Of a stretch of 64,000 bases of DNA, positions 1-64,000 are shown piece after piece; positions within the stretch are counted from its first letter, which is position 1; each line of letters begins with the position of its first letter. This stretch comes from Novosphingobium marinum (GTDB lineage: Bacteria; Pseudomonadota; Alphaproteobacteria; Sphingomonadales; Sphingomonadaceae): positions 620,001 to 684,000 of the forward strand of contig NZ_JACBZF010000001.1 in NCBI RefSeq assembly GCF_013408095.1, read 5' to 3'. Both the position numbers and the translations under genes were made by a program. The notes below the pieces were generated by a model. The model searched no databases. It was not told the origin of the DNA and saw nothing but the letters and a program-made list of their open reading frames with translations.

Positions 1-501
1 CGGGCGGTCCCTTTTGCCGACCTTGCGCGCCAGCAACTGCGATGCGCCGCGTATGCCGGCGAGCGGGTTCTTGATTTCGTGCGCGAGTATTTCCGGACCG
101 CGGAGCGCCGCGTTGTCGGCTCCGCCCGAATCCTCTCCGAGAGCCTCGGTGGCAGAGTGGTCGTGAAGCGTCAGCATCTGCCAGCCGGCCACGTCTGCGA
201 TGGGCGCCACGCTCATGTCTATTCGGCGGGCGAACGAGCCCGAAACAAGGACATCGATCTCGCGCGCGGAAACCGGTGTCTCGAAGTCGGCGATCCGCTC
301 TTCGAAGCGTGAATCCCCGAATACCAGCACTTCTGTCAGCTTGCGCCCGGTGAGCCGGCGAACGCTCTGCCCGAAGAATTGCTCGGCTGCGGGGTTGGCC
401 GAAGCGATCCTGAGGCGCGGCGCGAGCAGGAGGACGGCTAGCGGCAGGCTGGCAAGTTGCAGACCCGCGTCCGGCACGGCCAGACGGGATATCGTCGTCA
501 T
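1..501 (-). CDS. ntrB: Nitrogen regulation histidine kinase NtrB, N-terminal part (cut by window edge)
   Basis: Sensor kinase of the NtrB/NtrC pair, which in this family phosphorylates NtrC under nitrogen limitation. Only the first 167 residues are in the window; the ATPase domain lies beyond the left edge. Residues of about 20-115 look like a PAS-type sensor region, and the H-box [10 protein letters not shown] carries the phospho-acceptor His at 141. There is no membrane segment, as expected for cytosolic NtrB. The ATG overlaps the stop of the upstream tRNA-dihydrouridine synthase gene by ATGA, matching the classical alphaproteobacterial nifR3-ntrB-ntrC operon. That context supports NtrB over other PAS kinases. 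Confidence 0.88.
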
Positions 502-1514
502 GCCGCCTGACGCCGCAGGAACGGGCGGTAGAAGTCGGCAAGGGCGCGGATCACATCGTCCGCGTCATCCATGACGTTGACCTTGTTGCGGAAGTCTGCG
601 GAACCGGGCAGTCCCTTCGTGTACCAGCCGAGGTGCTTGCGTGCCATCTTCGTGCCGACTTCGCGGCCGTAGTGCGAGAGCATCTCGCGATAGTGATCGG
701 TCAGCACGGCGTACTGCTCGTCCATGTCCGGGTCGGCTTTGGCTGTTCCATTGCGCCACCAGTGCATGACCTGCGATAGCAGCCAGGGCTTGCCGTAGGC
801 GCCACGCCCGATCATCAGGCCGTCCGCGCCGGATTGATCGAGCGCGGTAGCCGCATCTGAGATCGAGCAGATGTCACCGTTTACCACGACAGGCACCGAG
901 ACCGCATCCTTCACACGCCGCACGAAGCGCCAGTCGGCCTCGCCCTTGTACATCTGGTTGCGCGTCCGTCCGTGCACCGTGATCATCTTGGCGCCGAGAT
1001 CCTGCGCGATCCGCGCCAGTTCCGGAGCGTTGAGCGAATCGTGGTCCCAGCCCATCCGCATCTTGACGGTGACGGGAACGCTTACCGCCTTCACGGTCGC
1101 ATCGATCAGGCTGGCGGCGAGTCCAAGGTCGCGCATGAGCGCCGATCCGGCATCTCCGTTGGTCACTTTCCGAACCGGGCAGCCCATGTTGATGTCGACA
1201 ATAGCCGCGCCACGATCCTCGCTGAGCCTGGCTGCCTCGCCCATCTGCACCGGATCGCACCCGACCAACTGCATGGACACCGGTTCCTCGATCGGATCCC
1301 AAGCTGCTTTCTGAACGGACTGCCGCGTCTCGCGGATGGCAGCGGGGCTGGCGATCATCTCGGTCACGTTCAGGCCCGAGCCGAACCTGCGGACCATCCG
1401 CCTGAACGGAAGGTCGGTCACGCCCGTCATCGGTGCCAGGATAACCGGGCAATCGATGCGGATCGGGCCGATGTCGATCGGACTGAGCGCGGGGGAATTC
1501 GGAAGCTGCGTCAT
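498..1514 (-). CDS. dusB: tRNA-dihydrouridine synthase, DusB/NifR3 type
   Basis: FMN-dependent enzyme that reduces specific uridines in tRNA to dihydrouridine in the cytosol. The 338-residue protein is of normal length. It starts its TIM barrel with the [16 protein letters not shown] segment and carries the MGCPVRKV motif with the catalytic Cys at 112; KMRMGWD and [11 protein letters not shown] follow. The frame stays open further upstream, but the ATG at 1514 is the first that matches family length, and longer forms would run into the divergent ispDF gene. It overlaps ntrB by 4 bases. The start shares a short intergenic region of about 80 bases with ispDF. Confidence 0.93.
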
Positions 1515-1591
1515 AACAAATGATGTGCCTAAAAAACGGGCAGCCTTTAGGCGATTGCTCTTGCCACGGCAAGGGTTTACCGGGCAGGTCG

Positions 1592-2737
1592 ATGAATTAC
1601 CGGGCATCAATCGGTGGAACCGCAGCGGTGGTCGTCGCGGCCGGCAAAGGCCTGCGTTCGGGGCAGTCCGTTCCAAAGCAGTTTGCGATCTGGCGCGGGA
1701 AACCGCTGGTCAGGCACTCGGTGGAGGCACTTCTCGCTTCCGGGATTTCGCCTGTCGTGGTGGTGATACCGGACGACTTTCGCGACGTCGCGGCGGGAGC
1801 GCTTGCCGGGCTGGACGTGAAAACTCTCGCGGGCGGAGATACCAGGCAGTTGTCGGTCAGGAAGGGGCTTGAGGCGCTGGAAGGCACTATGCCAACCGCG
1901 GTATTGATCCACGACGCTGCGCGACCGGCCTTGTCTACCGATGTCATCGACAGGCTACTGGCAGCCTTGGAACACCAGCCCGGCGTCATACCCGTGCTGC
2001 CGGTGGTGGACAGCGTGGTCCACGCAAATGCCGACATTATGGGCAGCCCGGCTCGGCGCGAGGGGCTCCGACGGGTGCAGACGCCGCAAGCCTTCCGCTT
2101 TGCCGAAATCCTGGCCGCCCACCGCGCCTGGGATGGCCCGCCCGACGCCGGAGACGACGCGCAAGTGGCGCAGGCAGCGGGCCTCGAGATCGGGCTTGTT
2201 GAAGGGGACGAAGCCTTGTCGAAGCTTACTTTCTCATCGGACTTCGAGAAGTCCGGTCCGGCCTTCCGGATCGGTTCCGGCTACGATGTCCACCGCCTGG
2301 CGGAAGGCGAGGACCTGTGGTTGTGCGGTGTCATGATCGATCACGACATGGGCCTGGCCGGGCACAGCGACGCCGATGTCGCTATACATGCGCTGGTCGA
2401 CGCGCTCCTGGGTGCGATAGGCGCGGGCGACATCGGTCAGCATTTTCCGCCGAGCGATCCGCAGTGGAGTGGAACTGCTTCGGACCGCTTCCTGGCGCAG
2501 GCCGTGAAGCTCGTCGGCGAAGCGGGTTACCGGATCGGGAACGTCGATTTGACGATCATCTGCGAAGCCCCGAAGATCGGACCGCACCGGGAAGCGATGC
2601 GGCAGCGCCTCTCGGAACTGCTCGCCGTTGACATCGGTGCGGTTAGCGTGAAGGCCACAACGACTGAAAAACTGGGCTATACCGGTCGCGGCGAAGGGAT
2701 CGCAGCACAGGCCATGGCATGCCTCGTCCAGTACTGA
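1592..2737 (+). CDS. ispDF: Bifunctional MEP cytidylyltransferase / MECDP synthase IspDF
   Basis: Catalyses two non-consecutive steps of the non-mevalonate isoprenoid pathway: CTP-dependent activation of methylerythritol 4-phosphate, and cyclisation to the 2,4-cyclodiphosphate. The 381-residue protein is a fusion. The IspD half (about 1-222) shows the nucleotide loop [19 protein letters not shown] and IHDAARP. The IspF half (about 224-381) shows metal-site residues in GSGYDVHRL and [13 protein letters not shown] chose the ATG at 1592 because the nucleotide-binding strand follows about ten residues later; an open upstream extension from 1520 has no family support. The fusion is typical of alphaproteobacteria. 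Confidence 0.95.
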
Positions 2738-2748
2738 AGGAATACTCG

Positions 2749-3279
2749 ATGCGCAGAATTTCCGGACTTTTCGCTGCCTGCTCGCTTGCGATCGCTGGAA
2801 CCGCCCACGCGGCCGAGCCTCCGTGCCTGACACCTGCCGAGTTTTCTTCGCTTGCGGGATATTCGATGCCGAGCGTGATCAAGGGCACATCGCAGCGTTG
2901 CGCAAGCGCGCTTTCGGCCGATGCCTATCTTCGCACCAACGGGGATGAGCTCGCCGCCCGCTACGCCAAGCGCAAACCCGTGTCGTGGCCTGGCGCCAAG
3001 AAAGCATTCCTCAAGCTCAGCGCGGACACCAACCAGGACGCGAACGACCTTCTGTCCCGCATGCCCGACGAGTCGATGAAGCAGATGCTCGATGCGGTGA
3101 TCGAAGGCATGGTCAGTTCCGAGATTCCGCTCGAGCGATGCAAGACGATCGATCGTTTCGTACGCCTGCTGTCGCCCCTGCCCGCGGAAAATACCGCCGA
3201 ACTGATCGCACTGGCGGTCGGCCTCGGATCCAAGAGCGAAAAGGCCAAGGTCGGCAAGATCGCGATCTGCCCAAGCTGA
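2749..3279 (+). CDS. Small secreted protein of unknown function
   Basis: A 176-residue protein I do not recognise. It begins with a clear Sec signal peptide (charged MRRISG, hydrophobic core, AHA-type cleavage site near residue 21), so it is probably periplasmic. Four cysteines remain after cleavage (in CLTPAEF, QRCASAL, ERCKTID and the C-terminal ICPS), which could form two disulfides. A purine-rich GAAGGAAT lies just before the ATG, 11 bases after the ispDF stop, and pncC starts 3 bases after its own stop. It is therefore probably the middle gene of an ispDF-x-pncC operon. No enzymatic motif is visible. Confidence 0.7.
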   Translation: MRRISGLFAACSLAIAGTAHAAEPPCLTPAEFSSLAGYSMPSVIKGTSQRCASALSADAYLRTNGDELAARYAKRKPVSWPGAKKAFLKLSADTNQDANDLLSRMPDESMKQMLDAVIEGMVSSEIPLERCKTIDRFVRLLSPLPAENTAELIALAVGLGSKSEKAKVGKIAICPS

Positions 3280-3282
3280 GCG

Positions 3283-3780
3283 ATGGCCGACCGTATCCTG
3301 CCTCGCGACATTTACGCGCTTGCCGAAAGGGTAGTGCAGGCAAACGCGCAGGCCGGGCGCAAGGTCGCCCTGGCGGAAAGCTGCACCGGCGGACTGGTAA
3401 GCGCGGCGATCACCGAGGTGCCGGGCTCTTCGTCGGTCCTCGACCGCGCATTCATCACCTACTCAAATGAATCGAAATGCGCCCTGCTTGGCGTTGCAGA
3501 GGACATTCTGGAGACGTTCGGGGCGGTTTCGGCCGCTACTGCATGGGCCATGGCGCAGGGCGCCCTGGCCCGAAGCGATGCCGACGTGGCGGTGTCGATC
3601 AGCGGTATCGCCGGGCCCGGCGGCGGCAGCGAGCTAAAGCCCGTGGGACTGGTCGTATTCGCCAGGTGCGAGCGCGAGAGCGAAGAGATACAGGCGGAAG
3701 AGCGGCAATTCGACGGAACGAGCCGTTCGGGCGTGCGCCATCAGGCAGCGCTGTGCGCGCTGGAACTATTGCTGCCGTAA
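3283..3780 (+). CDS. pncC: Nicotinamide-nucleotide amidase, CinA C-terminal domain type (PncC)
   Basis: Stand-alone CinA C-terminal domain of 165 residues. Family members deamidate nicotinamide mononucleotide to nicotinic acid mononucleotide in pyridine nucleotide salvage. The signatures AESCTGGLVSAAITEVPGSS, ITYSNESK and SGIAGPGGGS are present, covering the Ser/Lys active-site region and the glycine-rich loop. The N-terminal molybdopterin-binding-like domain of full-length CinA is absent, as in E. coli PncC/YgaD. The last 40 bases overlap the end of the convergent COQ10-like gene, so the tails of the two coding regions are mutually antisense. Confidence 0.9.
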   Translation: MADRILPRDIYALAERVVQANAQAGRKVALAESCTGGLVSAAITEVPGSSSVLDRAFITYSNESKCALLGVAEDILETFGAVSAATAWAMAQGALARSDADVAVSISGIAGPGGGSELKPVGLVVFARCERESEEIQAEERQFDGTSRSGVRHQAALCALELLLP

Positions 3781-4202
3781 AGTTCGGCCGCGCGCGCCTC
3801 GAAGGCGGCCACCATCTTGCGAAAGGCGCGATCAAAGTACTGACCTGCAAGCGCCTCGAACATGCGGTTCTTGAAGGTGAACTGTACGTCGAACTCGATC
3901 TCGCATGCGTCTGGCCCCGCAGGGTGGAATTTCCAGACGTTGTCGAGGTCCCGCAACGGTCCGTCGACATAGTGCACGCGGATTTCTTCCGGGCGCCGCT
4001 TGGTGATGCGCGACGTGAACTTTTCCCGAAGTGCCTTGAACCCGACAAGCATGTCGGCGACCATTTCGGTCTCGGAGTCCGATTTTACGCGGGTGGCGAT
4101 CACCCAAGGCAGAAACTGCGGGTAGCTGTCCACGTCCGCGACGAGGTCGTACATCTGCTCCGCGCTGTACGGCAGCCTGCGGAATTCGTGGATGCCGGGC
4201 AT
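3741..4202 (-). CDS. COQ10/RatA-type START-domain protein (ubiquinone-binding)
   Basis: A 153-residue single-domain polyketide cyclase/START-like protein of the COQ10/RatA family, whose members bind polyprenyl quinones and help ubiquinone reach respiratory enzymes. The family start is clear: HEFRRLPYSAEQMYDLVADV, then YPQFLPWV, and later FTFKNRMFEALAG. The ATG at 4202 shares one base with the lipA stop (TGATG), so the two genes are translationally coupled; the lipA-coq10 pairing is common in alphaproteobacteria. Bacterial relatives are often labelled RatA toxin; nothing here favours a toxin role. The end overlaps pncC by 40 bases on the other strand. Confidence 0.85.
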   Translation of the reverse strand: MPGIHEFRRLPYSAEQMYDLVADVDSYPQFLPWVIATRVKSDSETEMVADMLVGFKALREKFTSRITKRRPEEIRVHYVDGPLRDLDNVWKFHPAGPDACEIEFDVQFTFKNRMFEALAGQYFDRAFRKMVAAFEARAAELYGSNSSSAHSAA

Positions 4203-5128
4203 CAGGCCCTCTGCTTGGCGAGCCGGGCTTCGCGCGCGGCGCGCATTTCCTTGAAATCGTCGCCCGCATGGTAGCTCGAGCGGGTCAATGGCGTCGATGC
4301 AACTTGCAGGAAGCCCTTCGCCCGCGCGATGGCGCCATAGGCGTCGAAAGCCTGAGGCGTCACGAATTCCTTCACCTCGGCGTGCTTCGGCGTCGGTCGC
4401 AGGTACTGGCCGAGCGTTAGGAAATCGATGTCCGCGCATCGCATGTCATCCATTACCTGATGGACCTCGAGCCGTTGCTCTCCGAGGCCCAGCATCATTC
4501 CCGATTTCGTGAAAACATGCGGCGCATGTTGCTTGACGCGCTCGAGCAGCTTCAATGAGGCGTAATAGCGCGCGCCAGGCCGGATCGTCGGATAGAGCCG
4601 AGGCACGGTTTCCAGGTTGTGATTGTAGACGTCGGGTCCTGCCGCCACGATCGCTTCGACCGCGGCGTCCATGCGACCGCGGAAATCGGGAGTAAGGATT
4701 TCGATGGTCGTGCCCGGCGTGTTGCGGCGAAGCGCTTCGATGACCTTCACGAATTGGCTTGCGCCCCCGTCGGGCAAGTCGTCGCGATCGACAGAAGTTA
4801 TCACGATATGCTCGAGCCCCATCTTCGCCGCCGCCTCTGCGACGTGTTCGGGCTCTTGCTCGTCGACCTTGCCCGGCATTCCGGTCTTGACGTTGCAGAA
4901 TGCGCAGGCGCGTGTGCATGTATCGCCGAGGATCATCACCGTCGCATGCTTCTTGGTCCAGCACTCGCCGATGTTCGGGCAGGCCGCTTCCTCGCAAACG
5001 GTGTTGAGATTGAGGTCGCGCATGAGCTTGCGCGTCTCGCCATAGCCCTTCGAGACTGGCGCTTTTACGCGAATCCAGTCGGGCTTGCGCTGGCGTTCGG
5101 GACGGGGAGCGGAGGACAGATCGTTCAT
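4202..5128 (-). CDS. lipA: Lipoyl synthase LipA
   Basis: Radical-SAM enzyme that inserts two sulfurs into protein-bound octanoyl groups to make lipoyl cofactors, needed by the pyruvate dehydrogenase encoded later in this window. The 308-residue protein has both expected clusters: the auxiliary 4Fe-4S site [12 protein letters not shown] and the radical-SAM site CTRACAFC. The C-terminal SSYHAG supplies the serine ligand of the auxiliary cluster. I start it at the ATG at 5128 (MNDLSSAP), because the longer frame would cover the divergent carbonic anhydrase promoter. No Shine-Dalgarno sequence is evident. The start codon is instead the last three bases of a perfect inverted repeat. Confidence 0.94.
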
Positions 5129-5149
5129 GTGATTGCAGATAATCACATG
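5126..5149. promoter_or_regulatory. Perfect 9-bp inverted repeat overlapping the lipA start codon
   Basis: CATGTGATT, six bases (GCAGAT), then AATCACATG: the arms are exactly complementary. The left arm contains the lipA ATG on the minus strand. In lipA mRNA this would fold as a 9-bp stem with a 6-base loop ending in the AUG, with the ribosome-binding region inside the structure. In DNA it would be an operator-like palindrome between lipA and the carbonic anhydrase gene. The TGTGA half-sites are ten bases apart, too far for a standard CRP/FNR site. The regulator is unknown. Confidence 0.6.
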
Positions 5150-5193
5150 TGCCGGAGCTTGCCAGCCCCAATTCCCGACGCCAATAGACGCCA

Positions 5194-5847
5194 ATGACCG
5201 AGAACGTTTCGCAAGAGCTATCGACACTACTCGATGGGTATCGCCGCTTCAGGCACACCGGATGGACCCCCCACCGCGAGCGGTGGAGCAAACTGCGCAA
5301 AGGCCAGCAGCCGGAAACGATGGTGATCGCCTGTTCCGACAGCCGGGTGGATCCTGCGCAAATCTTCGATGTCGATCCGGGTGAAATCTTCGTCGTGCGA
5401 AACGTCGCCGCATTGGTCCCTCCCTTCGAGACGACACCTGGCCTGCACGGGGTTTCCGCCGCCCTGGAATTCGCGGTTCAGGTGCTCAAGGTTAAGGAAA
5501 TCGTGGTGATGGGACACGGTATGTGCGGAGGTTGCAAGGCTGCTCTGACGCAGGAAATGCACGGCACGAGGCCCGGCGAAGGGGGCTTCATCGCGGACTG
5601 GATCGGCTTGCTTGACGATGCCCGCGCACCCATCGCCGAACGACTCGGAACGGAAAGCCGCGAGGCCGAACGGGAGATGGAACATGCAGGCGTGCGGGTC
5701 AGCCTGCAGAACCTTCGCACCTTTCCCTGCATACAGCAGGGCGAGCGAGACGGTTCCCTGAAGTTGCGCGGGGCCTTTTTCGCCATTTCGGACGGTGTCC
5801 TTCACCTGATGGATGAAGGCACCGGCGAATTCTCGCCCTGCACTTGA
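5194..5847 (+). CDS. Beta-class carbonic anhydrase
   Basis: Zinc enzyme interconverting CO2 and bicarbonate. The 217-residue protein has the beta-class zinc and catalytic residues: ACSDSRVDP with Cys47 and Asp49-Arg51, and HGMCGGC with His108 and Cys111. RNVAALVPP precedes the second motif. It lies alone between two minus-strand genes. The ATG sits in the second copy of a short direct repeat (GACGCCAATA / GACGCCAATG), and no strong ribosome-binding site is visible. A bidirectional hairpin terminator follows the stop. No signal peptide is seen, so it is cytosolic. Confidence 0.92.
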
Positions 5848-5857
5848 TTGCCAAGAA

Positions 5858-5883
5858 AAAGGCGACGGTTTCCCGCCGCCTTT
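5858..5883. terminator. Bidirectional hairpin terminator between convergent genes
   Basis: An 11-base stem with one internal A-C mismatch (AAAGGCGACGG / CCGCCGCCTTT) and a 4-base loop lies between the carbonic anhydrase stop at 5847 and the convergent stop at 5906. On the minus strand it is followed by a T-rich TTTTTCTTGG run, so it best fits a Rho-independent terminator for the minus-strand gene. It could also serve the plus strand. Confidence 0.75.
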
Positions 5884-5905
5884 CCCGATTTGGTTTGTCT
5901 GGCTA

Positions 5906-7201
5906 TCAGGCCTGCGTTTCGGCGTAGGCCAGCCAGAGGTTGGCGACCGGAGCACGCGACCCGTTCACCTTGGTGAAGCTGTCCTTGGCCTCGGCAATCT
6001 TGCCCTGATCGAGCTGGGCGATACCCATACGCGTATAGATCAGGTCGCGATCGATCTGCCCGCCGGCGGAAAGGGCGGCTGCGTAAAGCTCTTCGGCCTG
6101 AGCCGCATCGCCATAGTTGAGAAACGCGTCGGCCAAAGCCTGCGCCGAGCGTCCGTTCGACTTGGCCGAAGCGACATCGCCGCTGAGCGACGCCTTGTCG
6201 GAAGCCACACGACCGCTGGCGGTCTGGCGCGATTCCTTGATCCACTGTTCGGACCCGTCGAGGGCTCCCTTCGAGACGCCCTTGTCGATGATCCGCACGA
6301 CTTCGCCCGGGAAACGACGGGGATCGGCGGTTTCGATGTATTCCTTGTACTCGTTGCGGGTGTACTGAGCATCGGCATCGAGTGCGCCGCTGCGGTCCAT
6401 CAGACGGAACAGGTCGAGCGAAATCTGACCGTCGAACTGGTTGAACGAACGAGTCATCTGCGCCGCATTGAGCCAGTTCAGAGGCGTCGGATCGGCCTGC
6501 GCCTGCATCGTCGCGAGCTCGGCGGCTTCCTTGCCCATGTTGGCCTTGTAGGCGATCAGGCTGCCACGCGAAGTCCAGTCCGCGGGGACCGGCTGCCCGG
6601 CCGCCTTTTGCGTCGCAATAAGCTCCTTGAGCGCCGCGATCGCCTGGGCGGGCTGGCCCGCGTCAGCGTAGGACTGAAGCATGAGCGGAACTAGGTTGGA
6701 TTCGGAATATCCGCCCGCCTTCGCGGCCTTGAGGGCGCTGGCAGCAGTCGCGTATTCCTTGTTCGAGTAGGCGAAATTGCCGAGGTAGTACTGGAACTGC
6801 GGAACCTTCGCCGCCTCGAGCTGGCCGCTGTCGAGGATCATCTGCACACCGCGCTGACGCAGCATCATGTCCTCGCCGAGCGTGCCGAGGTTCAGGAGGA
6901 ACTGTCCCGCCGTCATCATGTCCTTGGGGGTCGAGGCAGCGGCTGCCGCGGCTTCGACCTGCGGCTTCAACGCGGAGACGGCAGCCGAAACGTCGGCACC
7001 GCTGTTCTTCTGCGTTTCAATCTGTCCAAGCCCTTCCTGCACAGGCTGCGCGGCCGCGACGAACGGCTTGCTGAAGCCCTTCTGCGCATAGGCTGGCGTC
7101 GAAATCGTCGCACCACCGGCAACGACGCCGAATGCGAGCGCCGCTCCCAGTGCGGAGCGCGAAACAAGCTTGCCGAATTTGAGCTTGCCGTGACGGATCA
7201 T
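5906..7201 (-). CDS. Secreted helical repeat (TPR-like) protein of unknown function
   Basis: A 431-residue protein with a long N-terminal signal sequence (basic first 15 residues, hydrophobic AALAFGVVAGG, cleavage near AYAQ at about residue 39). The mature part is Ala- and Gln-rich and almost wholly helical. Units such as YYLGNFAYSNKEYATAASAL, MLQSYADAGQPAQAIAALKE and ADAFLNYGDAAQAEELYAAA look like degenerate tetratricopeptide repeats, which normally mediate protein-protein contacts. A good GAGGAG ribosome-binding site lies 7 bases before the ATG. It is monocistronic between two intergenic regions. Its partner is not evident; I infer a periplasmic scaffold role only from the repeat character. 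Confidence 0.7.
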   Translation of the reverse strand: MIRHGKLKFGKLVSRSALGAALAFGVVAGGATISTPAYAQKGFSKPFVAAAQPVQEGLGQIETQKNSGADVSAAVSALKPQVEAAAAAASTPKDMMTAGQFLLNLGTLGEDMMLRQRGVQMILDSGQLEAAKVPQFQYYLGNFAYSNKEYATAASALKAAKAGGYSESNLVPLMLQSYADAGQPAQAIAALKELIATQKAAGQPVPADWTSRGSLIAYKANMGKEAAELATMQAQADPTPLNWLNAAQMTRSFNQFDGQISLDLFRLMDRSGALDADAQYTRNEYKEYIETADPRRFPGEVVRIIDKGVSKGALDGSEQWIKESRQTASGRVASDKASLSGDVASAKSNGRSAQALADAFLNYGDAAQAEELYAAALSAGGQIDRDLIYTRMGIAQLDQGKIAEAKDSFTKVNGSRAPVANLWLAYAETQA

Positions 7202-7500
7202 ATCGATACTCTCCTCAATCGTTCGGCTGCGCGGCTAAATCGTGCGGAACAGCCCCTTGAAACTTCCGGCCAAGCAGATGGCGATCAAACGCACGCTTGG
7301 CAACAGGCTCCTTGTATAGCGCAGGCGCACTGAACCCTGATTGAATGCGCTTCGTCCCGCACGTTCAGGAAGGGGCGGCACTTGTGGAAAAGACAAGCGC
7401 ACAAAGGGCGTTCACCCGCGCCTCGCTGGTATTTGCCGCACCTTTGGCCTAGGGCCGGAAGACCGACACATTCCCGTCAACAGAAGAACGAAAAAGCGGC
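7202..7500. other. Divergent intergenic region upstream of gyrA
   Basis: This 299-base stretch separates the secreted TPR-like gene (minus) from gyrA (plus). It must hold both promoters. A ribosome-binding site for the minus gene is clear at its left end. I could not place convincing -35/-10 pairs. An open frame through the middle overlaps gyrA out of frame and has no family character, so I treat it as noncoding. Confidence 0.5.
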
Positions 7501-10299
7501 GTGAGCGACGACACCGATACTATCGATTCCCCAGGGCCGGCAGGCGAATTCAGCCGGATCGACATCGTCGATGAAATGAAGACGAGCTATCTCGATTACG
7601 CGATGAGCGTGATCGTGGCCCGGGCGCTGCCCGACGTTCGCGACGGCCTGAAGCCCGTCCATCGCCGTATCCTGTTTGCAAGCCAGGAAGGCGGCTTCGT
7701 CGCCGGCAGGCCCTATCGCAAGTCCGCAAAGATCGTGGGTGACGTGATGGGTAACTATCACCCCCACGGGGATTCGGCGATCTACGATGCACTTGCACGC
7801 ATGACGCAGCCGTGGTCGATGAGGGTCCCCCTGATCGACGGTCAGGGAAATTTCGGGTCGATGGATCCCGATCCGCCAGCCTCGATGCGCTACACCGAAG
7901 CCCGTCTGGCGCGGGTCGCCAACACGCTGCTCGACGATCTCGACAAGGATACCGTCGACTTTCACGACAACTACGACGGTTCGCGGCGGGAGCCGGAAGT
8001 GCTGCCCGCGCGCTTCCCGAACCTTCTCGTCAACGGCGCAGGCGGCATCGCCGTGGGCATGGCTACCAACATCCCGCCGCACAATCTGGGCGAAGTGATC
8101 GATGGTTGCCTTGCCTACATCGAAAATCCTGCAATCACGTCGGAAGAACTTTTCGAGATCATTCCCGGTCCGGACTTTCCGACCGCACCCCTGATCCTCG
8201 GGAAGTCGGGCAGCCGAAGCGCCTACATGACCGGGCGCGGCTCGGTGCTCATGCGGTGCCGGCACGAGATCGAGGAAGGGCGCGGCGATCGCCGCTCGGT
8301 CATCCTGACGTCGATGCCCTATCAGGTCGGAAAGTCCAACCTGGTCGAGAAGATCGCCGAAGCCGCCAAGGAAAAGCGGATCGAGGGGGTCTCGGATATC
8401 CGCGATGAATCGAACCGCGAAGGCGTGCGCGTGGTGATCGATCTCAAACGCGACGCAACGCCGGAGGTCGTGCTCAATCAGCTTTGGCGGCACACCCCTG
8501 CACAGTCGAGTTTCCCTGCCAACATGCTCGCCATTCGCGGCGGAAGGCCCGAAGTCCTCGCCCTGCGCGACATCGTCCAGGCCTTCATCCATTTCCGCGA
8601 ACAGGTCATTACCCGGCGGACCAAGTTCGAACTGAACAAGGCGCGCGACAGGGCGCATATCTTGCTTGGACTCGTCGTAGCGGTTTCGAATCTCGACGAG
8701 GTCGTGGCGATGATCCGCGGGTCGTCGAATCCGCAGGAGGCGCGCGCCAAGCTGCTCGGCAAGGAATGGCCGATCGGCGACATTGCACAGTACATCCGGC
8801 TCGTAGAGGCCATCGAGCCGACCGACGAACAGGAAGGCGGAACGTACAAGCTATCCGAGGCGCAAGTGAAGGCGATCCTCGAATTGCGCCTTCACCGGCT
8901 GACCGCCCTCGGTCGCGACGAGATCGGCGACGAGCTGAAGGAACTGGCCGAGGCGATCGCCGGCTACCTCGCCATCCTCGCGGACCGGGCGAAGCTCTAC
9001 GCGGTCATGCGCGACGAACTCGTCGAGGTGAAGGACAGCTACGCAACACCCCGCGTGTCGGAGATCACCGGAGCCATCGAGGGGATCGAGGACGAGGACC
9101 TGATCGAGCGCGACGACATGGTCGTGACCGTGACGATGGACGGTTACATCAAGCGCACGCCGCTTTCGACGTTCCGCGCCCAGCATCGCGGCGGCAAGGG
9201 TCGAGCGGGCATGGCGACGAAGGACGAAGACGCCATCAGCGACATGTTCGTCACCAGCACGCACAACCCGGTGCTGTTTTTCTCCACCTCCGGCAAGGTC
9301 TATCGGCTCAAGGTCTGGAAGCTTCCGGAGGGAGGCCCCGCGACACGTGGGCGACCGATCGTGAACCTGCTGCCCGCGCTGGAACCGGGTGAAACGATAG
9401 CCACCGTGCTGCCGCTTCCCGAAGACGAAGGCACCTGGGGTGCGCTCCACGTCGTCTTCGCAACTGCGAAGGGCAGCGTGCGTCGCAACAGCATGGATGC
9501 CTTCACAAACGTTCCGTCGAACGGCAAGTTCGCAATGCGTTTCGAGGACCCGGAAGCCGATCGCCTGATCGGAGTACAGCTTCTCGATGCGAACGACGAC
9601 GTCCTGCTGGCATCCCGGCAAGGCAAGGCGATCCGCTTCGCCGGCGACGACGTGCGCGAATTCCAGTCGCGAACCTCCACAGGCGTGCGCGGCATGATGC
9701 TCAGGGACGGGGACGAGGTCGTTTCGCTCTCGATCCTTCACCGGGTCGGCACGACGCCCGAAGAGCGTGAGAAGTACCTTCGTTTTGCTCCGTGGAAAGG
9801 CGAGAAGGAAGGCGAGTGCGAGCTTGCCGCAGATCGCTTCGCTGAGCTCGCCGAGGGTGAACAGTTCATCCTTACCGTTTGTGCAAACGGTTATGGCAAG
9901 ATTTCATCTGCGTACGAGTACCGCCGCATCGGACGTGGCGGCCAGGGCATCGTCAACATCGACAATATCGATCGCAATGGCCCGGTCGTGGCCAGCTTCG
10001 CCGCGACGAAGGAAGACGAGCTCATGCTTGTCACCGATCAGGCCAAGTTGATCCGTATCAGTCTCGATTCGCTGCGCGTGATCGGGCGTAACAGTGCAGG
10101 CGTCCGGCTTTTCGATGTCTCGCCCGGTGAGCAGGTCGTGAGCGCCGTGCGCATTGACGACACCGCCTCTCCCGAAAACGACGCCGAGGAAGCGATCATC
10201 GAGGAGCGGGTCGGCAAGGATGCGCCCGAAGCGACCATCCCCACGACACAGGACAGGGACGACCCTCCACCGACCGACATCGTGGGCGATGAGGACTGA
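7501..10299 (+). CDS. gyrA: DNA gyrase subunit A
   Basis: Breakage-reunion subunit of gyrase, which introduces negative supercoils with GyrB. The 932-residue protein has the N-terminal winged-helix/tower region with the catalytic Tyr131 in MRYTEARLA. The quinolone region [10 protein letters not shown] carries Ser92 and Asp96, the residues found in quinolone-sensitive enzymes (E. coli 83 and 87). The C-terminal DNA-wrapping beta-pinwheel begins with the GyrA box QHRGGKG at 561-567. That box distinguishes it from ParC. The start codon is GTG with only a weak purine stretch upstream. Its stop lies two bases from the stop of a convergent membrane-protein gene. An acidic tail (NDAEEAI) ends the protein. 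Confidence 0.97.
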
Positions 10300-10301
10300 C
10301 T

Positions 10302-10970
10302 TCAGTTGTGCGGGCGCCCGCTCCATTGGCGCAGCGTCTGGATCATGCCGGTGCATATGAGGAACATGCCGGCGTAGAAGAGCGGCCAGGCGATGCGGAT
10401 GCCCGTCGCGCCGTAGGACAGCGGCCCTTCCCCGGCAAATGCCACAAGCTGGGACAGCACGACCAGTACCGCACCCGTTCCAACCCGGTATCGCGGGAAT
10501 GCACTGGCCCACGCCGCCGCTCCCGTCCCTCCGATAACGATGCCGTAGCTTGCAAGCGTCCAGGCAAGGTCTCGATCCGCAGGGACGAACCAGAAGATTG
10601 CCGGCACCAGAAGCAGCAACGCGGTGGCGGCAGCCTTCTGGGTGGCCGTAAGTCGCTCTCGTGGATTCCTGAGGAAGAGGCCGATGAGTAACGCGAAGCC
10701 TACGACGTGCGCCAGAAGCCCGGGATAGAGCCAGAAATCCATGCTCATCGTTCCGATGCCGGAGAATATCATTCCGCCTGCGACAAGCCTTGCACCGCTG
10801 CCCGGAAAGCGCAGCAGGGCATAGATCGCGAGCATCGCGAAAGGCGCGCCTTTCAGCGCGATGAGATAAAGGCCTGGAAAGTCGCTTTCAGCAAGCAGCC
10901 AGTAGGCAAGCGCCGCCACGACACTGCCAAGCAGCCAGGGCCGCCGTTCGGCCAGAGCTCGTTTTGACAT
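10302..10970 (-). CDS. YhhN/TMEM86-family integral membrane protein
   Basis: A 222-residue protein made almost entirely of about eight hydrophobic helices. The overall layout, with a short polar N-terminus, a helix containing [13 protein letters not shown] and a final [16 protein letters not shown] segment, resembles the YhhN family, whose animal members are lysoplasmalogenases acting on vinyl-ether lysolipids. The bacterial activity is largely untested and I assign only the family. It is monocistronic, convergent with gyrA and divergent from trmFO, with about 70 bases between the two starts. Confidence 0.62.
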
Positions 10971-11038
10971 CGTCGATCCCCCCTTCCCGTCCTGCTAGGC
11001 CTTGTCCGACACCCCTTACAAGCATTAGGCGCATTGCA

Positions 11039-12373
11039 ATGAGCCATGACGTTCACATTATCGGCGGCGGCCTCGCTGGGAGCGAGGCGGCCTGGCAACT
11101 CGCCCGGCGGGGTTTGCGCGTCAGGCTCTCAGAGATGCGGGGCACCGGGGAGCGCACGCCTGCCCATCAGGGTGATGGCCTCGCAGAGCTGGTTTGCTCG
11201 AACAGTTTCCGCTCGGACGATGCCGAGAAGAACGCGGTTGGGCTGCTCCACCAGGAAATGCGCGAATGCGGTTCGCTGATCATGGCGGCGGCCGAGGTGG
11301 CCCGCGTTCCGGCTGGTTCCGCGCTCGCCGTCGATCGGGACGTGTTTTCCGCCGAAGTGGAGAAGCGACTCAATGCCCTCCCGACCCTCGAAGTCGTTCG
11401 TGAAAGGGTGGACCACCTGCCCGATGCCGGCCTTACCATCGTCGCGACCGGACCGCTCACGGCACAAGCGCTCGCCGCGAGCATAGGCGTTGCTACGGGC
11501 AAGGACAGCCTCGCGTTCTTCGATGCCATCGCACCGATCGTTTACCGCGACACCATCGACATGGACATCTGCTGGATGGCTTCGCGCTGGGATAAGGGCG
11601 ATACCAGGGATTACATCAATTGCCCGATGGACAAGGAGCAGTACCTCGCCTTTCGCGAAGGCCTGCTTGCCGGCGAAAAGACCACGTTCAAGGAGTGGGA
11701 AGCGAGCACGCCCTATTTCGAAGGGTGCATGCCGATCGAGGTGATGGCCGAACGTGGCGAGAACACGCTGCGCTATGGCCCCATGAAGCCTGTGGGGCTC
11801 GACAATCCGCGCACCGGACGCTGGCCTTACGCCGTCGTGCAGCTTCGTCAGGACAACAAGCTGGGTACGCTGTGGAACATGGTGGGGTTCCAGACCAAGC
11901 TGAAGCATGGCGAGCAGGTTCGGCTGTTCCGCACAATCCCAGGCCTCGAAATTGCAGAATTCGCGCGTCTGGGAGGTTTGCATCGCAACACGTTCCTCAA
12001 CTCTCCGCAGTTGCTGGACCGCCAATTTCGACTGAAGTCCGCCTCGCATGTCCGCTTTGCCGGTCAGATCACGGGTTGCGAGGGATATGTCGAAAGCGCT
12101 GCCGTCGGGCTGATGGCTGGGCTCATGACGGCGGCGGAGCTTTCGGGCTCGTTCTGGCGCGCGCCGCCACCGACGACGGCAATGGGCGCCCTGCTCTCAC
12201 ACATAACCGGCGATGCAGAGGCAGACGACTATCAGCCCATGAACGTGAACTTCGGCCTGTTTCCACCCCTGCCCGACGTGAAGAAAAAACAGCGCAAGGA
12301 AGCCTATACCTCGCGCGCGAAGCAAGACCTGGGCGCCTGGCTCCCTACGATTTCTTCTCCCGCGCAGGTCTGA
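11039..12373 (+). CDS. trmFO: Folate-dependent tRNA(U54) methyltransferase TrmFO
   Basis: FAD- and methylenetetrahydrofolate-dependent enzyme forming ribothymidine at position 54 of tRNA. The 444-residue protein opens with the FAD-binding [16 protein letters not shown]. It has the two cysteines known to matter in the family: Cys53 in [11 protein letters not shown] and Cys230 in [26 protein letters not shown] closes the protein. The ATG at 11039 puts the Rossmann loop at residues 9-16; the longer open frame upstream has no family support. The stop is one base from that of the convergent EF-hand gene. The family is related to GidA but lacks its longer C-terminus. Confidence 0.95.
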
Positions 12374-12374
12374 C

Positions 12375-12845
12375 CTAGCAGCGGCAGGACGGCTTCCTGG
12401 TCCGCCGTTTCGGACGGGTAGTCGCGAACTCATCCGGTGTCAGCGAGAGGTCTCCGTCGGCGTCGGCCTCTGCGAACTTGCTGCCGGTCGCGATCGCCCA
12501 TTCCTCGAACGTCAGCAGGTTGTTGCCGTCCGTATCCAGGCGCTTGAACGAGGACGTCCGGCGCGACATCATCTCGTTGCGGGTGATCCGTCCGTCGCTG
12601 TCACGGTCATAACTGGCAAAGCGCCGCTGCTCGCGGGTCAGCTCGGTAGCTTCCGGCGGCGCCGGTCCGACTAGATCCGCCACATCCGCGCTGGGCAGTG
12701 CATCGGGAGCATTGCGGCTTGCGGATGCGACGTCTTCGGGCGGCGGCGGTAGCCCGACCTCGGTCGCGGCGCGTCCCTGCCACCAGAACACACCGGCAGC
12801 GACAAGGAGGAGCGCGGAAAGCGCGCCCAGCAGTACACGGTTCAT
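12375..12845 (-). CDS. Membrane-anchored or secreted EF-hand protein
   Basis: A 156-residue protein with an N-terminal hydrophobic segment (residues 4-22) that is either an uncleaved anchor or a signal peptide, a Pro/Ala-rich linker, and three EF-hand loops: DRDSDGRITRNE (80-91), DTDGNNLLTFEE (104-115) and DADGDLSLTPDE (128-139). All three keep the Asp/Asn ligands and the final Glu, so Ca2+ binding outside the cytoplasm is likely. The basic tail ends in CRC. I start at ATG 12845 because AAGGGG lies just upstream; a Met eight codons earlier lacks one. Role unknown; possibly calcium buffering or sensing in the periplasm. Confidence 0.8.
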   Translation of the reverse strand: MNRVLLGALSALLLVAAGVFWWQGRAATEVGLPPPPEDVASASRNAPDALPSADVADLVGPAPPEATELTREQRRFASYDRDSDGRITRNEMMSRRTSSFKRLDTDGNNLLTFEEWAIATGSKFAEADADGDLSLTPDEFATTRPKRRTRKPSCRC

Positions 12846-12877
12846 TGCTTGCCCCTTTTGCCCTTCCATTCAGGGGT

Positions 12878-13543
12878 CTAGCGTCCGACCAGTCCGATGC
12901 GCAATGCCTTGAGAAGCGCCGAGGGCGGCAGGTCGTCGAGACTACGCCCGCTGTCCATCGCCTTACGGGCAAGCCCGTGAAGCAGCGCGAGCGGACGCAT
13001 CGCGCGCGGGAGGCGTATCGGACCGAAAGCAGCCTTTCCTGCCAGTTCGCGAAGGGCAACCGTCTCCTCTGGCGCGCTCACCCGCGAAAGCAGATCGGCA
13101 AGCGCCCATTCCCGCCCGGCCACTTTGCATTCTTCCCTGGCATCGTCGGCACCAAGGAGGATGGCGAGTGCGCCGAAAGCGTCGCCGCGAGCGGATGCAA
13201 GCGCCGAGAAATCGTTTGCCGGCAGCGGCCCTTCCCCGGCCAGATGCTCCCATCCGTCGACAAGGCCTCCGAGCGCTCGGGCCTGCTCCCGCCAGGCCTT
13301 CAGGGTCGCCAGGAGCGGCTCGCCTTCGGGCCAGTCGGAAATCGGTTTCGCGAATTGATCGCGCCACCATGCGAGCCTCAACTGCGCCAGCATCGGTTCG
13401 CTAGCTGAGCGGACGATCCCGGCCAGCCGCGCATCCAGCGCCAGCAGCCCAAGCGTTTTCTCCCGAGCTACTTTCGGTGCGTACGAGAGCGCGAGCCGGG
13501 AGAGAACGGGGAGCTCTTCGACAGAGGGATACACGTCGCTCAT
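12878..13543 (-). CDS. Squalene/phytoene-synthase-fold protein (NDUFAF6-like)
   Basis: A 221-residue all-helical protein of the squalene/phytoene synthase superfamily, recognised from LRLAWWRDQFAKP (55-67) and a late AFGPIRLPRAMRPLALL helix. It is shorter than true phytoene synthases (about 300 residues), and I find neither of the two Asp-rich DxxxD motifs needed for prenyl diphosphate chemistry. That pattern fits the NDUFAF6-like branch, whose mitochondrial member is a complex I assembly factor, better than a carotenoid enzyme. Non-catalytic assembly function is an inference. It is 32 bases upstream of the EF-hand gene on the same strand, possibly in one operon. Confidence 0.65.
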   Translation of the reverse strand: MSDVYPSVEELPVLSRLALSYAPKVAREKTLGLLALDARLAGIVRSASEPMLAQLRLAWWRDQFAKPISDWPEGEPLLATLKAWREQARALGGLVDGWEHLAGEGPLPANDFSALASARGDAFGALAILLGADDAREECKVAGREWALADLLSRVSAPEETVALRELAGKAAFGPIRLPRAMRPLALLHGLARKAMDSGRSLDDLPPSALLKALRIGLVGR

Positions 13544-13589
13544 GCCGCGGCAACTTTCCGGAGAGCAAAATACTGTTCAGAAATGCGCA

Positions 13590-13604
13590 TTTAGCACCTG
13601 TTAA
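13590..13604. promoter_or_regulatory. CtrA-like box upstream of the Tad-type gene cluster
   Basis: TTTA, seven bases, TTAA (followed by CC) matches the alphaproteobacterial CtrA consensus TTAA-N7-TTAA with one mismatch. It lies about 80 bases before the first Tad-type gene and about 50 before the divergent synthase-fold gene. CtrA controls pilus genes in Caulobacter. Whether it binds here is an inference. Confidence 0.45.
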
Positions 13605-13681
13605 CCGTAATCGTTGGATTCGCGAAAACCAGACCTGCCTATTCCGTGGAAACTCGTAAGGGGCATTTTCGGGAATCGCAT

Positions 13682-15274
13682 ATGTTCGAAAGGCTACGCC
13701 GGATATTGCGCGAGGTACGCTCCGCCCGGAGCGGCAACGCGACGATGATGGTCGCTATCGGCGTTCCCGCGCTGATCGGCGGGTCCGGCCTCGCCGTCGA
13801 CATGTCCCAGTGGTACATGTGGAAGCGCGAACTGCAATATGCCGTGGACCAGGCTGCCCTTGCAGGCGCATTCGCCCGCCTGAGCGAGGATACCGAAGAC
13901 GATTATTCGGACCGGGCGATCCAGGAATTCAGTGCGAACATGGCCGTCGCGTCGGGCGCTGCCACTACGCCCAACGTGATCCTTGCGAACTACAACGGCG
14001 GTTCGAACAACAGCGTCATCGTCCGGGCACAGGTCAGCGACACGCTGCCGTTCTCGAGCTTTGTCACCGGTCGCGGTGTTGTGATCGATGCAACGGCGCA
14101 GGCTTCGTTCCGCCGCGGTGCTCCGTTCACCAGCTGCATCATCGCCGTCGATGACGACGAAGAGGGCGCGATCACCATCGGCGGCAGCGTCAAACTTGCC
14201 GCGCGCTGCGGAATCGCGGCGCTTTCGAACGCGGCAGAAGCCGTAACGATCAACGGCAACCCCGAAGTCGATCCGGGCTGGGTCGTCGCAAGGGGTGGCA
14301 TCGACGACTGGCTGGGTGAAAACACCGATGCCGAGATCCACGAGTATGTCGACGACCTGACCGATCCCTTCGCGGACCTTACTCCCCCGAACGATCCCAC
14401 CGAGAGGACCTACAGCAAGAACCAGGACTGCAAGGGCGGCACCAACACGACGACGACCGGTACCGAGACCACGACCACGACGGTCAACGTCTACACCGGC
14501 GACAAGAAGAACGAGATGACGCTTTACAGCAGCACCGTCGACGGGCCTGTCACGCGAAACGTCAACCGCCCGGCCTACAAGCACGAACAGAGCGGTCAGT
14601 ACACGGTCACCGATACCGACGAGAACTGGGACGATCGCGGCAACAGCCAGTCGCCGCGCTACATCATGACCCAGACGACCACGACCATTGAGAAGAACGT
14701 CACGGTTTCCACGACCAGCCAGTCCGATATCGCCACGATCAATCCCGGAACTTACACCGATTTGACGCTTCAGTGCGACACGGTGCTCAACCCGGGCATC
14801 TACGTCATCGACGGTGGCAATTTCGAAACCAATGCGCAGTACAGCGTTCAGGGCAACGGCGTCATGTTCGTGCTCAAGAACGGCGCGGGCATGCGCATCA
14901 ACGGCGGAGCGTCGATCAACCTTACTGCCATGACCACGAGCCAGCTCCTCAACATCTACGCCGATCCGCCGCTCGACGCGGCTACGGCCAACGGTCTCGA
15001 GGGCATGCTGTTCTTCGAGGATCGCTCGTCCAGCGGCAACAACGGCAACCTGATAGCCGGCAATGCCAACACCGTGCTCAACGGCACGATCTACATGCCG
15101 GTCAGCGCCATGGACTTCCGCGGGACCATCACCGTTACCAGCCAGTGCCTGATGATTGCCGCCAACACGATCAGCCTCCTGGGCAACGTAAACATGGAAA
15201 CCTTCTGCCCGCCGGGTATGTTGGAGGATACCACGATCTCCAGCGGCGCCGGCCAGGTAAGGCTGGTCGCTTGA
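13682..15274 (+). CDS. TadG-like surface protein with beta-helix-like C-terminal region
   Basis: First of six Tad-type genes. The N-terminus has the Tad_N pattern: basic RLRRILREV, then RSGNATMMVAIGVPALIGG as a pilin-like membrane helix (about 18-41), then VDMSQWYMWKRELQYAVDQA. The rest of the 530-residue protein is exported. It contains a Thr-rich low-complexity stretch (about residues 257-272) and a repetitive region rich in Asn, Gly and Thr (about 350-510) that looks like a parallel beta helix. No von Willebrand domain is seen, unlike the second TadG in the cluster. I prefer ATG 13682 over an in-frame GTG at 13646. Its stop overlaps the next gene. Confidence 0.75.
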   Translation: MFERLRRILREVRSARSGNATMMVAIGVPALIGGSGLAVDMSQWYMWKRELQYAVDQAALAGAFARLSEDTEDDYSDRAIQEFSANMAVASGAATTPNVILANYNGGSNNSVIVRAQVSDTLPFSSFVTGRGVVIDATAQASFRRGAPFTSCIIAVDDDEEGAITIGGSVKLAARCGIAALSNAAEAVTINGNPEVDPGWVVARGGIDDWLGENTDAEIHEYVDDLTDPFADLTPPNDPTERTYSKNQDCKGGTNTTTTGTETTTTTVNVYTGDKKNEMTLYSSTVDGPVTRNVNRPAYKHEQSGQYTVTDTDENWDDRGNSQSPRYIMTQTTTTIEKNVTVSTTSQSDIATINPGTYTDLTLQCDTVLNPGIYVIDGGNFETNAQYSVQGNGVMFVLKNGAGMRINGGASINLTAMTTSQLLNIYADPPLDAATANGLEGMLFFEDRSSSGNNGNLIAGNANTVLNGTIYMPVSAMDFRGTITVTSQCLMIAANTISLLGNVNMETFCPPGMLEDTTISSGAGQVRLVA

Positions 15275-15732
15275 CCGCCTTTCCTGCCTTGATCCGGCGG
15301 CTGCGCCAGGACGAGCGCGGCGCAATGGCGATCGAGACTGCGCTCGTCGCGCCCGTGCTGATCCTCATGGCGGTCGGGAGCTTTCAGATCAGCTCGCTCG
15401 TCGCGCGCCAGACCGAATTGCAAAGCGCCGCTGCCGAAGGAGCGGCTATCGGCCTTGCTGCCCCGCCCGAATCGCAAGCCGACCTCAACACCGTGCGCGA
15501 TATCATGAAAGCATCTACCGGCCTCGGAAACGAGGATGTCACGGTGTCGATGGTCTATCGCTGCGGCAACGCGACCGCCCGCGTAACCGACCCGACGTCT
15601 TGCGGAAGCGGCGTGAAGGTGTGGACTTACATGAACATCCGGCTGCAGACGACGTACTCGCCGATCTGGAGCAAGTTCGGCATCGGCTCCGACATCAGCC
15701 TCGACGTCGACCGGGCGGTGCAGATCTCGTGA
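15271..15732 (+). CDS. TadE-like pseudopilin (first)
   Basis: A 153-residue TadE-family protein: short cytoplasmic basic segment, DERGAMAIETALVAPVLILM as the pseudopilin membrane helix with the conserved Glu five residues into the hydrophobic part, and a small exported domain with two cysteines (YRCGNAT, TSCGSG) that probably pair. Translation appears to start at a TTG that overlaps the previous stop as TTGA, with AAGG upstream. The only nearby ATG would remove the basic N-terminus that the family needs. Minor pseudopilins of this family support Flp/Tad pilus assembly or secretion. Confidence 0.78.
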   Translation: MTAFPALIRRLRQDERGAMAIETALVAPVLILMAVGSFQISSLVARQTELQSAAAEGAAIGLAAPPESQADLNTVRDIMKASTGLGNEDVTVSMVYRCGNATARVTDPTSCGSGVKVWTYMNIRLQTTYSPIWSKFGIGSDISLDVDRAVQIS

Positions 15733-16172
15733 TGCGCGTCCCTTCCCTGCTGCGCCGGCTCGCCCGTGACGAGGGCGGATCGACGGCCGTCGAGTTCGGC
15801 CTGCTCGGCACATTCATGATCGCGCTGCTGCTCGGTGTCCTGCAGATCGGGATCGCCATGCAGAACTACAACGCGCTGCGCGGTATCTCCGCCGACGTAT
15901 CGCGCCATGCAGTCGTTCAGTACCAGAATGACAACGAGCTCACGAACACGGAGATCGAGACCTGGGCGCGCGCGCGCGCGACGAACCCGCCCTACGCGCT
16001 TCCGGCCACCGGCATGACCGTTACGGTCACCACTGCAGCCAACCAGCGGGTTACCGGCGCGCTGGAGCTGAACCTGTTCATCCGGACCAAGGTTACGAGC
16101 CTTCTGGAGCTGATCGGCATCGATGACTTCCACATCTCGTATTCGCGACCGATCTTCGTCGTGAACAGCTGA
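15732..16172 (+). CDS. TadE-like pseudopilin (second)
   Basis: A 146-residue TadE-family protein, with DEGGSTAVEFGLLGTFMIAL as the membrane pseudopilin helix containing the conserved Glu, and LGVLQIGIAMQNYNALRG continuing the helix as in type IV-like pilins. The exported part (about 110 residues) has no cysteine. The ATG shares one base with the previous stop (TGATG). A 13-base alternating GC run at 15966-15978 encodes the Arg/Ala segment ARARA. It completes the first G-E-E triplet. About 80 bases containing a TTAACCAT half-site follow before the next TadG-like gene. Confidence 0.8.
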   Translation: MRVPSLLRRLARDEGGSTAVEFGLLGTFMIALLLGVLQIGIAMQNYNALRGISADVSRHAVVQYQNDNELTNTEIETWARARATNPPYALPATGMTVTVTTAANQRVTGALELNLFIRTKVTSLLELIGIDDFHISYSRPIFVVNS

Positions 16173-16250
16173 CGCCCGTCCGGCCAAAAGTGTTTCCAAA
16201 TTAACCATTGCCGTTGAGCAAGCCGTTACGCGCGCGACCTATTGCAGTGG

Positions 16251-18191
16251 ATGATGAACGGGATTCTGCCCTCTTCGACTCGCAAGACGCTGCATTCCTG
16301 CAAGCGGTCGACAGTGCGCCTGCTCTCGCGTCTCGCGCGCGATCGCTCGGGCAACACGCTGATGATGGTCGCCGCATCGGCCGCGCCGCTGCTCGCGATG
16401 ATCGGCGGCGGAATCGACATGGGGCGCAGCTACCTGTCCGAATCGCGCCTTCAGCAGGCATGCGATGCAGGCGTACTCGCCGCGCGCAAGAAGCTCGGCT
16501 CCGCGGTGGTCACCGACGGCAACGTCCCGAGCGAAGTCGGGGACGTCGGCTATCGCTTCTTCAACCTCAATTTCCGCGACGGTGCCTATGGCACCGAGAA
16601 CCGGCAGTTCACGATGTCGCTGGAACAGGATTACTCGATCAGCGGCACTGCCACCGTCGATGTGCCGACCACGATCATGCAGATCTTCGGCAACACGAAC
16701 GTGCCGGTCAGCGTGAACTGCGAGGCGCGACTGAATTTCTCGAACACCGACGTGATGATGGTGCTCGATACGACAGGGTCCATGGCTCAGACAAATCCCG
16801 GCGACCCCGATACGCGGATCGGCGTGCTGAGGACAGTCGTGAAATCGTTCTGGAATCAGCTCGAGGGCGCCAAGGCCCCGGGCATCCGCATCCGCTACGG
16901 CTTCGTACCCTATTCAACTAACGTAAACGTGGGTCACTTGCTCGCGGACGACTGGGTCGTTGACACCTGGACCTACCAGTCGCGCGAATTCGACCACGAG
17001 GTGACTGAGCCCGGCACAGGAACGCGCACCTACTGGGACAATTTCTCGTACGTTTCCGGAAGCCAGAACATCTTCGTCCAGGATTCCTATCCGGCAACCT
17101 ATCATCACCCCTCGTTCGAGTATGGCTCCGGTTGGTACAGTTGCGACGAGCCCGCGCCGAACGCAACCGGGTACAGCGCAAACTACACGCTCATCTCCGA
17201 GACAACCGACGGCACCCGCACGATCCGCCACTATCGTCGCGTCATAAACGGCACGAACTACTGGGTCTCGCGCTCGGGCTCGACCTGCAACGTCGTGAAG
17301 GCCATCTACGACAACTATACCGACGAATTCGACGAAATTACCGAGCCCAAGCCGGGGAATACCGTAACGTACTGGCGCTATGCCCCGCTTTCGCGCGACG
17401 TGAGCAACTGGCGCTCCGAAACCGCAGGCTGCATCGAGGAACGCTCGACCTACCAGATCGACGATTACAGCAACGTCGACTTCACCCGCGCGCTCGATCT
17501 CGACCTCGACACGGTGCCGACTGCGGGAAATGCCGATACGCAGTGGCGCCCGATGTATCCGAACATAATCTACATCCGCAAACTCAACAGCGCGACCTCG
17601 AACGCCTTCTCGATCCCCGAGGACGTCGACAAGAAGAACTACTTTCAGCCGAAGCAGGCCCCCGGCCTGATCGCCTGCCCCACGCCGGCCCGCAACCTTG
17701 CCGAAATGAACGAGGCAGCGATCGACTCCTACCTCGCGAGCCTTAGCGTCAGCGGCCAGACCTATCACGATATCGGCATGATCTGGGGCGGACGTCTGAT
17801 TTCGCCGACCGGACTATTCTCGACCGAAAATGCCGACGAGCCGGGGCGTCCGACCAGCCGTCACCTCATTTTTCTGACGGACGGCGTCACCCAGCCGCTG
17901 GACATCGCGTACAGTGCGTACGGCATCGAACCGCTCGACACGCGTCGCTGGGACAAGACAAGCTCGGACTCGCTGCCGGAAACGGTCGAGGCGCGCTTCT
18001 CGGTCGCCTGCAACGAAGTGAAGAAGCGCAACATCACCGTCTGGGTCGTCGGCTTCGGAACGGTGATGACCGATATGCTCAAGACGTGTGCAGGCGATGG
18101 GCACTGGTTCCAGGCGGACGATGCCGCGCAACTGAACGACGTCTTCAACAAGATCGCCAAGGCGATGGGCGACCTGAGGATTTCCAAGTGA
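16251..18191 (+). CDS. TadG-like protein with von Willebrand factor A domain
   Basis: A 646-residue exported protein with an N-terminal Tad_N helix (DRSGNTLMMVAASAAPLLAM, about residues 31-50) and a von Willebrand A domain. The metal-site motif DTTGSM begins at 173. LIFLTDGVTQ and VWVVGFGTVM near the C-terminus are later strands of the same domain, so a Tyr- and Thr-rich insertion of roughly 280 residues splits it. This architecture is typical of TadG, which is thought to anchor Tad pili in the envelope. Start is uncertain between ATGs at 16251 and 16254 and a TTG at 16242. The stop overlaps the next gene by GTGA. Confidence 0.8.
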   Translation: MMNGILPSSTRKTLHSCKRSTVRLLSRLARDRSGNTLMMVAASAAPLLAMIGGGIDMGRSYLSESRLQQACDAGVLAARKKLGSAVVTDGNVPSEVGDVGYRFFNLNFRDGAYGTENRQFTMSLEQDYSISGTATVDVPTTIMQIFGNTNVPVSVNCEARLNFSNTDVMMVLDTTGSMAQTNPGDPDTRIGVLRTVVKSFWNQLEGAKAPGIRIRYGFVPYSTNVNVGHLLADDWVVDTWTYQSREFDHEVTEPGTGTRTYWDNFSYVSGSQNIFVQDSYPATYHHPSFEYGSGWYSCDEPAPNATGYSANYTLISETTDGTRTIRHYRRVINGTNYWVSRSGSTCNVVKAIYDNYTDEFDEITEPKPGNTVTYWRYAPLSRDVSNWRSETAGCIEERSTYQIDDYSNVDFTRALDLDLDTVPTAGNADTQWRPMYPNIIYIRKLNSATSNAFSIPEDVDKKNYFQPKQAPGLIACPTPARNLAEMNEAAIDSYLASLSVSGQTYHDIGMIWGGRLISPTGLFSTENADEPGRPTSRHLIFLTDGVTQPLDIAYSAYGIEPLDTRRWDKTSSDSLPETVEARFSVACNEVKKRNITVWVVGFGTVMTDMLKTCAGDGHWFQADDAAQLNDVFNKIAKAMGDLRISK

Positions 18192-18772
18192 TCCGCCGTC
18201 GCGACATCGTGCGCGACCGCAGGGGCACGGCGGCGGTCGAGTTCGCGCTGATCGCGCCGGTCTTCTTCATGCTCCTGCTCGGCGTCTTCGACATGGGATA
18301 CAACATGTACACCGCCTCGCTGTTGCACGGCGAAATCCAGAAGGCCGCGCGCGATTCCACGATCGAGGGCGCTGCGTCGAGCACGTCCGGCCTCGACAAC
18401 GAAGTAACCAAGGCGGTCCGCAATCTCGTGCCGGGATCGACCATCAATTTCGCGCGCAAGTCCTATGCTGACTACACCGACGTGAGCAGGCCTGAGGACT
18501 TCATCGACGGCGATTCCGATGGGGTATGCAACAACGGCGAGACTTTCGAGGACGCCAATGGAAACGGCACATGGGACGCCGACAGAGGCTCGACCGGTTT
18601 GGGCGGTGCTCGGGACGCGGTCCTTTACGAGGTCACCGTAAGCTACCCGCGGCTTTTCCCGATCTGGAAGCTGATCGATCAGGATCGCAACTTCAGCATG
18701 ACCGCGCGGACGGTCCTGCGCAACCAGCCCTACGATCTCCAGGGCGACCGTGCGGCCACCGGAACATGCTGA
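18188..18772 (+). CDS. TadE-like pseudopilin with calcium-loop-like insertion (third)
   Basis: A 194-residue TadE-family protein. The N-terminus RRGTAAVEFALIAPVFFMLL is the pseudopilin helix with its conserved Glu. The exported domain carries an acidic insertion at about 107-134 with DGDSDG and DANGNGTWDAD, which looks like paired calcium-binding loops of the dockerin or thrombospondin-3 kind. Translation starts at a GTG overlapping the upstream stop (GTGA). Calcium might stabilise or regulate the assembled fibre; that is an inference from the loop only. It heads the E-E pair of the second triplet. Confidence 0.8.
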   Translation: MIRRRDIVRDRRGTAAVEFALIAPVFFMLLLGVFDMGYNMYTASLLHGEIQKAARDSTIEGAASSTSGLDNEVTKAVRNLVPGSTINFARKSYADYTDVSRPEDFIDGDSDGVCNNGETFEDANGNGTWDADRGSTGLGGARDAVLYEVTVSYPRLFPIWKLIDQDRNFSMTARTVLRNQPYDLQGDRAATGTC

Positions 18773-19449
18773 TGCGTCGACTTCGTCGCCTGCTCGGCAG
18801 GCTCTCGGGCAATTCCTCGGGCGTTGCGATGACCGAGTTCGCGCTGTCGCTGCCCTTCATGATGACCGCAGGGCTGTGGGGCGTCGAACTTGCGAACTAT
18901 GCGCTCATAAACATGCGGGTCAGCCAGATCGCTATGCAGCTTGCCGACAACGCCTCGCGCATCGGCGACACCTCCAACCTCGACAATCGCAAGATCTACG
19001 AGGCGGACATCAACGACCTGCTCCTCGGTGCAAGCCTCCAGGGAGGCAATCGCCTCGAGTTCTTCGAGCACGGTCGCGCCATCATCAGCAGCCTCGAGGT
19101 CCATCCCGACCACGATGACGACCGGCAGTACATCGCCTGGCAGCGCTGCATGGGGAAAAAGAACTACGATTCGAGCTACGGTGTCGAAGGCGACGGAGCG
19201 GACGGCTCGCTGGACGGAATGGGACCCGAAGACGAGGAAGTCATCGCGTTCGAGGGCGAAGCCGTGATGTTCGTCGAAGTCGCCTACGATTACCAGGCGC
19301 TTATTTCACCGACCTTCGTCGGAGAGCCCGAGATCAGATCCATATCGTCGTTCACGGTCCGCTCGGATCGCGATCTCAGCCAGATATACCAGCGTCCCAG
19401 CGCATCCGATCCGGTCGCGCGCTGCGACGTCTACGTAAACACGGTCTGA
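18772..19449 (+). CDS. TadE-like pseudopilin (fourth)
   Basis: A 225-residue protein with an N-terminal pseudopilin helix (SSGVAMTEFALSLPFMMTAG, with the conserved Glu) followed by GVELANYALINMRVSQIAMQ. The exported domain is acidic, with HPDHDDD and a Gly/Asp-rich GVEGDGADGSLDG stretch, and has two cysteines (QRCMGKK and ARCDVYV) far apart that could form a disulfide. I chose the ATG at 18772, which overlaps the previous stop as TGATG; an ATG two codons earlier is an alternative. It ends the cluster, 13 bases before the convergent pdhB stop. Confidence 0.75.
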   Translation: MRRLRRLLGRLSGNSSGVAMTEFALSLPFMMTAGLWGVELANYALINMRVSQIAMQLADNASRIGDTSNLDNRKIYEADINDLLLGASLQGGNRLEFFEHGRAIISSLEVHPDHDDDRQYIAWQRCMGKKNYDSSYGVEGDGADGSLDGMGPEDEEVIAFEGEAVMFVEVAYDYQALISPTFVGEPEIRSISSFTVRSDRDLSQIYQRPSASDPVARCDVYVNTV

Positions 19450-19462
19450 CTTCGCCGCGCAA

Positions 19463-20860
19463 TCAATCGCGGTAACAGACCTTCTTGGCCGCCGCGACCA
19501 CCCGACCCGCATCGATCAGCGAGGCCTTTTCGAGATTGGCAGCATAAGGCAAGGGCACGTCTTCGTTGCAAACCCTGAGGACAGGGGCGTCGAGTTGGTC
19601 GAAGCCGTCCTCCATGCAGATCGCCACGACTTCGGAAGCGATCGAGCAGGTCGGCCAGCCTTCTTCGGCAATAACGAGTCGATGGGTTTTGGCGAGGCTG
19701 TCGAGAATGGCTTGCCGGTCGAGCGGGCGAAGCGTGCGCAAGTCGATGACTTCGGCTTCGATCCCCTCCCCGGCCAGCTTTTCGGCAGCTTCGAGCGAGA
19801 CACCGACGCCGATTGAATAGCTGACGATGGTGACGTCCGAACCTTCGCGCACGATGCGCGCCTTGCCGATGGGAAGGACATGGTCGTCAAGCTCGGGAAG
19901 TTCGAAACTGCGCCCGTAGACCAGCTCGTTTTCGAGAAAGACCACCGGATCCTCCGAGCGGATCGCCGCCTTTAGCAGTCCCTTGGCATCCGACGAGTCA
20001 TACGGTGCGATGACGACCAGCCCGGGTACGCTCGCATACCAGGGCGCGTAGTTCTGCGAATGCTGGGCCGCGACGCGCGCGGCCGCTCCGTTCGGGCCAC
20101 GGAAAACCACGGGGCAACGCATCTGGCCACCCGACATGTAATTCGTCTTCGCCGCCGAATTGATGATGTGATCGATCGCCTGCATCGCGAAGTTGAAGGT
20201 CATGAACTCGACGACGGGACGCAGACCGCCCATCGCCGCGCCGGTACCGATACCGGCAAATCCGTATTCGGTGATCGGCGTATCGATGACACGCTTCGCT
20301 CCGAACTCGGCGAGAAGGCCCTGCGTGACCTTGTAGGCGCCCTGGTACTCGGCAACCTCCTCGCCCATGATGAATACGCGCTCGTCGCGGCGCATCTCTT
20401 CCGCCATTGCATCGCGCAGTGCTTCGCGCACGGTAATCGACTTCATGTTCGTGCCGTGCGGAACCCCGGAATCCGTTTTCGGCTTCTTGCCCGTTTCCAG
20501 CCCGTCAGTCGAACCGGCCGCATCCTTCGCCTTTGCGGTCCCGGAATGCTCCGCTTTCTGTGCCTGTTCGGGCGCCTCGATCTTCGGGGCCGGAGCCTCT
20601 ACTTCCGCGGCGTCCTCGCCCTCGCCGGCAAGCACCGCGATGACGGTCCCTACCTTCACATTCTCGGTACCCTCGGGCACGACGAGCTTCCCGACGGTGC
20701 CCTCGTCGATGGACTCGACCTCCATCGTCGCCTTGTCGGTCTCGATCTCGGCGAGGATGTCGCCCGCGGAAACCTCGTCGCCTTCCTTGACGAGCCACTT
20801 GGCGAGCTTGCCTTCCTCCATGGTCGGGGAAAGCGCCGGCATCTGGATCTCGATGGTCAT
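19463..20860 (-). CDS. pdhB: Pyruvate dehydrogenase E1 beta subunit with N-terminal lipoyl domain
   Basis: Beta subunit of the thiamine-diphosphate-dependent E1 component, converting pyruvate to acetyl groups on E2. The 465-residue protein begins with a biotinyl/lipoyl domain (residues 1-80) with the lipoylated Lys43 in [13 protein letters not shown], then an Ala/Pro/Glu linker, then the E1-beta core from about residue 140 ([37 protein letters not shown]). A lipoyl domain on E1-beta is a known alphaproteobacterial variant. The frame stays open 160 codons further upstream inside pdhA, but the ATG at 20860 overlaps the pdhA stop (ATGA) and begins the lipoyl domain exactly. Confidence 0.95.
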
Positions 20861-21936
20861 TCGTAGGTGTCCACCAGCACATCGGTATAGAGTTCGGACA
20901 TGTCGGGCTCGGGCGAACTCTCGGCAAAGTCGGCAGCCTCGGCGATGCGGGCGCGGACTTCCTTGTCGAGTTTCTTGAGATCGTCCTCGGGCACGCCCAT
21001 TTCCACAAGTTCCTTCTTTGCGGCTTCGATAGGGTCGCGGGTTTCTCGCATCGCCTTCACTTCGTCGCGGGTACGGTACTTCGCCGGGTCGGACATCGAA
21101 TGGCCCCGATAGCGATAAGTGTTCAGTTCCATGAGGATCGGGCCATTGCCCTTGCGAACGAAGTCGATCGCGACCTCGGCGGCCTGCCTGACCTTGAGGA
21201 CATCCATGCCGTCCACGTCCATGCCCGGAATGCGGAATGCGGTGCCTCGTCTGTAGAATTCCGTCTCGGCGGACGACCGCTTGACCGCCGTACCCATGGC
21301 GTAGCCGTTGTTCTCGATGACGAAGACGATCGGCAGCTTCCACAGCGATGCCATGTTGAACGTTTCGTAGACCTGCCCCTGGTTGGCGGCACCGTCTCCG
21401 AAGTACGCCATGCAGATACCGCCATCGTCGCGATAGCGATGTGCAAAGGCCAGTCCCGCCCCCAGCGGTACCTGTGCCCCGACGATCCCGTGCCCGCCGT
21501 AGAAACGATGCTCGACGCTGAACATGTGCATCGAGCCGCCCTTGCCCTTGGAAATGCCCGATTGCCGGCCAGTGAGCTCGGCCATGATGACCTTCGGGTC
21601 GATGCCGTATGCCAGCATGTGGCCGTGATCGCGGTAGCCCGTGATCACGCTGTCCTTGTCACCGTCGAGTGCGGACTGAAGTCCGACTGCAACTGCCTCC
21701 TGGCCGATATAGAGATGACAGAACCCGCCGATCAGGCCGAGGCCGTAAAGCTGGCCGGCGCGTTCCTCGAACCGGCGGATGAGCAGCATCTGCTCGTAGA
21801 ATTCGAGAAGCTGTTCCTTCCCTGCCTCGAACCGCGGATCCTTTTCGTAGGCCTCCTGCAAACTCCGCAGCGCGAAATCGTCCTCCTGCTCAGATGCCTC
21901 CGACGATTTTGCGCGGCTTCTAGCTGGCTTGGCCAA
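20857..21936 (-). CDS. pdhA: Pyruvate dehydrogenase E1 alpha subunit
   Basis: Alpha subunit of heterotetrameric E1. The 359-residue protein has the thiamine diphosphate/Mg motif beginning [12 protein letters not shown] (180-191) and ending about 30 residues later in [17 protein letters not shown] and [15 protein letters not shown] are typical. It is translationally coupled to pdhB by an ATGA overlap. An FtsB-like gene lies about 100 bases upstream on the same strand, the usual alphaproteobacterial neighbourhood. The E2 gene pdhC is not adjacent; the next genes downstream are on the other strand. Confidence 0.95.
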
Positions 21937-22041
21937 TGCATGCTCCCTTGGTGCGTTGCTTCTAGGCGATATAGGACCGGCCCGGTGTCAACGAAAGCAC
22001 GGTGTCGGATTTTTCGGAAAACCGCGTGCGGCAGGATCCGG

Positions 22042-22353
22042 TCAGTCGAGAAGCATGACCATTTCGTCGGGGTGCGCGACATTGAGATTGCTGCGCAGCA
22101 ATTCCCCGGCAAGATCCGGGTCGGCGTCGCGCGGATCGAGCAGGTCGACACGGTTGCGAAGACGATCCCTCTCGGCCTCGAGATTGGCGATCTGATCGAT
22201 GCGTTGATCGAGCATCCGCTGGTTTTCACTCCACGCCAGCAGGCCGCTCGGTCCGGCAAGTGCGAAGCCAGCCATCATCAGCAGACACATCAGAGCAGCG
22301 CCCTGGGCCAGGCCTTCCTTGATCAATCGGGGTTCGCTGCGGCGATGCTTCAT
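22042..22353 (-). CDS. FtsB/DivIC-like septum formation initiator protein
   Basis: A 103-residue bitopic protein: basic cytoplasmic start (MKHRRSEPRL), one transmembrane helix (about 15-38) and a short leucine-zipper-like coil (ENQRMLDQRIDQIANLEAER) followed by LRSNLNVAHPDEMVML. This is the FtsB/DivIC pattern, whose members link FtsL and FtsQ in the divisome. In alphaproteobacteria the gene commonly sits just upstream of pdhA, as here. The frame is open to 22425, but the ATG at 22353 gives normal length and the charge arrangement expected of a type II membrane protein. Confidence 0.8.
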   Translation of the reverse strand: MKHRRSEPRLIKEGLAQGAALMCLLMMAGFALAGPSGLLAWSENQRMLDQRIDQIANLEAERDRLRNRVDLLDPRDADPDLAGELLRSNLNVAHPDEMVMLLD

Positions 22354-22442
22354 CTTGACGATAGAATCACGTTTGGGAAACGCATTCAAGCGATTTCGCG
22401 GGCTTGGAAGCCGTATTTGCGACAAGCCACTAGGATGGCAAA

Positions 22443-22519
22443 TGGTGCGCCCGACAGGATTCGAACCTGTGGCCCCCGGATTAGGAATCCGATGCTCTAT
22501 CCTGCTGAGCTACGGGCGC
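22443..22519 (-). tRNA. tRNA-Arg (anticodon CCT)
   Basis: A 77-base cloverleaf read on the minus strand. The acceptor stem is GCGCCCG with CGGGCGC, the discriminator is A, and the 3' CCA is encoded. The D-arm contains AGCTCAGC. The anticodon stem CGGA/TCCG encloses TTCCTAA, giving anticodon CCT for AGG codons. The T-arm contains GGTTCGAATCC. It stands between the FtsB-like gene and a DUF1178 gene, all on the same strand. Confidence 0.96.
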
Positions 22520-22573
22520 ACGCAGCACGCGTTTAGAGCGCGCACGAATCCAATGCAATCGCGCCTTGGCCGA

Positions 22574-23047
22574 TCAGTTGGTTTCGTCGGGAGGAGCAAC
22601 CGGAAACGGGAGCGGAGCAACCTCGATGCCCTCGTCGATCAAGGCGTGAGCCTCTTCCGCCGTTGCCTCTCCATGGATCGTCTCGCGTTCGCGCTCGCCA
22701 TAGTGCATCGCGCGCGACTGTTCCGCGAAGTCGTCGCCGACCCAGCGCGAATTCTTCAGCGCCTCGCCTTGCATCCTGGCGAGCTTTTGCATCGCCTGTG
22801 CGACCTCCGGTGGAAGCGCCTCGCTCGCCACGGGGGTGCGTGCGGGGGATGTAGCATTGCGCGTGCCGGACTGATTGCCCTTGCGACCGACACGCGGAGC
22901 CATGACGGCCTTTTCCACATCGTGGGACCCGCATTGCGGACACGCGACAAGGCCCCGCTCCTTTTGGGCGGCAAAGTCTTCGGAAGAACCGAACCAGCCC
23001 TCGAACCGGTGCCCGGCAGGCTGGCATGCAAGATCGAAAACTATCAT
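22574..23047 (-). CDS. DUF1178 family protein
   Basis: A 157-residue protein of the DUF1178 family, common in alphaproteobacteria and of unknown function. The N-terminus MIVFDLACQPAGHRFEGWFG followed by ACPQCGSHDVEKA is diagnostic. Cys8, His13 and the CPQC pair probably form a small zinc-ribbon-like knuckle. The middle is low-complexity and the C-terminus has the conserved SRWVGDDFAEQSRAMHYGE segment. It lies 8 bases downstream of a nitrilase-family gene and so probably ends a three-gene glutaredoxin-hydrolase-DUF1178 operon. Confidence 0.85.
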   Translation of the reverse strand: MIVFDLACQPAGHRFEGWFGSSEDFAAQKERGLVACPQCGSHDVEKAVMAPRVGRKGNQSGTRNATSPARTPVASEALPPEVAQAMQKLARMQGEALKNSRWVGDDFAEQSRAMHYGERERETIHGEATAEEAHALIDEGIEVAPLPFPVAPPDETN

Positions 23048-23055
23048 TTGATTGC

Positions 23056-23892
23056 CTAGATGGTGTCTCGCGGGTCAAAGGCAATGTCCCGGCGGTTCGC
23101 CAGACTCGGCAATTTTTCCCTGACTTCAGCTATTCGTTCGCGCTTTATTTCCGCGTAACCGAGTGCGGGCCCTTCCCCTCCAAGGTCCAGCAGCACCTCG
23201 CCCCACGGATCGACGAAGAGGCTGTGCCCATAGGTTTCCCTGCCGTCCTCGTGCTTGCCGACTTGTGCGGCAGCGACGACATAGGCGCTTGCCTCGATCG
23301 CCCGCGCGCGATGAAGGACATGCCAGTGCGGCTTGCCGGTCGGGACGGTAAATGCAGCCGGGATGGCGATCACGTCGCAACCATGCCGTCCGAGTGCATC
23401 GTACAGTCCCGGAAAGCGGATGTCGTAGCAGACCGAAAGACCAAGCCGGCCGGCAGGCGTCATGACGCTCACCACTTCGTTCCCCGGCTCGTACACGTTC
23501 GATTCCCGCCAGCTCTCGCCCTCGTCAAGGTCGACGTCGAACATGTGCATCTTGTCGTAGCGCGCCGCGATATTGCCCGAGCCATCGATCACGAAAGCCC
23601 GGTTGGCCCAACGCCCGCTATCGTCGACCGCCACGGCAAGCGAACCGATGGCAATCCAGAGCCCCTCGCGAGCCGCAACATCCCGCATGGCCGAAAGGAC
23701 GCGGTCTTCGGTCTCGACCGTAACCGACTGGGCAGCTCTGGCGCGTTTGCGATCAAGAAGTCCCGACATCTCGGGCGTAAACATTATCTCGGCGCCATCG
23801 CTGCGCGCCCGACGGGCCGCCACGATCATTGTCCGCGCATTGGCGTCGGGATCAATCCCGCTGTTCATCTGCAGGATCGCGACACGCGTCAC
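23056..23892 (-). CDS. Carbon-nitrogen hydrolase (nitrilase superfamily, Nit-like)
   Basis: A 278-residue amidase of the nitrilase superfamily with the full catalytic triad: Glu41 in FTPEMSG, Lys114 in YDKMHMFD and Cys155 in LSVCYDIRFP. The pattern around these residues is closest to the Nit1/Nit2 branch, which in other organisms hydrolyses deaminated glutathione (metabolite repair) or omega-amides. The substrate is not fixed by sequence, but the gene for glutaredoxin only 3 bases upstream fits a glutathione link. No signal peptide; cytosolic. Confidence 0.88.
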   Translation of the reverse strand: MTRVAILQMNSGIDPDANARTMIVAARRARSDGAEIMFTPEMSGLLDRKRARAAQSVTVETEDRVLSAMRDVAAREGLWIAIGSLAVAVDDSGRWANRAFVIDGSGNIAARYDKMHMFDVDLDEGESWRESNVYEPGNEVVSVMTPAGRLGLSVCYDIRFPGLYDALGRHGCDVIAIPAAFTVPTGKPHWHVLHRARAIEASAYVVAAAQVGKHEDGRETYGHSLFVDPWGEVLLDLGGEGPALGYAEIKRERIAEVREKLPSLANRRDIAFDPRDTI

Positions 23893-23895
23893 CGA

Positions 23896-24159
23896 TCAGA
23901 GTCCCAATATGGCGTCGAGCTTGCCCTGCCTGTCCAGTGCGTTGATGTCGTCGAATCCGCCCAGAGCCTCGCCATCCACGATCACTTGCGGGACCGTACG
24001 CGCGCCCGGCACGCGTTGAGTCATTTCGGCGCGCTTGGCGCTGTCCATGGTCACGTCGTGCTCGGTGTAGGAAACGCCCTTCTTGTCGAGCAACGCCTTG
24101 GCCGCGACGCAGTATGGGCAGCCCCATTTCGAATACATTTCAACGTTGGGCGATCCCAT
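23896..24159 (-). CDS. grxC: Glutaredoxin 3 (GrxC type)
   Basis: A 87-residue dithiol glutaredoxin with the active site CPYC at 14-17, the cis-Pro segment TVPQVIVDGE and the glutathione-binding GGFDDINAL. It reduces protein and glutathione mixed disulfides using glutathione. It is first in the operon with the nitrilase-like and DUF1178 genes, transcribed divergently from the small heat-shock gene. The order grxC, nitrilase-family hydrolase, DUF1178 recurs in sphingomonads and related groups, supporting a shared thiol or metabolite-repair role. Confidence 0.93.
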   Translation of the reverse strand: MGSPNVEMYSKWGCPYCVAAKALLDKKGVSYTEHDVTMDSAKRAEMTQRVPGARTVPQVIVDGEALGGFDDINALDRQGKLDAILGL

Positions 24160-24181
24160 TCTCGTCAGGTCCTTTCGGGCT

Positions 24182-24209
24182 CTTGAAAGCGCGGCGCGCT
24201 ATCATATCT
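24182..24209 (+). promoter_or_regulatory. Heat-shock (RpoH-type) promoter candidate
   Basis: CTTGAA at 24182-24187 and CATATCT at 24203-24209, 15 bases apart, approximate the alphaproteobacterial RpoH consensus (CTTGAA, then CYTATNT). It lies about 105 bases before the Hsp20 start, which fits the length of the structured leader described separately. Spacing is slightly short of the usual 17. Confidence 0.5.
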
Positions 24210-24210
24210 C

Positions 24211-24314
24211 GTGACTGGTGTCATGCGCCGCAAGGGCATGGGGCCGCAACCGGGAGGCGCCGGCACGCCGGGTCTCCCTCGAACCGAAAATTGCTCTGTT
24301 GGAGGATTTTTGAA
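24211..24314 (+). ncRNA. Probable ROSE-type RNA thermometer in the hsp20 leader
   Basis: The leader can form three hairpins. CATGC/GCATG lies near its start. A second stem pairs GGGAG with CTCCC. The last, at about 24287-24312, pairs AAAATTGCT with the ribosome-binding region GGAGGATTTT. The TTGCT facing AGGA, with a G-G mismatch and an unpaired C, is the hallmark of ROSE elements, which melt with heat to release the Shine-Dalgarno sequence of small heat-shock genes in alphaproteobacteria. The exact transcript start is not known. Confidence 0.6.
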
Positions 24315-24785
24315 ATGAACCGATTCGATCTTTCCCCCTATCGCCGCTCGATGGTCGGCTTCGACCGCCTGTTCGACATGCTCGAAAACCAGGCTCGCGG
24401 CACTTCGGGTGACAACTACCCGCCCTTTAATATCGAGCGCCGCGGCGACGATGCCTATCGCATCACCATTGCTGTCGCCGGATTCAAGCCGGACGACCTC
24501 GATATCGTTGCCAAGCAGAACATGCTGGTGGTCCAGGGCAACAAGTCCGACGAGGCTGCCGATGGCGAGATGCTGCATGTCGGCATCGCGCAGCGCGGCT
24601 TCGAACGCCGTTTCGAACTGGCCGATTACGTTCGGGTCGACTCGGCGAACCTCGAGGATGGCTTGCTGATCATCGATCTCGTGCGCGAGGTGCCCGAGGC
24701 GATGAAGCCCAAGAAGATCGCCATCGGCGGTCGCAAACCCCTGTCCATCGTCGACGACAACGACGATGACAGCGCAGCGGCGTGA
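24315..24785 (+). CDS. Small heat-shock protein Hsp20 (IbpA-like)
   Basis: A 156-residue alpha-crystallin-domain chaperone that holds unfolding proteins in an ATP-independent way. The N-terminal MNRFDLSPYRRSMVGFDRLF matches IbpA/HspA-type proteins. The core runs from about PPFNIERRGDDAYRI to LADYVRVDSANLEDGLLII. The tail KPKKIAIGG carries an I-x-I motif used in oligomer assembly. GGAGG sits 9 bases before the ATG, within the putative thermometer hairpin. Expression is probably controlled at both transcription (RpoH-like promoter) and translation. Confidence 0.93.
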   Translation: MNRFDLSPYRRSMVGFDRLFDMLENQARGTSGDNYPPFNIERRGDDAYRITIAVAGFKPDDLDIVAKQNMLVVQGNKSDEAADGEMLHVGIAQRGFERRFELADYVRVDSANLEDGLLIIDLVREVPEAMKPKKIAIGGRKPLSIVDDNDDDSAAA

Positions 24786-24818
24786 TCGCCACAAGCACTT
24801 GATAAGCTAAAATAAAAA

Positions 24819-24846
24819 GGGGGTGGGCCCGGGATGGCCCACCCCC
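24819..24846. terminator. Strong hairpin terminator between hsp20 and pyrG
   Basis: An 11-bp perfect stem (GGGGGTGGGCC / GGCCCACCCCC) with a 6-base loop. On the minus strand it is followed by TTTTTATTTT, a classic Rho-independent terminator for the secG-pyrG direction. It is 33 bases past the hsp20 stop and can also block plus-strand transcription. The rest of the 254-base gap between hsp20 and pyrG shows no gene. Confidence 0.85.
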
Positions 24847-25039
24847 GCGATGCTCTCGCACCGCCTGCCCCCTCATGACCGCCCGGGTCGCATGTGACGA
24901 TCAATTCGAGGCTAGCACGCTCGCGAACCGGCTTTCGCATTGACTATCCCGCAGACAAGCCAACCCTGTTTACGCGAATTTCCATATCACATTTGTTAAA
25001 TCGGACTCAGGCTCTATTTGCAAGAGCTTCCGTCGCTCG

Positions 25040-26683
<1,644 letters not shown>

Positions 26684-26788
26684 TTAGAGTGTGAAGGTCG
26701 GTTTCGGCAAGCGCGCCGTCTCGCTTTTCACAATCTTCCTTGGCCGGAGTTGCACCCCGGTGACAAGTCGCATGCAGTCAGACGAATT

Positions 26789-27196
26789 TTACTGAGCGGC
26801 AGCGCCCGCAAGCGGATCTTCCGGACCCTGCTCGGCAGGGGCGGCGGGTGCCGGCGCCGGTTCGGCCGCCAGTCCACCATCTGCGGCGCCCGCGAGCGGG
26901 TCTATGGCCTGCGGCTGCGCGGCGGGGACCGAGCGATCGAGGGAAGTATCGATTTCGCGACCCGAAGACACATCTACGACCATTGCCGCAAGGACGATGC
27001 TCAACAGCACGAAAAGGGCGGCCAGGATCGCCGTTGACCGCGTAAGGAAGTCGGCCGCGCCGCGAGCCGAAAGCATTCCCGAAGGACTTCCGCCGACTCC
27101 CAGGCCGCCACCTTCGGAGCGCTGCATCAGGATCACTCCGACGAGCGCCGCAGCAACGATCGCCTGAACGACGGTCAGGAAGAGAAATAGCGACAT
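26789..27196 (-). CDS. secG: Preprotein translocase subunit SecG
   Basis: Small SecYEG component that aids protein export through the inner membrane. The 135-residue protein has two transmembrane helices (about 3-23 and 55-75) joined by the conserved cytosolic loop QRSEGGGLGVGGSPSGMLS. The C-terminal 55 residues are a Pro/Ala-rich low-complexity tail, longer than in E. coli but common in alphaproteobacteria. The tpiA-secG-pyrG order on one strand is typical of the group. Confidence 0.93.
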   Translation of the reverse strand: MSLFLFLTVVQAIVAAALVGVILMQRSEGGGLGVGGSPSGMLSARGAADFLTRSTAILAALFVLLSIVLAAMVVDVSSGREIDTSLDRSVPAAQPQAIDPLAGAADGGLAAEPAPAPAAPAEQGPEDPLAGAAAQ

Positions 27197-27284
27197 TGGT
27201 TACAGGTCCGCGTGGCTTGCATTGATCGGGATTGCGCGCAGATAGGCGCTTGCGCGATGACGCGCAAGTTGCGCCTCTCGATGT

Positions 27285-28049
27285 TCAGCCCCGTTCCGGG
27301 CGTTCGGGTGCTGCCGCTCCGACAATCGACAGGAAACTTTCGGCCGAAAGGCTAGCCCCGCCGACAAGCGCGCCGCCGACTTCATCGATAGCCAGGATTT
27401 CCGGTGCGTTCTCGCCTTTCACCGAACCGCCGTACAGGATGCGGATTTCATCGCCGGCTTCGCCGTAGACATCCTTAAGCTTTCCGCGAATGATCGAATG
27501 CATCGCGCTGATATCGTCGGTCGATGCGACGCGCCCGGTGCCAATTGCCCATACAGGCTCGTACGCGACGGACAGCTTGTCCGCGCCGTTCTCGCCACGC
27601 GGAAGCGATCCGTCGAGTTGCGCCGACACGACGCTCTCGGCGTTGCCTGCATCGCGCTCGCCATCGGTCTCGCCGACGCAAACGATGACACCGAGACCTG
27701 CAGCCTGCGCAGCCTCGGCCTTGTCGCGGATCAATTCGTCGGTTTCGCCGTGGAGCGCGCGCCGTTCGGAATGTCCGAGGATCACGAAGTCGGCCCCCGC
27801 ATCGCGCAGCATTGGTGCTGAAATATCGCCCGTAAATGCCCCGCTCGCCTCGACGTGGCAGTCCTGACCACCGACTCCGATCATCTGCGATGCCTCGCGC
27901 ATCGCGTTGATCAGAGTGAACGGCGGAGCGATGGCGACCTGAACGCCCGGAAACCGTTGAGTAGAACGGTCGATCGCACGTGCTTCCGACAGCATCGAGC
28001 GCGTCCCGTTCATTTTCCAGTTGCCCACGATGTATGGCAGGTTCGACAT
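27285..28049 (-). CDS. tpiA: Triosephosphate isomerase
   Basis: Interconverts dihydroxyacetone phosphate and glyceraldehyde 3-phosphate in glycolysis. The 254-residue protein has all catalytic residues: Asn10 and Lys12 in VGNWKMNG, His93 in LGHSERR, and Glu164 in AYEPVWAIGTG. The phosphate-binding LYGGSVKGENA is also present. It heads the tpiA-secG-pyrG run and diverges from ppiD across about 187 bases, which must contain both promoters; I could not place them. Confidence 0.97.
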   Translation of the reverse strand: MSNLPYIVGNWKMNGTRSMLSEARAIDRSTQRFPGVQVAIAPPFTLINAMREASQMIGVGGQDCHVEASGAFTGDISAPMLRDAGADFVILGHSERRALHGETDELIRDKAEAAQAAGLGVIVCVGETDGERDAGNAESVVSAQLDGSLPRGENGADKLSVAYEPVWAIGTGRVASTDDISAMHSIIRGKLKDVYGEAGDEIRILYGGSVKGENAPEILAIDEVGGALVGGASLSAESFLSIVGAAAPERPERG

Positions 28050-28236
28050 CTTAGCCCTCTTGAAGACCGAATCCCCTTCGGCCCTGTTGCGCGGGCGCTG
28101 CTACGCCAGCAACGCGAGCATTGTCAAAATCATCGAGGGCAAATGTCGGTGCGAAGCATTGCGGGAAATGCCTTTGCCCCCTAAAGCGCCGCTGCATACG
28201 TACCGGTCCGGTGCAAATTCGCGAACAGCAGAGCCC

Positions 28237-30180
28237 ATGCTTCAATTTTTCCGAAAACTCTTCAAGACACGCCTGGGAGCAATCATCGCGATTGCATTCC
28301 TCGTCCTCATTGCGCTGGCCTTTGCAAGTGGCGATGTCGCAAACACCGGCAACTTCGGCGGTATCGCGGGCGGCAATCGCGTCGCGACGGTGGGCGACGA
28401 CCGGATCGACACGTCGACCCTCAGCCAGGCCGCGACTTCCGCGCTCGAGCGGGCCCGGCAGGACAATCCGCGCATGTCGATGGAGGGTTTCCTGGCTGCC
28501 GGCGGGCTCGAACAAGTGCTGGAGGACATGATCGACCGTATGGCGGTCGCCGTGTTCGGCAGGCAGAACGGCATCGTGGCGAGCGAGCGGCTGATCGACA
28601 GCGAAGTCGCGCAACTTCCCGTTTTCCAAGGGCCCGACGGCAACTTCAGTCAGGAAATCTTCGATCAGGCGATCCGTCAGCGCGGAATCAGCGAGAAGCT
28701 GGTGCGTGAGGATCTGAGACAAGGCCTTATTGCCCGGCAAATGATCGTTCCGGCCGCGTTTGGCGTCGTAATGCCGCGCGAGCTCGCGCTCCGCTACGCC
28801 TCGCTCTTGCGAGAGACGCGGCAGGGCGCGATCGCGGTCCTTCCGTCGGCCCTTTTCGTTCCCGAGCAGGAGCCGGACGAGAAAGCCCTCCAGGCCTTCT
28901 ACAACGAGAATTCGGAGCGTTTCATCCGGCCCGAGCGCCGCGTCATCCGGTATGCCAGCTTCGGCCCGACGGCCTTGTCCGAGGTGCCCGAGCCTACCGA
29001 TGCGGAAATCGCGTTCCGGTTCAACCAGAACAAGGAGCGTTTTGCTGCGAGCGAATCCCGTGCACTCACCCAACTCGTTGTCCCGACCGAAGCTGCGGCC
29101 CGCGCCGTCATCGCCGAGGTGACGGGCGGAACTTCGCTGGAGGCTGCGGCGCTTGAGAAGGGCCTGGCGACAGCCGAACTCGGGACATTGTCCAGGGACG
29201 ATCTGGCTAGGCAGACATCGCAGGCCGTCGCCAATGCCGCATTCTCTGCTCGGAGCGGCGCGCTTGCGGCGCCGGCCCGAAGCGGTCTCGGCTGGCATGT
29301 CATTCGTGTGGATTCGATCGATGCGCGTCCTGCCCGCACGCTGGATGATGCAAGAGAAGTGCTGGCGGAAGAAATTTCGGCCGAAAAGCGCCGCGTCGCG
29401 GTGACCGAGCGCCTGTCCGAAATCGAGGACGGCTTCGACGAGGGTCAGAACCTGTCCGAGGTTGCGCAAGGTCTCGGGATTGAACTTCAGCGCACCAAGC
29501 CTCTGCTGGCGGACGGACAAGTCTATCTCGAGGCAGAGGAGCAGGCCCCCGAAGTCCTCGAGCGCGTCCTTGAAACCGCGTTCGCCATGGACGCCCAGGA
29601 ACCGCAGATCGCAGAAGTCGTCCCGGGCGAGACATTCGTGATCTTCGAGGTGGTCGACATCGCCCAGTCCGCCGTAGCGCCTTTTGCCGAGATCAAGGAT
29701 GACGTGACCTCGGCTTACATGCTCGACAGGGCATCGAGTGCGGCGCGCGACGCCGCAGTGAAGGTTCGCGATGCGGTTCGCGAGGGCAAGACCCTGCAGC
29801 AGGCGATGGCCGCGCTGGAGACGCGCCTTCCGCCAGTGCAGCCGGTCAGGATGAATCGCGAGGAACTTACGCGCATGCAGCAGCAGCGCCAGCAAGTCGC
29901 ACCGCCGCTGGCCCTGCTTTTCAACATGGCGGAAGGAACGGTAAAGAGTATTCCCGCCCCGGACGATCGCGGATGGTTCGTGGTATCGCTCGACGATATC
30001 GAGCCGGGCAAGGTCGAGGATGGCGATCCGATCGTTGAGACAGCTCGACGCGAACTCGGCTCGGTCGCCGGTAACGAATACGGAGCGGCGCTTCGCCAGG
30101 CGATCAGGTCGCAAGTCGGGGTGGAAAAGAACGAGACCGGCATCGATGCCGTTCGCGAGCAGCTCAGCGGCGGTCGGTGA
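28237..30180 (+). CDS. Membrane-anchored peptidyl-prolyl isomerase/chaperone (PpiD-like)
   Basis: A 647-residue periplasmic folding factor anchored by one N-terminal helix (RLGAIIAIAFLVLIALAFAS, about 12-31). A SurA-like helical chaperone region follows, then one parvulin-type rotamase domain at about residues 271-360, ending in RSGLGWHVIRVDSI. A second, degenerate rotamase-like region may lie further on. PpiD helps newly exported outer-membrane proteins fold as they leave the Sec translocon. The frame is open upstream, but ATG 28237 puts the anchor right at the N-terminus. Only 10 bases separate it from trpE, so it probably leads the trp transcript. Confidence 0.85.
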   Translation: MLQFFRKLFKTRLGAIIAIAFLVLIALAFASGDVANTGNFGGIAGGNRVATVGDDRIDTSTLSQAATSALERARQDNPRMSMEGFLAAGGLEQVLEDMIDRMAVAVFGRQNGIVASERLIDSEVAQLPVFQGPDGNFSQEIFDQAIRQRGISEKLVREDLRQGLIARQMIVPAAFGVVMPRELALRYASLLRETRQGAIAVLPSALFVPEQEPDEKALQAFYNENSERFIRPERRVIRYASFGPTALSEVPEPTDAEIAFRFNQNKERFAASESRALTQLVVPTEAAARAVIAEVTGGTSLEAAALEKGLATAELGTLSRDDLARQTSQAVANAAFSARSGALAAPARSGLGWHVIRVDSIDARPARTLDDAREVLAEEISAEKRRVAVTERLSEIEDGFDEGQNLSEVAQGLGIELQRTKPLLADGQVYLEAEEQAPEVLERVLETAFAMDAQEPQIAEVVPGETFVIFEVVDIAQSAVAPFAEIKDDVTSAYMLDRASSAARDAAVKVRDAVREGKTLQQAMAALETRLPPVQPVRMNREELTRMQQQRQQVAPPLALLFNMAEGTVKSIPAPDDRGWFVVSLDDIEPGKVEDGDPIVETARRELGSVAGNEYGAALRQAIRSQVGVEKNETGIDAVREQLSGGR

Positions 30181-30190
30181 ACCTGGCTGT

Positions 30191-31708
30191 ATGGCGGGAG
30201 GTCAGCCAGAAAACCGTGACGAGGCTATAGCCACTCTCGCACGGGGCGAACCCGCATTCGTGTGGCGCAAACTCGTCGCCGACACCATCACGCCCGTAGG
30301 CGCTGCCGCCAACCTGTTCCAACCGGGACGCGGAGACTTCCTTCTCGAGTCCGTCGAAGGCGGAGAAGTCAGGGGACGCTACAGCATCATCGGTCTCGAT
30401 CCCGACCTCGTGTTTAGGGCAAGCGGGAACGACTGCGAGATCAACCGCCAGTGGAGAGCCGGGAGCGACAGGTTCGAGGCACTCGCGGGAGGCAGCCTGG
30501 GCGAACTGAGGCGGCTTGTCGCCGAATGCCGGGTCGATGTTCCCGAGGCCTTGCCGAAGGCGCTCTCGTGCCTTGTCGGCTATTTCGGTTACGAGACCAT
30601 CGGCCTCGTCGAAAAGCTGCCGAGAGCTCCCGAGAGTCCGCTTGGATTGCCGGACATGCTTTTCGTAAGACCCGGTTTGATCCTGGTCTTTGACCGGCTC
30701 GGCGAGGAACTTTTCTGCATCGCGCCGCTGTGGCCTTCGGATGTCGCTCCGGCCCGGGCGATCGAGCATGCGGCCGAAAGGATCGATGAAACGCTGCGCA
30801 GGATCGCTCGTCCTCTGGAACAACCGACAGCCCCCGCCGATTTGCCCGAACCGGTGCCGCAGCCCGTCCTCTCGTCCGGCACATACGCAAGGAACGTGCT
30901 GGCCGCGAAGGAATACATCGAGGCGGGCGACATATTCCAGGTAGTGCTGGCGCAGCGTTTCACATGTCCTTTCGAGTTGCCCCCGCTCTCGTTGTACCGG
31001 GCTCTGCGAAGAGTGAACCCCTCGCCCTTCCTCTATTTCCTCGATATGCCGGGCTTCTCGATCATCGGGTCCAGTCCTGAAATCCTGGTGCGCGTTCGTT
31101 CGGGCAAGGTCACGATTCGCCCGATTGCCGGGACGCGCCCGCGTGGTGCATCCTCACAGGAGGACAAGGCGAACGAGGCCAGCCTGCTGGCCGACGCCAA
31201 GGAACGCGCGGAGCATCTGATGCTGCTGGATCTCGGGCGGAACGATGTAGGCCGGGTGGCGGAGCGCGGCTCGGTCACGGTGACTGACAGCTACACGATC
31301 GAACGGTACAGTCACGTCATGCACATCGTATCGAATGTCGAGGGGCGCCTCGATTCCGCCCACCACGATGCCATCGACGCCGTTCTTGCAGGGTTTCCCG
31401 CAGGAACCGTCAGCGGAGCACCCAAGGTTCGCGCTTGCGAGATAATCGCCGAACTCGAACCCGAAACGCGCGGCGCCTATGCAGGGGGAGTGGGTTACTT
31501 CGGCCCGGATGGGGACCTCGACAGCTGCATTGTCCTGCGCACCGCCGTGCTCAAGGACGGCGTCATGCATGTCCAGGCTGGCGCCGGAATCGTGGCCGAT
31601 TCGGATCCCGCCTACGAGCAGCGCGAGTGCGAAGCGAAAGCGGGAGCGCTCTTTGCGGCCGCTCGCGAAGCGGTCCGGGTTGCGAGCGAGCCGGGATTCG
31701 GTCAGTGA
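30191..31708 (+). CDS. trpE: Anthranilate synthase component I
   Basis: Makes anthranilate from chorismate with ammonia delivered by TrpG; first committed step of tryptophan synthesis. The 505-residue protein shows the chorismate-binding core: VVLAQRFTCPF, RPIAGTRPRG, LLDLGRNDVGRV, FPAGTVSGAPKVRA and AGAGIVADSDP. The N-terminal feedback region contains LLESVEGGEVRGRYS. I saw no leader peptide or attenuator; the start follows the ppiD stop by 10 bases and has no clear ribosome-binding site. It is coupled to the following lipoprotein gene by a GTGA overlap. Confidence 0.95.
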   Translation: MAGGQPENRDEAIATLARGEPAFVWRKLVADTITPVGAAANLFQPGRGDFLLESVEGGEVRGRYSIIGLDPDLVFRASGNDCEINRQWRAGSDRFEALAGGSLGELRRLVAECRVDVPEALPKALSCLVGYFGYETIGLVEKLPRAPESPLGLPDMLFVRPGLILVFDRLGEELFCIAPLWPSDVAPARAIEHAAERIDETLRRIARPLEQPTAPADLPEPVPQPVLSSGTYARNVLAAKEYIEAGDIFQVVLAQRFTCPFELPPLSLYRALRRVNPSPFLYFLDMPGFSIIGSSPEILVRVRSGKVTIRPIAGTRPRGASSQEDKANEASLLADAKERAEHLMLLDLGRNDVGRVAERGSVTVTDSYTIERYSHVMHIVSNVEGRLDSAHHDAIDAVLAGFPAGTVSGAPKVRACEIIAELEPETRGAYAGGVGYFGPDGDLDSCIVLRTAVLKDGVMHVQAGAGIVADSDPAYEQRECEAKAGALFAAAREAVRVASEPGFGQ

Positions 31709-32619
31709 AACAATTCGTCGCCACGCTCCTCGCCTTTGCCATAACGGCATGCGGCAGCGAGGGACCGGGAGCGGACGAGGCCGCGCCTCGACCTTCAGAA
31801 CTCCCGACGGAGCAGGCCTCGTCGGAGGCGGCGAATGCACATGTGGCTTCGGAGGAAGGGCGGGCCTGCCACAAGGACTCTTTCGAGGATGTCCTGCTGA
31901 CCCACTGCATCGCCAATCCCCGAAGACATGTGATCCGGACGGTGCTGCGCCCCAGAGGCGGCGGCGATCCATACCGCGGGCTCGGAAAATACGCCGTCTC
32001 GCGCGGCGAGAACCCGCCGGCCGAGGAACTGGTCTTTGCGATGAATGCCGGGATGTTCGACGATGCCGGGCTGCCCATCGGATATTATGCCGAGAGCGGT
32101 AAGGTTCTGAAAACACTCAACACGAACGAAGGCATTGGAAACTTCCACCTCCTTCCGAACGGCGTGTTCTTCGGCAAGGATGGCGATTGGCATGTGGTGA
32201 GCGCGGACGCGTTCGAGAATTTCGTCGAAGAGCAGGAAGACCGCGAGAAGGACACCGCCTCCGACGGCTACGCCCCGGATTTCGCCACCCAGTCAGGGCC
32301 CATGCTTGTGATCGATGGAGAACTTCACCCCAAGCTCTCACGCGATGGCATCTCGCGCTACATCCGCAACGGGGTAGGAACCGATGCCGAGGGCCGCGCC
32401 CACTTCGTTATCAGCGAAGCGCCGCTTTCATTCGGCAAGCTTGCTCGCTTTTTTCGCGACGAGTTGGAAACGGACAATGCGCTCTATCTCGACGGCAACG
32501 TGTCCGCTCTCTGGGAGCCGCTCGGCGCGCGGATGGATGCCAGCCCGCCACTCGGTCCCTTGATCGTCGTCGAAAATCGCGCGAAGCCGGTTGCCGAGAA
32601 GAAGGCCGCGCCCGAATGA
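31705..32619 (+). CDS. Lipoprotein with phosphodiester glycosidase (NAGPA/DUF2233-like) domain
   Basis: A 304-residue protein starting at a GTG that overlaps the trpE stop (GTGA). A short hydrophobic signal ends in the lipobox ITAC, so it is probably a lipoprotein, followed by an Ala/Glu-rich linker. The catalytic-like domain shows [42 protein letters not shown] and [11 protein letters not shown]. This is the NAGPA/DUF2233 pattern, the family of the enzyme that uncovers mannose-6-phosphate in animals; bacterial members cleave phosphodiester-linked sugars, possibly in envelope glycans. It has no obvious link to tryptophan synthesis, yet overlaps trpE and trpG on either side. Confidence 0.8.
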
Positions 32620-33200
32620 TCCTGGTCATCGACAATTATGACAGTTTCACCTGGAACCTGGTCCATTACCTGATGGAGCTTGGCGCCGATGTCGAAGTCG
32701 TTCGCAACGACGCTATCTCGGCGTCGCAGGCGCTTGGCACGAAAGCCGACGGGTTCCTCATTTCGCCGGGGCCATGCACACCTAACGAAGCTGGCGTTAG
32801 CCTGGAACTCGTGGCCGCATGTGCGCGGGAAAAGAGACCGCTTCTCGGCGTGTGCCTGGGCCACCAGGCGATCGGCCAGCATTTTGGCGGTGAAGTGGTG
32901 CGCGGTGGTCTGATGCACGGCAAGACATCTCCCGTCACGCATGACGGCACAGGGGTCTTCGGGGGTCTGCCCTCCCCTTTCACGGCGACGCGCTACCACT
33001 CGCTGGTCGTGCGGGGCACGCCCCGGGATTTGCTGGTCAACGCAACATCGGATGATACCCACGTCATGGGCTTCCGGCACCGGGAGCTTCCCATTCACGG
33101 CGTGCAGTTCCATCCCGAGAGCATCGCCACCGAATACGGACACGACTTGCTCGCGAATTTCCTTCGCCTTTGCGGGACCGATGCCCGCATTCCGGCATGA
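32616..33200 (+). CDS. trpG: Anthranilate synthase glutamine amidotransferase (component II)
   Basis: Class I glutamine amidotransferase that gives ammonia to TrpE. The 194-residue protein begins [18 protein letters not shown] and has the triad: Cys80 in [12 protein letters not shown] and His166/Glu168 in VQFHPESI. The same subunit can serve PabB in folate synthesis. It overlaps the upstream lipoprotein gene by ATGA and the downstream trpD by ATGA, so translation across trpE-lipoprotein-trpG-trpD is coupled. Confidence 0.95.
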
Positions 33201-34171
33201 CCGGACAAGCAGACAAGGTTGCGCAGGCGGAGCAACTCGTCGCCGGGATGCTGGACGGAGAGCTTTCGGAAGAGGAGATATCCGAGGCGCTCGTCGGCAT
33301 GGCCGACCGGGGAGAAACCGCAGAGGATATTGCCGGCGCTGTGCTTGCGATGCGGAAGCGCATGAAGCGTGTCGAAGCTCCGGCCAGCGCGATCGATGTT
33401 TGCGGAACGGGCGGCGACGGCCAGCATAGCCTCAACGTCTCGACCGCGGTCGCTATCGTTGTCGCGGCGTCGGGCGTGGCTGTCGCCAAGCACGGCAACC
33501 GGGCCGCATCCAGTAAAGCCGGCGCTGCCGACACTCTCGAGGCCCTCGGGCTCGACCTTACCGCCGCAGCCCTGCATGCCGAGCGGACGCTGGGGGAACT
33601 CGGCATATGCTTCTTTTTCGCGCAGTCCTATCACCCGGCGCTGGCCCGGGTGGCACCGATCCGCAAGGCGTTGGGACGCCGAACGATCTTCAACTTGACC
33701 GGACCCCTCGCAAACCCTGCCGGGGTGAGGCGGCAACTGGTTGGCGTTGCCAGCCCACAACTTGTCGAGACCTACAGGGACGCGATGGCAATGCTCGGCA
33801 GCGAATCCGGTCTTGTCGTTTCAGGCGAAGAGGGACTGGACGAGATTTCGGTCGCGGGGCCGACCAGGCTCGCCTCGATTGGCTTGTCCGGAGTCGGCAG
33901 TTCCGTCGATCCGGATATGGCCGGGGTCGGCAGTCACCCGATCGAGGCATTGCGCGGGGGCGATGCCGCATTCAATGCGGCGGCCCTTCGGCGACTGCTC
34001 TCCGGTGAGACCGGAGCATATCGCGATGCCGTATTGATAAATGCAGCGGGAGCCCTTCTCGTGGCGGGGGAAGCATCCGACTGGCGAGATGGGGTCGACG
34101 CAGCGGCAGTAGCCATCGACCGGGGGCTGGCAGCCGAACTGCTCGGAAAATGGATCGAAATGGCGCGATGA
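33197..34171 (+). CDS. trpD: Anthranilate phosphoribosyltransferase
   Basis: Transfers the phosphoribosyl group from PRPP to anthranilate. The 324-residue protein has the PRPP/Mg motif CGTGGDG (69-75), the KHGNRAASS loop (98-106), and the [15 protein letters not shown] segment. The ATG is the fourth base from the trpG stop overlap (ATGA), and its own stop overlaps the next start (ATGA). The protein is of ordinary length and is the stand-alone form, not fused to TrpG as in E. coli. Confidence 0.95.
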
Positions 34172-34956
34172 GCGACAAACTTGCCGAGATTTGCGCAACC
34201 AAGCGCCGCGAAGTCGCTCAGCGCAAGGCCTCCCGCGGGCTCGACGCCCTCGATCGGGACGCTGCACGGCAGAGCGCGCCTCGCGGCTTCAAAGCTGCGC
34301 TGGTACGCAAGGCTGCACACGGTTTCGGCCTCATCGCGGAAATAAAGAAGGCGTCTCCCTCGAAAGGATTGATCCGGGAGGACTTCCACCCCGCCAGGCA
34401 CGCCGCAAGCTACGCAGCCGGCGGGGCCGCTTGTCTTTCTGTTCTCACCGACGCTCCTTACTTCCAGGGTCACGAGGATTTCCTCGTCGAGGCTCGCGAA
34501 GCCTGCTCACTTCCCGTTTTGCGCAAGGATTTCATGGTCGATCCCTGGCAAGTGGCCGAGGCGCGCAGCATCGGGGCGGATGCCATCCTGATAATCGTCG
34601 CCGCCCTCGATGATGTCGCCATGATCGAAATCGAGAGCGCAGCGCTGGAGCGCGGAATGGACGTGCTGGTCGAGGTGCACGATGAAGCAGAGATGGACCG
34701 TGCGAGCCGCCTGAAGTCGCGGCTCATCGGCATCAACAATCGCGACTTGAAACGCTTCGTGACCGATCTCGCGGTTTCCGAGAGACTTGCCGCCCTGGCT
34801 CCAAACGATGCGCTGATTGTCAGCGAGAGCGGAATTGTCGCTCATGACGATCTGCGTCGCCTCGAACCTGCGGGCATCAGTTGCTTCCTCGTGGGTGAGA
34901 GCCTGATGCGCCAGTCCGACGTGGAGTCCGCAACCAGAAAACTCCTTTATGGCTGA
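34168..34956 (+). CDS. trpC: Indole-3-glycerol phosphate synthase
   Basis: Forms the indole ring from carboxyphenylamino-deoxyribulose phosphate. The 262-residue TIM barrel has the family signature [46 protein letters not shown] and VSESGI. It is the monofunctional form without a TrpF domain. I start it at the ATG overlapping the trpD stop, rather than at a Met six codons earlier. Its last 8 bases overlap the moaC start, tying tryptophan synthesis to molybdenum cofactor genes in one transcript, a conserved alphaproteobacterial order. Confidence 0.95.
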
Positions 34957-35422
34957 ACTCACTCATCTGGATGATGAAGGCAACGCCCACATGGTCGATG
35001 TCGGAAACAAGCCTGAAATGCGGCGTAGCGCGATTGCCGGGGGGCGCATTCGCATGTCCCCGCAAGCGATGACCGCAATTCGCGAAGGTAACGCACCGAA
35101 AGGTGACGTACTCGGGACCGCAAGACTGGCCGGTATCATGGCGGCAAAAAAGACCGCTGAACTCATACCCCTCTGCCACCCGCTCGCGATCGAGGCTGTT
35201 GAAATCGATTTCACCTTTGGGGAAAGCTTTGTCGAAGCCCGCTGCACGGCCACCCTTACCGGCAAGACCGGCGTGGAAATGGAAGCAATGACAGGGACGT
35301 GCGTCGCACTCCTCACAATCTATGACATGGCCAAGGCGCTAGACAAGGGCATGGTCGTCGAAGAAGTCCGGCTACTCCAAAAGTTCGGGGGCAAATCCGG
35401 GACCTGGCGGTCTTCCCGTTGA
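34949..35422 (+). CDS. moaC: Cyclic pyranopterin monophosphate synthase MoaC
   Basis: Second enzyme of molybdenum cofactor synthesis, converting the MoaA product to cyclic pyranopterin monophosphate. The 157-residue protein has [18 protein letters not shown], the [13 protein letters not shown] segment with the conserved Cys-His, and [20 protein letters not shown]. It overlaps trpC by 8 bases and moeA by 4 (TTGA). MoaA is not in the window. Confidence 0.95.
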
Positions 35423-36633
35423 CCGCAGGGCCGATACCGCTCGAGGAAGCGCAGGCGCGCCTGCTGGCTGCCGCAGCCCCTGTCTCGATTGAAAACGTCG
35501 ACCCCGAGGGTGCGATGGGTCGATACCTTGCCGAACCACTGCTGGCGCGCCGTACGCAACCGGCCGCGGACCTGTCGGCGATGGACGGCTATGCGGTCTC
35601 GTCCTACGACCTTCACGGCCCATGGAGACTCGTCGGCGAAAGCGCCGCAGGACATCCATATTCATCGCGGGTGCGCAAGGGCGAAGCGATCAGGATCGCC
35701 ACCGGCGCACTCGTGCCCGATGGCACGGGCTGCGTGATCCTGCAGGAGGATGTCGCACGCAGCGACGATTTCATCAGCCTGGCTGGAGCGCTTCCGTCGC
35801 CACCCGGTAAACACATCCGCCGGAACGGGATGGATTTTCGCTCCGGCGACACCGTGCTGAAGCGCGGCGTACTCCTCGGTCCCGCGCAGATCGCCTTGGC
35901 GGTGACATCGGGCCATCGCCACATTCCGGTCCATCGCGTGGTTCGCGTCGCCGTGATCGACAGCGGAGACGAGCTTGCCACCGGTTTGGAGTGCCCTTCG
36001 CATCAGATCCCGGCAAGCAACGGCATCATGCTCGCGGCGATGATAGCCGGATTGCCATGTCGGGTCACACGCCTCGGACCGGTTCCGGACGACATGACCG
36101 CACTGAGCCATGTTCTTGCTGAGGCGCAGGAAGCAGACATCGTGGTGACAACCGGTGGCGCGTCCGTTGGTGATCACGATCTGATCCGGCCCGCGTTGGA
36201 GAATTGGGGGGCGACGCTCGATTTCTGGAGAGTGGCGATCAAGCCGGGAAAGCCGATCCTCGTGGCGAGGCGGCAATCCGGAAACCGGGAGCAGTTCGTT
36301 CTCGGATTGCCGGGGAACCCGGTTTCCGCATTTGTCACCGCGCATCTTTTCCTGCTGCCGCTGATCCGGGCGGCGAGCGGTGCCGAACGCCCTCTCCCCG
36401 TCGCAGTGAAGGCGCAGCTTGCGACACCTGTCCCGGCAACGGGCAAACGCCGCGAATTCCTCAGGGGACGGTGGGACGGGACGCAAGTCCGGGTGCAGCA
36501 GGTCCAGGACAGCGGCGCGCTGGCCGCCCTTGCCGAAAGCAACGTTCTCATTGATCGGCCGGCCGGCTCTCACGAAGCAGAGGCCGGAGCGACTGTTTCG
36601 ATATACCCTTTCGCAAGTGCTGGAAATGCTTGA
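35419..36633 (+). CDS. moeA: Molybdopterin molybdenumtransferase MoeA
   Basis: Inserts molybdate into adenylylated molybdopterin. The 404-residue protein has the N-terminal [28 protein letters not shown], the nucleotide-binding domain signature [14 protein letters not shown], the active-site loop [12 protein letters not shown] and [11 protein letters not shown]. Translation apparently begins at a TTG that overlaps the moaC stop as TTGA; no ATG gives a full N-terminus. About 70 bases with an SOS box separate it from lexA. Confidence 0.93.
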
Positions 36634-36657
36634 CGTGTTCCGAATCGTTGCTTACTT

Positions 36658-36672
36658 GTTCCGCATTCGTTC
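36658..36672 (+). promoter_or_regulatory. LexA (SOS) box of lexA
   Basis: GTTC, seven bases (CGCATTC), GTTC: an exact match to the alphaproteobacterial SOS box. It lies 31 bases before the lexA ATG, so LexA should repress its own gene. A second, imperfect GTTC-N7-TTGC occurs 21 bases upstream. Confidence 0.9.
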
Positions 36673-36702
36673 ACATCGACCCGAAGAGGGAGGTCGGCAG
36701 GG

Positions 36703-37395
36703 ATGCTTACGCGAAAGCAGCACGAACTTCTGAGATTCATCCAGACGAAACTTGAGGAAACCGGGATTTCGCCTTCGTTCGAGGAAATGAAGGAGGCGCT
36801 GGATCTCAAGTCGAAATCGGGCGTCCACAGGCTCATATCGGCGCTTGAGGAGCGCGGGTTCATCCGGCGCTTGCCGAACCGTGCTCGCGCGCTCGAGGTT
36901 CTGAGACAGCCGGAAGATGTCCTGCGAACACCGCAGACAGGCCAACCGGCGAACAGTAATCGGCCCGACCGTCCGGTTCTGGCTGCCAAGGCCGTTCCCG
37001 AACCGGCGAACGACGTCCTCGAAATTCCGCTGCACGGACGCATTGCCGCCGGTGTTCCGATCGAGGCGCTCGAAGGGCAGTCCACGCTTTCGGTGCCCTC
37101 GGCGCTGCTGGGATCGGGCGAGCACTATGCGCTCGAGGTATCGGGTGATTCCATGATCGAGGCGGGAATTCTCGATGGGGATTACGCTCTTGTCCGACGC
37201 ACGGATACCGCGCGTGACGGGGAGATCGTGGTAGCTCTTGTCCGTGGCGAGGAGGCGACACTCAAGTACTTGCGGCGGGAGGACGGGCGCGTTCGCCTCG
37301 ACCCGGCGAACGCAGCTTACGAGCCTCAGGTTTACAGTCCCGGAGACGTCGTCGTTCAGGGTCGTCTGGCGGGAATTCTTCGCCGGTATCATTGA
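36703..37395 (+). CDS. lexA: LexA repressor
   Basis: SOS regulator that cleaves itself when stimulated by RecA filaments. The 230-residue protein has the N-terminal winged helix ([34 protein letters not shown]). The cleavage site is Ala116-Gly117 in [12 protein letters not shown], and the catalytic Ser150 (SGDSM) and Lys188 (EATLKYL) are present. AGGGAGG precedes the ATG. An SOS box upstream shows autoregulation. It follows moeA and is convergent with comEC. Confidence 0.96.
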
Positions 37396-37481
37396 TCGCG
37401 TAGAGCCGGGTTTTTCACTACTAGCGCCAGACCTCCGTCCCCCGGAGCCATGGCAGGATCATGAATCGATGATCGGCGAGT

Positions 37482-39677
37482 TCAGTCGTCTCGTCCGCGC
37501 CACCAGCCATGGTGACCTTCCCTTGCCGCGACGCTGTCCACGCTTCGCGTTGAAAGGTCGATTGCGATACCTCCCGTGCGTGAGAGCATGCGGCGATCCG
37601 CTTTCAGCCAGCGCGGCCTGCAGCTACGCGGCAACCAGCGATCCGCGATTACGATATCGCTTCGGTCGCAAGCGGCGGCCAGAGCACGCTCGGCCACCCG
37701 GTCCCTGCCCAGCGAGAGAAGCAGTGTCCATGACGTGCCGTCCCGTACGATCTCGGCAAAACAGAAGTCACGGTTGCAGCGCGCTCGATCCCATTCTCGC
37801 AACGGAACGAGGTTACCGTTGCTCCCCGAAAGCTCTGTGAGGTTGTCTCTTACGTAATCGCTTTGCGTTTCGCGCAGCACTATGACGCGTCCATCACCCT
37901 GCGGCAGGGCAACATGGCGCCCGTCACCCGAAACGAGAATATCGGGCGGTTGAAGTAGAACCAGCGACAAGGCTCCCGCAGCTGCCGGCACCAGTCCAAG
38001 GAGGCGCATCCTGCTGGTCCACAGTGCGAGCCACAGCCCTCCTGCAACGAACAGCGCAAAACTGCCGCGCCCCATGGCAGGCAGCACTGTGACCGCTCCG
38101 GGACGCGACGAGACCCAGTGTGCCATTTGCAGCATGAAATCGATCGACTTGCCGGCGGCCCACCATGCCGGGGCACCGAGACCGGCCGCATCGAGAAAAA
38201 GCGCGATGGCGATCAGCGGCATGGATACGATGGTCGTCAGGGGAATGGCGATGACGTTCGCGAACGCGCCGTAAGCTCCGGCCCTGTGGAAATGATAGAG
38301 GCCGATCGGCATCAGCGCGATCTCGATCGCCAGGCCTGTCGCGAAGAGGGCCACGACATAGCGTATGCCCCGCGAAAGCATGCCTTCTTCGCGTGGAGCG
38401 AGCAGACGCCGGGAAGCCTCGCTGCTTCCCAGTGCAATTATGGTCATGACTGCCGCGAAACTCATCTGGAAACTCGGGCCGACAATAGATTCGGGCCAGG
38501 CTAGCAAGACGAAGAACGCCGCGACGGCAAGGATACGCAGCGATAGCGCCTCGCGCCCTATAGCGATCGCGACGAGGACGAGAAGCGCGCCCAGGCAGCT
38601 TCGCACCGTTGGCACCTGCGCCCCGGTGAGCAGGGTATAGGCGATCCCCGCCAGCGCGCCGGCCCCCGCAGCCACCAGCGGCAAGCGCACGCGCAGGGCG
38701 AGCGCCGGCCACAGTGCAAGCAGCTTCAGTGCAAGGAAATACGCCGCTGCGATGACTGCACTGACATGGAGACCGCTGATGGAGAGCAGGTGTGCAAGGC
38801 CGGCGTCGCGCATCGCCTGCGCGTCGTCCTCGGCGATGCCTCCCCTGTCGCCGCTTGCAAGCGCAGCCGCGATCGCGCCGCTCGAACCCGGCAGTCGCTC
38901 CCTGACATGCTCCGAAAGCCTTGCCTGTATCCCGGCAAGCCAGCCGCCGCTTGTCGAGGGAGCGTTGATCGTCACCGGGCCGATCACGCTGCCGGTGGCT
39001 GCCAGCCCTTCGAACCATGCAGTGCGCGCGAAGTTGTAGCCTCCGGGCAGCATAGGCGGCGCAGGCGGCATCAACCGTGCCTTCAGGCTGATCACGGCTC
39101 CGGCCGCCAGTTCGGGCCGGTCATCTTCTTGCGGGAGGTTCACGCGAACCTTCGCGGTCGCTTCGCCCCCGATGTTGCGTGCTGCAAGAACCAGCCTGAC
39201 CCGCTGTTCGGCAGGTCGTGCTTCCCGCTCGAGGATCACGGCATCGAACTGTGCCACCACGGGACGGTCGATCGGCGTGGCGCCGACAAGCGCCGACTTG
39301 CTCCAGACGACTATGCTTCCGGCCGCGACGAGCATCGGCAGCCAGATCAGGGATTGCCGCAGGTAAGGATACCTGCCGTCGGACCGCATCGACGCGAGAG
39401 TTCCCGCGACAAGCGCAATGCAACAGCAAAGCAGCCCCAGCCATTGCCACTTGTTGTCGAGGAAGAACCAGGCGGACACCCCGGAACCGAACGCCACCGC
39501 CAGCCAAGGCGCGCGATCGAAGCCCGAGGCGGCGAGAAATCGCTCTATTCGGTCCAACCCCCTCGACAAGCCGCGCCACGTGCGCCAATGCCCCTGTTGC
39601 AATGCAGCGTCGAGGCCGGATTCACCGGCTTCGGGGTAGTCTGGCAGGGAATCGGGAAGCTTGGCGTCGCTGGCCAT
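37482..39677 (-). CDS. comEC: ComEC/Rec2-family DNA uptake channel protein
   Basis: A 731-residue polytopic membrane protein of the ComEC/Rec2 family, which forms the inner-membrane pore for single-stranded DNA during natural transformation. About 60 residues of soluble N-terminus lead to paired helices, then an OB-fold-like exported DUF4131 region with VRVNLPQEDDRPELAAG, the competence core (RDAGLAHLLSISGLHVSAVI, ALLTGAQVPTVRS-like segment, FQMSFAAV) and a reduced C-terminal region (from about residue 600) in place of a complete metallo-beta-lactamase domain. The frame is open upstream into gltX; ATG 39677 keeps the two genes divergent with 28 bases between them. Confidence 0.85.
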   Translation of the reverse strand: MASDAKLPDSLPDYPEAGESGLDAALQQGHWRTWRGLSRGLDRIERFLAASGFDRAPWLAVAFGSGVSAWFFLDNKWQWLGLLCCCIALVAGTLASMRSDGRYPYLRQSLIWLPMLVAAGSIVVWSKSALVGATPIDRPVVAQFDAVILEREARPAEQRVRLVLAARNIGGEATAKVRVNLPQEDDRPELAAGAVISLKARLMPPAPPMLPGGYNFARTAWFEGLAATGSVIGPVTINAPSTSGGWLAGIQARLSEHVRERLPGSSGAIAAALASGDRGGIAEDDAQAMRDAGLAHLLSISGLHVSAVIAAAYFLALKLLALWPALALRVRLPLVAAGAGALAGIAYTLLTGAQVPTVRSCLGALLVLVAIAIGREALSLRILAVAAFFVLLAWPESIVGPSFQMSFAAVMTIIALGSSEASRRLLAPREEGMLSRGIRYVVALFATGLAIEIALMPIGLYHFHRAGAYGAFANVIAIPLTTIVSMPLIAIALFLDAAGLGAPAWWAAGKSIDFMLQMAHWVSSRPGAVTVLPAMGRGSFALFVAGGLWLALWTSRMRLLGLVPAAAGALSLVLLQPPDILVSGDGRHVALPQGDGRVIVLRETQSDYVRDNLTELSGSNGNLVPLREWDRARCNRDFCFAEIVRDGTSWTLLLSLGRDRVAERALAAACDRSDIVIADRWLPRSCRPRWLKADRRMLSRTGGIAIDLSTRSVDSVAAREGHHGWWRGRDD

Positions 39678-39705
39678 GCTTCCATAGGAAAGGAAGGAAG
39701 CGGGA

Positions 39706-41151
39706 ATGGCAAGCGGCAGCGGAGCGGAAACAGCCCCCGGCCCCGTCGTCACTCGCTTTGCGCCCTCTCCTACCGGCTTCCTGCATATCGGTGGCGCGCG
39801 CACCGCCCTGTTCAACTGGCTCTTCGCCCGCAGGCACGGCGGGAAGTACCTGCTGCGCATCGAGGATACCGACCGCGCCCGCTCCACCGACGAGGCCATC
39901 GCGGCGATCTTCGATGGTCTTTCCTGGCTCGGCCTCGAGGGTGACGAGGCCCCGGTCTTCCAGTTTTCCCGGTCCGACCGTCACGCCGAAATCGCGCGGA
40001 AGCTGCTTGAATCCGGCCATGCCTATCGATGCTATCTGTCGGCCGAAGAACTCGCCGAGCGGCGCAGGAAGGCCCAGGAAGAGCGCCGGACTTTCCGGAT
40101 AGACAGCGAATGGCGCGATGCCGATCCCGCCAGCGCGCCTGCCGACGCGCCCGCGGTGGTGCGGCTCAAGTCGCCTCGCGAAGGCGAAACCGTGATCCAT
40201 GACATGGTCCAGGGCGAGGTTCGCGTTCAGAATGCGGAACTCGACGACTTCGTGATCTTGCGCTCGGACGGCAGCCCCACGTACATGCTGGCGGTGGTCG
40301 TCGACGATCAGGACATGGGTATCACCCATGTCATTCGCGGCGACGACCATCTCAATAACGCTTTCCGGCAGATTTCGATCATCCGCGCGATGCAGGATGT
40401 CGAGGAGGGTTGGCGGATGCCCGAGTATGGACATGTACCGCTCATCCATGGCGCCGACGGTGCGAAGCTGTCGAAGAGGCACGGCGCGCTTGGCGTCGAT
40501 ACATACCGCGACGAACTCGGCATCCTTCCCGAAGCGTTGTTCAACTATCTTCTCCGGCTCGGTTGGGGGCATGGAGACGACGAGATCATCGCGCGCGAGC
40601 AGGCCGTCGCCTGGTTCGACATGGCGCATGTCGGCAAGTCTCCTTCGCGCTTCGATCTCGCCAGGTTGCAGAACCTCAATGGCCATTACCTGCGCGAGGG
40701 GGACGACGCCCGTCTGGCGAGCCTCGTCGCGGCGCGCATCGCGGGATCTCCCGATCTCGCCATGCTCGAGGCCGCGATGCCGCATCTCAAGGTGCGCGCG
40801 AAGGATTTGAACGATCTTGCTGCGGGCGCGGCTTTCCTTTTTGCCCAGCGCCCGCTCGAAATCGACGAGAAGGCGGAGAAGTTGCTGACCGACGAGGCGC
40901 GCGACCGGCTTGGCGAAATCCATGACCGTCTGGCGGCGGAAACGGACTGGACAACCGAGATGCTGGAAGTCAGTCTGAAGCAAATGGCCGGCGAGCTCGA
41001 ATTGGGCCTCGGCAAGCTGGCGCAACCCTTGCGCGCAGCCCTGACGGGGCAGACAACCTCGCCGGGAATTTTCGATGTATTGGTCCTGCTTGGCCGAGAC
41101 GAAAGTCTGGCGCGGATAAAGGCGCAGGCTAAGGCTCCGGCAGGGTCGTAG
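39706..41151 (+). CDS. gltX: Glutamyl-tRNA synthetase
   Basis: Charges tRNA-Glu, and possibly also tRNA-Gln in organisms that use the amidotransferase route. The 481-residue class I synthetase has the HIGH-type motif [13 protein letters not shown] (from about residue 25) and KLSKRHG (254-260), then a helical anticodon-binding C-terminus. [10 protein letters not shown] is also present. Alphaproteobacteria often carry two gltX copies; only one is in the window. It is divergent from comEC and followed after 18 bases by the citrate synthase gene. Confidence 0.95.
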
Positions 41152-41169
41152 GTTTAGGAGATAGAACAC

Positions 41170-42453
41170 GTGGGTGATGAAGCGAAGCTCTCAGTCGGAG
41201 GCAACGATTACGGCTACCCTGTCCTCAAGGGGAGCGTCGGCCCAGACGTGGTCGATATCCGCAAGCTTTACGGGCAAACCGGGATGTTCACGTTCGATCC
41301 CGGCTTCACTTCGACGGCGAGCTGCGAAAGCGCGCTGACCTATATCGACGGCGACGAGGGCGTTCTCCTTCACCGTGGCTATCCGATCGGGCAGCTCGCC
41401 GAAAATTCCAGTTTCATGGAAGTCAGCTACCTGCTCCTCAACGGCGAACTGCCGACCCGGAAGGAGTACGAGGAGTTCACCTGGACGATCAGCCGCCATA
41501 CGATGCTGCACGACCAGCTGCGCAACTTCTACCAGGGCTTCCGGCGCGATGCCCACCCGATGGCGATCATGTGCGGCGTTGTGGGGGCGCTTTCGGCCTT
41601 CTATCACGACAGCACCGACATTTCGGATCCCGAGCATCGTAAGATCAGCTCGCACCGGCTGCTTGCCAAGATGCCGACGATCGCGGCGATGGCTTACAAG
41701 TACGCGATCGGCCAGCCTTTCCTCTACCCGGACAATTCGCTCAGCTACACCGGGAATTTCATGCGGATGACCTTCGGCGTACCGGCCGAGGAGTACGACC
41801 TGCACCCCGCCGTCGAACGTGCGATGGACCGGATTTTCATCCTGCACGCCGACCACGAACAGAACGCTTCGACCTCGACCGTAAGGCTTGCAGGTTCGTC
41901 CGGCGCCAATCCCTTCGCGTGCATCGCGGCGGGCATTGCCTGCCTCTGGGGGCCCGCGCATGGCGGTGCGAACGAGGCCGCCCTCAACATGCTTCGCGAA
42001 ATCGGTACGCCGGACAAGATCCCGCATTATCTTGAGCGCGCCAAGAACAAGAACGATCCGTTCCGCCTGATGGGCTTCGGGCATCGCGTCTACAAAAACT
42101 ACGATCCGCGCGCGACGGTCATGCAGAAGACCGTGCGCGAGGTGTTCGATGCGCTGAAGGTCTCCGATCCCGTTTTCGAGGTCGCCCTGCGCCTCGAGGA
42201 ACTCGCTCTCAACGACGAGTATTTCATCGAGAAGAAGCTTTTCCCGAACGTCGACTTCTATTCCGGCGTCATTCTTTCGGCCATTGGTTTCCCGACCACC
42301 ATGTTCACGGCGCTCTTCGCACTCGCCCGGACCGTGGGCTGGGTGGCGCAGTGGAACGAGATGATTTCCGATCCCGGCCAGAAGATCGGACGTCCGCGCC
42401 AGCTCTACACGGGTCCGACGCAGCGCGATTACGTGCCGATCGAGAAGCGCTGA
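41170..42453 (+). CDS. gltA: Citrate synthase (type II)
   Basis: Condenses acetyl-CoA and oxaloacetate at the entry of the citric acid cycle. The 427-residue protein has the His-containing [12 protein letters not shown] and [13 protein letters not shown] segments and a late [11 protein letters not shown] that holds the catalytic Asp. The N-terminal extension, starting [20 protein letters not shown], marks the larger NADH-sensitive hexameric type of Gram-negative bacteria. It starts at GTG with TAGGAG upstream. Confidence 0.96.
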
Positions 42454-42458
42454 ACACA

Positions 42459-42656
42459 GTGAAGGCGCTTCGCGGCGTCCTCCTCGTTGCCGGCGCTCTC
42501 GCGCTGGGAATGGGGTTGTTGTGGATCGGACAGGGTCTGGGTCTGGTGATGTGGCCCGAATCCAGCTTCATGCTGGCAGACCGTCGCTGGGCGATAAATG
42601 GCGCGGTGCTCGCCGGTGTCGGGCTTGTGCTGATCTGGGCCGGTCGACGGCGCTAA
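42459..42656 (+). CDS. Small two-helix membrane protein
   Basis: A 65-residue protein starting at GTG, 5 bases after the gltA stop. It contains two hydrophobic helices (about 4-24 and 43-61), WPESSFMLADRRWAIN between them, and an Arg-rich end. Sphingomonads carry similar short proteins of unknown function next to gltA. Its stop is one base from the convergent kinase-like gene. The GTG start is the first in-frame start after gltA. Confidence 0.6.
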   Translation: MKALRGVLLVAGALALGMGLLWIGQGLGLVMWPESSFMLADRRWAINGAVLAGVGLVLIWAGRRR

Positions 42657-42657
42657 G

Positions 42658-44052
42658 TCAGTCGGGGTCGGCAGGCAAGGTCAGCACGAAACGCGCCCCC
42701 TCGCCGGCCTCGCTCTCCACCTTTAGATCGCCGCCCATTGCTCGGGCCAGGCGACGCGAGATGTAGAGACCGAGGCCGGAACCGCCGTCCCCGCTACGAC
42801 CGAGCCGCTCGAATTTCTCGAAGACCCTCTCGCGTTCTTCTTCGTCGAGCCCCCTGCCCTCGTCGGCGACAATGGCGGCAACGCGCTCGCCACGATTTTC
42901 CAGACTGATCCTGACAGCGGATTCGGGCGGGCCATACCTTATGGCGTTACTCACGACATTCAGCAGAACCTGAAGCACGCGCCGGAATTCGGCGATGGCC
43001 GGAACACTGTCCTCCAGACCCGGTGCGATGAGCGCAATTTCGCGCTCCTTCGCCCGTACTCCGAGGATCCCGGCGGCCTGGCGAGCTACTTCCGCGAGAT
43101 CGATCCGGTCGGGTGCCGTCCGGAAATCGGCGGACTCGATGATCTCGAGATCCGAGAAGTCCTCCAGAAGTCCAAGGAGGTGCTGCCCGGCCGCGGCAAT
43201 GTCCGCCGCGTACTCGGCGTATGCATCGTCCAGCGGACCGGCCAGTCGTGTCCTGATCGTCTCCGCATTAGCGACGATCCTTGCGATGGGCTGACGCAGC
43301 ACCGGCGCCAGGTCGCTACCGATCAGTCGCATTCCGTTCGGGCGTTCAGGCTCTTGCACGGCGAGATCGCCCGCACGACGTTTCGGATGCTCGGGTGCGG
43401 GTTCGGGAGAGTTCAGCAGAAGCTCAAAGCCGGAAAGCGCTCCGTCATGCGCCTCGATAGGCACCAGCGTCGCGCGCCACGGTCGGGTCGAACCCGCAAC
43501 GGAACAGTCCGCCCCGTCGAGGAGCCGCCAATGCAGTGGCTGTCGGTGCGTACTGCCTTGGATCGTCACGAAGTCGGTCCATGGCCTGCCCGATCCTGCC
43601 AGCATCGCTTCGGTGAGGGGCTGGAGGTCCGGGCTCTGGCTCTCGACGGCCAGAACAAGCTGATCGGGATCGAGCCTTGCCGATAGGTCCGCCAGGTCGC
43701 GGTCTACCTGGATGCGCCGTCGATAGGTCTCGCGTTCGTCCTCGCGCGGCAGCGCGACCGCCTGCCAGTTGTGTAGGACGATCTCGCAGCCTTCTTCCTC
43801 GCCGCCCCGTGGTTCGACCTCGGCCCATGCCGATATCGCCTTTTCGCCGTCGTTGGCGGTGATCGTCCGCGCGAGTTTCAGGCCGTACCGCCGTGCCTTG
43901 CGCACCGTCTCGAGCAGCGCCGGGACCGCGATGGTGCCACCGACTTCTCCACCGCAGCGCGCCTGCAAGACGGCAATCGGCTTGTCGGCGCTGATGAGCC
44001 GGTCGTCGGCATCGCTTCGGGCTCGGGCCGACCCTGACCCGTCGGAGGCCAT
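42658..44052 (-). CDS. Histidine-kinase-like ATPase lacking the phospho-acceptor histidine
   Basis: A 464-residue soluble protein. Its C-terminal HATPase_c domain is complete: N-box LLNVVSNAIRYGP (from 363), G1 VADEGRGL, F-box FEKFER and G2 GGSGLGLYISRRL (423-435). The region aligning with the dimerisation helix reads DLAPVLRQPIARIVANAE, where kinases have SHELRTPL; Pro250-Val251 stand at the His-Glu position. It therefore cannot autophosphorylate in the usual way. The N-terminal half (residues about 20-240) looks like one or two PAS-like sensor folds. No membrane segment. It follows the helical gene upstream by 2 bases. It could be an ATP-dependent regulator or a decoy partner. Confidence 0.75.
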   Translation of the reverse strand: MASDGSGSARARSDADDRLISADKPIAVLQARCGGEVGGTIAVPALLETVRKARRYGLKLARTITANDGEKAISAWAEVEPRGGEEEGCEIVLHNWQAVALPREDERETYRRRIQVDRDLADLSARLDPDQLVLAVESQSPDLQPLTEAMLAGSGRPWTDFVTIQGSTHRQPLHWRLLDGADCSVAGSTRPWRATLVPIEAHDGALSGFELLLNSPEPAPEHPKRRAGDLAVQEPERPNGMRLIGSDLAPVLRQPIARIVANAETIRTRLAGPLDDAYAEYAADIAAAGQHLLGLLEDFSDLEIIESADFRTAPDRIDLAEVARQAAGILGVRAKEREIALIAPGLEDSVPAIAEFRRVLQVLLNVVSNAIRYGPPESAVRISLENRGERVAAIVADEGRGLDEEERERVFEKFERLGRSGDGGSGLGLYISRRLARAMGGDLKVESEAGEGARFVLTLPADPD

Positions 44053-44054
44053 TC

Positions 44055-45044
44055 CTACTCTCCCGGGTAGTAGTTGCCGAAAGACAGGATCGCCGCCGCC
44101 CGGTCGGGACCGAGCGAGCCGAAGCCTTCGGGAAGCGTGGCCTCGGGATGAAGCAGTACGAACTGCTCTTCGATCGCCGCAGGCTTCACGCCGGCGCAGC
44201 GGAGCGAAAGTGCGAGCCGGATACACTGGGATTCGTTGGTCGACAGAGCTACTGCATCGCGGTCCTGGCCAGCGCCCATGGCAAGTGCGGTCAGGAAGGT
44301 CGCGACCCCTGCGTGGCTTGCCGAAAGCGCCGCGATCGCTCCGCCTCCCATGCCGGATACGAGCCGCGATACGAGACCGAGGCGGGTCCGGCTTTCATCG
44401 AAACTGCCACGTATGCGTTGCTCGGCCGCTCGCGCTTTGGCCTCGCTATCGGAGGATGCCTCGGCGATGGTGCGCATCGCCACGATTGCTGCATGAAGCA
44501 GATCGCCTGGCAACTCGGACAACGGCAACCGCATTCGCCGCTGCGCCTGACAGAAACGGGCCTGCGCCGTCAGGAAGTTCATCGCGATCGTGGCGATACT
44601 TTCGTCGCGGGCCGCGATTAGGGCTTGCAAGAGCGGAGGCAGGACGGGATCGAGTCCGATCCGTGCCTGCAACCGCTCGGTGAGCTGCCATTCGAGCGCA
44701 AGACCGTGGACGTGCGTCAGGAACGCCGAATTCGCGATAATCGTATCACCGAGCGACGCGAGTTCTGCGGGATCGTGCTCGAACCGTTCCACCCCTTCGC
44801 CCTCGGACTTGAGGTTGTCGAGCAACTGGCTTGCCACGTCGGTCGTCATCCCGCGTACGCGCGCGATGATCTCGTCGCCGAAAAGAGAACTGTCGTCGTT
44901 GGCCAGCAGGTGACGCAGGATCGGCACCACCGTGCCGGCCATCGCGTCGCCCCGTGCGAGGTCGTGCCGGATCACGGCCTCGAGCGAATCCGCATCGTTT
45001 CTGGTGACAACTGCGTCGATCATGCCATCGCCATAACGCGCCAT
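44055..45044 (-). CDS. Helical protein of unknown function (possibly DUF2336-like)
   Basis: A 329-residue Ala/Leu-rich, predominantly helical protein with no signal peptide. Segments such as AELASLGDTIIANSAFLTHVH, MNFLTAQARFCQAQRRMRLP and ESQCIRLALSLRCAGVKPAA suggest stacked helical repeats. I think DUF2336, an alphaproteobacterial family often near signalling genes, is possible but I cannot establish it. It lies 2 bases downstream of the membrane nucleotidyltransferase-like gene and 2 bases upstream of the pseudo-kinase, so the three are co-transcribed. The first ATG sits within TTAACCATGG. Confidence 0.6.
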   Translation of the reverse strand: MARYGDGMIDAVVTRNDADSLEAVIRHDLARGDAMAGTVVPILRHLLANDDSSLFGDEIIARVRGMTTDVASQLLDNLKSEGEGVERFEHDPAELASLGDTIIANSAFLTHVHGLALEWQLTERLQARIGLDPVLPPLLQALIAARDESIATIAMNFLTAQARFCQAQRRMRLPLSELPGDLLHAAIVAMRTIAEASSDSEAKARAAEQRIRGSFDESRTRLGLVSRLVSGMGGGAIAALSASHAGVATFLTALAMGAGQDRDAVALSTNESQCIRLALSLRCAGVKPAAIEEQFVLLHPEATLPEGFGSLGPDRAAAILSFGNYYPGE

Positions 45045-45046
45045 GG

Positions 45047-46255
45047 TTAAGCTGTCGTTAGCCGCGGCCTTGCCCCGATTGATGCCAGCGCGGCGATCAG
45101 AAACAGTACGGAGAGGATTTCAACGCACGGCAAAACGATGCCGAATGCGTGCGCTGCAACGAGGACAAGGCACAGCACTGCCCTGTCCTCCATCCAGCCT
45201 CGTCCGCCATGACCGATGATCTTGGGTACGATCCGCATCAGGAGCAGGAGTGCGATTGGCGGGAAGGCCGGTCCGAACAGCCCCGGCCACTCGGTCATTC
45301 CCGATGCGGTGATGACGATGAAGAGTATTTCGAGGTCCACGAGGCAACCGGCCATCAGGCTGGCGATCGGGGTCCAGTTGCGTCCCGGATGCGTTGCTTC
45401 CTCCGCACCGACGAGCATGAATGCCGCATGATGGAGAATCCATGCAAAAGCGGCGACGATCAGGGCAAGCCAGACCAGCCCGAACCAGATAGAGAACGCA
45501 CCGATCAACAGCGCCGCCACGAATGCAGCGAGCGATATCCTGCTTCCCGAGCCAGCATGCAGCAGCGAAGGGCCGAAGGCCATCACCGCATTGCGCGCCA
45601 ACCAGCGACTAGGTTCGCCGCCACTTGAATTGCCAAGCTGGAGGCGCAGCCATTCGGGTTCGAGAGCTTGCGCTTCGGTTTCCGAACTCACCAGCTTCCA
45701 GATTGTGCCGATCTGGTCCTCCACAGCGAGCTTCCGCCTGGCGATACCGCTCTGCAACGCGATCCGGGTCAGACCGGAGACGGCATCGTAGTCGGCCGGT
45801 AGCTCTCGCAATCGCGTGGCAAGCCTGCCCGGAACGTGCACGATCCCTGCCGCTGCGGCCTCCAGATCGAGACGTTCGAAACCTTTGCTCGCGGCATCGG
45901 CGTGCAGGACATACACCGCGAAGCCTTGTTCCCGGAGCGAAGTGGGAACGCCCGGTCCGACAAACAGGCCGTCTGCGAGCGCGATCATCTCGTCGTTGTC
46001 GGAAATGCCCGCCGCTGCTTCCTGAACATTCGCGACGACCTCCAAGCGCGCTCCGGATCCTTCCGCCATCTTCTGAAGCTCGGTGGTCCTGCCACCGATC
46101 CCGGCGCCCACGCAGATGATGCGCTGGCATTCCAGTTTCAGGGCAAGCGCTACCTGATGCCGCGCGATCGTCTGGCCACCGATGCGCAGGAAGGCGCGCC
46201 GTTCGCCGTCACCTGCACCGGCAGGCTCGATCATGGTCAAAAGCGCGATGCGCAA
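45047..46255 (-). CDS. Degenerate nucleotidyltransferase-like protein fused to a membrane domain
   Basis: A 402-residue fusion. The N-terminal part (about 1-110) looks like a nucleotidyltransferase Rossmann fold: RIALLTMIEPAGAG, LRIGGQTIARHQVALALKLE, CQRIICVGAG. The GxGTRxxP nucleotide loop of active enzymes is not present. The C-terminal half (about 235-395) has five or six hydrophobic helices. I looked for the CDP-alcohol phosphotransferase motif DGxxAR and did not find it. TTG 46255 is preferred because AGAGGAG lies 5-6 bases before it; an ATG follows at codon 8. It is 67 bases downstream of the Hpt-like gene. Function unknown; loss of catalytic residues suggests a non-enzymatic role. Confidence 0.62.
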   Translation of the reverse strand: MRIALLTMIEPAGAGDGERRAFLRIGGQTIARHQVALALKLECQRIICVGAGIGGRTTELQKMAEGSGARLEVVANVQEAAAGISDNDEMIALADGLFVGPGVPTSLREQGFAVYVLHADAASKGFERLDLEAAAAGIVHVPGRLATRLRELPADYDAVSGLTRIALQSGIARRKLAVEDQIGTIWKLVSSETEAQALEPEWLRLQLGNSSGGEPSRWLARNAVMAFGPSLLHAGSGSRISLAAFVAALLIGAFSIWFGLVWLALIVAAFAWILHHAAFMLVGAEEATHPGRNWTPIASLMAGCLVDLEILFIVITASGMTEWPGLFGPAFPPIALLLLMRIVPKIIGHGGRGWMEDRAVLCLVLVAAHAFGIVLPCVEILSVLFLIAALASIGARPRLTTA

Positions 46256-46322
46256 GCGGGCTCCTCTTGCAATCGGAGCGCCATGATAGGTTCAATCGCC
46301 GCGCTCGCCAAGCGAGCCTGTC

Positions 46323-46619
46323 TCAGGAGAAGCGGGCCAGATACTCGTTCAGTTTGCGCAGGACAGTCGGTTCGCCCGGAGCAGCCTCGACCGCCTCGTC
46401 GGCAAGAGTGATGAGCGGCTCGGCATGAAAGCTGCTGGCCAGCCCCTTGAGCCGCATGGCTGCGACCTGCCAGTTGCCATCGCATCGCGACCTCTCGAGC
46501 AGGTCGACTTGCCTGCCGGCGCTTTCGAGAAACGCCGCGCGCAATTCGGCGACGAGCACGGCATCGTCGCCGGCTGCCGCCGCCAGGGTCGCATCGAGGT
46601 CGCCGGATTCGTAGGCCAT
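46323..46619 (-). CDS. Hpt-domain-like protein with Met at the phosphorylation site
   Basis: A 98-residue four-helix protein of the Hpt type. In active Hpt domains the second helix carries A-H-x-L-K-G and the His is phosphorylated. Here it reads AAMRLKGLASSF, so Met55 replaces it while Leu57, Lys58 and Gly59 are kept. The following FHAEPL keeps the conserved short-helix turn (with His65, a different position). It can therefore bind kinase or response-regulator surfaces but not carry phosphate at the usual site. It leads a minus-strand run toward the pseudo-kinase and is divergent from the coiled-coil gene across a CtrA-like box. Confidence 0.78.
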   Translation of the reverse strand: MAYESGDLDATLAAAAGDDAVLVAELRAAFLESAGRQVDLLERSRCDGNWQVAAMRLKGLASSFHAEPLITLADEAVEAAPGEPTVLRKLNEYLARFS

Positions 46620-46643
46620 GTGACCCGCTTACGCGGCAACTGG

Positions 46644-46658
46644 TTAAATCGGGGTTTA
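46644..46658. promoter_or_regulatory. CtrA-like box in the Hpt-like / coiled-coil divergent promoter
   Basis: TTAA, seven bases (ATCGGGG), TTTA: one mismatch from TTAA-N7-TTAA. It lies in the 69-base gap between the Hpt-like gene (minus) and the large coiled-coil gene (plus), so it could serve both. CtrA binding is an inference from the motif. Confidence 0.5.
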
Positions 46659-46688
46659 TTGCGTTTGCGGTCATGGTATTGTTGGCAA

Positions 46689-49574
46689 ATGGTTGGGGGA
46701 TCACGGATCATCGCTTTCGGTGCGGGTGGCGAAGAAGCCGGGCGCGACGAATTCCTGCTCACTGAAGAGGTTGCGGAGGCGGAAAGCCAACCCGACCCTG
46801 ACGATGCATTGCAGGAGAGTTACGTCAGCTTCGATGACGATGGAGAGAGCGCAGAGGAGGTCGGGCGGCCTGACTGGCTATTCCCGTCGATCGCTGTCGG
46901 GCTGGCTCTCGCATGGACCGCTTTCTATTTCTGGGCTCGCTCCGCCGATATTGCTTCGATGGTACCGGGGGACTGGGCTTCCGTGATTTCCGAGTGGGCG
47001 GTTCCGGTTCTGTTGATCGGGGTCGTCTGGCTTATTGCGATGCGTAACAGTCGTCGGGAGGCAACGCGCTTCGGCGACGCCGCACGAGTGCTTTCCGACG
47101 AATCGATGCGCCTCGAAGAGCGGCTCGTCGCGGTGAACCGCGAACTGAGCCTCGCCCGGGAATTCATCGCGTCCCAATCGCGCGACCTGGAGATGCTGGG
47201 CCGTGTGGCGGTCGAACGCCTGTCCACGAACGCGGACCGGTTGCAAAGCCTCATCCGCGACAATGGCGACCGCGTGGAAACCATCGGCACGGTCAGCGAG
47301 GCCGCACTCGACAACATGGAGAAGTTGCGAGGCCAGTTGCCTGTCATCGCCAACTCGGCGAAGGACGTAACGAACAATATCGGAAATGCCGGTCGGACGG
47401 CGCACGGCCAGCTCGAGGAAATGCTCGAAGGCTTTCGCCGGCTCAACGAGTTCGGCGAGGCCAGCGAGCGGCAGGTCGAAAAGCTGCGCACCGTTTTCGG
47501 AGATGTGGTCGGCGAGTTCACAAGGCAATGCGACCAGATTGGCGATATGGCCGACTCCCGCTTCGCATCGCTGGCAGAACGCGGGCTAGACTTTCGGAAC
47601 AGCCTCGACGCGCACGAGGCCGAAGCGCTTGCGGCAATCCGGGAACGTGCGACTGCGCTGGCCGAAGAACTCGATGCCACACGCGCCATGCTCGACGATC
47701 AGGAAGGCGAGAGCCTGAAGTCGCTCCGAGCCCGCCTTTCAACCCTGCGCGACGAGGGCGGCACGATCGCCCGCTCGATCCGCGAAAGCGAGGAACGAGC
47801 CGCTCAAAACTGGCGCGATGCCATCGCGATCATCGAGGAAAGCGCCGCTTCGGCCGCGGGCCTGATCGAAGCGAGAAGCGCGGCCGCGATAGAAGATGCG
47901 AAGGAGAGGTTCGCGGCACTCATCGATCAGTCCGAACGCGCCGGAGCCCGGATCGAGGAACGAAACCGGTTTTTCCGTGACCAGATCGAGGAAATCCGCG
48001 TCGAGATCGAGGAAGGGCACGGCCAAAGCGTGGATGCCATTGCCGAACGGATCGAGGGCCTGCGCGACAGGCTGGCCGAAGCAAGCCTCAGCTTTGTCGG
48101 AGATATCGAAACGCGCCGTTCTGAAGCGGAAGCGGCCGGCCGGGAGATGCTGTCGCGTCTCGACGATCGCCTGCGCATTTTCGACGAGGGCGTCGCGGCC
48201 CGAAGCCAGCGCTTTGGCGACGAACTCGGCACCCGGTTCGAAAGGCTCGAGACCGACGATGCCGAAGCCGCCTTGCGCCTCGAGGCCAAGCTTGCGGCCA
48301 TCGATGAAGAGTTGGCCGAACGTCGCACTGCCCAGGAGCGGCATGTCACGGCCCTTACGGCCCATGCCGAGGCAATGGCGGCTCAGCTCGAAGCATACGA
48401 AGCGCGAATGGCCGAAATCGCTACGCAGGGCGGTCATATCGAGACGCGAATGGCGGCAAGCGTCGACACATTGTCGCAGAACCTTGCTGCCGCGCGCGAT
48501 GCACTGAACGGTACCGAAGCTCAGGTCGGCGGCCTGAACGAGGCCAGTGTCCGGCTTCTGGAACTGATCGAGGCGAGCGCGGAACACGCAAACACTCGTA
48601 TCCCGGCCGTCCTGTCCGAGAGCGAGGACACGCTCGCGTCGATGGAGGACCGCGTCACCAGGATACGCGAGACGGTGCAGGCGGCGCAAGCTGGCGGCGA
48701 TGCCCTGTCGAGTGCACTCGGCACTGCGGATAACAATCTCGGTAAGATTGCAGGCGAGCTGGACAGAATGCAGGCCCTGCTCGGCTCGCAGGATGATGAG
48801 CAACAGGCGCGCCTCGCAGCGCTGCGCGAGCGCGTCTCGGAAATCGAAGCGATCTATGTGCGTCTCGCCGAACGGGCGGACGGCGAACTGGCCCAAGCGA
48901 TCGAGCGGCTTGCCAGCTCGGCCCGCGATGCTGTCTCCGCCATCGGCGAAGAAGGACCTGCAAGGATTTCCGAACTCGCAGCCCGGCTCGGGGAGGAAAG
49001 CGGCGAAGCGCTGGAGAGGGTTGTCCGGACCAAGGCGGCGGAAGCGACGGGGCAACTCGAACAGGCTGCCTCCCATGCGTCCGGTGTCAGTCGCGAAGCG
49101 GCGATCCAGCTTCGCGACCAGCTCGCCAAAGTGGATGAACTCGTCGGCAACCTCGAGCGCCGGGTGGCGCATGCGCGGGAGCGCGCGGAGGAGCAGGTCG
49201 ACAACGATTTCACACGGCGCGTTGCACTCATCACCGAATCGCTCAATTCGAATGCCATCGACATTGCCAAAGCCCTGTCCACCGACGTCTCCGATATGGC
49301 CTGGTCGGCTTACCTGAGAGGGGATCGCGGCATTTTCACCCGGCGTGCCGTTGCCCTCCTCGAGCCGAGCGAAACGAAGGCCATCGTGCAGATTTACGAG
49401 CGCGACGATGAATTCCGCGAGCATGTCAGCCGCTACATTCACGACTTCGAAGCTATATTGCGTCAGGTCCTGTCGACGAGGGACGGCCACGCGCTGGGCG
49501 TCACCTTGCTTTCGTCGGACATGGGAAAGCTCTACGTCGCACTTGCGCAGGCGATCGAGAGATTGCGGAATTGA
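46689..49574 (+). CDS. Inner-membrane-anchored long coiled-coil protein (TipN-like architecture)
   Basis: A 961-residue protein. The N-terminal 60 residues are acidic. Two transmembrane helices follow (about 65-82 and 99-117). Then roughly 750 residues of Glu/Arg/Ala-rich heptad sequence form a coiled coil, and about 90 conserved globular residues close it (SAYLRGDRGIFTRRAVALLE, FREHVSRYIHDFEAILRQV, LLSSDMGKLYVALAQAIERL). Two N-terminal helices plus a long cytoplasmic coil is the layout of Caulobacter TipN, a cell-polarity landmark. I infer a similar role but cannot show homology. ATG 46689 is chosen because upstream codons overlap the divergent promoter. Its stop is 5 bases from the convergent DUF1467 gene. 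Confidence 0.7.
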   Translation: MVGGSRIIAFGAGGEEAGRDEFLLTEEVAEAESQPDPDDALQESYVSFDDDGESAEEVGRPDWLFPSIAVGLALAWTAFYFWARSADIASMVPGDWASVISEWAVPVLLIGVVWLIAMRNSRREATRFGDAARVLSDESMRLEERLVAVNRELSLAREFIASQSRDLEMLGRVAVERLSTNADRLQSLIRDNGDRVETIGTVSEAALDNMEKLRGQLPVIANSAKDVTNNIGNAGRTAHGQLEEMLEGFRRLNEFGEASERQVEKLRTVFGDVVGEFTRQCDQIGDMADSRFASLAERGLDFRNSLDAHEAEALAAIRERATALAEELDATRAMLDDQEGESLKSLRARLSTLRDEGGTIARSIRESEERAAQNWRDAIAIIEESAASAAGLIEARSAAAIEDAKERFAALIDQSERAGARIEERNRFFRDQIEEIRVEIEEGHGQSVDAIAERIEGLRDRLAEASLSFVGDIETRRSEAEAAGREMLSRLDDRLRIFDEGVAARSQRFGDELGTRFERLETDDAEAALRLEAKLAAIDEELAERRTAQERHVTALTAHAEAMAAQLEAYEARMAEIATQGGHIETRMAASVDTLSQNLAAARDALNGTEAQVGGLNEASVRLLELIEASAEHANTRIPAVLSESEDTLASMEDRVTRIRETVQAAQAGGDALSSALGTADNNLGKIAGELDRMQALLGSQDDEQQARLAALRERVSEIEAIYVRLAERADGELAQAIERLASSARDAVSAIGEEGPARISELAARLGEESGEALERVVRTKAAEATGQLEQAASHASGVSREAAIQLRDQLAKVDELVGNLERRVAHARERAEEQVDNDFTRRVALITESLNSNAIDIAKALSTDVSDMAWSAYLRGDRGIFTRRAVALLEPSETKAIVQIYERDDEFREHVSRYIHDFEAILRQVLSTRDGHALGVTLLSSDMGKLYVALAQAIERLRN

Positions 49575-49579
49575 TCCGG

Positions 49580-49870
49580 TTAGTCGGCGGGGTCCTCGTA
49601 ACCCGGCGGCTGACCGAACAAGTTGACGTCCTCGGGCATCAGCCAACCATTGACGTAGTTCGCGTAATAGAGCCCGAACAGAACCGCCGCGAGGATCGTC
49701 GCGCGTATGGCGATCCGTCGCGGACGGAAGTTCGTCGGCGCGCTGTCGGCCTGTCCCCGCACCTTTTCAGCACCGTCTTCGTCAGCAGTGCGAATGCCGA
49801 ACGGCAGGACGAGGAAGGCGCTGAGCACCCAGAACAGACTGTAGATCGCGATGATAGAGGTCCAGTTCAC
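49580..49870 (-). CDS. DUF1467 family membrane protein
   Basis: A 96-residue protein with two transmembrane helices (about 5-25 and 55-73) and LPFGIRTADEDG between them, the DUF1467 signature of alphaproteobacteria. Function unknown. Its ATG overlaps the rnj stop (ATGA), so it is the last gene of the long nuo-birA-coaX-rnj transcript. Confidence 0.85.
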   Translation of the reverse strand: MNWTSIIAIYSLFWVLSAFLVLPFGIRTADEDGAEKVRGQADSAPTNFRPRRIAIRATILAAVLFGLYYANYVNGWLMPEDVNLFGQPPGYEDPAD

Positions 49871-51507
49871 GCGGTGCCGTCCAGCAACATGACCTGTACC
49901 TGGGGCTTCTTCCCCGACCAGCGTTGAGCCGCCCGGCGGGCCGCCAGTCGCGCCGCTTCGATGCGCGCCGCGGCATCGCGTGCATCCTTGCCCTTCAACT
50001 TGCCGAGCGCGTGAGCCACATCGTTTCGCGCTTCTTCGGCGAACTCTTGGAAGTCCTCGTCAAGCGGCAAGCCCATCGCAGCGATCTCGACGACCTCTCC
50101 CCGGCCGATGCCAACCATCACCACGCCGTTGTAGGCCAACCTCCTGCGCATCACGACGGCCTCGCCATCGGCAGGGGCGATGATATCGCCGTCGAGGACG
50201 AGACGGCCGGCGCGAACCTCCCCGAACTTGCCGGGCTTTCCCGGCGCAAGCCTGACCAGGTCACCGTTCTGCTGGATCACGGCCTTGGGAATACCCGACT
50301 GGCGACCGATCCTCGCCTGCTCGCGCATGTGTCGCATCTCGCCGTGGACCGGAACCAGGATATCGGGACGGAGCCACTGATACAGCGCCTGCAGTTCGGG
50401 CCTGCCGGGATGCCCGGAGACATGGATCATGCTTTGCCGGTCGGTGACGATCTCGATCCCGCGCTCGGCCAGCCGGTTCTGGATACGGCCTATCGGGATC
50501 TCGTTCCCGGGAATCTGCCTGCTAGAAAAGAGAACGACGTCTCCCGCTTCCAGGGCGATCGGGTGGTTTCCCTCGGTAATTCGAGACAGGGCCGCGCGGG
50601 GCTCGCCCTGCCCTCCGGTCGCAAGAATGAGGACTTCTCCGCGCGGCAGGCTCATCGCGGTGTCGAAGTCTACGATGTCGGGAAGATCGCGTAGGTAACC
50701 GCTTGCCTTGCCGGTCTCGATAATGCGGTCGAGCGAGCGCCCGGCCACGCAGAGGCTGCGGCCCGTCGATCTTGCGACCGCGCCGAGCGTCTGCAGCCGC
50801 GCAACGTTCGAGGCGAAGGTGGTGACGAGAACGCGGCATCCCTTGTGGAGCGCGACCTCGTCCAGCAATCCGCGCAGCACTTCGCCTTCCGAACCGGACG
50901 ACTCCGGATTGAAGGCATTGGTCGAATCGCACACCAGTGCGAGGACGCCCTCGTCGCCGATTCGCGAGAGTTCGGCCTTTGTGGTCGGAGTGCCGATCTG
51001 AGGTTCCTCGTCGATCTTCCAGTCGCCGGTGTGGAACACACGCCCGTAGGGCGTTTCAATGAGAAGCGCATTTCCCTCGGCAATCGAGTGAGCGAGCGGG
51101 ACGTACCGGATACCGAACGGACCGATGGCGAAGTCTTCGAGGTCGTCGACCACGATGAGTTCGACCCGGTCGGCGATACCCGCCTCCTCGAGCTTGGCGC
51201 GAACGAGACGCGCGGTGAAAGGTGTGGCGTAGAGCGGCGCGCCAAGCTCTTCCGCAAAATAGGGCACGGCGCCGATGTGGTCTTCGTGCGCGTGGGTGAG
51301 GACGATGCCGAGCAGGTCCTCGCGGCGCTCCTCGATGAACTCGGGGTCGGCAAAGACAAGGTCGATACCCGGATATTCCGTGCCGCCGAAGGTCATCCCC
51401 AGATCGACCATCAGCCACTTGCCGTCGCAGCCGTAGAGGTTGACGTTCATGCCGATCTCGCCCGATCCGCCGAGCGCGCAGAATATGAGTTCCTTGCCGG
51501 GCTTCAC
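49867..51507 (-). CDS. rnj: Ribonuclease J
   Basis: Metallo-beta-lactamase-fold enzyme with 5' exonuclease and endonuclease activity, central to mRNA decay and rRNA maturation in alphaproteobacteria. The 546-residue protein has the zinc motif HAHEDHIGA (His72, His74, Asp76, His77), [15 protein letters not shown], and the beta-CASP region with [11 protein letters not shown] and VHGEMRHM. It overlaps coaX by 4 bases and DUF1467 by 4 bases. Confidence 0.94.
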
Positions 51508-52283
51508 GTTGCGCCCGCCCGGCTCGCCAGGATGCCAAGCCCTTCGATCGTGAGGTCGGCATCGACCGCGTCGAAAAGGTCGGTCGCTTCGTCGAACAGG
51601 ATCGCGAGACCACCCGTTGCGACCACTTTCGCCGGCCTTCCGATTTCGCTCCGCATTCTTGAAACGAGGCCTTCGATCATTGCAACGTAGCCCCAGAAGA
51701 CGCCGATCAGCATCTGGTCCTCGGTGTTGCGACCGACGATGCTGTTGCTCTTCGGAACCTCGATGGCGATGCGCGGCAACATCGCGGTGTGACCGACAAG
51801 GGCATCGAGCGAGAGGTTGATGCCTGGCGCGATGATACCGCCCTTGTAGGCTCCGTTGAAATCGATCGCGTCGAATGTCGTGGCAGTGCCGAAGTCGATC
51901 ACGATGAGATCGCCCGGATACTTGGCGTGAGCGGCGACGGCGTTGACCGCGCGGTCGGCGCCAAGAGAGCCCGGCTCGTCTACGTCGATATCAATGGCGT
52001 AGGCGACGTTGCCCTGCCCCGCGACCATCGCATCGACATCGAAATAGCGATTGGCGAGAACCTGCAGGTTGTGCAGCGCGCGCGGAACCACGGTCGAAAC
52101 GATGATGTTGGTGATCGCCTCGCGCGGGATACCTTCTATCTCTAGCAGGCGAAGCAGCCACACCGCGTATTCGTCGGCCGTTCGGCGTGCCTCTGTGGCA
52201 ATGCGCCAGCGAGCACGGATTTCCGACCCTTCGAGCACTGCGAACACGACATTCGTGTTTCCGGCATCGATGGCTAGCAACAT
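51504..52283 (-). CDS. coaX: Type III pantothenate kinase
   Basis: Phosphorylates pantothenate in coenzyme A synthesis; the type III enzyme is not inhibited by CoA. The 259-residue protein starts with the ASKHA-fold [11 protein letters not shown] loop (Asp6), continues with [20 protein letters not shown] and [12 protein letters not shown], and has [11 protein letters not shown] prefer the ATG at 52283 over a TTG two codons earlier. It lies between birA and rnj; this order is common in alphaproteobacteria. Confidence 0.93.
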
Positions 52284-52291
52284 CGCCAATC

Positions 52292-53041
52292 CTATCCTTT
52301 CGTGTCGGCGAGGAGGACTTCGCCGCTCAGTATCGTCTCGACCCTACCATCTCCAAGTCGCAGTTGCATGGCACCGGCATCGTCGAGTCCGACGAATGTC
52401 CCTTCCAGACCCTTGCCGTCGGCCCCGGTCACCACCAGTTTCGTTCCCGGCGGGTGAGCGGCCGCACTCCACCTGCGTATGACCTGTGCGGTTCCGGCAT
52501 CGCGCCATCTGGCAAGCTCCGCATCGAACGTCGCAGAGAGAACCTGCGCAAAAGCATCTCGTTCCGGCGCTGTACCCAGCGCGGAGAGCGCAATCGTTTC
52601 GCGCCCGTCGATCACGGGCGCTACCTTGAGGTTGACGCCAACTCCGACGACGACGGAATCGGAACTCCGCTCCAGCAGTATTCCGCCGAGCTTGGCAATT
52701 CCGATTAGGAGGTCGTTCGGCCACTTGAGCACCGGCTCGGTCGATAGCGACATTGACTGGCAAATCGCGTCCCGTACGGCGAGACCTGCGACCAGGGCGA
52801 GCATGGCCGGTTCCGGATCGGTCCGGCGCAGATGCACGACCGTCGAGCCCATGAAATTCCCGGCACCGTCAAACCACGGACGGCCGAGCCGTCCCCGCCC
52901 ATCCGCCTGCCGGTCCGCGACGAGCCAGGCCCCTTCGCCGGGCGTTTCACCCGCACGAAGACGTCGGGCCAGATCGGCATTCGTTGATCCGGTGCTTTCG
53001 ACGGATTGTACGCGCGCCACGTTCCCGCGAGTGCCGGTCAC
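52292..53041 (-). CDS. birA: Biotin-[acetyl-CoA-carboxylase] ligase, catalytic form without DNA-binding domain
   Basis: Attaches biotin to carrier proteins. The 249-residue protein has the biotin/ATP loop GRGRLGRPW, the KWPNDLLIG segment and KLGGILLE, and a C-terminal SH3-like region ([16 protein letters not shown]). The N-terminal helix-turn-helix of E. coli BirA is absent, so it is not a biotin-operon repressor. It starts at GTG overlapping the nuoN stop (GTGA); the open frame upstream is out of frame with nuoN and spurious. Confidence 0.92.
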
Positions 53042-54501
53042 ACGGCGAGAAACAGGGCCGTTGCCGCGGCATCGGCGTGCGCGCCGAGCCAGGGCGTGAG
53101 CAGGAAGCCAAGCGGCGAGACGAACACCGTCGTGATAACGAGAATCGCCTGATGCGCCCAGTCGCTCTTCCCGGTAACGACTCCAGCCGGCTCGTCGAAG
53201 TACATGATCTTGACGACCTTTAGGTAGTAGTACGCGCCGATCACCGAGGCCGCGATGCCGATAGCCGCCAGCGCGATCATGTCTGCCTGGACCGCCGCCT
53301 GGAAGACCACGAACTTGCCCCAGAAGCCGAACAGCGGCGGGATGCCGGCGAGGCTGAACATGATGATCGCCAGCGCAGCCGCGAGGCCGGGCCGCGTCGC
53401 GGACAGGCCTGAGATGTCGGCGATGGCCTCGACCGGTTCGCCATCCTCGCCCTTCAGCATGAGGACCGCGACGAAGCCGCCCAGCGACATTGCCACGTAT
53501 ATCGCAAGGTAGACGAGCATTGCGGATGCGCCCTCCGGCGTCGCCGCGGCAAGGCCGATCAGCATGAAGCCGACGTTGTTGATCGACGAATAGGCAAGAA
53601 GCCGCTTGATGTTCGCCTGCCCGATCGCACCGAGCGCACCAACGACGATCGAAGCAAGGGCCGCGAAGATCACGATCTGCTGCCAGGCATCTGCCTGCGG
53701 CCCGAAGGCGTCGAGCGCGACGCGCATGGTGAGCGCCAGCGCGGCGACCTTGGGAGCGGTCGAGAAAAAGGTCGTGACGGGCGTGGGCGCACCTTCGTAG
53801 ACGTCCGGCGTCCACATGTGGAAGGGCACGGCGCTGATCTTGAAGGCCAGGCCCGCCAGGACAAACACGACACCGAACAGCGCGCCTGTGGACATGTCGC
53901 CTGCAAGTGCAACGCGGATGCCTTCGAACGAGGTCGTCCCCGTAAAGCCGTAAGTCAGGCTCATTCCGAACAAGAGGATGCCGCTCGCCAGCGCGCCGAG
54001 CACGAAATACTTGAGGCCGGCTTCGGCCGACCGGGCATCTGTGCGGAGGAAAGATGCCAGAACATACGCTGCGAGCGAGTTGAGTTCGAGCCCGATGTAA
54101 AGCGTCAGGAGGTCGCTGGCCGAAACCATGATGCCCATTCCCAACGCGGCAAAGAGCACGAGGATCGGATACTCGGCGCGCATCGCACCGTACCGGTCGA
54201 AGAACGACGGCGCGATCATCAGGCAGGCGCCTGCAGAGAGGTAGATCAAAATCTTCGCGAAAGCGGCAAACGCATCCGCGCGGAACTGCCCCATGAAGGC
54301 AACCGTATCGGGCCCTACCGCGCCGTTCGCCAGCGCTGGCCCGACGAGGAAGGACGCGCCGACAAGCACCGCGACTGCGGCGATGCTGATGGCCTTGCTC
54401 GCCTTGTCGCCAACCCAGGCCGCCACGAGCAACAAGATCAGACCCGCAACAGACAGCAGCAATTCGGGGGCGACGAGGCCCAGAGAGTCTTTGAAGTCCA
54501 T
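53038..54501 (-). CDS. nuoN: NADH-quinone oxidoreductase subunit N
   Basis: Antiporter-like proton-pumping membrane subunit of complex I. The 487-residue protein has about 14 helices. Typical segments include LELNSLAAYVLASF, KYFVLGALASGILL, SAVPFHMWTPDVYEGAP and LLAYSSINNVGFM. It is the last of the nuo genes, overlapping nuoM by one base (TGATG) and birA by GTGA. Confidence 0.95.
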   Translation of the reverse strand: MDFKDSLGLVAPELLLSVAGLILLLVAAWVGDKASKAISIAAVAVLVGASFLVGPALANGAVGPDTVAFMGQFRADAFAAFAKILIYLSAGACLMIAPSFFDRYGAMRAEYPILVLFAALGMGIMVSASDLLTLYIGLELNSLAAYVLASFLRTDARSAEAGLKYFVLGALASGILLFGMSLTYGFTGTTSFEGIRVALAGDMSTGALFGVVFVLAGLAFKISAVPFHMWTPDVYEGAPTPVTTFFSTAPKVAALALTMRVALDAFGPQADAWQQIVIFAALASIVVGALGAIGQANIKRLLAYSSINNVGFMLIGLAAATPEGASAMLVYLAIYVAMSLGGFVAVLMLKGEDGEPVEAIADISGLSATRPGLAAALAIIMFSLAGIPPLFGFWGKFVVFQAAVQADMIALAAIGIAASVIGAYYYLKVVKIMYFDEPAGVVTGKSDWAHQAILVITTVFVSPLGFLLTPWLGAHADAAATALFLAV

Positions 54502-56045
54502 CAGTGAGCTCCCCCGTGCCCAGCAGCTTCGCCTTCTGCTGACGCGGCCATTTCCGGATTACCGGGCGTCACCTGCGCGTCGCCTTCGGGTGCGGATCGC
54601 GCGATCCTCGCTTCGAGAGCTGCGATGTCCTGCCGCATGGGCGCAAGAAAGCTTTCGGGATAGATTCCCATCCACAGGACCGCCGCGGCGACAGGCGCCA
54701 GCAATGCAAACTCGCGCCAGCTCAGATCGGGCATTGCGGCGGCATCGGCATTTCGCTGTTCGCCATAAGCGACGCGGCGGTAGAGGTAGAGCATGTAAGC
54801 GGCGCCGAGAATGATGCCGAGACCGCTGACCAGCGCCACGAGGCTCGAGACCTGGTAGATGCCCGCAAGGCTGAGGAACTCGCCGATGAAGCCGCTCGTT
54901 CCGGGCAGGCCGATCGACGCCATGGTGAACAGCAGGAAGAAGATCGCATACTGCGGCATGTTGATTGAGAGGCCGCCGTACCGACTGATCTCGCGGGTGT
55001 GCAGCCGGTCATAGATCACGCCAACACAAAGAAACAGCGCGCCCGATACCAGCCCGTGGCTGAGCATCATGATCATCGAGCCTTCGAGGCCCTGCACGTT
55101 GAATGCGAACAGGCCGACCGTGACGATGGCCATGTGCGCGACCGAAGAATAGGCGTTCAGCTTCTTCATGTCGTGCTGAACGAGCGCGACCAGCGACGTG
55201 TAGACCACCGCCACCATCGAAAGCACGAAGACAAGCCATGCGAACTGCGCGGATGCTTCGGGGAACATGGGCAGCGAAAAGCGGATGAACCCGTAGCCGC
55301 CCATCTTGAGAAGCACGCCAGCCAGGATGACCGAGCCCGCGGTCGGCGCTTGAACGTGCGCGTCGGGCAGCCAGGTGTGAACCGGCCACATCGGCATCTT
55401 GACCGCAAAGCTTGCGAAGAATGCCAGCCAGAGCCAGGTCTGCGCTTCGGGACTGAAGTCGTAGGCCATCAACGTAGGGATGTCGGTCGTGCCGGCCTCG
55501 TTCACCATCCAGAGCATGGCGATCAGCATCAGCACCGAGCCGAGCAGCGTGTAGAGAAAGAACTTGTAGCTGGCGTAAATGCGGTTGTCCCCACCCCAGA
55601 TGCCGATGATGAGGTACATCGGGATCAGGCCGGCCTCGAAGAAGATGTAGAACAGAAACAGGTCCTGCGCCGCGAAGACGCCGATCATCAGCGTCTCCAT
55701 CAGCAGAAACGCAGCCATGTACTCGCCGGCGCGCGACTTGACCGACGACCAGCTCGCCCCGATGCACACCGGCATCAGGAAGACCGAGAGCATGATCAGC
55801 ATCAGCGCGATGCCATCGATACCCAGAGCCCAGGAAAAACCCGCGAACAGCTCGAAACGCTCGGTGAACTGCCATTGCGCTCCGCCGATGTCGAAGCTGG
55901 CCCACAGCACGATGCCAAGCGCCAGGTCGACGAGCGTCGCGACGAGCGCGGTGACCCGTGCGGCCCGGGCATCGAGGTAGAGACAGGCAACTGCCGCGGC
56001 GAGCGGCACGAGCAGCATCAGGGTGAGGATGGGAAAACTGTTCAT
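54501..56045 (-). CDS. nuoM: NADH-quinone oxidoreductase subunit M
   Basis: Second antiporter-like subunit of complex I. The 514-residue membrane protein has the family residues for proton channels in FYIFFEAGLIPMYLIIG, FAVKMPMWPVHTWLPDAHV and KKLNAYSSVAHMAIVTVG. The tail after the last helix is unusually rich in Ala, Glu and Gly. Nested between nuoL (4-base gap) and nuoN. Confidence 0.95.
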   Translation of the reverse strand: MNSFPILTLMLLVPLAAAVACLYLDARAARVTALVATLVDLALGIVLWASFDIGGAQWQFTERFELFAGFSWALGIDGIALMLIMLSVFLMPVCIGASWSSVKSRAGEYMAAFLLMETLMIGVFAAQDLFLFYIFFEAGLIPMYLIIGIWGGDNRIYASYKFFLYTLLGSVLMLIAMLWMVNEAGTTDIPTLMAYDFSPEAQTWLWLAFFASFAVKMPMWPVHTWLPDAHVQAPTAGSVILAGVLLKMGGYGFIRFSLPMFPEASAQFAWLVFVLSMVAVVYTSLVALVQHDMKKLNAYSSVAHMAIVTVGLFAFNVQGLEGSMIMMLSHGLVSGALFLCVGVIYDRLHTREISRYGGLSINMPQYAIFFLLFTMASIGLPGTSGFIGEFLSLAGIYQVSSLVALVSGLGIILGAAYMLYLYRRVAYGEQRNADAAAMPDLSWREFALLAPVAAAVLWMGIYPESFLAPMRQDIAALEARIARSAPEGDAQVTPGNPEMAASAEGEAAGHGGAH

Positions 56046-56049
56046 CGTA

Positions 56050-58116
<2,067 letters not shown>

Positions 58117-58120
58117 GGTT

Positions 58121-58426
58121 TCAGCCCTTCATCCGGTTGACGTCGTCGACCGCGATCGTGCCGCGGCTACGGAAGTATATGACGAGGATCGCCAGCCCGA
58201 TGGCCGCCTCCCCTGCAGCGACGGTCAAAACGAACATCGCGAATACCTGGCCAGTGAGGTCGCCGAGGAAGGCGCTGAAAGCGACGAGGTTGATGTTGAC
58301 CGCCAGCAGGATCAGCTCGATCGCCATGAGGATGACGATCACGTTCTTGCGATTGAGGAAGATGCCGAGCACGCCGAGCACGAACAGGATCGAGCTGACG
58401 ACGACGTAATGTTCGATACCGATCAC
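58121..58426 (-). CDS. nuoK: NADH-quinone oxidoreductase subunit K
   Basis: Small three-helix membrane subunit of complex I (101 residues). It has [20 protein letters not shown] with the conserved membrane Glu and a second Glu in [12 protein letters not shown], both implicated in proton translocation. The size and order (J-K-L) are standard. Confidence 0.95.
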
Positions 58427-58438
58427 CTGGCCGTCCCC

Positions 58439-59056
58439 TTACAGCTTGATGCCCGCGCCCACTTCGGGACGGGTGTTGATCGTGGCGTCCTCCGCGCGGC
58501 GGTAGACCTGGCGGGCGACGTTCTGCCCCCGCACTCCCGGACGATGGCGAAGCGTCAGGACGATCGCGCCGATCATCGCCACGAGCAGGATGATGCCCGC
58601 CGCCTCGAACAGGAAGAGGTAACGGCTGTAGAGCAGAGCGCCGAGCGCCTCGATGTTCGAAAGGCCGACCGCTGCGCTGGCCGTGCCATCGGGCGTGCCG
58701 AGCTGGAGCGCACCGGCGCGATAGGCTCCGACGCCCAAGATGATCTCGGCCAGCAGGACGACCGCGACGAGCATGCCGAGCGGGAAGTTCTTGACGAAAC
58801 CGGCGCGAAGTTCGGCGAAATCGATGTCGAGCATCATCACGACGAACAGGAAGAGCACGGCGACCGCGCCGACGTAGACGATGACGAGAAGCATCGCGAT
58901 GAATTCCGCGCCCACGAGGACCATGAGCCCGGCGGCGTTGAAGAACGCGAGGATCAGCCAGAGCACCGAGTGCACCGGGTTGCGAGCAAGGATCGTGATC
59001 GCTCCGGACCCGATCGTCAGCACCGCGAAGAGGTAAAAGGCTAAGGTCTGAATCAT
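58439..59056 (-). CDS. nuoJ: NADH-quinone oxidoreductase subunit J
   Basis: Membrane subunit of complex I (205 residues, about five helices). The conserved third helix is seen in LLVIVYVGAVAVLFLFVVMM. The C-terminal cytosolic part LRHRPGVRGQNVARQVYRRA is typical of alphaproteobacterial NuoJ. It is between nuoI (15-base gap) and nuoK (12-base gap). Confidence 0.95.
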   Translation of the reverse strand: MIQTLAFYLFAVLTIGSGAITILARNPVHSVLWLILAFFNAAGLMVLVGAEFIAMLLVIVYVGAVAVLFLFVVMMLDIDFAELRAGFVKNFPLGMLVAVVLLAEIILGVGAYRAGALQLGTPDGTASAAVGLSNIEALGALLYSRYLFLFEAAGIILLVAMIGAIVLTLRHRPGVRGQNVARQVYRRAEDATINTRPEVGAGIKL

Positions 59057-59071
59057 GTGCCCCGCGCGCCC

Positions 59072-59557
59072 CTAGCGGTAGGGCGCATCGGCTTCAAGGT
59101 TCGCGGCGATGGCCCGCTCCCACTTGTCCCCGTTCGCCAGCAGTTTGGCCTTGTCGTAGAGCAGTTCCTCGCGCGTCTCCGTGGAATACTCGAAGTTCGG
59201 CCCCTCGACGATGGCATCGACCGGGCAGGCTTCCTGGCAGAAGCCGCAGTAGATGCACTTGGTCATGTCGATGTCGTAACGCGTCGTCCGGCGCGAACCG
59301 TCGTTGCGCGGCTCCGACTCGATGGTAATTGCCTGCGCCGGGCACACGGCCTCGCACAGCTTGCAGGCAATGCAGCGTTCCTCGCCGTTCGGATAGCGGC
59401 GCAGCGCATGTTCGCCGCGAAAGCGCGGGCTGAGCGGGTTCTTCTCGAACGGGTAGTTGATCGTCACCTTGGGCTTGAAGAAGTACTTCAACGTGAGGGC
59501 ATGGGCCTTCACGAACTCCCACAAGGTGAAGCTCTTGACGAGTTGGGCGACGGTCAT
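59072..59557 (-). CDS. nuoI: NADH-quinone oxidoreductase subunit I
   Basis: Peripheral ferredoxin-like subunit of complex I carrying two 4Fe-4S clusters (N6a and N6b) near the quinone site. The 161-residue protein has [12 protein letters not shown] and [12 protein letters not shown]. Its ATG overlaps the nuoH stop (ATGA). The reading frame is open for hundreds of codons upstream through nuoH, but those codons are antisense-free noise in a different frame; this start gives the normal length. Confidence 0.95.
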
Positions 59558-60600
59558 GCGAAATGTCCAGTGGCCATCAGGTAGCCGGAAATGACGAAGA
59601 TGAAGATCAGGCTCATCGGCAGGAAGACCTTCCAGCCGAGCCGCATCAGCTGGTCGTAGCGATAGCGCGGCACGGTGGCCATGACCCAGCTGAACATGAA
59701 GAAGAAGAAGAATATCTTGACCAGCAGCCAGACGATCCCGGGCACGGCATAGAGCGGCTCCCAGTCGACAGGAGGCAGCCAGCCGCCGAAGAACAGGATG
59801 GCGTTGAGCGTGCACATCAGAAGGATGTTGGCGTATTCGCCCAGCCAGAACAGCGCGAAGCTCATCGAGGAATATTCGGTCTGGTAACCGGCGACGAGTT
59901 CGGATTCCGCTTCGGTCAGGTCGAAGGGAACGCGCTGTGTCTCTGCAAGGCTCGAGATGAAGAACACGACCCACATCGGGAACAGCAGGATGTTGAAGAA
60001 GTACCCGTTTATGAAGCCGAGGCCATGACCCTTCTGCGCCAGCACGATCTCGTTCAGGTTGAACGTGCCGGCCCACAGGACGACGCACACGAGGATGAAC
60101 CCGATCGAGACCTCGTAGGAGATCATCTGCGCCGATGCGCGCATTGCCGAGAAGAACGGGTACTTCGAGTTCGAAGCCCAGCCCGACATGACGACGCCGT
60201 AGACCGACAGCGAACTGATCGCGAGAATATAGAGCAGGCCGACGTTGATGTCGGCCAGCACCGCCTCGGGTCCGAAGGGCACCACAGCCCATGCCGCCAG
60301 CGCGACAGTGAACGTCACGATGGGCGCGAGCAGGAAGATACCCTTGTTCGCTGCCGACGGAATGATGGTTTCCTGCAGGAATACCTTCAGGCCGTCGGCA
60401 AAGCTTTGCAGGATGCCGAACGGACCGACCACGTTCGGGCCACGCCGCAGGTTGATCGCGGCCCAGACCTTGCGGTCGACGTAGATGATGAGCGCGACTG
60501 CCAGCATCAGCGGAAACGCGATCAGCAGGATGCCGCTGACGGTTGCCACGAACCATGCCCATTCGTAGGACATGCCCAGGCCCATGAAGAAGTCGGTCAT
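59554..60600 (-). CDS. nuoH: NADH-quinone oxidoreductase subunit H
   Basis: Membrane subunit at the junction with the peripheral arm, forming part of the quinone chamber. The 348-residue protein has [40 protein letters not shown] and [19 protein letters not shown], all signature segments of NuoH/ND1. It is coupled to nuoG and nuoI by ATGA overlaps. Confidence 0.96.
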
Positions 60601-62615
60601 TCGGCGGCCTCCGCCATATCCTCACCGTGAACCAGTTCGGCCGAGCAGCGCTGCATCGTCGCGCTCGCGCGGGCGATGGGATTGGTCATGTAGAAGTCCC
60701 CGATCGGGTAAGCGATCTCGCCGGAAGCCGCGCCCCCGCCCGCCGGCAGGTCATGCCCGTAGTCGGCAAGGCCTTCGATGCCAAGGGCCGGAACTTGCGC
60801 GATCATCTCCGCGCGCAGCTCCTCGAAACTGTCGAAGCCCACGGTCACGTCCAGCGCATCGGCGAGCGCGCGCATGATCTTCCAGTCCTCTCGCGCCTCT
60901 CCGGGAGCGAAGACGGCCTTGTCGGCGAATTGCACCCTGCCCTCGGTATTGACGTAAGTCCCGGGCTTCTCGCTGAACGCGGCTGCGGGAAGGACGATGT
61001 CCGCCGCATGCGCGCCCTTGTCGCCGTGATGGCCGACGTAGACGATGGTCGAATCCGCGAACTTCGCGAAATCGACTTCGTCGGCGCCGAGCGCGAAGAT
61101 CAGCTTCGGTCTTGCCGCGACGATGTCCGCGATGCCGCCTTTCTGCGCGAAGCCGAGCATCAGCCCGCCCATGCGCGACGCCGCCATGTGAAGGACGTTG
61201 AAACCGTTCCAGCGCTCGCCGTCCTCGAGGTCGCGAACGAGGTTCCAGCCCTTCGCGAGCGCGAGCGAGGCTTCAAGGCCACCGCTTCCCAGTCCTGCTC
61301 CGCCGACGATAATCGCGGGCCGCGCTGCCTTCGACATCGCTTCGCCGACGTGTGACGGGAGCGATCCGAGCACAGAAAGGTCCGATCCGAGGAATTCGCC
61401 GCCGAACGTGGTGTCCCATTCGGGGCCGACTATGAAGACCTTGGCGCCCCGCTTCACCGCCTTGCGCAGCCGCACGTTCACGAGCGGCGCTTCCCAGCGC
61501 ACATTGGATCCAACGACAAGGACCGCATCGGCGTGCTCGATGCCCCCGAGCGTGGTGTTGAAGTTGACCGCAGCGAGGTTCGAGACGTCGTAGTCCATGC
61601 CGGTCTGGCGACCTTCGAGCATCGTCGAGCCTAGCGCTCCGAGAAGCGATTTCGCCGCGAACATAGTCTCGCAATCGAGCATGTCGCCCGCGACCGCGGC
61701 AACGCCGGCGCCTGCATTGACCGAAGCGATCGCATCGAAAGCGTCCTGCCAGCTTGCCGCCTGCAACTTGCCGTCGCGGCGGATCCATACCTTGTCGAGC
61801 CGGCGGCGGGTGAGGCCGTCGACCTGGTAACGCGCCTTGTCCGAAATCCATTCCTCGTTGACGTCGTCGTTGACGCGCGGGAGCACGCGCATGACCTCGC
61901 GGCCGCGGCTGTCGAGCCGGATATTGGCGCCAACCGCATCCGAAACGTCGATCGAGAGCGTCTTCTTGAGCTCCCACGGACGCGCCTCAAACGAGTACGG
62001 CCGCGATGTCAGCGCGCCGACCGGACAAAGGTCGATGACGTTCGCCGACATCTCGTGCTTGGCTGCATGCTCGAGATAGGTCGTGATCTGCATGTTCTCG
62101 CCGCGATAAAGCGCGCCGATCTCGTCCACGCCCGCGATTTCCTCGGAAAAGCGTACGCAGCGGGTGCAGTGGATGCAGCGGGTCATGATCGTCTTGATCA
62201 GCGGACCCATGTACTTCTCGGTGACGGCGCGCTTGTTCTCGTCGTAGCGCGACGCGCCGCGGCCGTAGGCCATCGCCTGGTCCTGGAGGTCGCACTCACC
62301 GCCCTGATCGCAGATCGGGCAATCGAGCGGATGGTTGATGAGAAGGAATTCCATCACGCCTTCGCGCGCGGTCTTCACCATCTCGCTGTCAGTGCGGATT
62401 TCCTGCCCCTCGGTCGCGGGGAGTGCGCAGCTCGCCTGCGGCTTGGGCGGCCCCGGCTTCACCTCGACGAGGCACATGCGGCAGTTGCCTGCGATCGACA
62501 GGCGCTCGTGATAGCAGAAACGCGGGATTTCCTTGCCCGCCAGTTCGCAGGCCTGAAGCACGGTCGCGCCGGCCGGGACCTCGAGTTCCACGCCATCTAC
62601 GGTGACTTTAGGCAT
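60597..62615 (-). CDS. nuoG: NADH-quinone oxidoreductase subunit G
   Basis: Large iron-sulfur subunit of complex I. The 672-residue protein has a 2Fe-2S ferredoxin domain ([15 protein letters not shown], then QASCALP), a His/Cys 4Fe-4S site at [19 protein letters not shown], and a further 4Fe-4S site at [10 protein letters not shown] with a later Cys in DLCPVGAL. A molybdopterin-oxidoreductase-like domain follows without cofactor. It overlaps nuoH by 4 bases and the upstream hypothetical gene by 8 bases. Confidence 0.96.
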
Positions 62616-63336
62616 CGTCGGGCTTTCCGATTGCGTAATAGACTACTTCGGCGATCTGGTTGCGCAGGGCAGGCGCGGTAACCGAGAGTTTCTGCCCTTC
62701 CATGATGCACTGGGAAAAGCTCGGTGCCATCTCCATAACCGCTTCGTTTTCCTGCTTTCCGCCCGGTTCGGTCGAAAGCAATTTGGCGATCCCGTCGGGA
62801 TTGTGACCCATGACGCAACCTGCGAAACCTAGCGCGAAAGCACGTGCAGGTACGCTTGATCTGGCACCGTGAAACTTCTCGGCGACGTACATCCCGTCGT
62901 CGCCCAGTGCGATCTTTTCCGATCTGATCTCGATATCTTCCTTGCGCGTGAGCGCCTCTGCCAACGCACCTCGCAAATCGGCATGTTCGAACTTGAATCG
63001 CATCGTTCCGGTGGCCGATCGCATGTTGCCGACGCCATCGAAAGCCATGTCGGGCGTGCAGTCCCAAAAGTCCTTACCGATCGGTTCGTAACGAAGCTGC
63101 TCCTCGAAATTGCCCGGCACCGTGGCAAGATAGAGTTTCACCTCGTTCCTGTGCTTGGTCACCAGGCACCTGGCTGTCCAGAATAGCGCCAGGTTCGGCG
63201 GCGTATCCGCGCCGATGTCCCGCCAGTCGCGCTGCTCCTGACCGAAGCGAAAGCCCATCTTGCGCTGCGCATTGGCGGGGCTGACGACAACACCCCCCGC
63301 TGCAAGACAGGCAAGGAAAAGTCCCAGTCGCTTCAT
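62608..63336 (-). CDS. Secreted protein of unknown function inside the nuo operon
   Basis: A 242-residue protein with a Sec signal peptide ([15 protein letters not shown], cleavage near ANAQ at about 24) and no recognised domain. The mature part contains four cysteines (ARCLV, DCTPD, GCVMG, QCIME) and a Phe/Trp-rich N-terminus, probably a compact periplasmic fold. It overlaps nuoF by 4 bases (ATGA) and nuoG by 8 bases, so it is translated as part of the complex I operon although complex I subunits F and G are cytosolic. Confidence 0.75.
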
Positions 63337-64000
63337 TCCGCTGCTTCCCGAACGCCGTGGCGTTCCGCAATGCGCCGCTCCAGTTCGGGGCGGAAGTGAC
63401 GGATAAGGCCCTGGATCGGCCATGCGGCAGCGTCGCCAAGCGCACAGATCGTATGGCCTTCGACCTGCTTTGTGACCTGGTGCAGCATGTCGATCTCCTC
63501 GACATTCGCCTCGCCTTCGCGCAGCCGTTCCATCACGCGCCACATCCAGCCCGTGCCTTCCCGGCAAGGCGTGCACTGGCCGCAGCTTTCGTGCTTGTAG
63601 AAGTAGGAAAGGCGGCTGATTGCGCGGACGATGTCGGTCGATTTGTCCATCACGATGACCGCCGCGGTGCCGAGGCCCGACTTGAGGTCCTTCAGTCCGT
63701 CGAAGTCCATCGGCGCGTCCATGATCTCGGCCGCCGGAACGAGCGGGACCGAAGAACCACCCGGAATGACGGCGAGCAGGTTGTCCCACCCGCCCCTAAT
63801 ACCGCCGCAATGCTTCTCGATCAGTTCGCGGAAGGGAATGCTCATCGCTTCCTCGACAACGCAGGGTTTCTCGACGTGGCCGGAAATCTGGAACAGCTTG
63901 GTGCCGTGGTTCTTGTCGCGCCCGAAGGAGGCGAACCAGCTTGCGCCGCGCCGCATGATCGTCGGTGCGACGGCGATGGATTCGACGTTGTTGACCGTGG
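63333..64000 (-). CDS. nuoF: NADH-quinone oxidoreductase subunit F, C-terminal part (cut by window edge)
   Basis: NADH- and FMN-binding subunit that accepts electrons from NADH. Only the last 222 residues are inside the window; the start and the NADH/FMN-binding motifs lie beyond the right edge. The visible part begins [18 protein letters not shown] and includes the N3 4Fe-4S ligands in [13 protein letters not shown], with the fourth Cys in [15 protein letters not shown]. The stop overlaps the downstream secreted protein gene by ATGA. Confidence 0.95.

Follow-up and report, generated by a model that had tools for sequence, protein, structure and literature searches.

Single pseudokinases are already known, among them DivL, which carries a tyrosine at its phospho-acceptor site, and the plant pseudo-Hpt AHP6 provides a precedent for an Hpt protein without its histidine. 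The Caulobacter pole landmark TipN combines an N-terminal membrane part with a long coiled coil. DivL has been described as a pseudokinase which binds CckA and DivK (PMC7200025). For the Caulobacter hybrid kinase CCNA_03265, the authors suggest that a nearby histidine or a heterodimer is employed, and HmrB, which lacks the HxxKG motif, is still proposed to be an atypical Hpt (both PMC11481889). SpbR is listed among Caulobacter developmental regulators in PMC12700997. Here we analyse an alphaproteobacterial locus in which kinase-like and Hpt-like proteins without their phospho-acceptor histidines are encoded next to a membrane-anchored coiled-coil protein. The locus is real, conserved and, as far as our literature search reaches, undescribed: nothing was recognised as this locus in the literature covered, in which subscription journals are sparsely represented.

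The window, a stretch of 64,000 nucleotides from Novosphingobium marinum, contains five genes, A to E: the minus strand carries D, C, B and A in succession, and E is encoded divergently from them on the plus strand (Table 1). According to the ORF coordinates, D and C are separated by 67 bases, and C and B as well as B and A by 2 bases; the coordinates and spacing given in an earlier sequence-only reading of this DNA proved exact on recheck. The flanks look ordinary: beyond A lie genes for glutamyl-tRNA synthetase and citrate synthase, beyond E one for an RNase J-like protein (all by reading), and a DUF1467 protein (Pfam match) adjoins E. The citrate synthase gene (window 41170-42453) is convergent to A, possibly by coincidence; the Caulobacter citrate synthase CitA has been reported to control the cell cycle independently of its enzymatic activity (PMC7083601). 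To assess distribution, a fixed set of 147 genomes from the order was used, comprising 64 from the family of the window, Sphingomonadaceae in the wide GTDB sense (f1), and 83 from other families (f2-f8).

Table 1. Positions of the genes and sites of the A-E locus within the window
Feature	Position	Strand	Description
A	42658-44052	minus	464 aa from ATG at 44052; pseudo-histidine kinase, ATP-binding boxes intact
B	44055-45044	minus	helical protein, probably divergent member of the DUF2336/SpbR line
C	45047-46255	minus	NTase-like domain and CDP-alcohol phosphatidyltransferase-type membrane domain, DxxDGxxAR lost
D	46323-46619	minus	Hpt-fold protein without phospho-acceptor His
E	46689-49574	plus	961 aa from ATG at 46689; membrane-anchored coiled-coil protein
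D-E gap	46620-46688	none	69-base divergent promoter region
CtrA-like box TTAA-N7-TTTA	46644-46658	plus	one mismatch vs TTAA-N7-TTAA
Met55 codon of D	46455-46457	minus	replaces Hpt His
Pro250 codon of A	43303-43305	minus	replaces kinase His

The product of gene A contains a full HATPase domain (Pfam, 95 bits) with the N, G1 and G2 boxes present and a sub-threshold HisKA match (26.4 bits vs the cut-off of 26.9), and Pro250 occupies the position of the phospho-acceptor histidine in its H-box. The kinase histidine is found in none of the 128 distinct A proteins aligned from 133 loci, where the site is filled by Pro (109), Arg (6), Glu (3), Ala, Gln or Gly (two each) and Val, Asp, Thr or Ser (one each). 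The ATP boxes are kept in 127-128 of the 128 at every position counted, and this conservation of all the boxes suggests that some ATP-dependent activity may remain in A. The second histidine of the kinase helix is retained in 112 of these proteins and a histidine stands four residues before the site in 5. In this alignment, as in those of D and C, each locus is represented by its single best match at E 1e-3 or better, identical sequences are counted once and loci cut by contig ends contribute no row.

The Hpt histidine, at the position of which D has Met55, is likewise missing from all 116 distinct D proteins (120 loci), which carry Met (55), Leu (26), Gln (16), Glu (4), Trp (4), Arg (3), Thr, Gly or Ala (two each) and Asp or Ser (one each); a histidine lies within three residues of the site in 7. 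Both A and D could be read in 112 loci, and no histidine occupies either site in any of them. Ten residues past the lost one, a histidine at D position 65 (codon at window 46425-46427) is present in 97 of the 116 relatives, and the seven His-bearing Hpts counted have Gly there; in the AF2 model His65 falls just beyond the end of the helix (residues 47-63). The model (pLDDT 91) is a four-helix bundle, and in the structure comparison VIA lists Hpt proteins in its first nine rows (Z 9.9-11.6, rmsd 2.2-2.6, 83-98 aligned), followed by a designed four-helix bundle at Z 9.8. The top Foldseek matches are also Hpt, at E 0.28 or worse, and a PDB sequence search with D returned chance-like matches only. 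The bundle is clear, and the assignment of D as an Hpt depends more on its profile match to a set of His-containing Hpts (probability 97.1, E 6.8e-11).

The AF2 model of C (pLDDT 90.8) has as its top Foldseek match the bifunctional IPCT-DIPPS enzyme 4mnd (E 1.5e-8, TMq 0.66, rmsd 5.1 over 452 columns), which is also first in the sequence profile search (E 1.9e-4). DxxDGxxAR, the first half of the CDP-alcohol transferase motif, occurs in none of the 132 distinct C proteins (137 loci). Among 11 more distant C relatives read, nine keep LDGxDGKLAR, including one from a genome of the same genus (L279), and those of G040 and G059 lack it; the full motif with its second half (G...D...D) was matched by none of the 11. 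Pfam recognises a CDP-alcohol transferase in all three of the scanned relatives with LDGxDGKLAR and in neither of the two without. From the 4mnd-like fold and the motif-bearing relatives, C probably descends from a lipid-type enzyme; since its NTase-like domain is without an obvious signature already in the distant relatives, this is not counted as a loss in C. Loci L273-L281, and not L271 or L272, encode fusion enzymes related to C, composed of an NTase-like and a CDP-alcohol transferase part. The histidine losses that the sequence-only reading had noticed in the single genome are therefore family-wide, with the His at 0/128 in A and 0/116 in D, as is the loss of the C motif (0/132), which argues against local decay.

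The nearest relative of A elsewhere is a PAS kinase with its histidine intact, in an H-box of the form MSHELRTPL or MSHELKTPL, in all 11 cases read (10 from f2-f8 and one, from genome G040, from f1). With the A model they reach 181-227 bits, vs at most 88 for the other eight kinases read from this genome, and their profile aligns with A over 444 columns (E 5e-58), although other kinases would align over the core too. The A model (E 1e-50) matches 127 of the 147 genomes: 59 in f1, namely 58 with A and G040 with the canonical kinase, and 68 of the 83 in the other families, there over the kinase core only; its matches in G123, G140 and G146 are partial. No sampled genome matches both A and a canonical kinase at E 1e-50. 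In a kinase tree the two are grouped (100/93) apart from seven of the eight other kinases of this genome; however, only 10 of the 37 inner branches are well supported, A forms one clade at 50/96 and a long row (L254) falls inside the group, so that the tree supports but does not prove orthology. The DivL structure 4q20 is one among many kinase matches of A. Identity of A with DivL itself was considered and judged unlikely, since this genome has a separate gene with tyrosine in the H-box: L252 (G000:C1:903500-907500) is kinase-like, DivL-like, and reads NMSYELRTPL at this site.

Directly upstream of the His-bearing kinase, in 11 of 11 cases, lies an ORF matching a DUF2336 model, which was built from seven of these 11 proteins and scores the other four at 236-333 bits; the one upstream protein scanned with Pfam is DUF2336 (214 bits), and the other-family DUF2336 proteins match NCBIfam SpbR in 7/7 cases, below the curated cut-off. 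B occupies the same place before the kinase gene and matches the DUF2336 set in profile comparison (probability 83.6, E 8.2e-6). Neither Pfam nor NCBIfam puts a name to the B, D or E protein of the window, direct scans of B with both gave no DUF2336 or SpbR match above the curated cut-off, and a search of this genome with PF10098 found nothing at E 1e-3. Among 21 more divergent loci of the family, 12 have an ORF between C and A that reaches at least 25 bits with the DUF2336 model, with scores of 85-125 bits in L099, L199, L230, L233 and L234; six of the 21 have no matching ORF there, and in two of these A directly follows C. B therefore probably belongs to the DUF2336/SpbR line as a divergent member, and in some genera it has been lost or has diverged very far.

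Relatives of D were sought in the E loci without a nearby A, 17 of which were read (14 from f2-f8, and G040, G020 and G182 from f1). An Hpt with its histidine lies near E on the opposite strand in eight of the 14 other-family loci and in G040. These nine were chosen by a match to the D model (weak in L185 and L189) and by eye; the phospho-acceptor histidine is present in all nine as picked and aligned, and Pfam confirms the Hpt in the two scanned (L181 and L195). A different Hpt-like protein, with an HDM[KR]G motif, follows the receiver in L187, L191 and L192 (in L191 below the Pfam cut-off), no Hpt was identified in the E locus of L183 or L193, and G020 and G182 have neither Hpt nor receiver beside E. 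The D model itself matches 51 of the 147 genomes, 50 in f1 (with a His-bearing protein in G040, a weak and unlinked match in G157 and a partial one in G135) and only 1 of the 83 others, so that the link between D and Hpt depends on profile comparison and place. D probably derives from the bacterial Hpt that accompanies E in other families.

A receiver is encoded in the E locus of 12 of the 14 other-family loci and of G040; in L188 it is far from E, and L194 ends at a contig edge. At an E value better than 1e-70, the receiver is found in 68 of 83 genomes of f2-f8 vs one of 64 in f1, again G040. With the CheY phosphorylated-Asp motif, which we take as the reference for placing the site, the phospho-acceptor Asp of the receiver near E is replaced by Asn in eight of the ten aligned from other families and in G040, that is, 9 of 11 (Asn in the receivers of L181-L183, L185-L187, L189, L191 and L195; L192 and L193 keep Asp). 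The aligned receivers retain the acidic pair and the Lys. Given Asn in most copies, part of the set probably stopped phosphotransfer before the losses in f1. Beyond the order, no class-wide link of E and receiver was seen: among the matches listed, compared by eye, only G203 has both within about 6 kb. A small protein with a PGGKLPLFD motif is encoded between E and the Hpt or receiver in L183, L184, L185, L186, L188 and L190, and an ORF between Hpt and receiver (L190:4300-4839) is phosphatase-like, with an LVRHAEK motif, and SixA-like by eye. The DUF2336-kinase pair is absent from the other-family E loci read. Relatives with intact histidines, which the sequence-only reading had regarded as a sign of local decay, do therefore exist, but their occurrence in other families and in G040 points rather to an active ancestor-type state.

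E has a hydrophobic segment at residues 96-118 and, by eye, a second candidate near 63-83, below the cut-off used. Its C-terminal region, from about residue 800, is highly conserved. Residues about 800-961, which have no Pfam name, recur in other Alphaproteobacteria, and the E model matches 75 of 289 genomes of the class, mostly over this C-terminal part and frequently within ORFs 700-2700 aa long. In L196 and L197, small ORFs next to E resemble the antisense of the citrate synthase gene mentioned above, which may be coincidence. The gap between D and E measures about 70 bases in most of 60 relatives, and the CtrA-like box that had been noticed in this shared promoter region is present and conserved: of 121 D-E gaps, 83 hold TTAA-N7-TTAA with no more than one mismatch, vs about 2 expected from mononucleotide shuffles, the 121 including duplicates and perhaps a few gaps from other families. 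From the known CtrA consensus, the conserved box is a predicted CtrA site. The 11 gaps read beside E in other families and G040, mostly longer, show no clear CtrA box, their best TTAA match having 1-3 mismatches.

Two arrangements can thus be set against each other. In the other families, DUF2336 and the His kinase are encoded at one place, and the receiver, often with a His-bearing Hpt, divergently from E elsewhere; in f1, kinase and Hpt are without their histidines, the receiver gene is gone, a motif-less membrane protein resembling lipid enzymes has been added, and the genes are mostly clustered. Judging from their kind and gene order, kinase, Hpt and receiver may once have formed one relay. 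As the acceptor residues are lost and the parts are nevertheless kept under selection beside a scaffold gene, their probable mode of action is binding and not chemistry, and a binding-only mode would be a natural reading for the A-E set. We put at about 0.6 the probability that the locus is what remains of a His-Asp set, now a binding-only complex around a membrane coiled-coil scaffold. In such a complex, E would be the landmark in the membrane; A could alter its conformation in response to ATP or to signals received by its N-terminal part, docking partners such as receivers without phosphorylating them, like the pseudokinase DivL; D would take up the Hpt-binding surfaces; B and C might tether the complex; and expression would be timed by CtrA. 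A role in cell polarity, as the sequence-only reading proposed, and kinship of E with TipN, suggested by architecture, remain putative.

A more far-reaching reading, which we offer tentatively and at somewhat below even odds as a whole, proposes an order of losses. The relay would have been dismantled stepwise, with the receiver Asp lost first in most of the other-family copies read; the histidines of kinase and Hpt would have followed, the receiver gene disappeared in one family and a dead lipid enzyme been recruited. The product would be a catalytically dead cell-pole complex under CtrA which signals only by ATP-gated or competitive binding.

The rival which survives best after these, although we consider it unlikely, holds that A is still an enzyme which binds ATP and phosphorylates a partner, on the histidine of a mixed-dimer kinase or on another residue, and that D is phosphorylated elsewhere, for instance at His65. 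The near-complete retention of the N, G1 and G2 boxes speaks for it, as do the frequency of His65 in D and of the second kinase-helix histidine in A, and Caulobacter supplies precedents in CCNA_03265, with its suggested nearby histidine or heterodimer, and in HmrB (PMC11481889); if an Hpt without HxxKG may still work, this counts against a binding-only D. However, not one of the 128 A and 116 D proteins has the site histidine, His65 is missing from 19 of the 116 and lies just past the helix end in the model, and the receiver gene is gone.

A slightly less probable alternative, also unlikely, is that D-E and C-B-A are mere neighbours without a shared function. E is present in 129 of the 147 genomes and in all 64 of f1, with or without A (five f1 genomes have E but no A at E 1e-50: G020, G182, G157, G180 and G053); C is matched in 72 genomes (61 in f1) and B in 35 (34 in f1). 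In 45 of the 58 genomes, no more than about 10 kb separates E from A; in 13 the two lie apart, by more than 100 kb on one contig in nine and on different contigs in four. Of these 13, 11 still have D next to E, and all 13 have C next to A; one genome, G102, was read at both of its places (L198 and L199). D-E and C-B-A are two modules, and the separations, like the lack of a DUF2336-kinase pair in the other-family E loci read, favour mere neighbourhood. Against it stand the frequent proximity of E and A, the loss of the histidines of both A and D in the same family, and a tendency of D and A to co-occur: of the 64 genomes of f1, 47 have both, one D alone, 11 A alone and five neither (Fisher p 0.003, kinship uncorrected; G040 and G157 counted as without D, and G040 as without A). 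Of 114 loci with 4 kb or more beside E, 103 show exactly the order A<B<C<D<E>, a share which is biased upwards since a locus entered the set through a match to B, C or E, with duplicates kept, and as many as 80 represent the closest of at least 579; of the other 11, eight lack D, one lacks C, one has C and D only and one C only. The idea of a five-gene set is accordingly borne out insofar as the genes tend to occur together, but not as an indivisible unit, in view of the split modules, the loci without D and the genera in which B is lost or very divergent.

Finally, the view that the genes are relics on their way out, in favour of which one could cite the lineages without B or D and the five f1 genomes besides G040 without A, is highly improbable, and local decay of A and D was rejected on Ka/Ks, since this ratio is 0.04-0.15 for D in all 11 pairs and for A in 10 of 11 (chosen, mutually non-independent pairs), far below 1, both genes are conserved across genera and the gene order is mostly kept. 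In the most distant pair (L156 and L152), the ratio is 0.31 for A, 0.43 for E, 0.42 for C and 0.63 for B; in the other ten pairs it is 0.05-0.28 for E, 0.06-0.22 for C and 0.08-0.29 for B.

A pseudo-kinase and a pseudo-Hpt that are linked, and whose relatives in neighbouring families still bear the histidine, constitute a natural before-and-after series. With it, the role left to a two-component interface after the end of phosphate transfer becomes testable, as does the rewiring of polarity networks. For work on polarity and the cell cycle in Novosphingobium, Erythrobacter and their relatives, the analysis also points to genes that are widely conserved but uncharacterised. Compared with known systems, E shares with TipN the plan of a membrane part and a coiled coil, a likeness of architecture only. 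D has the four-helix bundle of ShpA and HptB but differs from them in having no site His in 116/116. C has the two-part architecture and the fold of the IPCT-DIPPS enzyme 4mnd, from which its relatives differ by the absence of DxxDGxxAR in 132/132. B shares with DUF2336/SpbR its place before the kinase and a profile match, although B itself goes unrecognised by Pfam and NCBIfam. CCNA_03265, likened to A by description, also has a kinase domain without the conserved histidine but, unlike A, is a hybrid with a receiver that keeps its Asp (PMC11481889). DivL is alphaproteobacterial and, like A, has a kinase fold without the phospho-acceptor histidine, and it acts by binding (PMC7200025). Unlike DivL with its Tyr, A has Pro or another residue at the site and is nearest to the kinase adjoining DUF2336; by analogy, DivL may nonetheless serve as the nearest working model for A.
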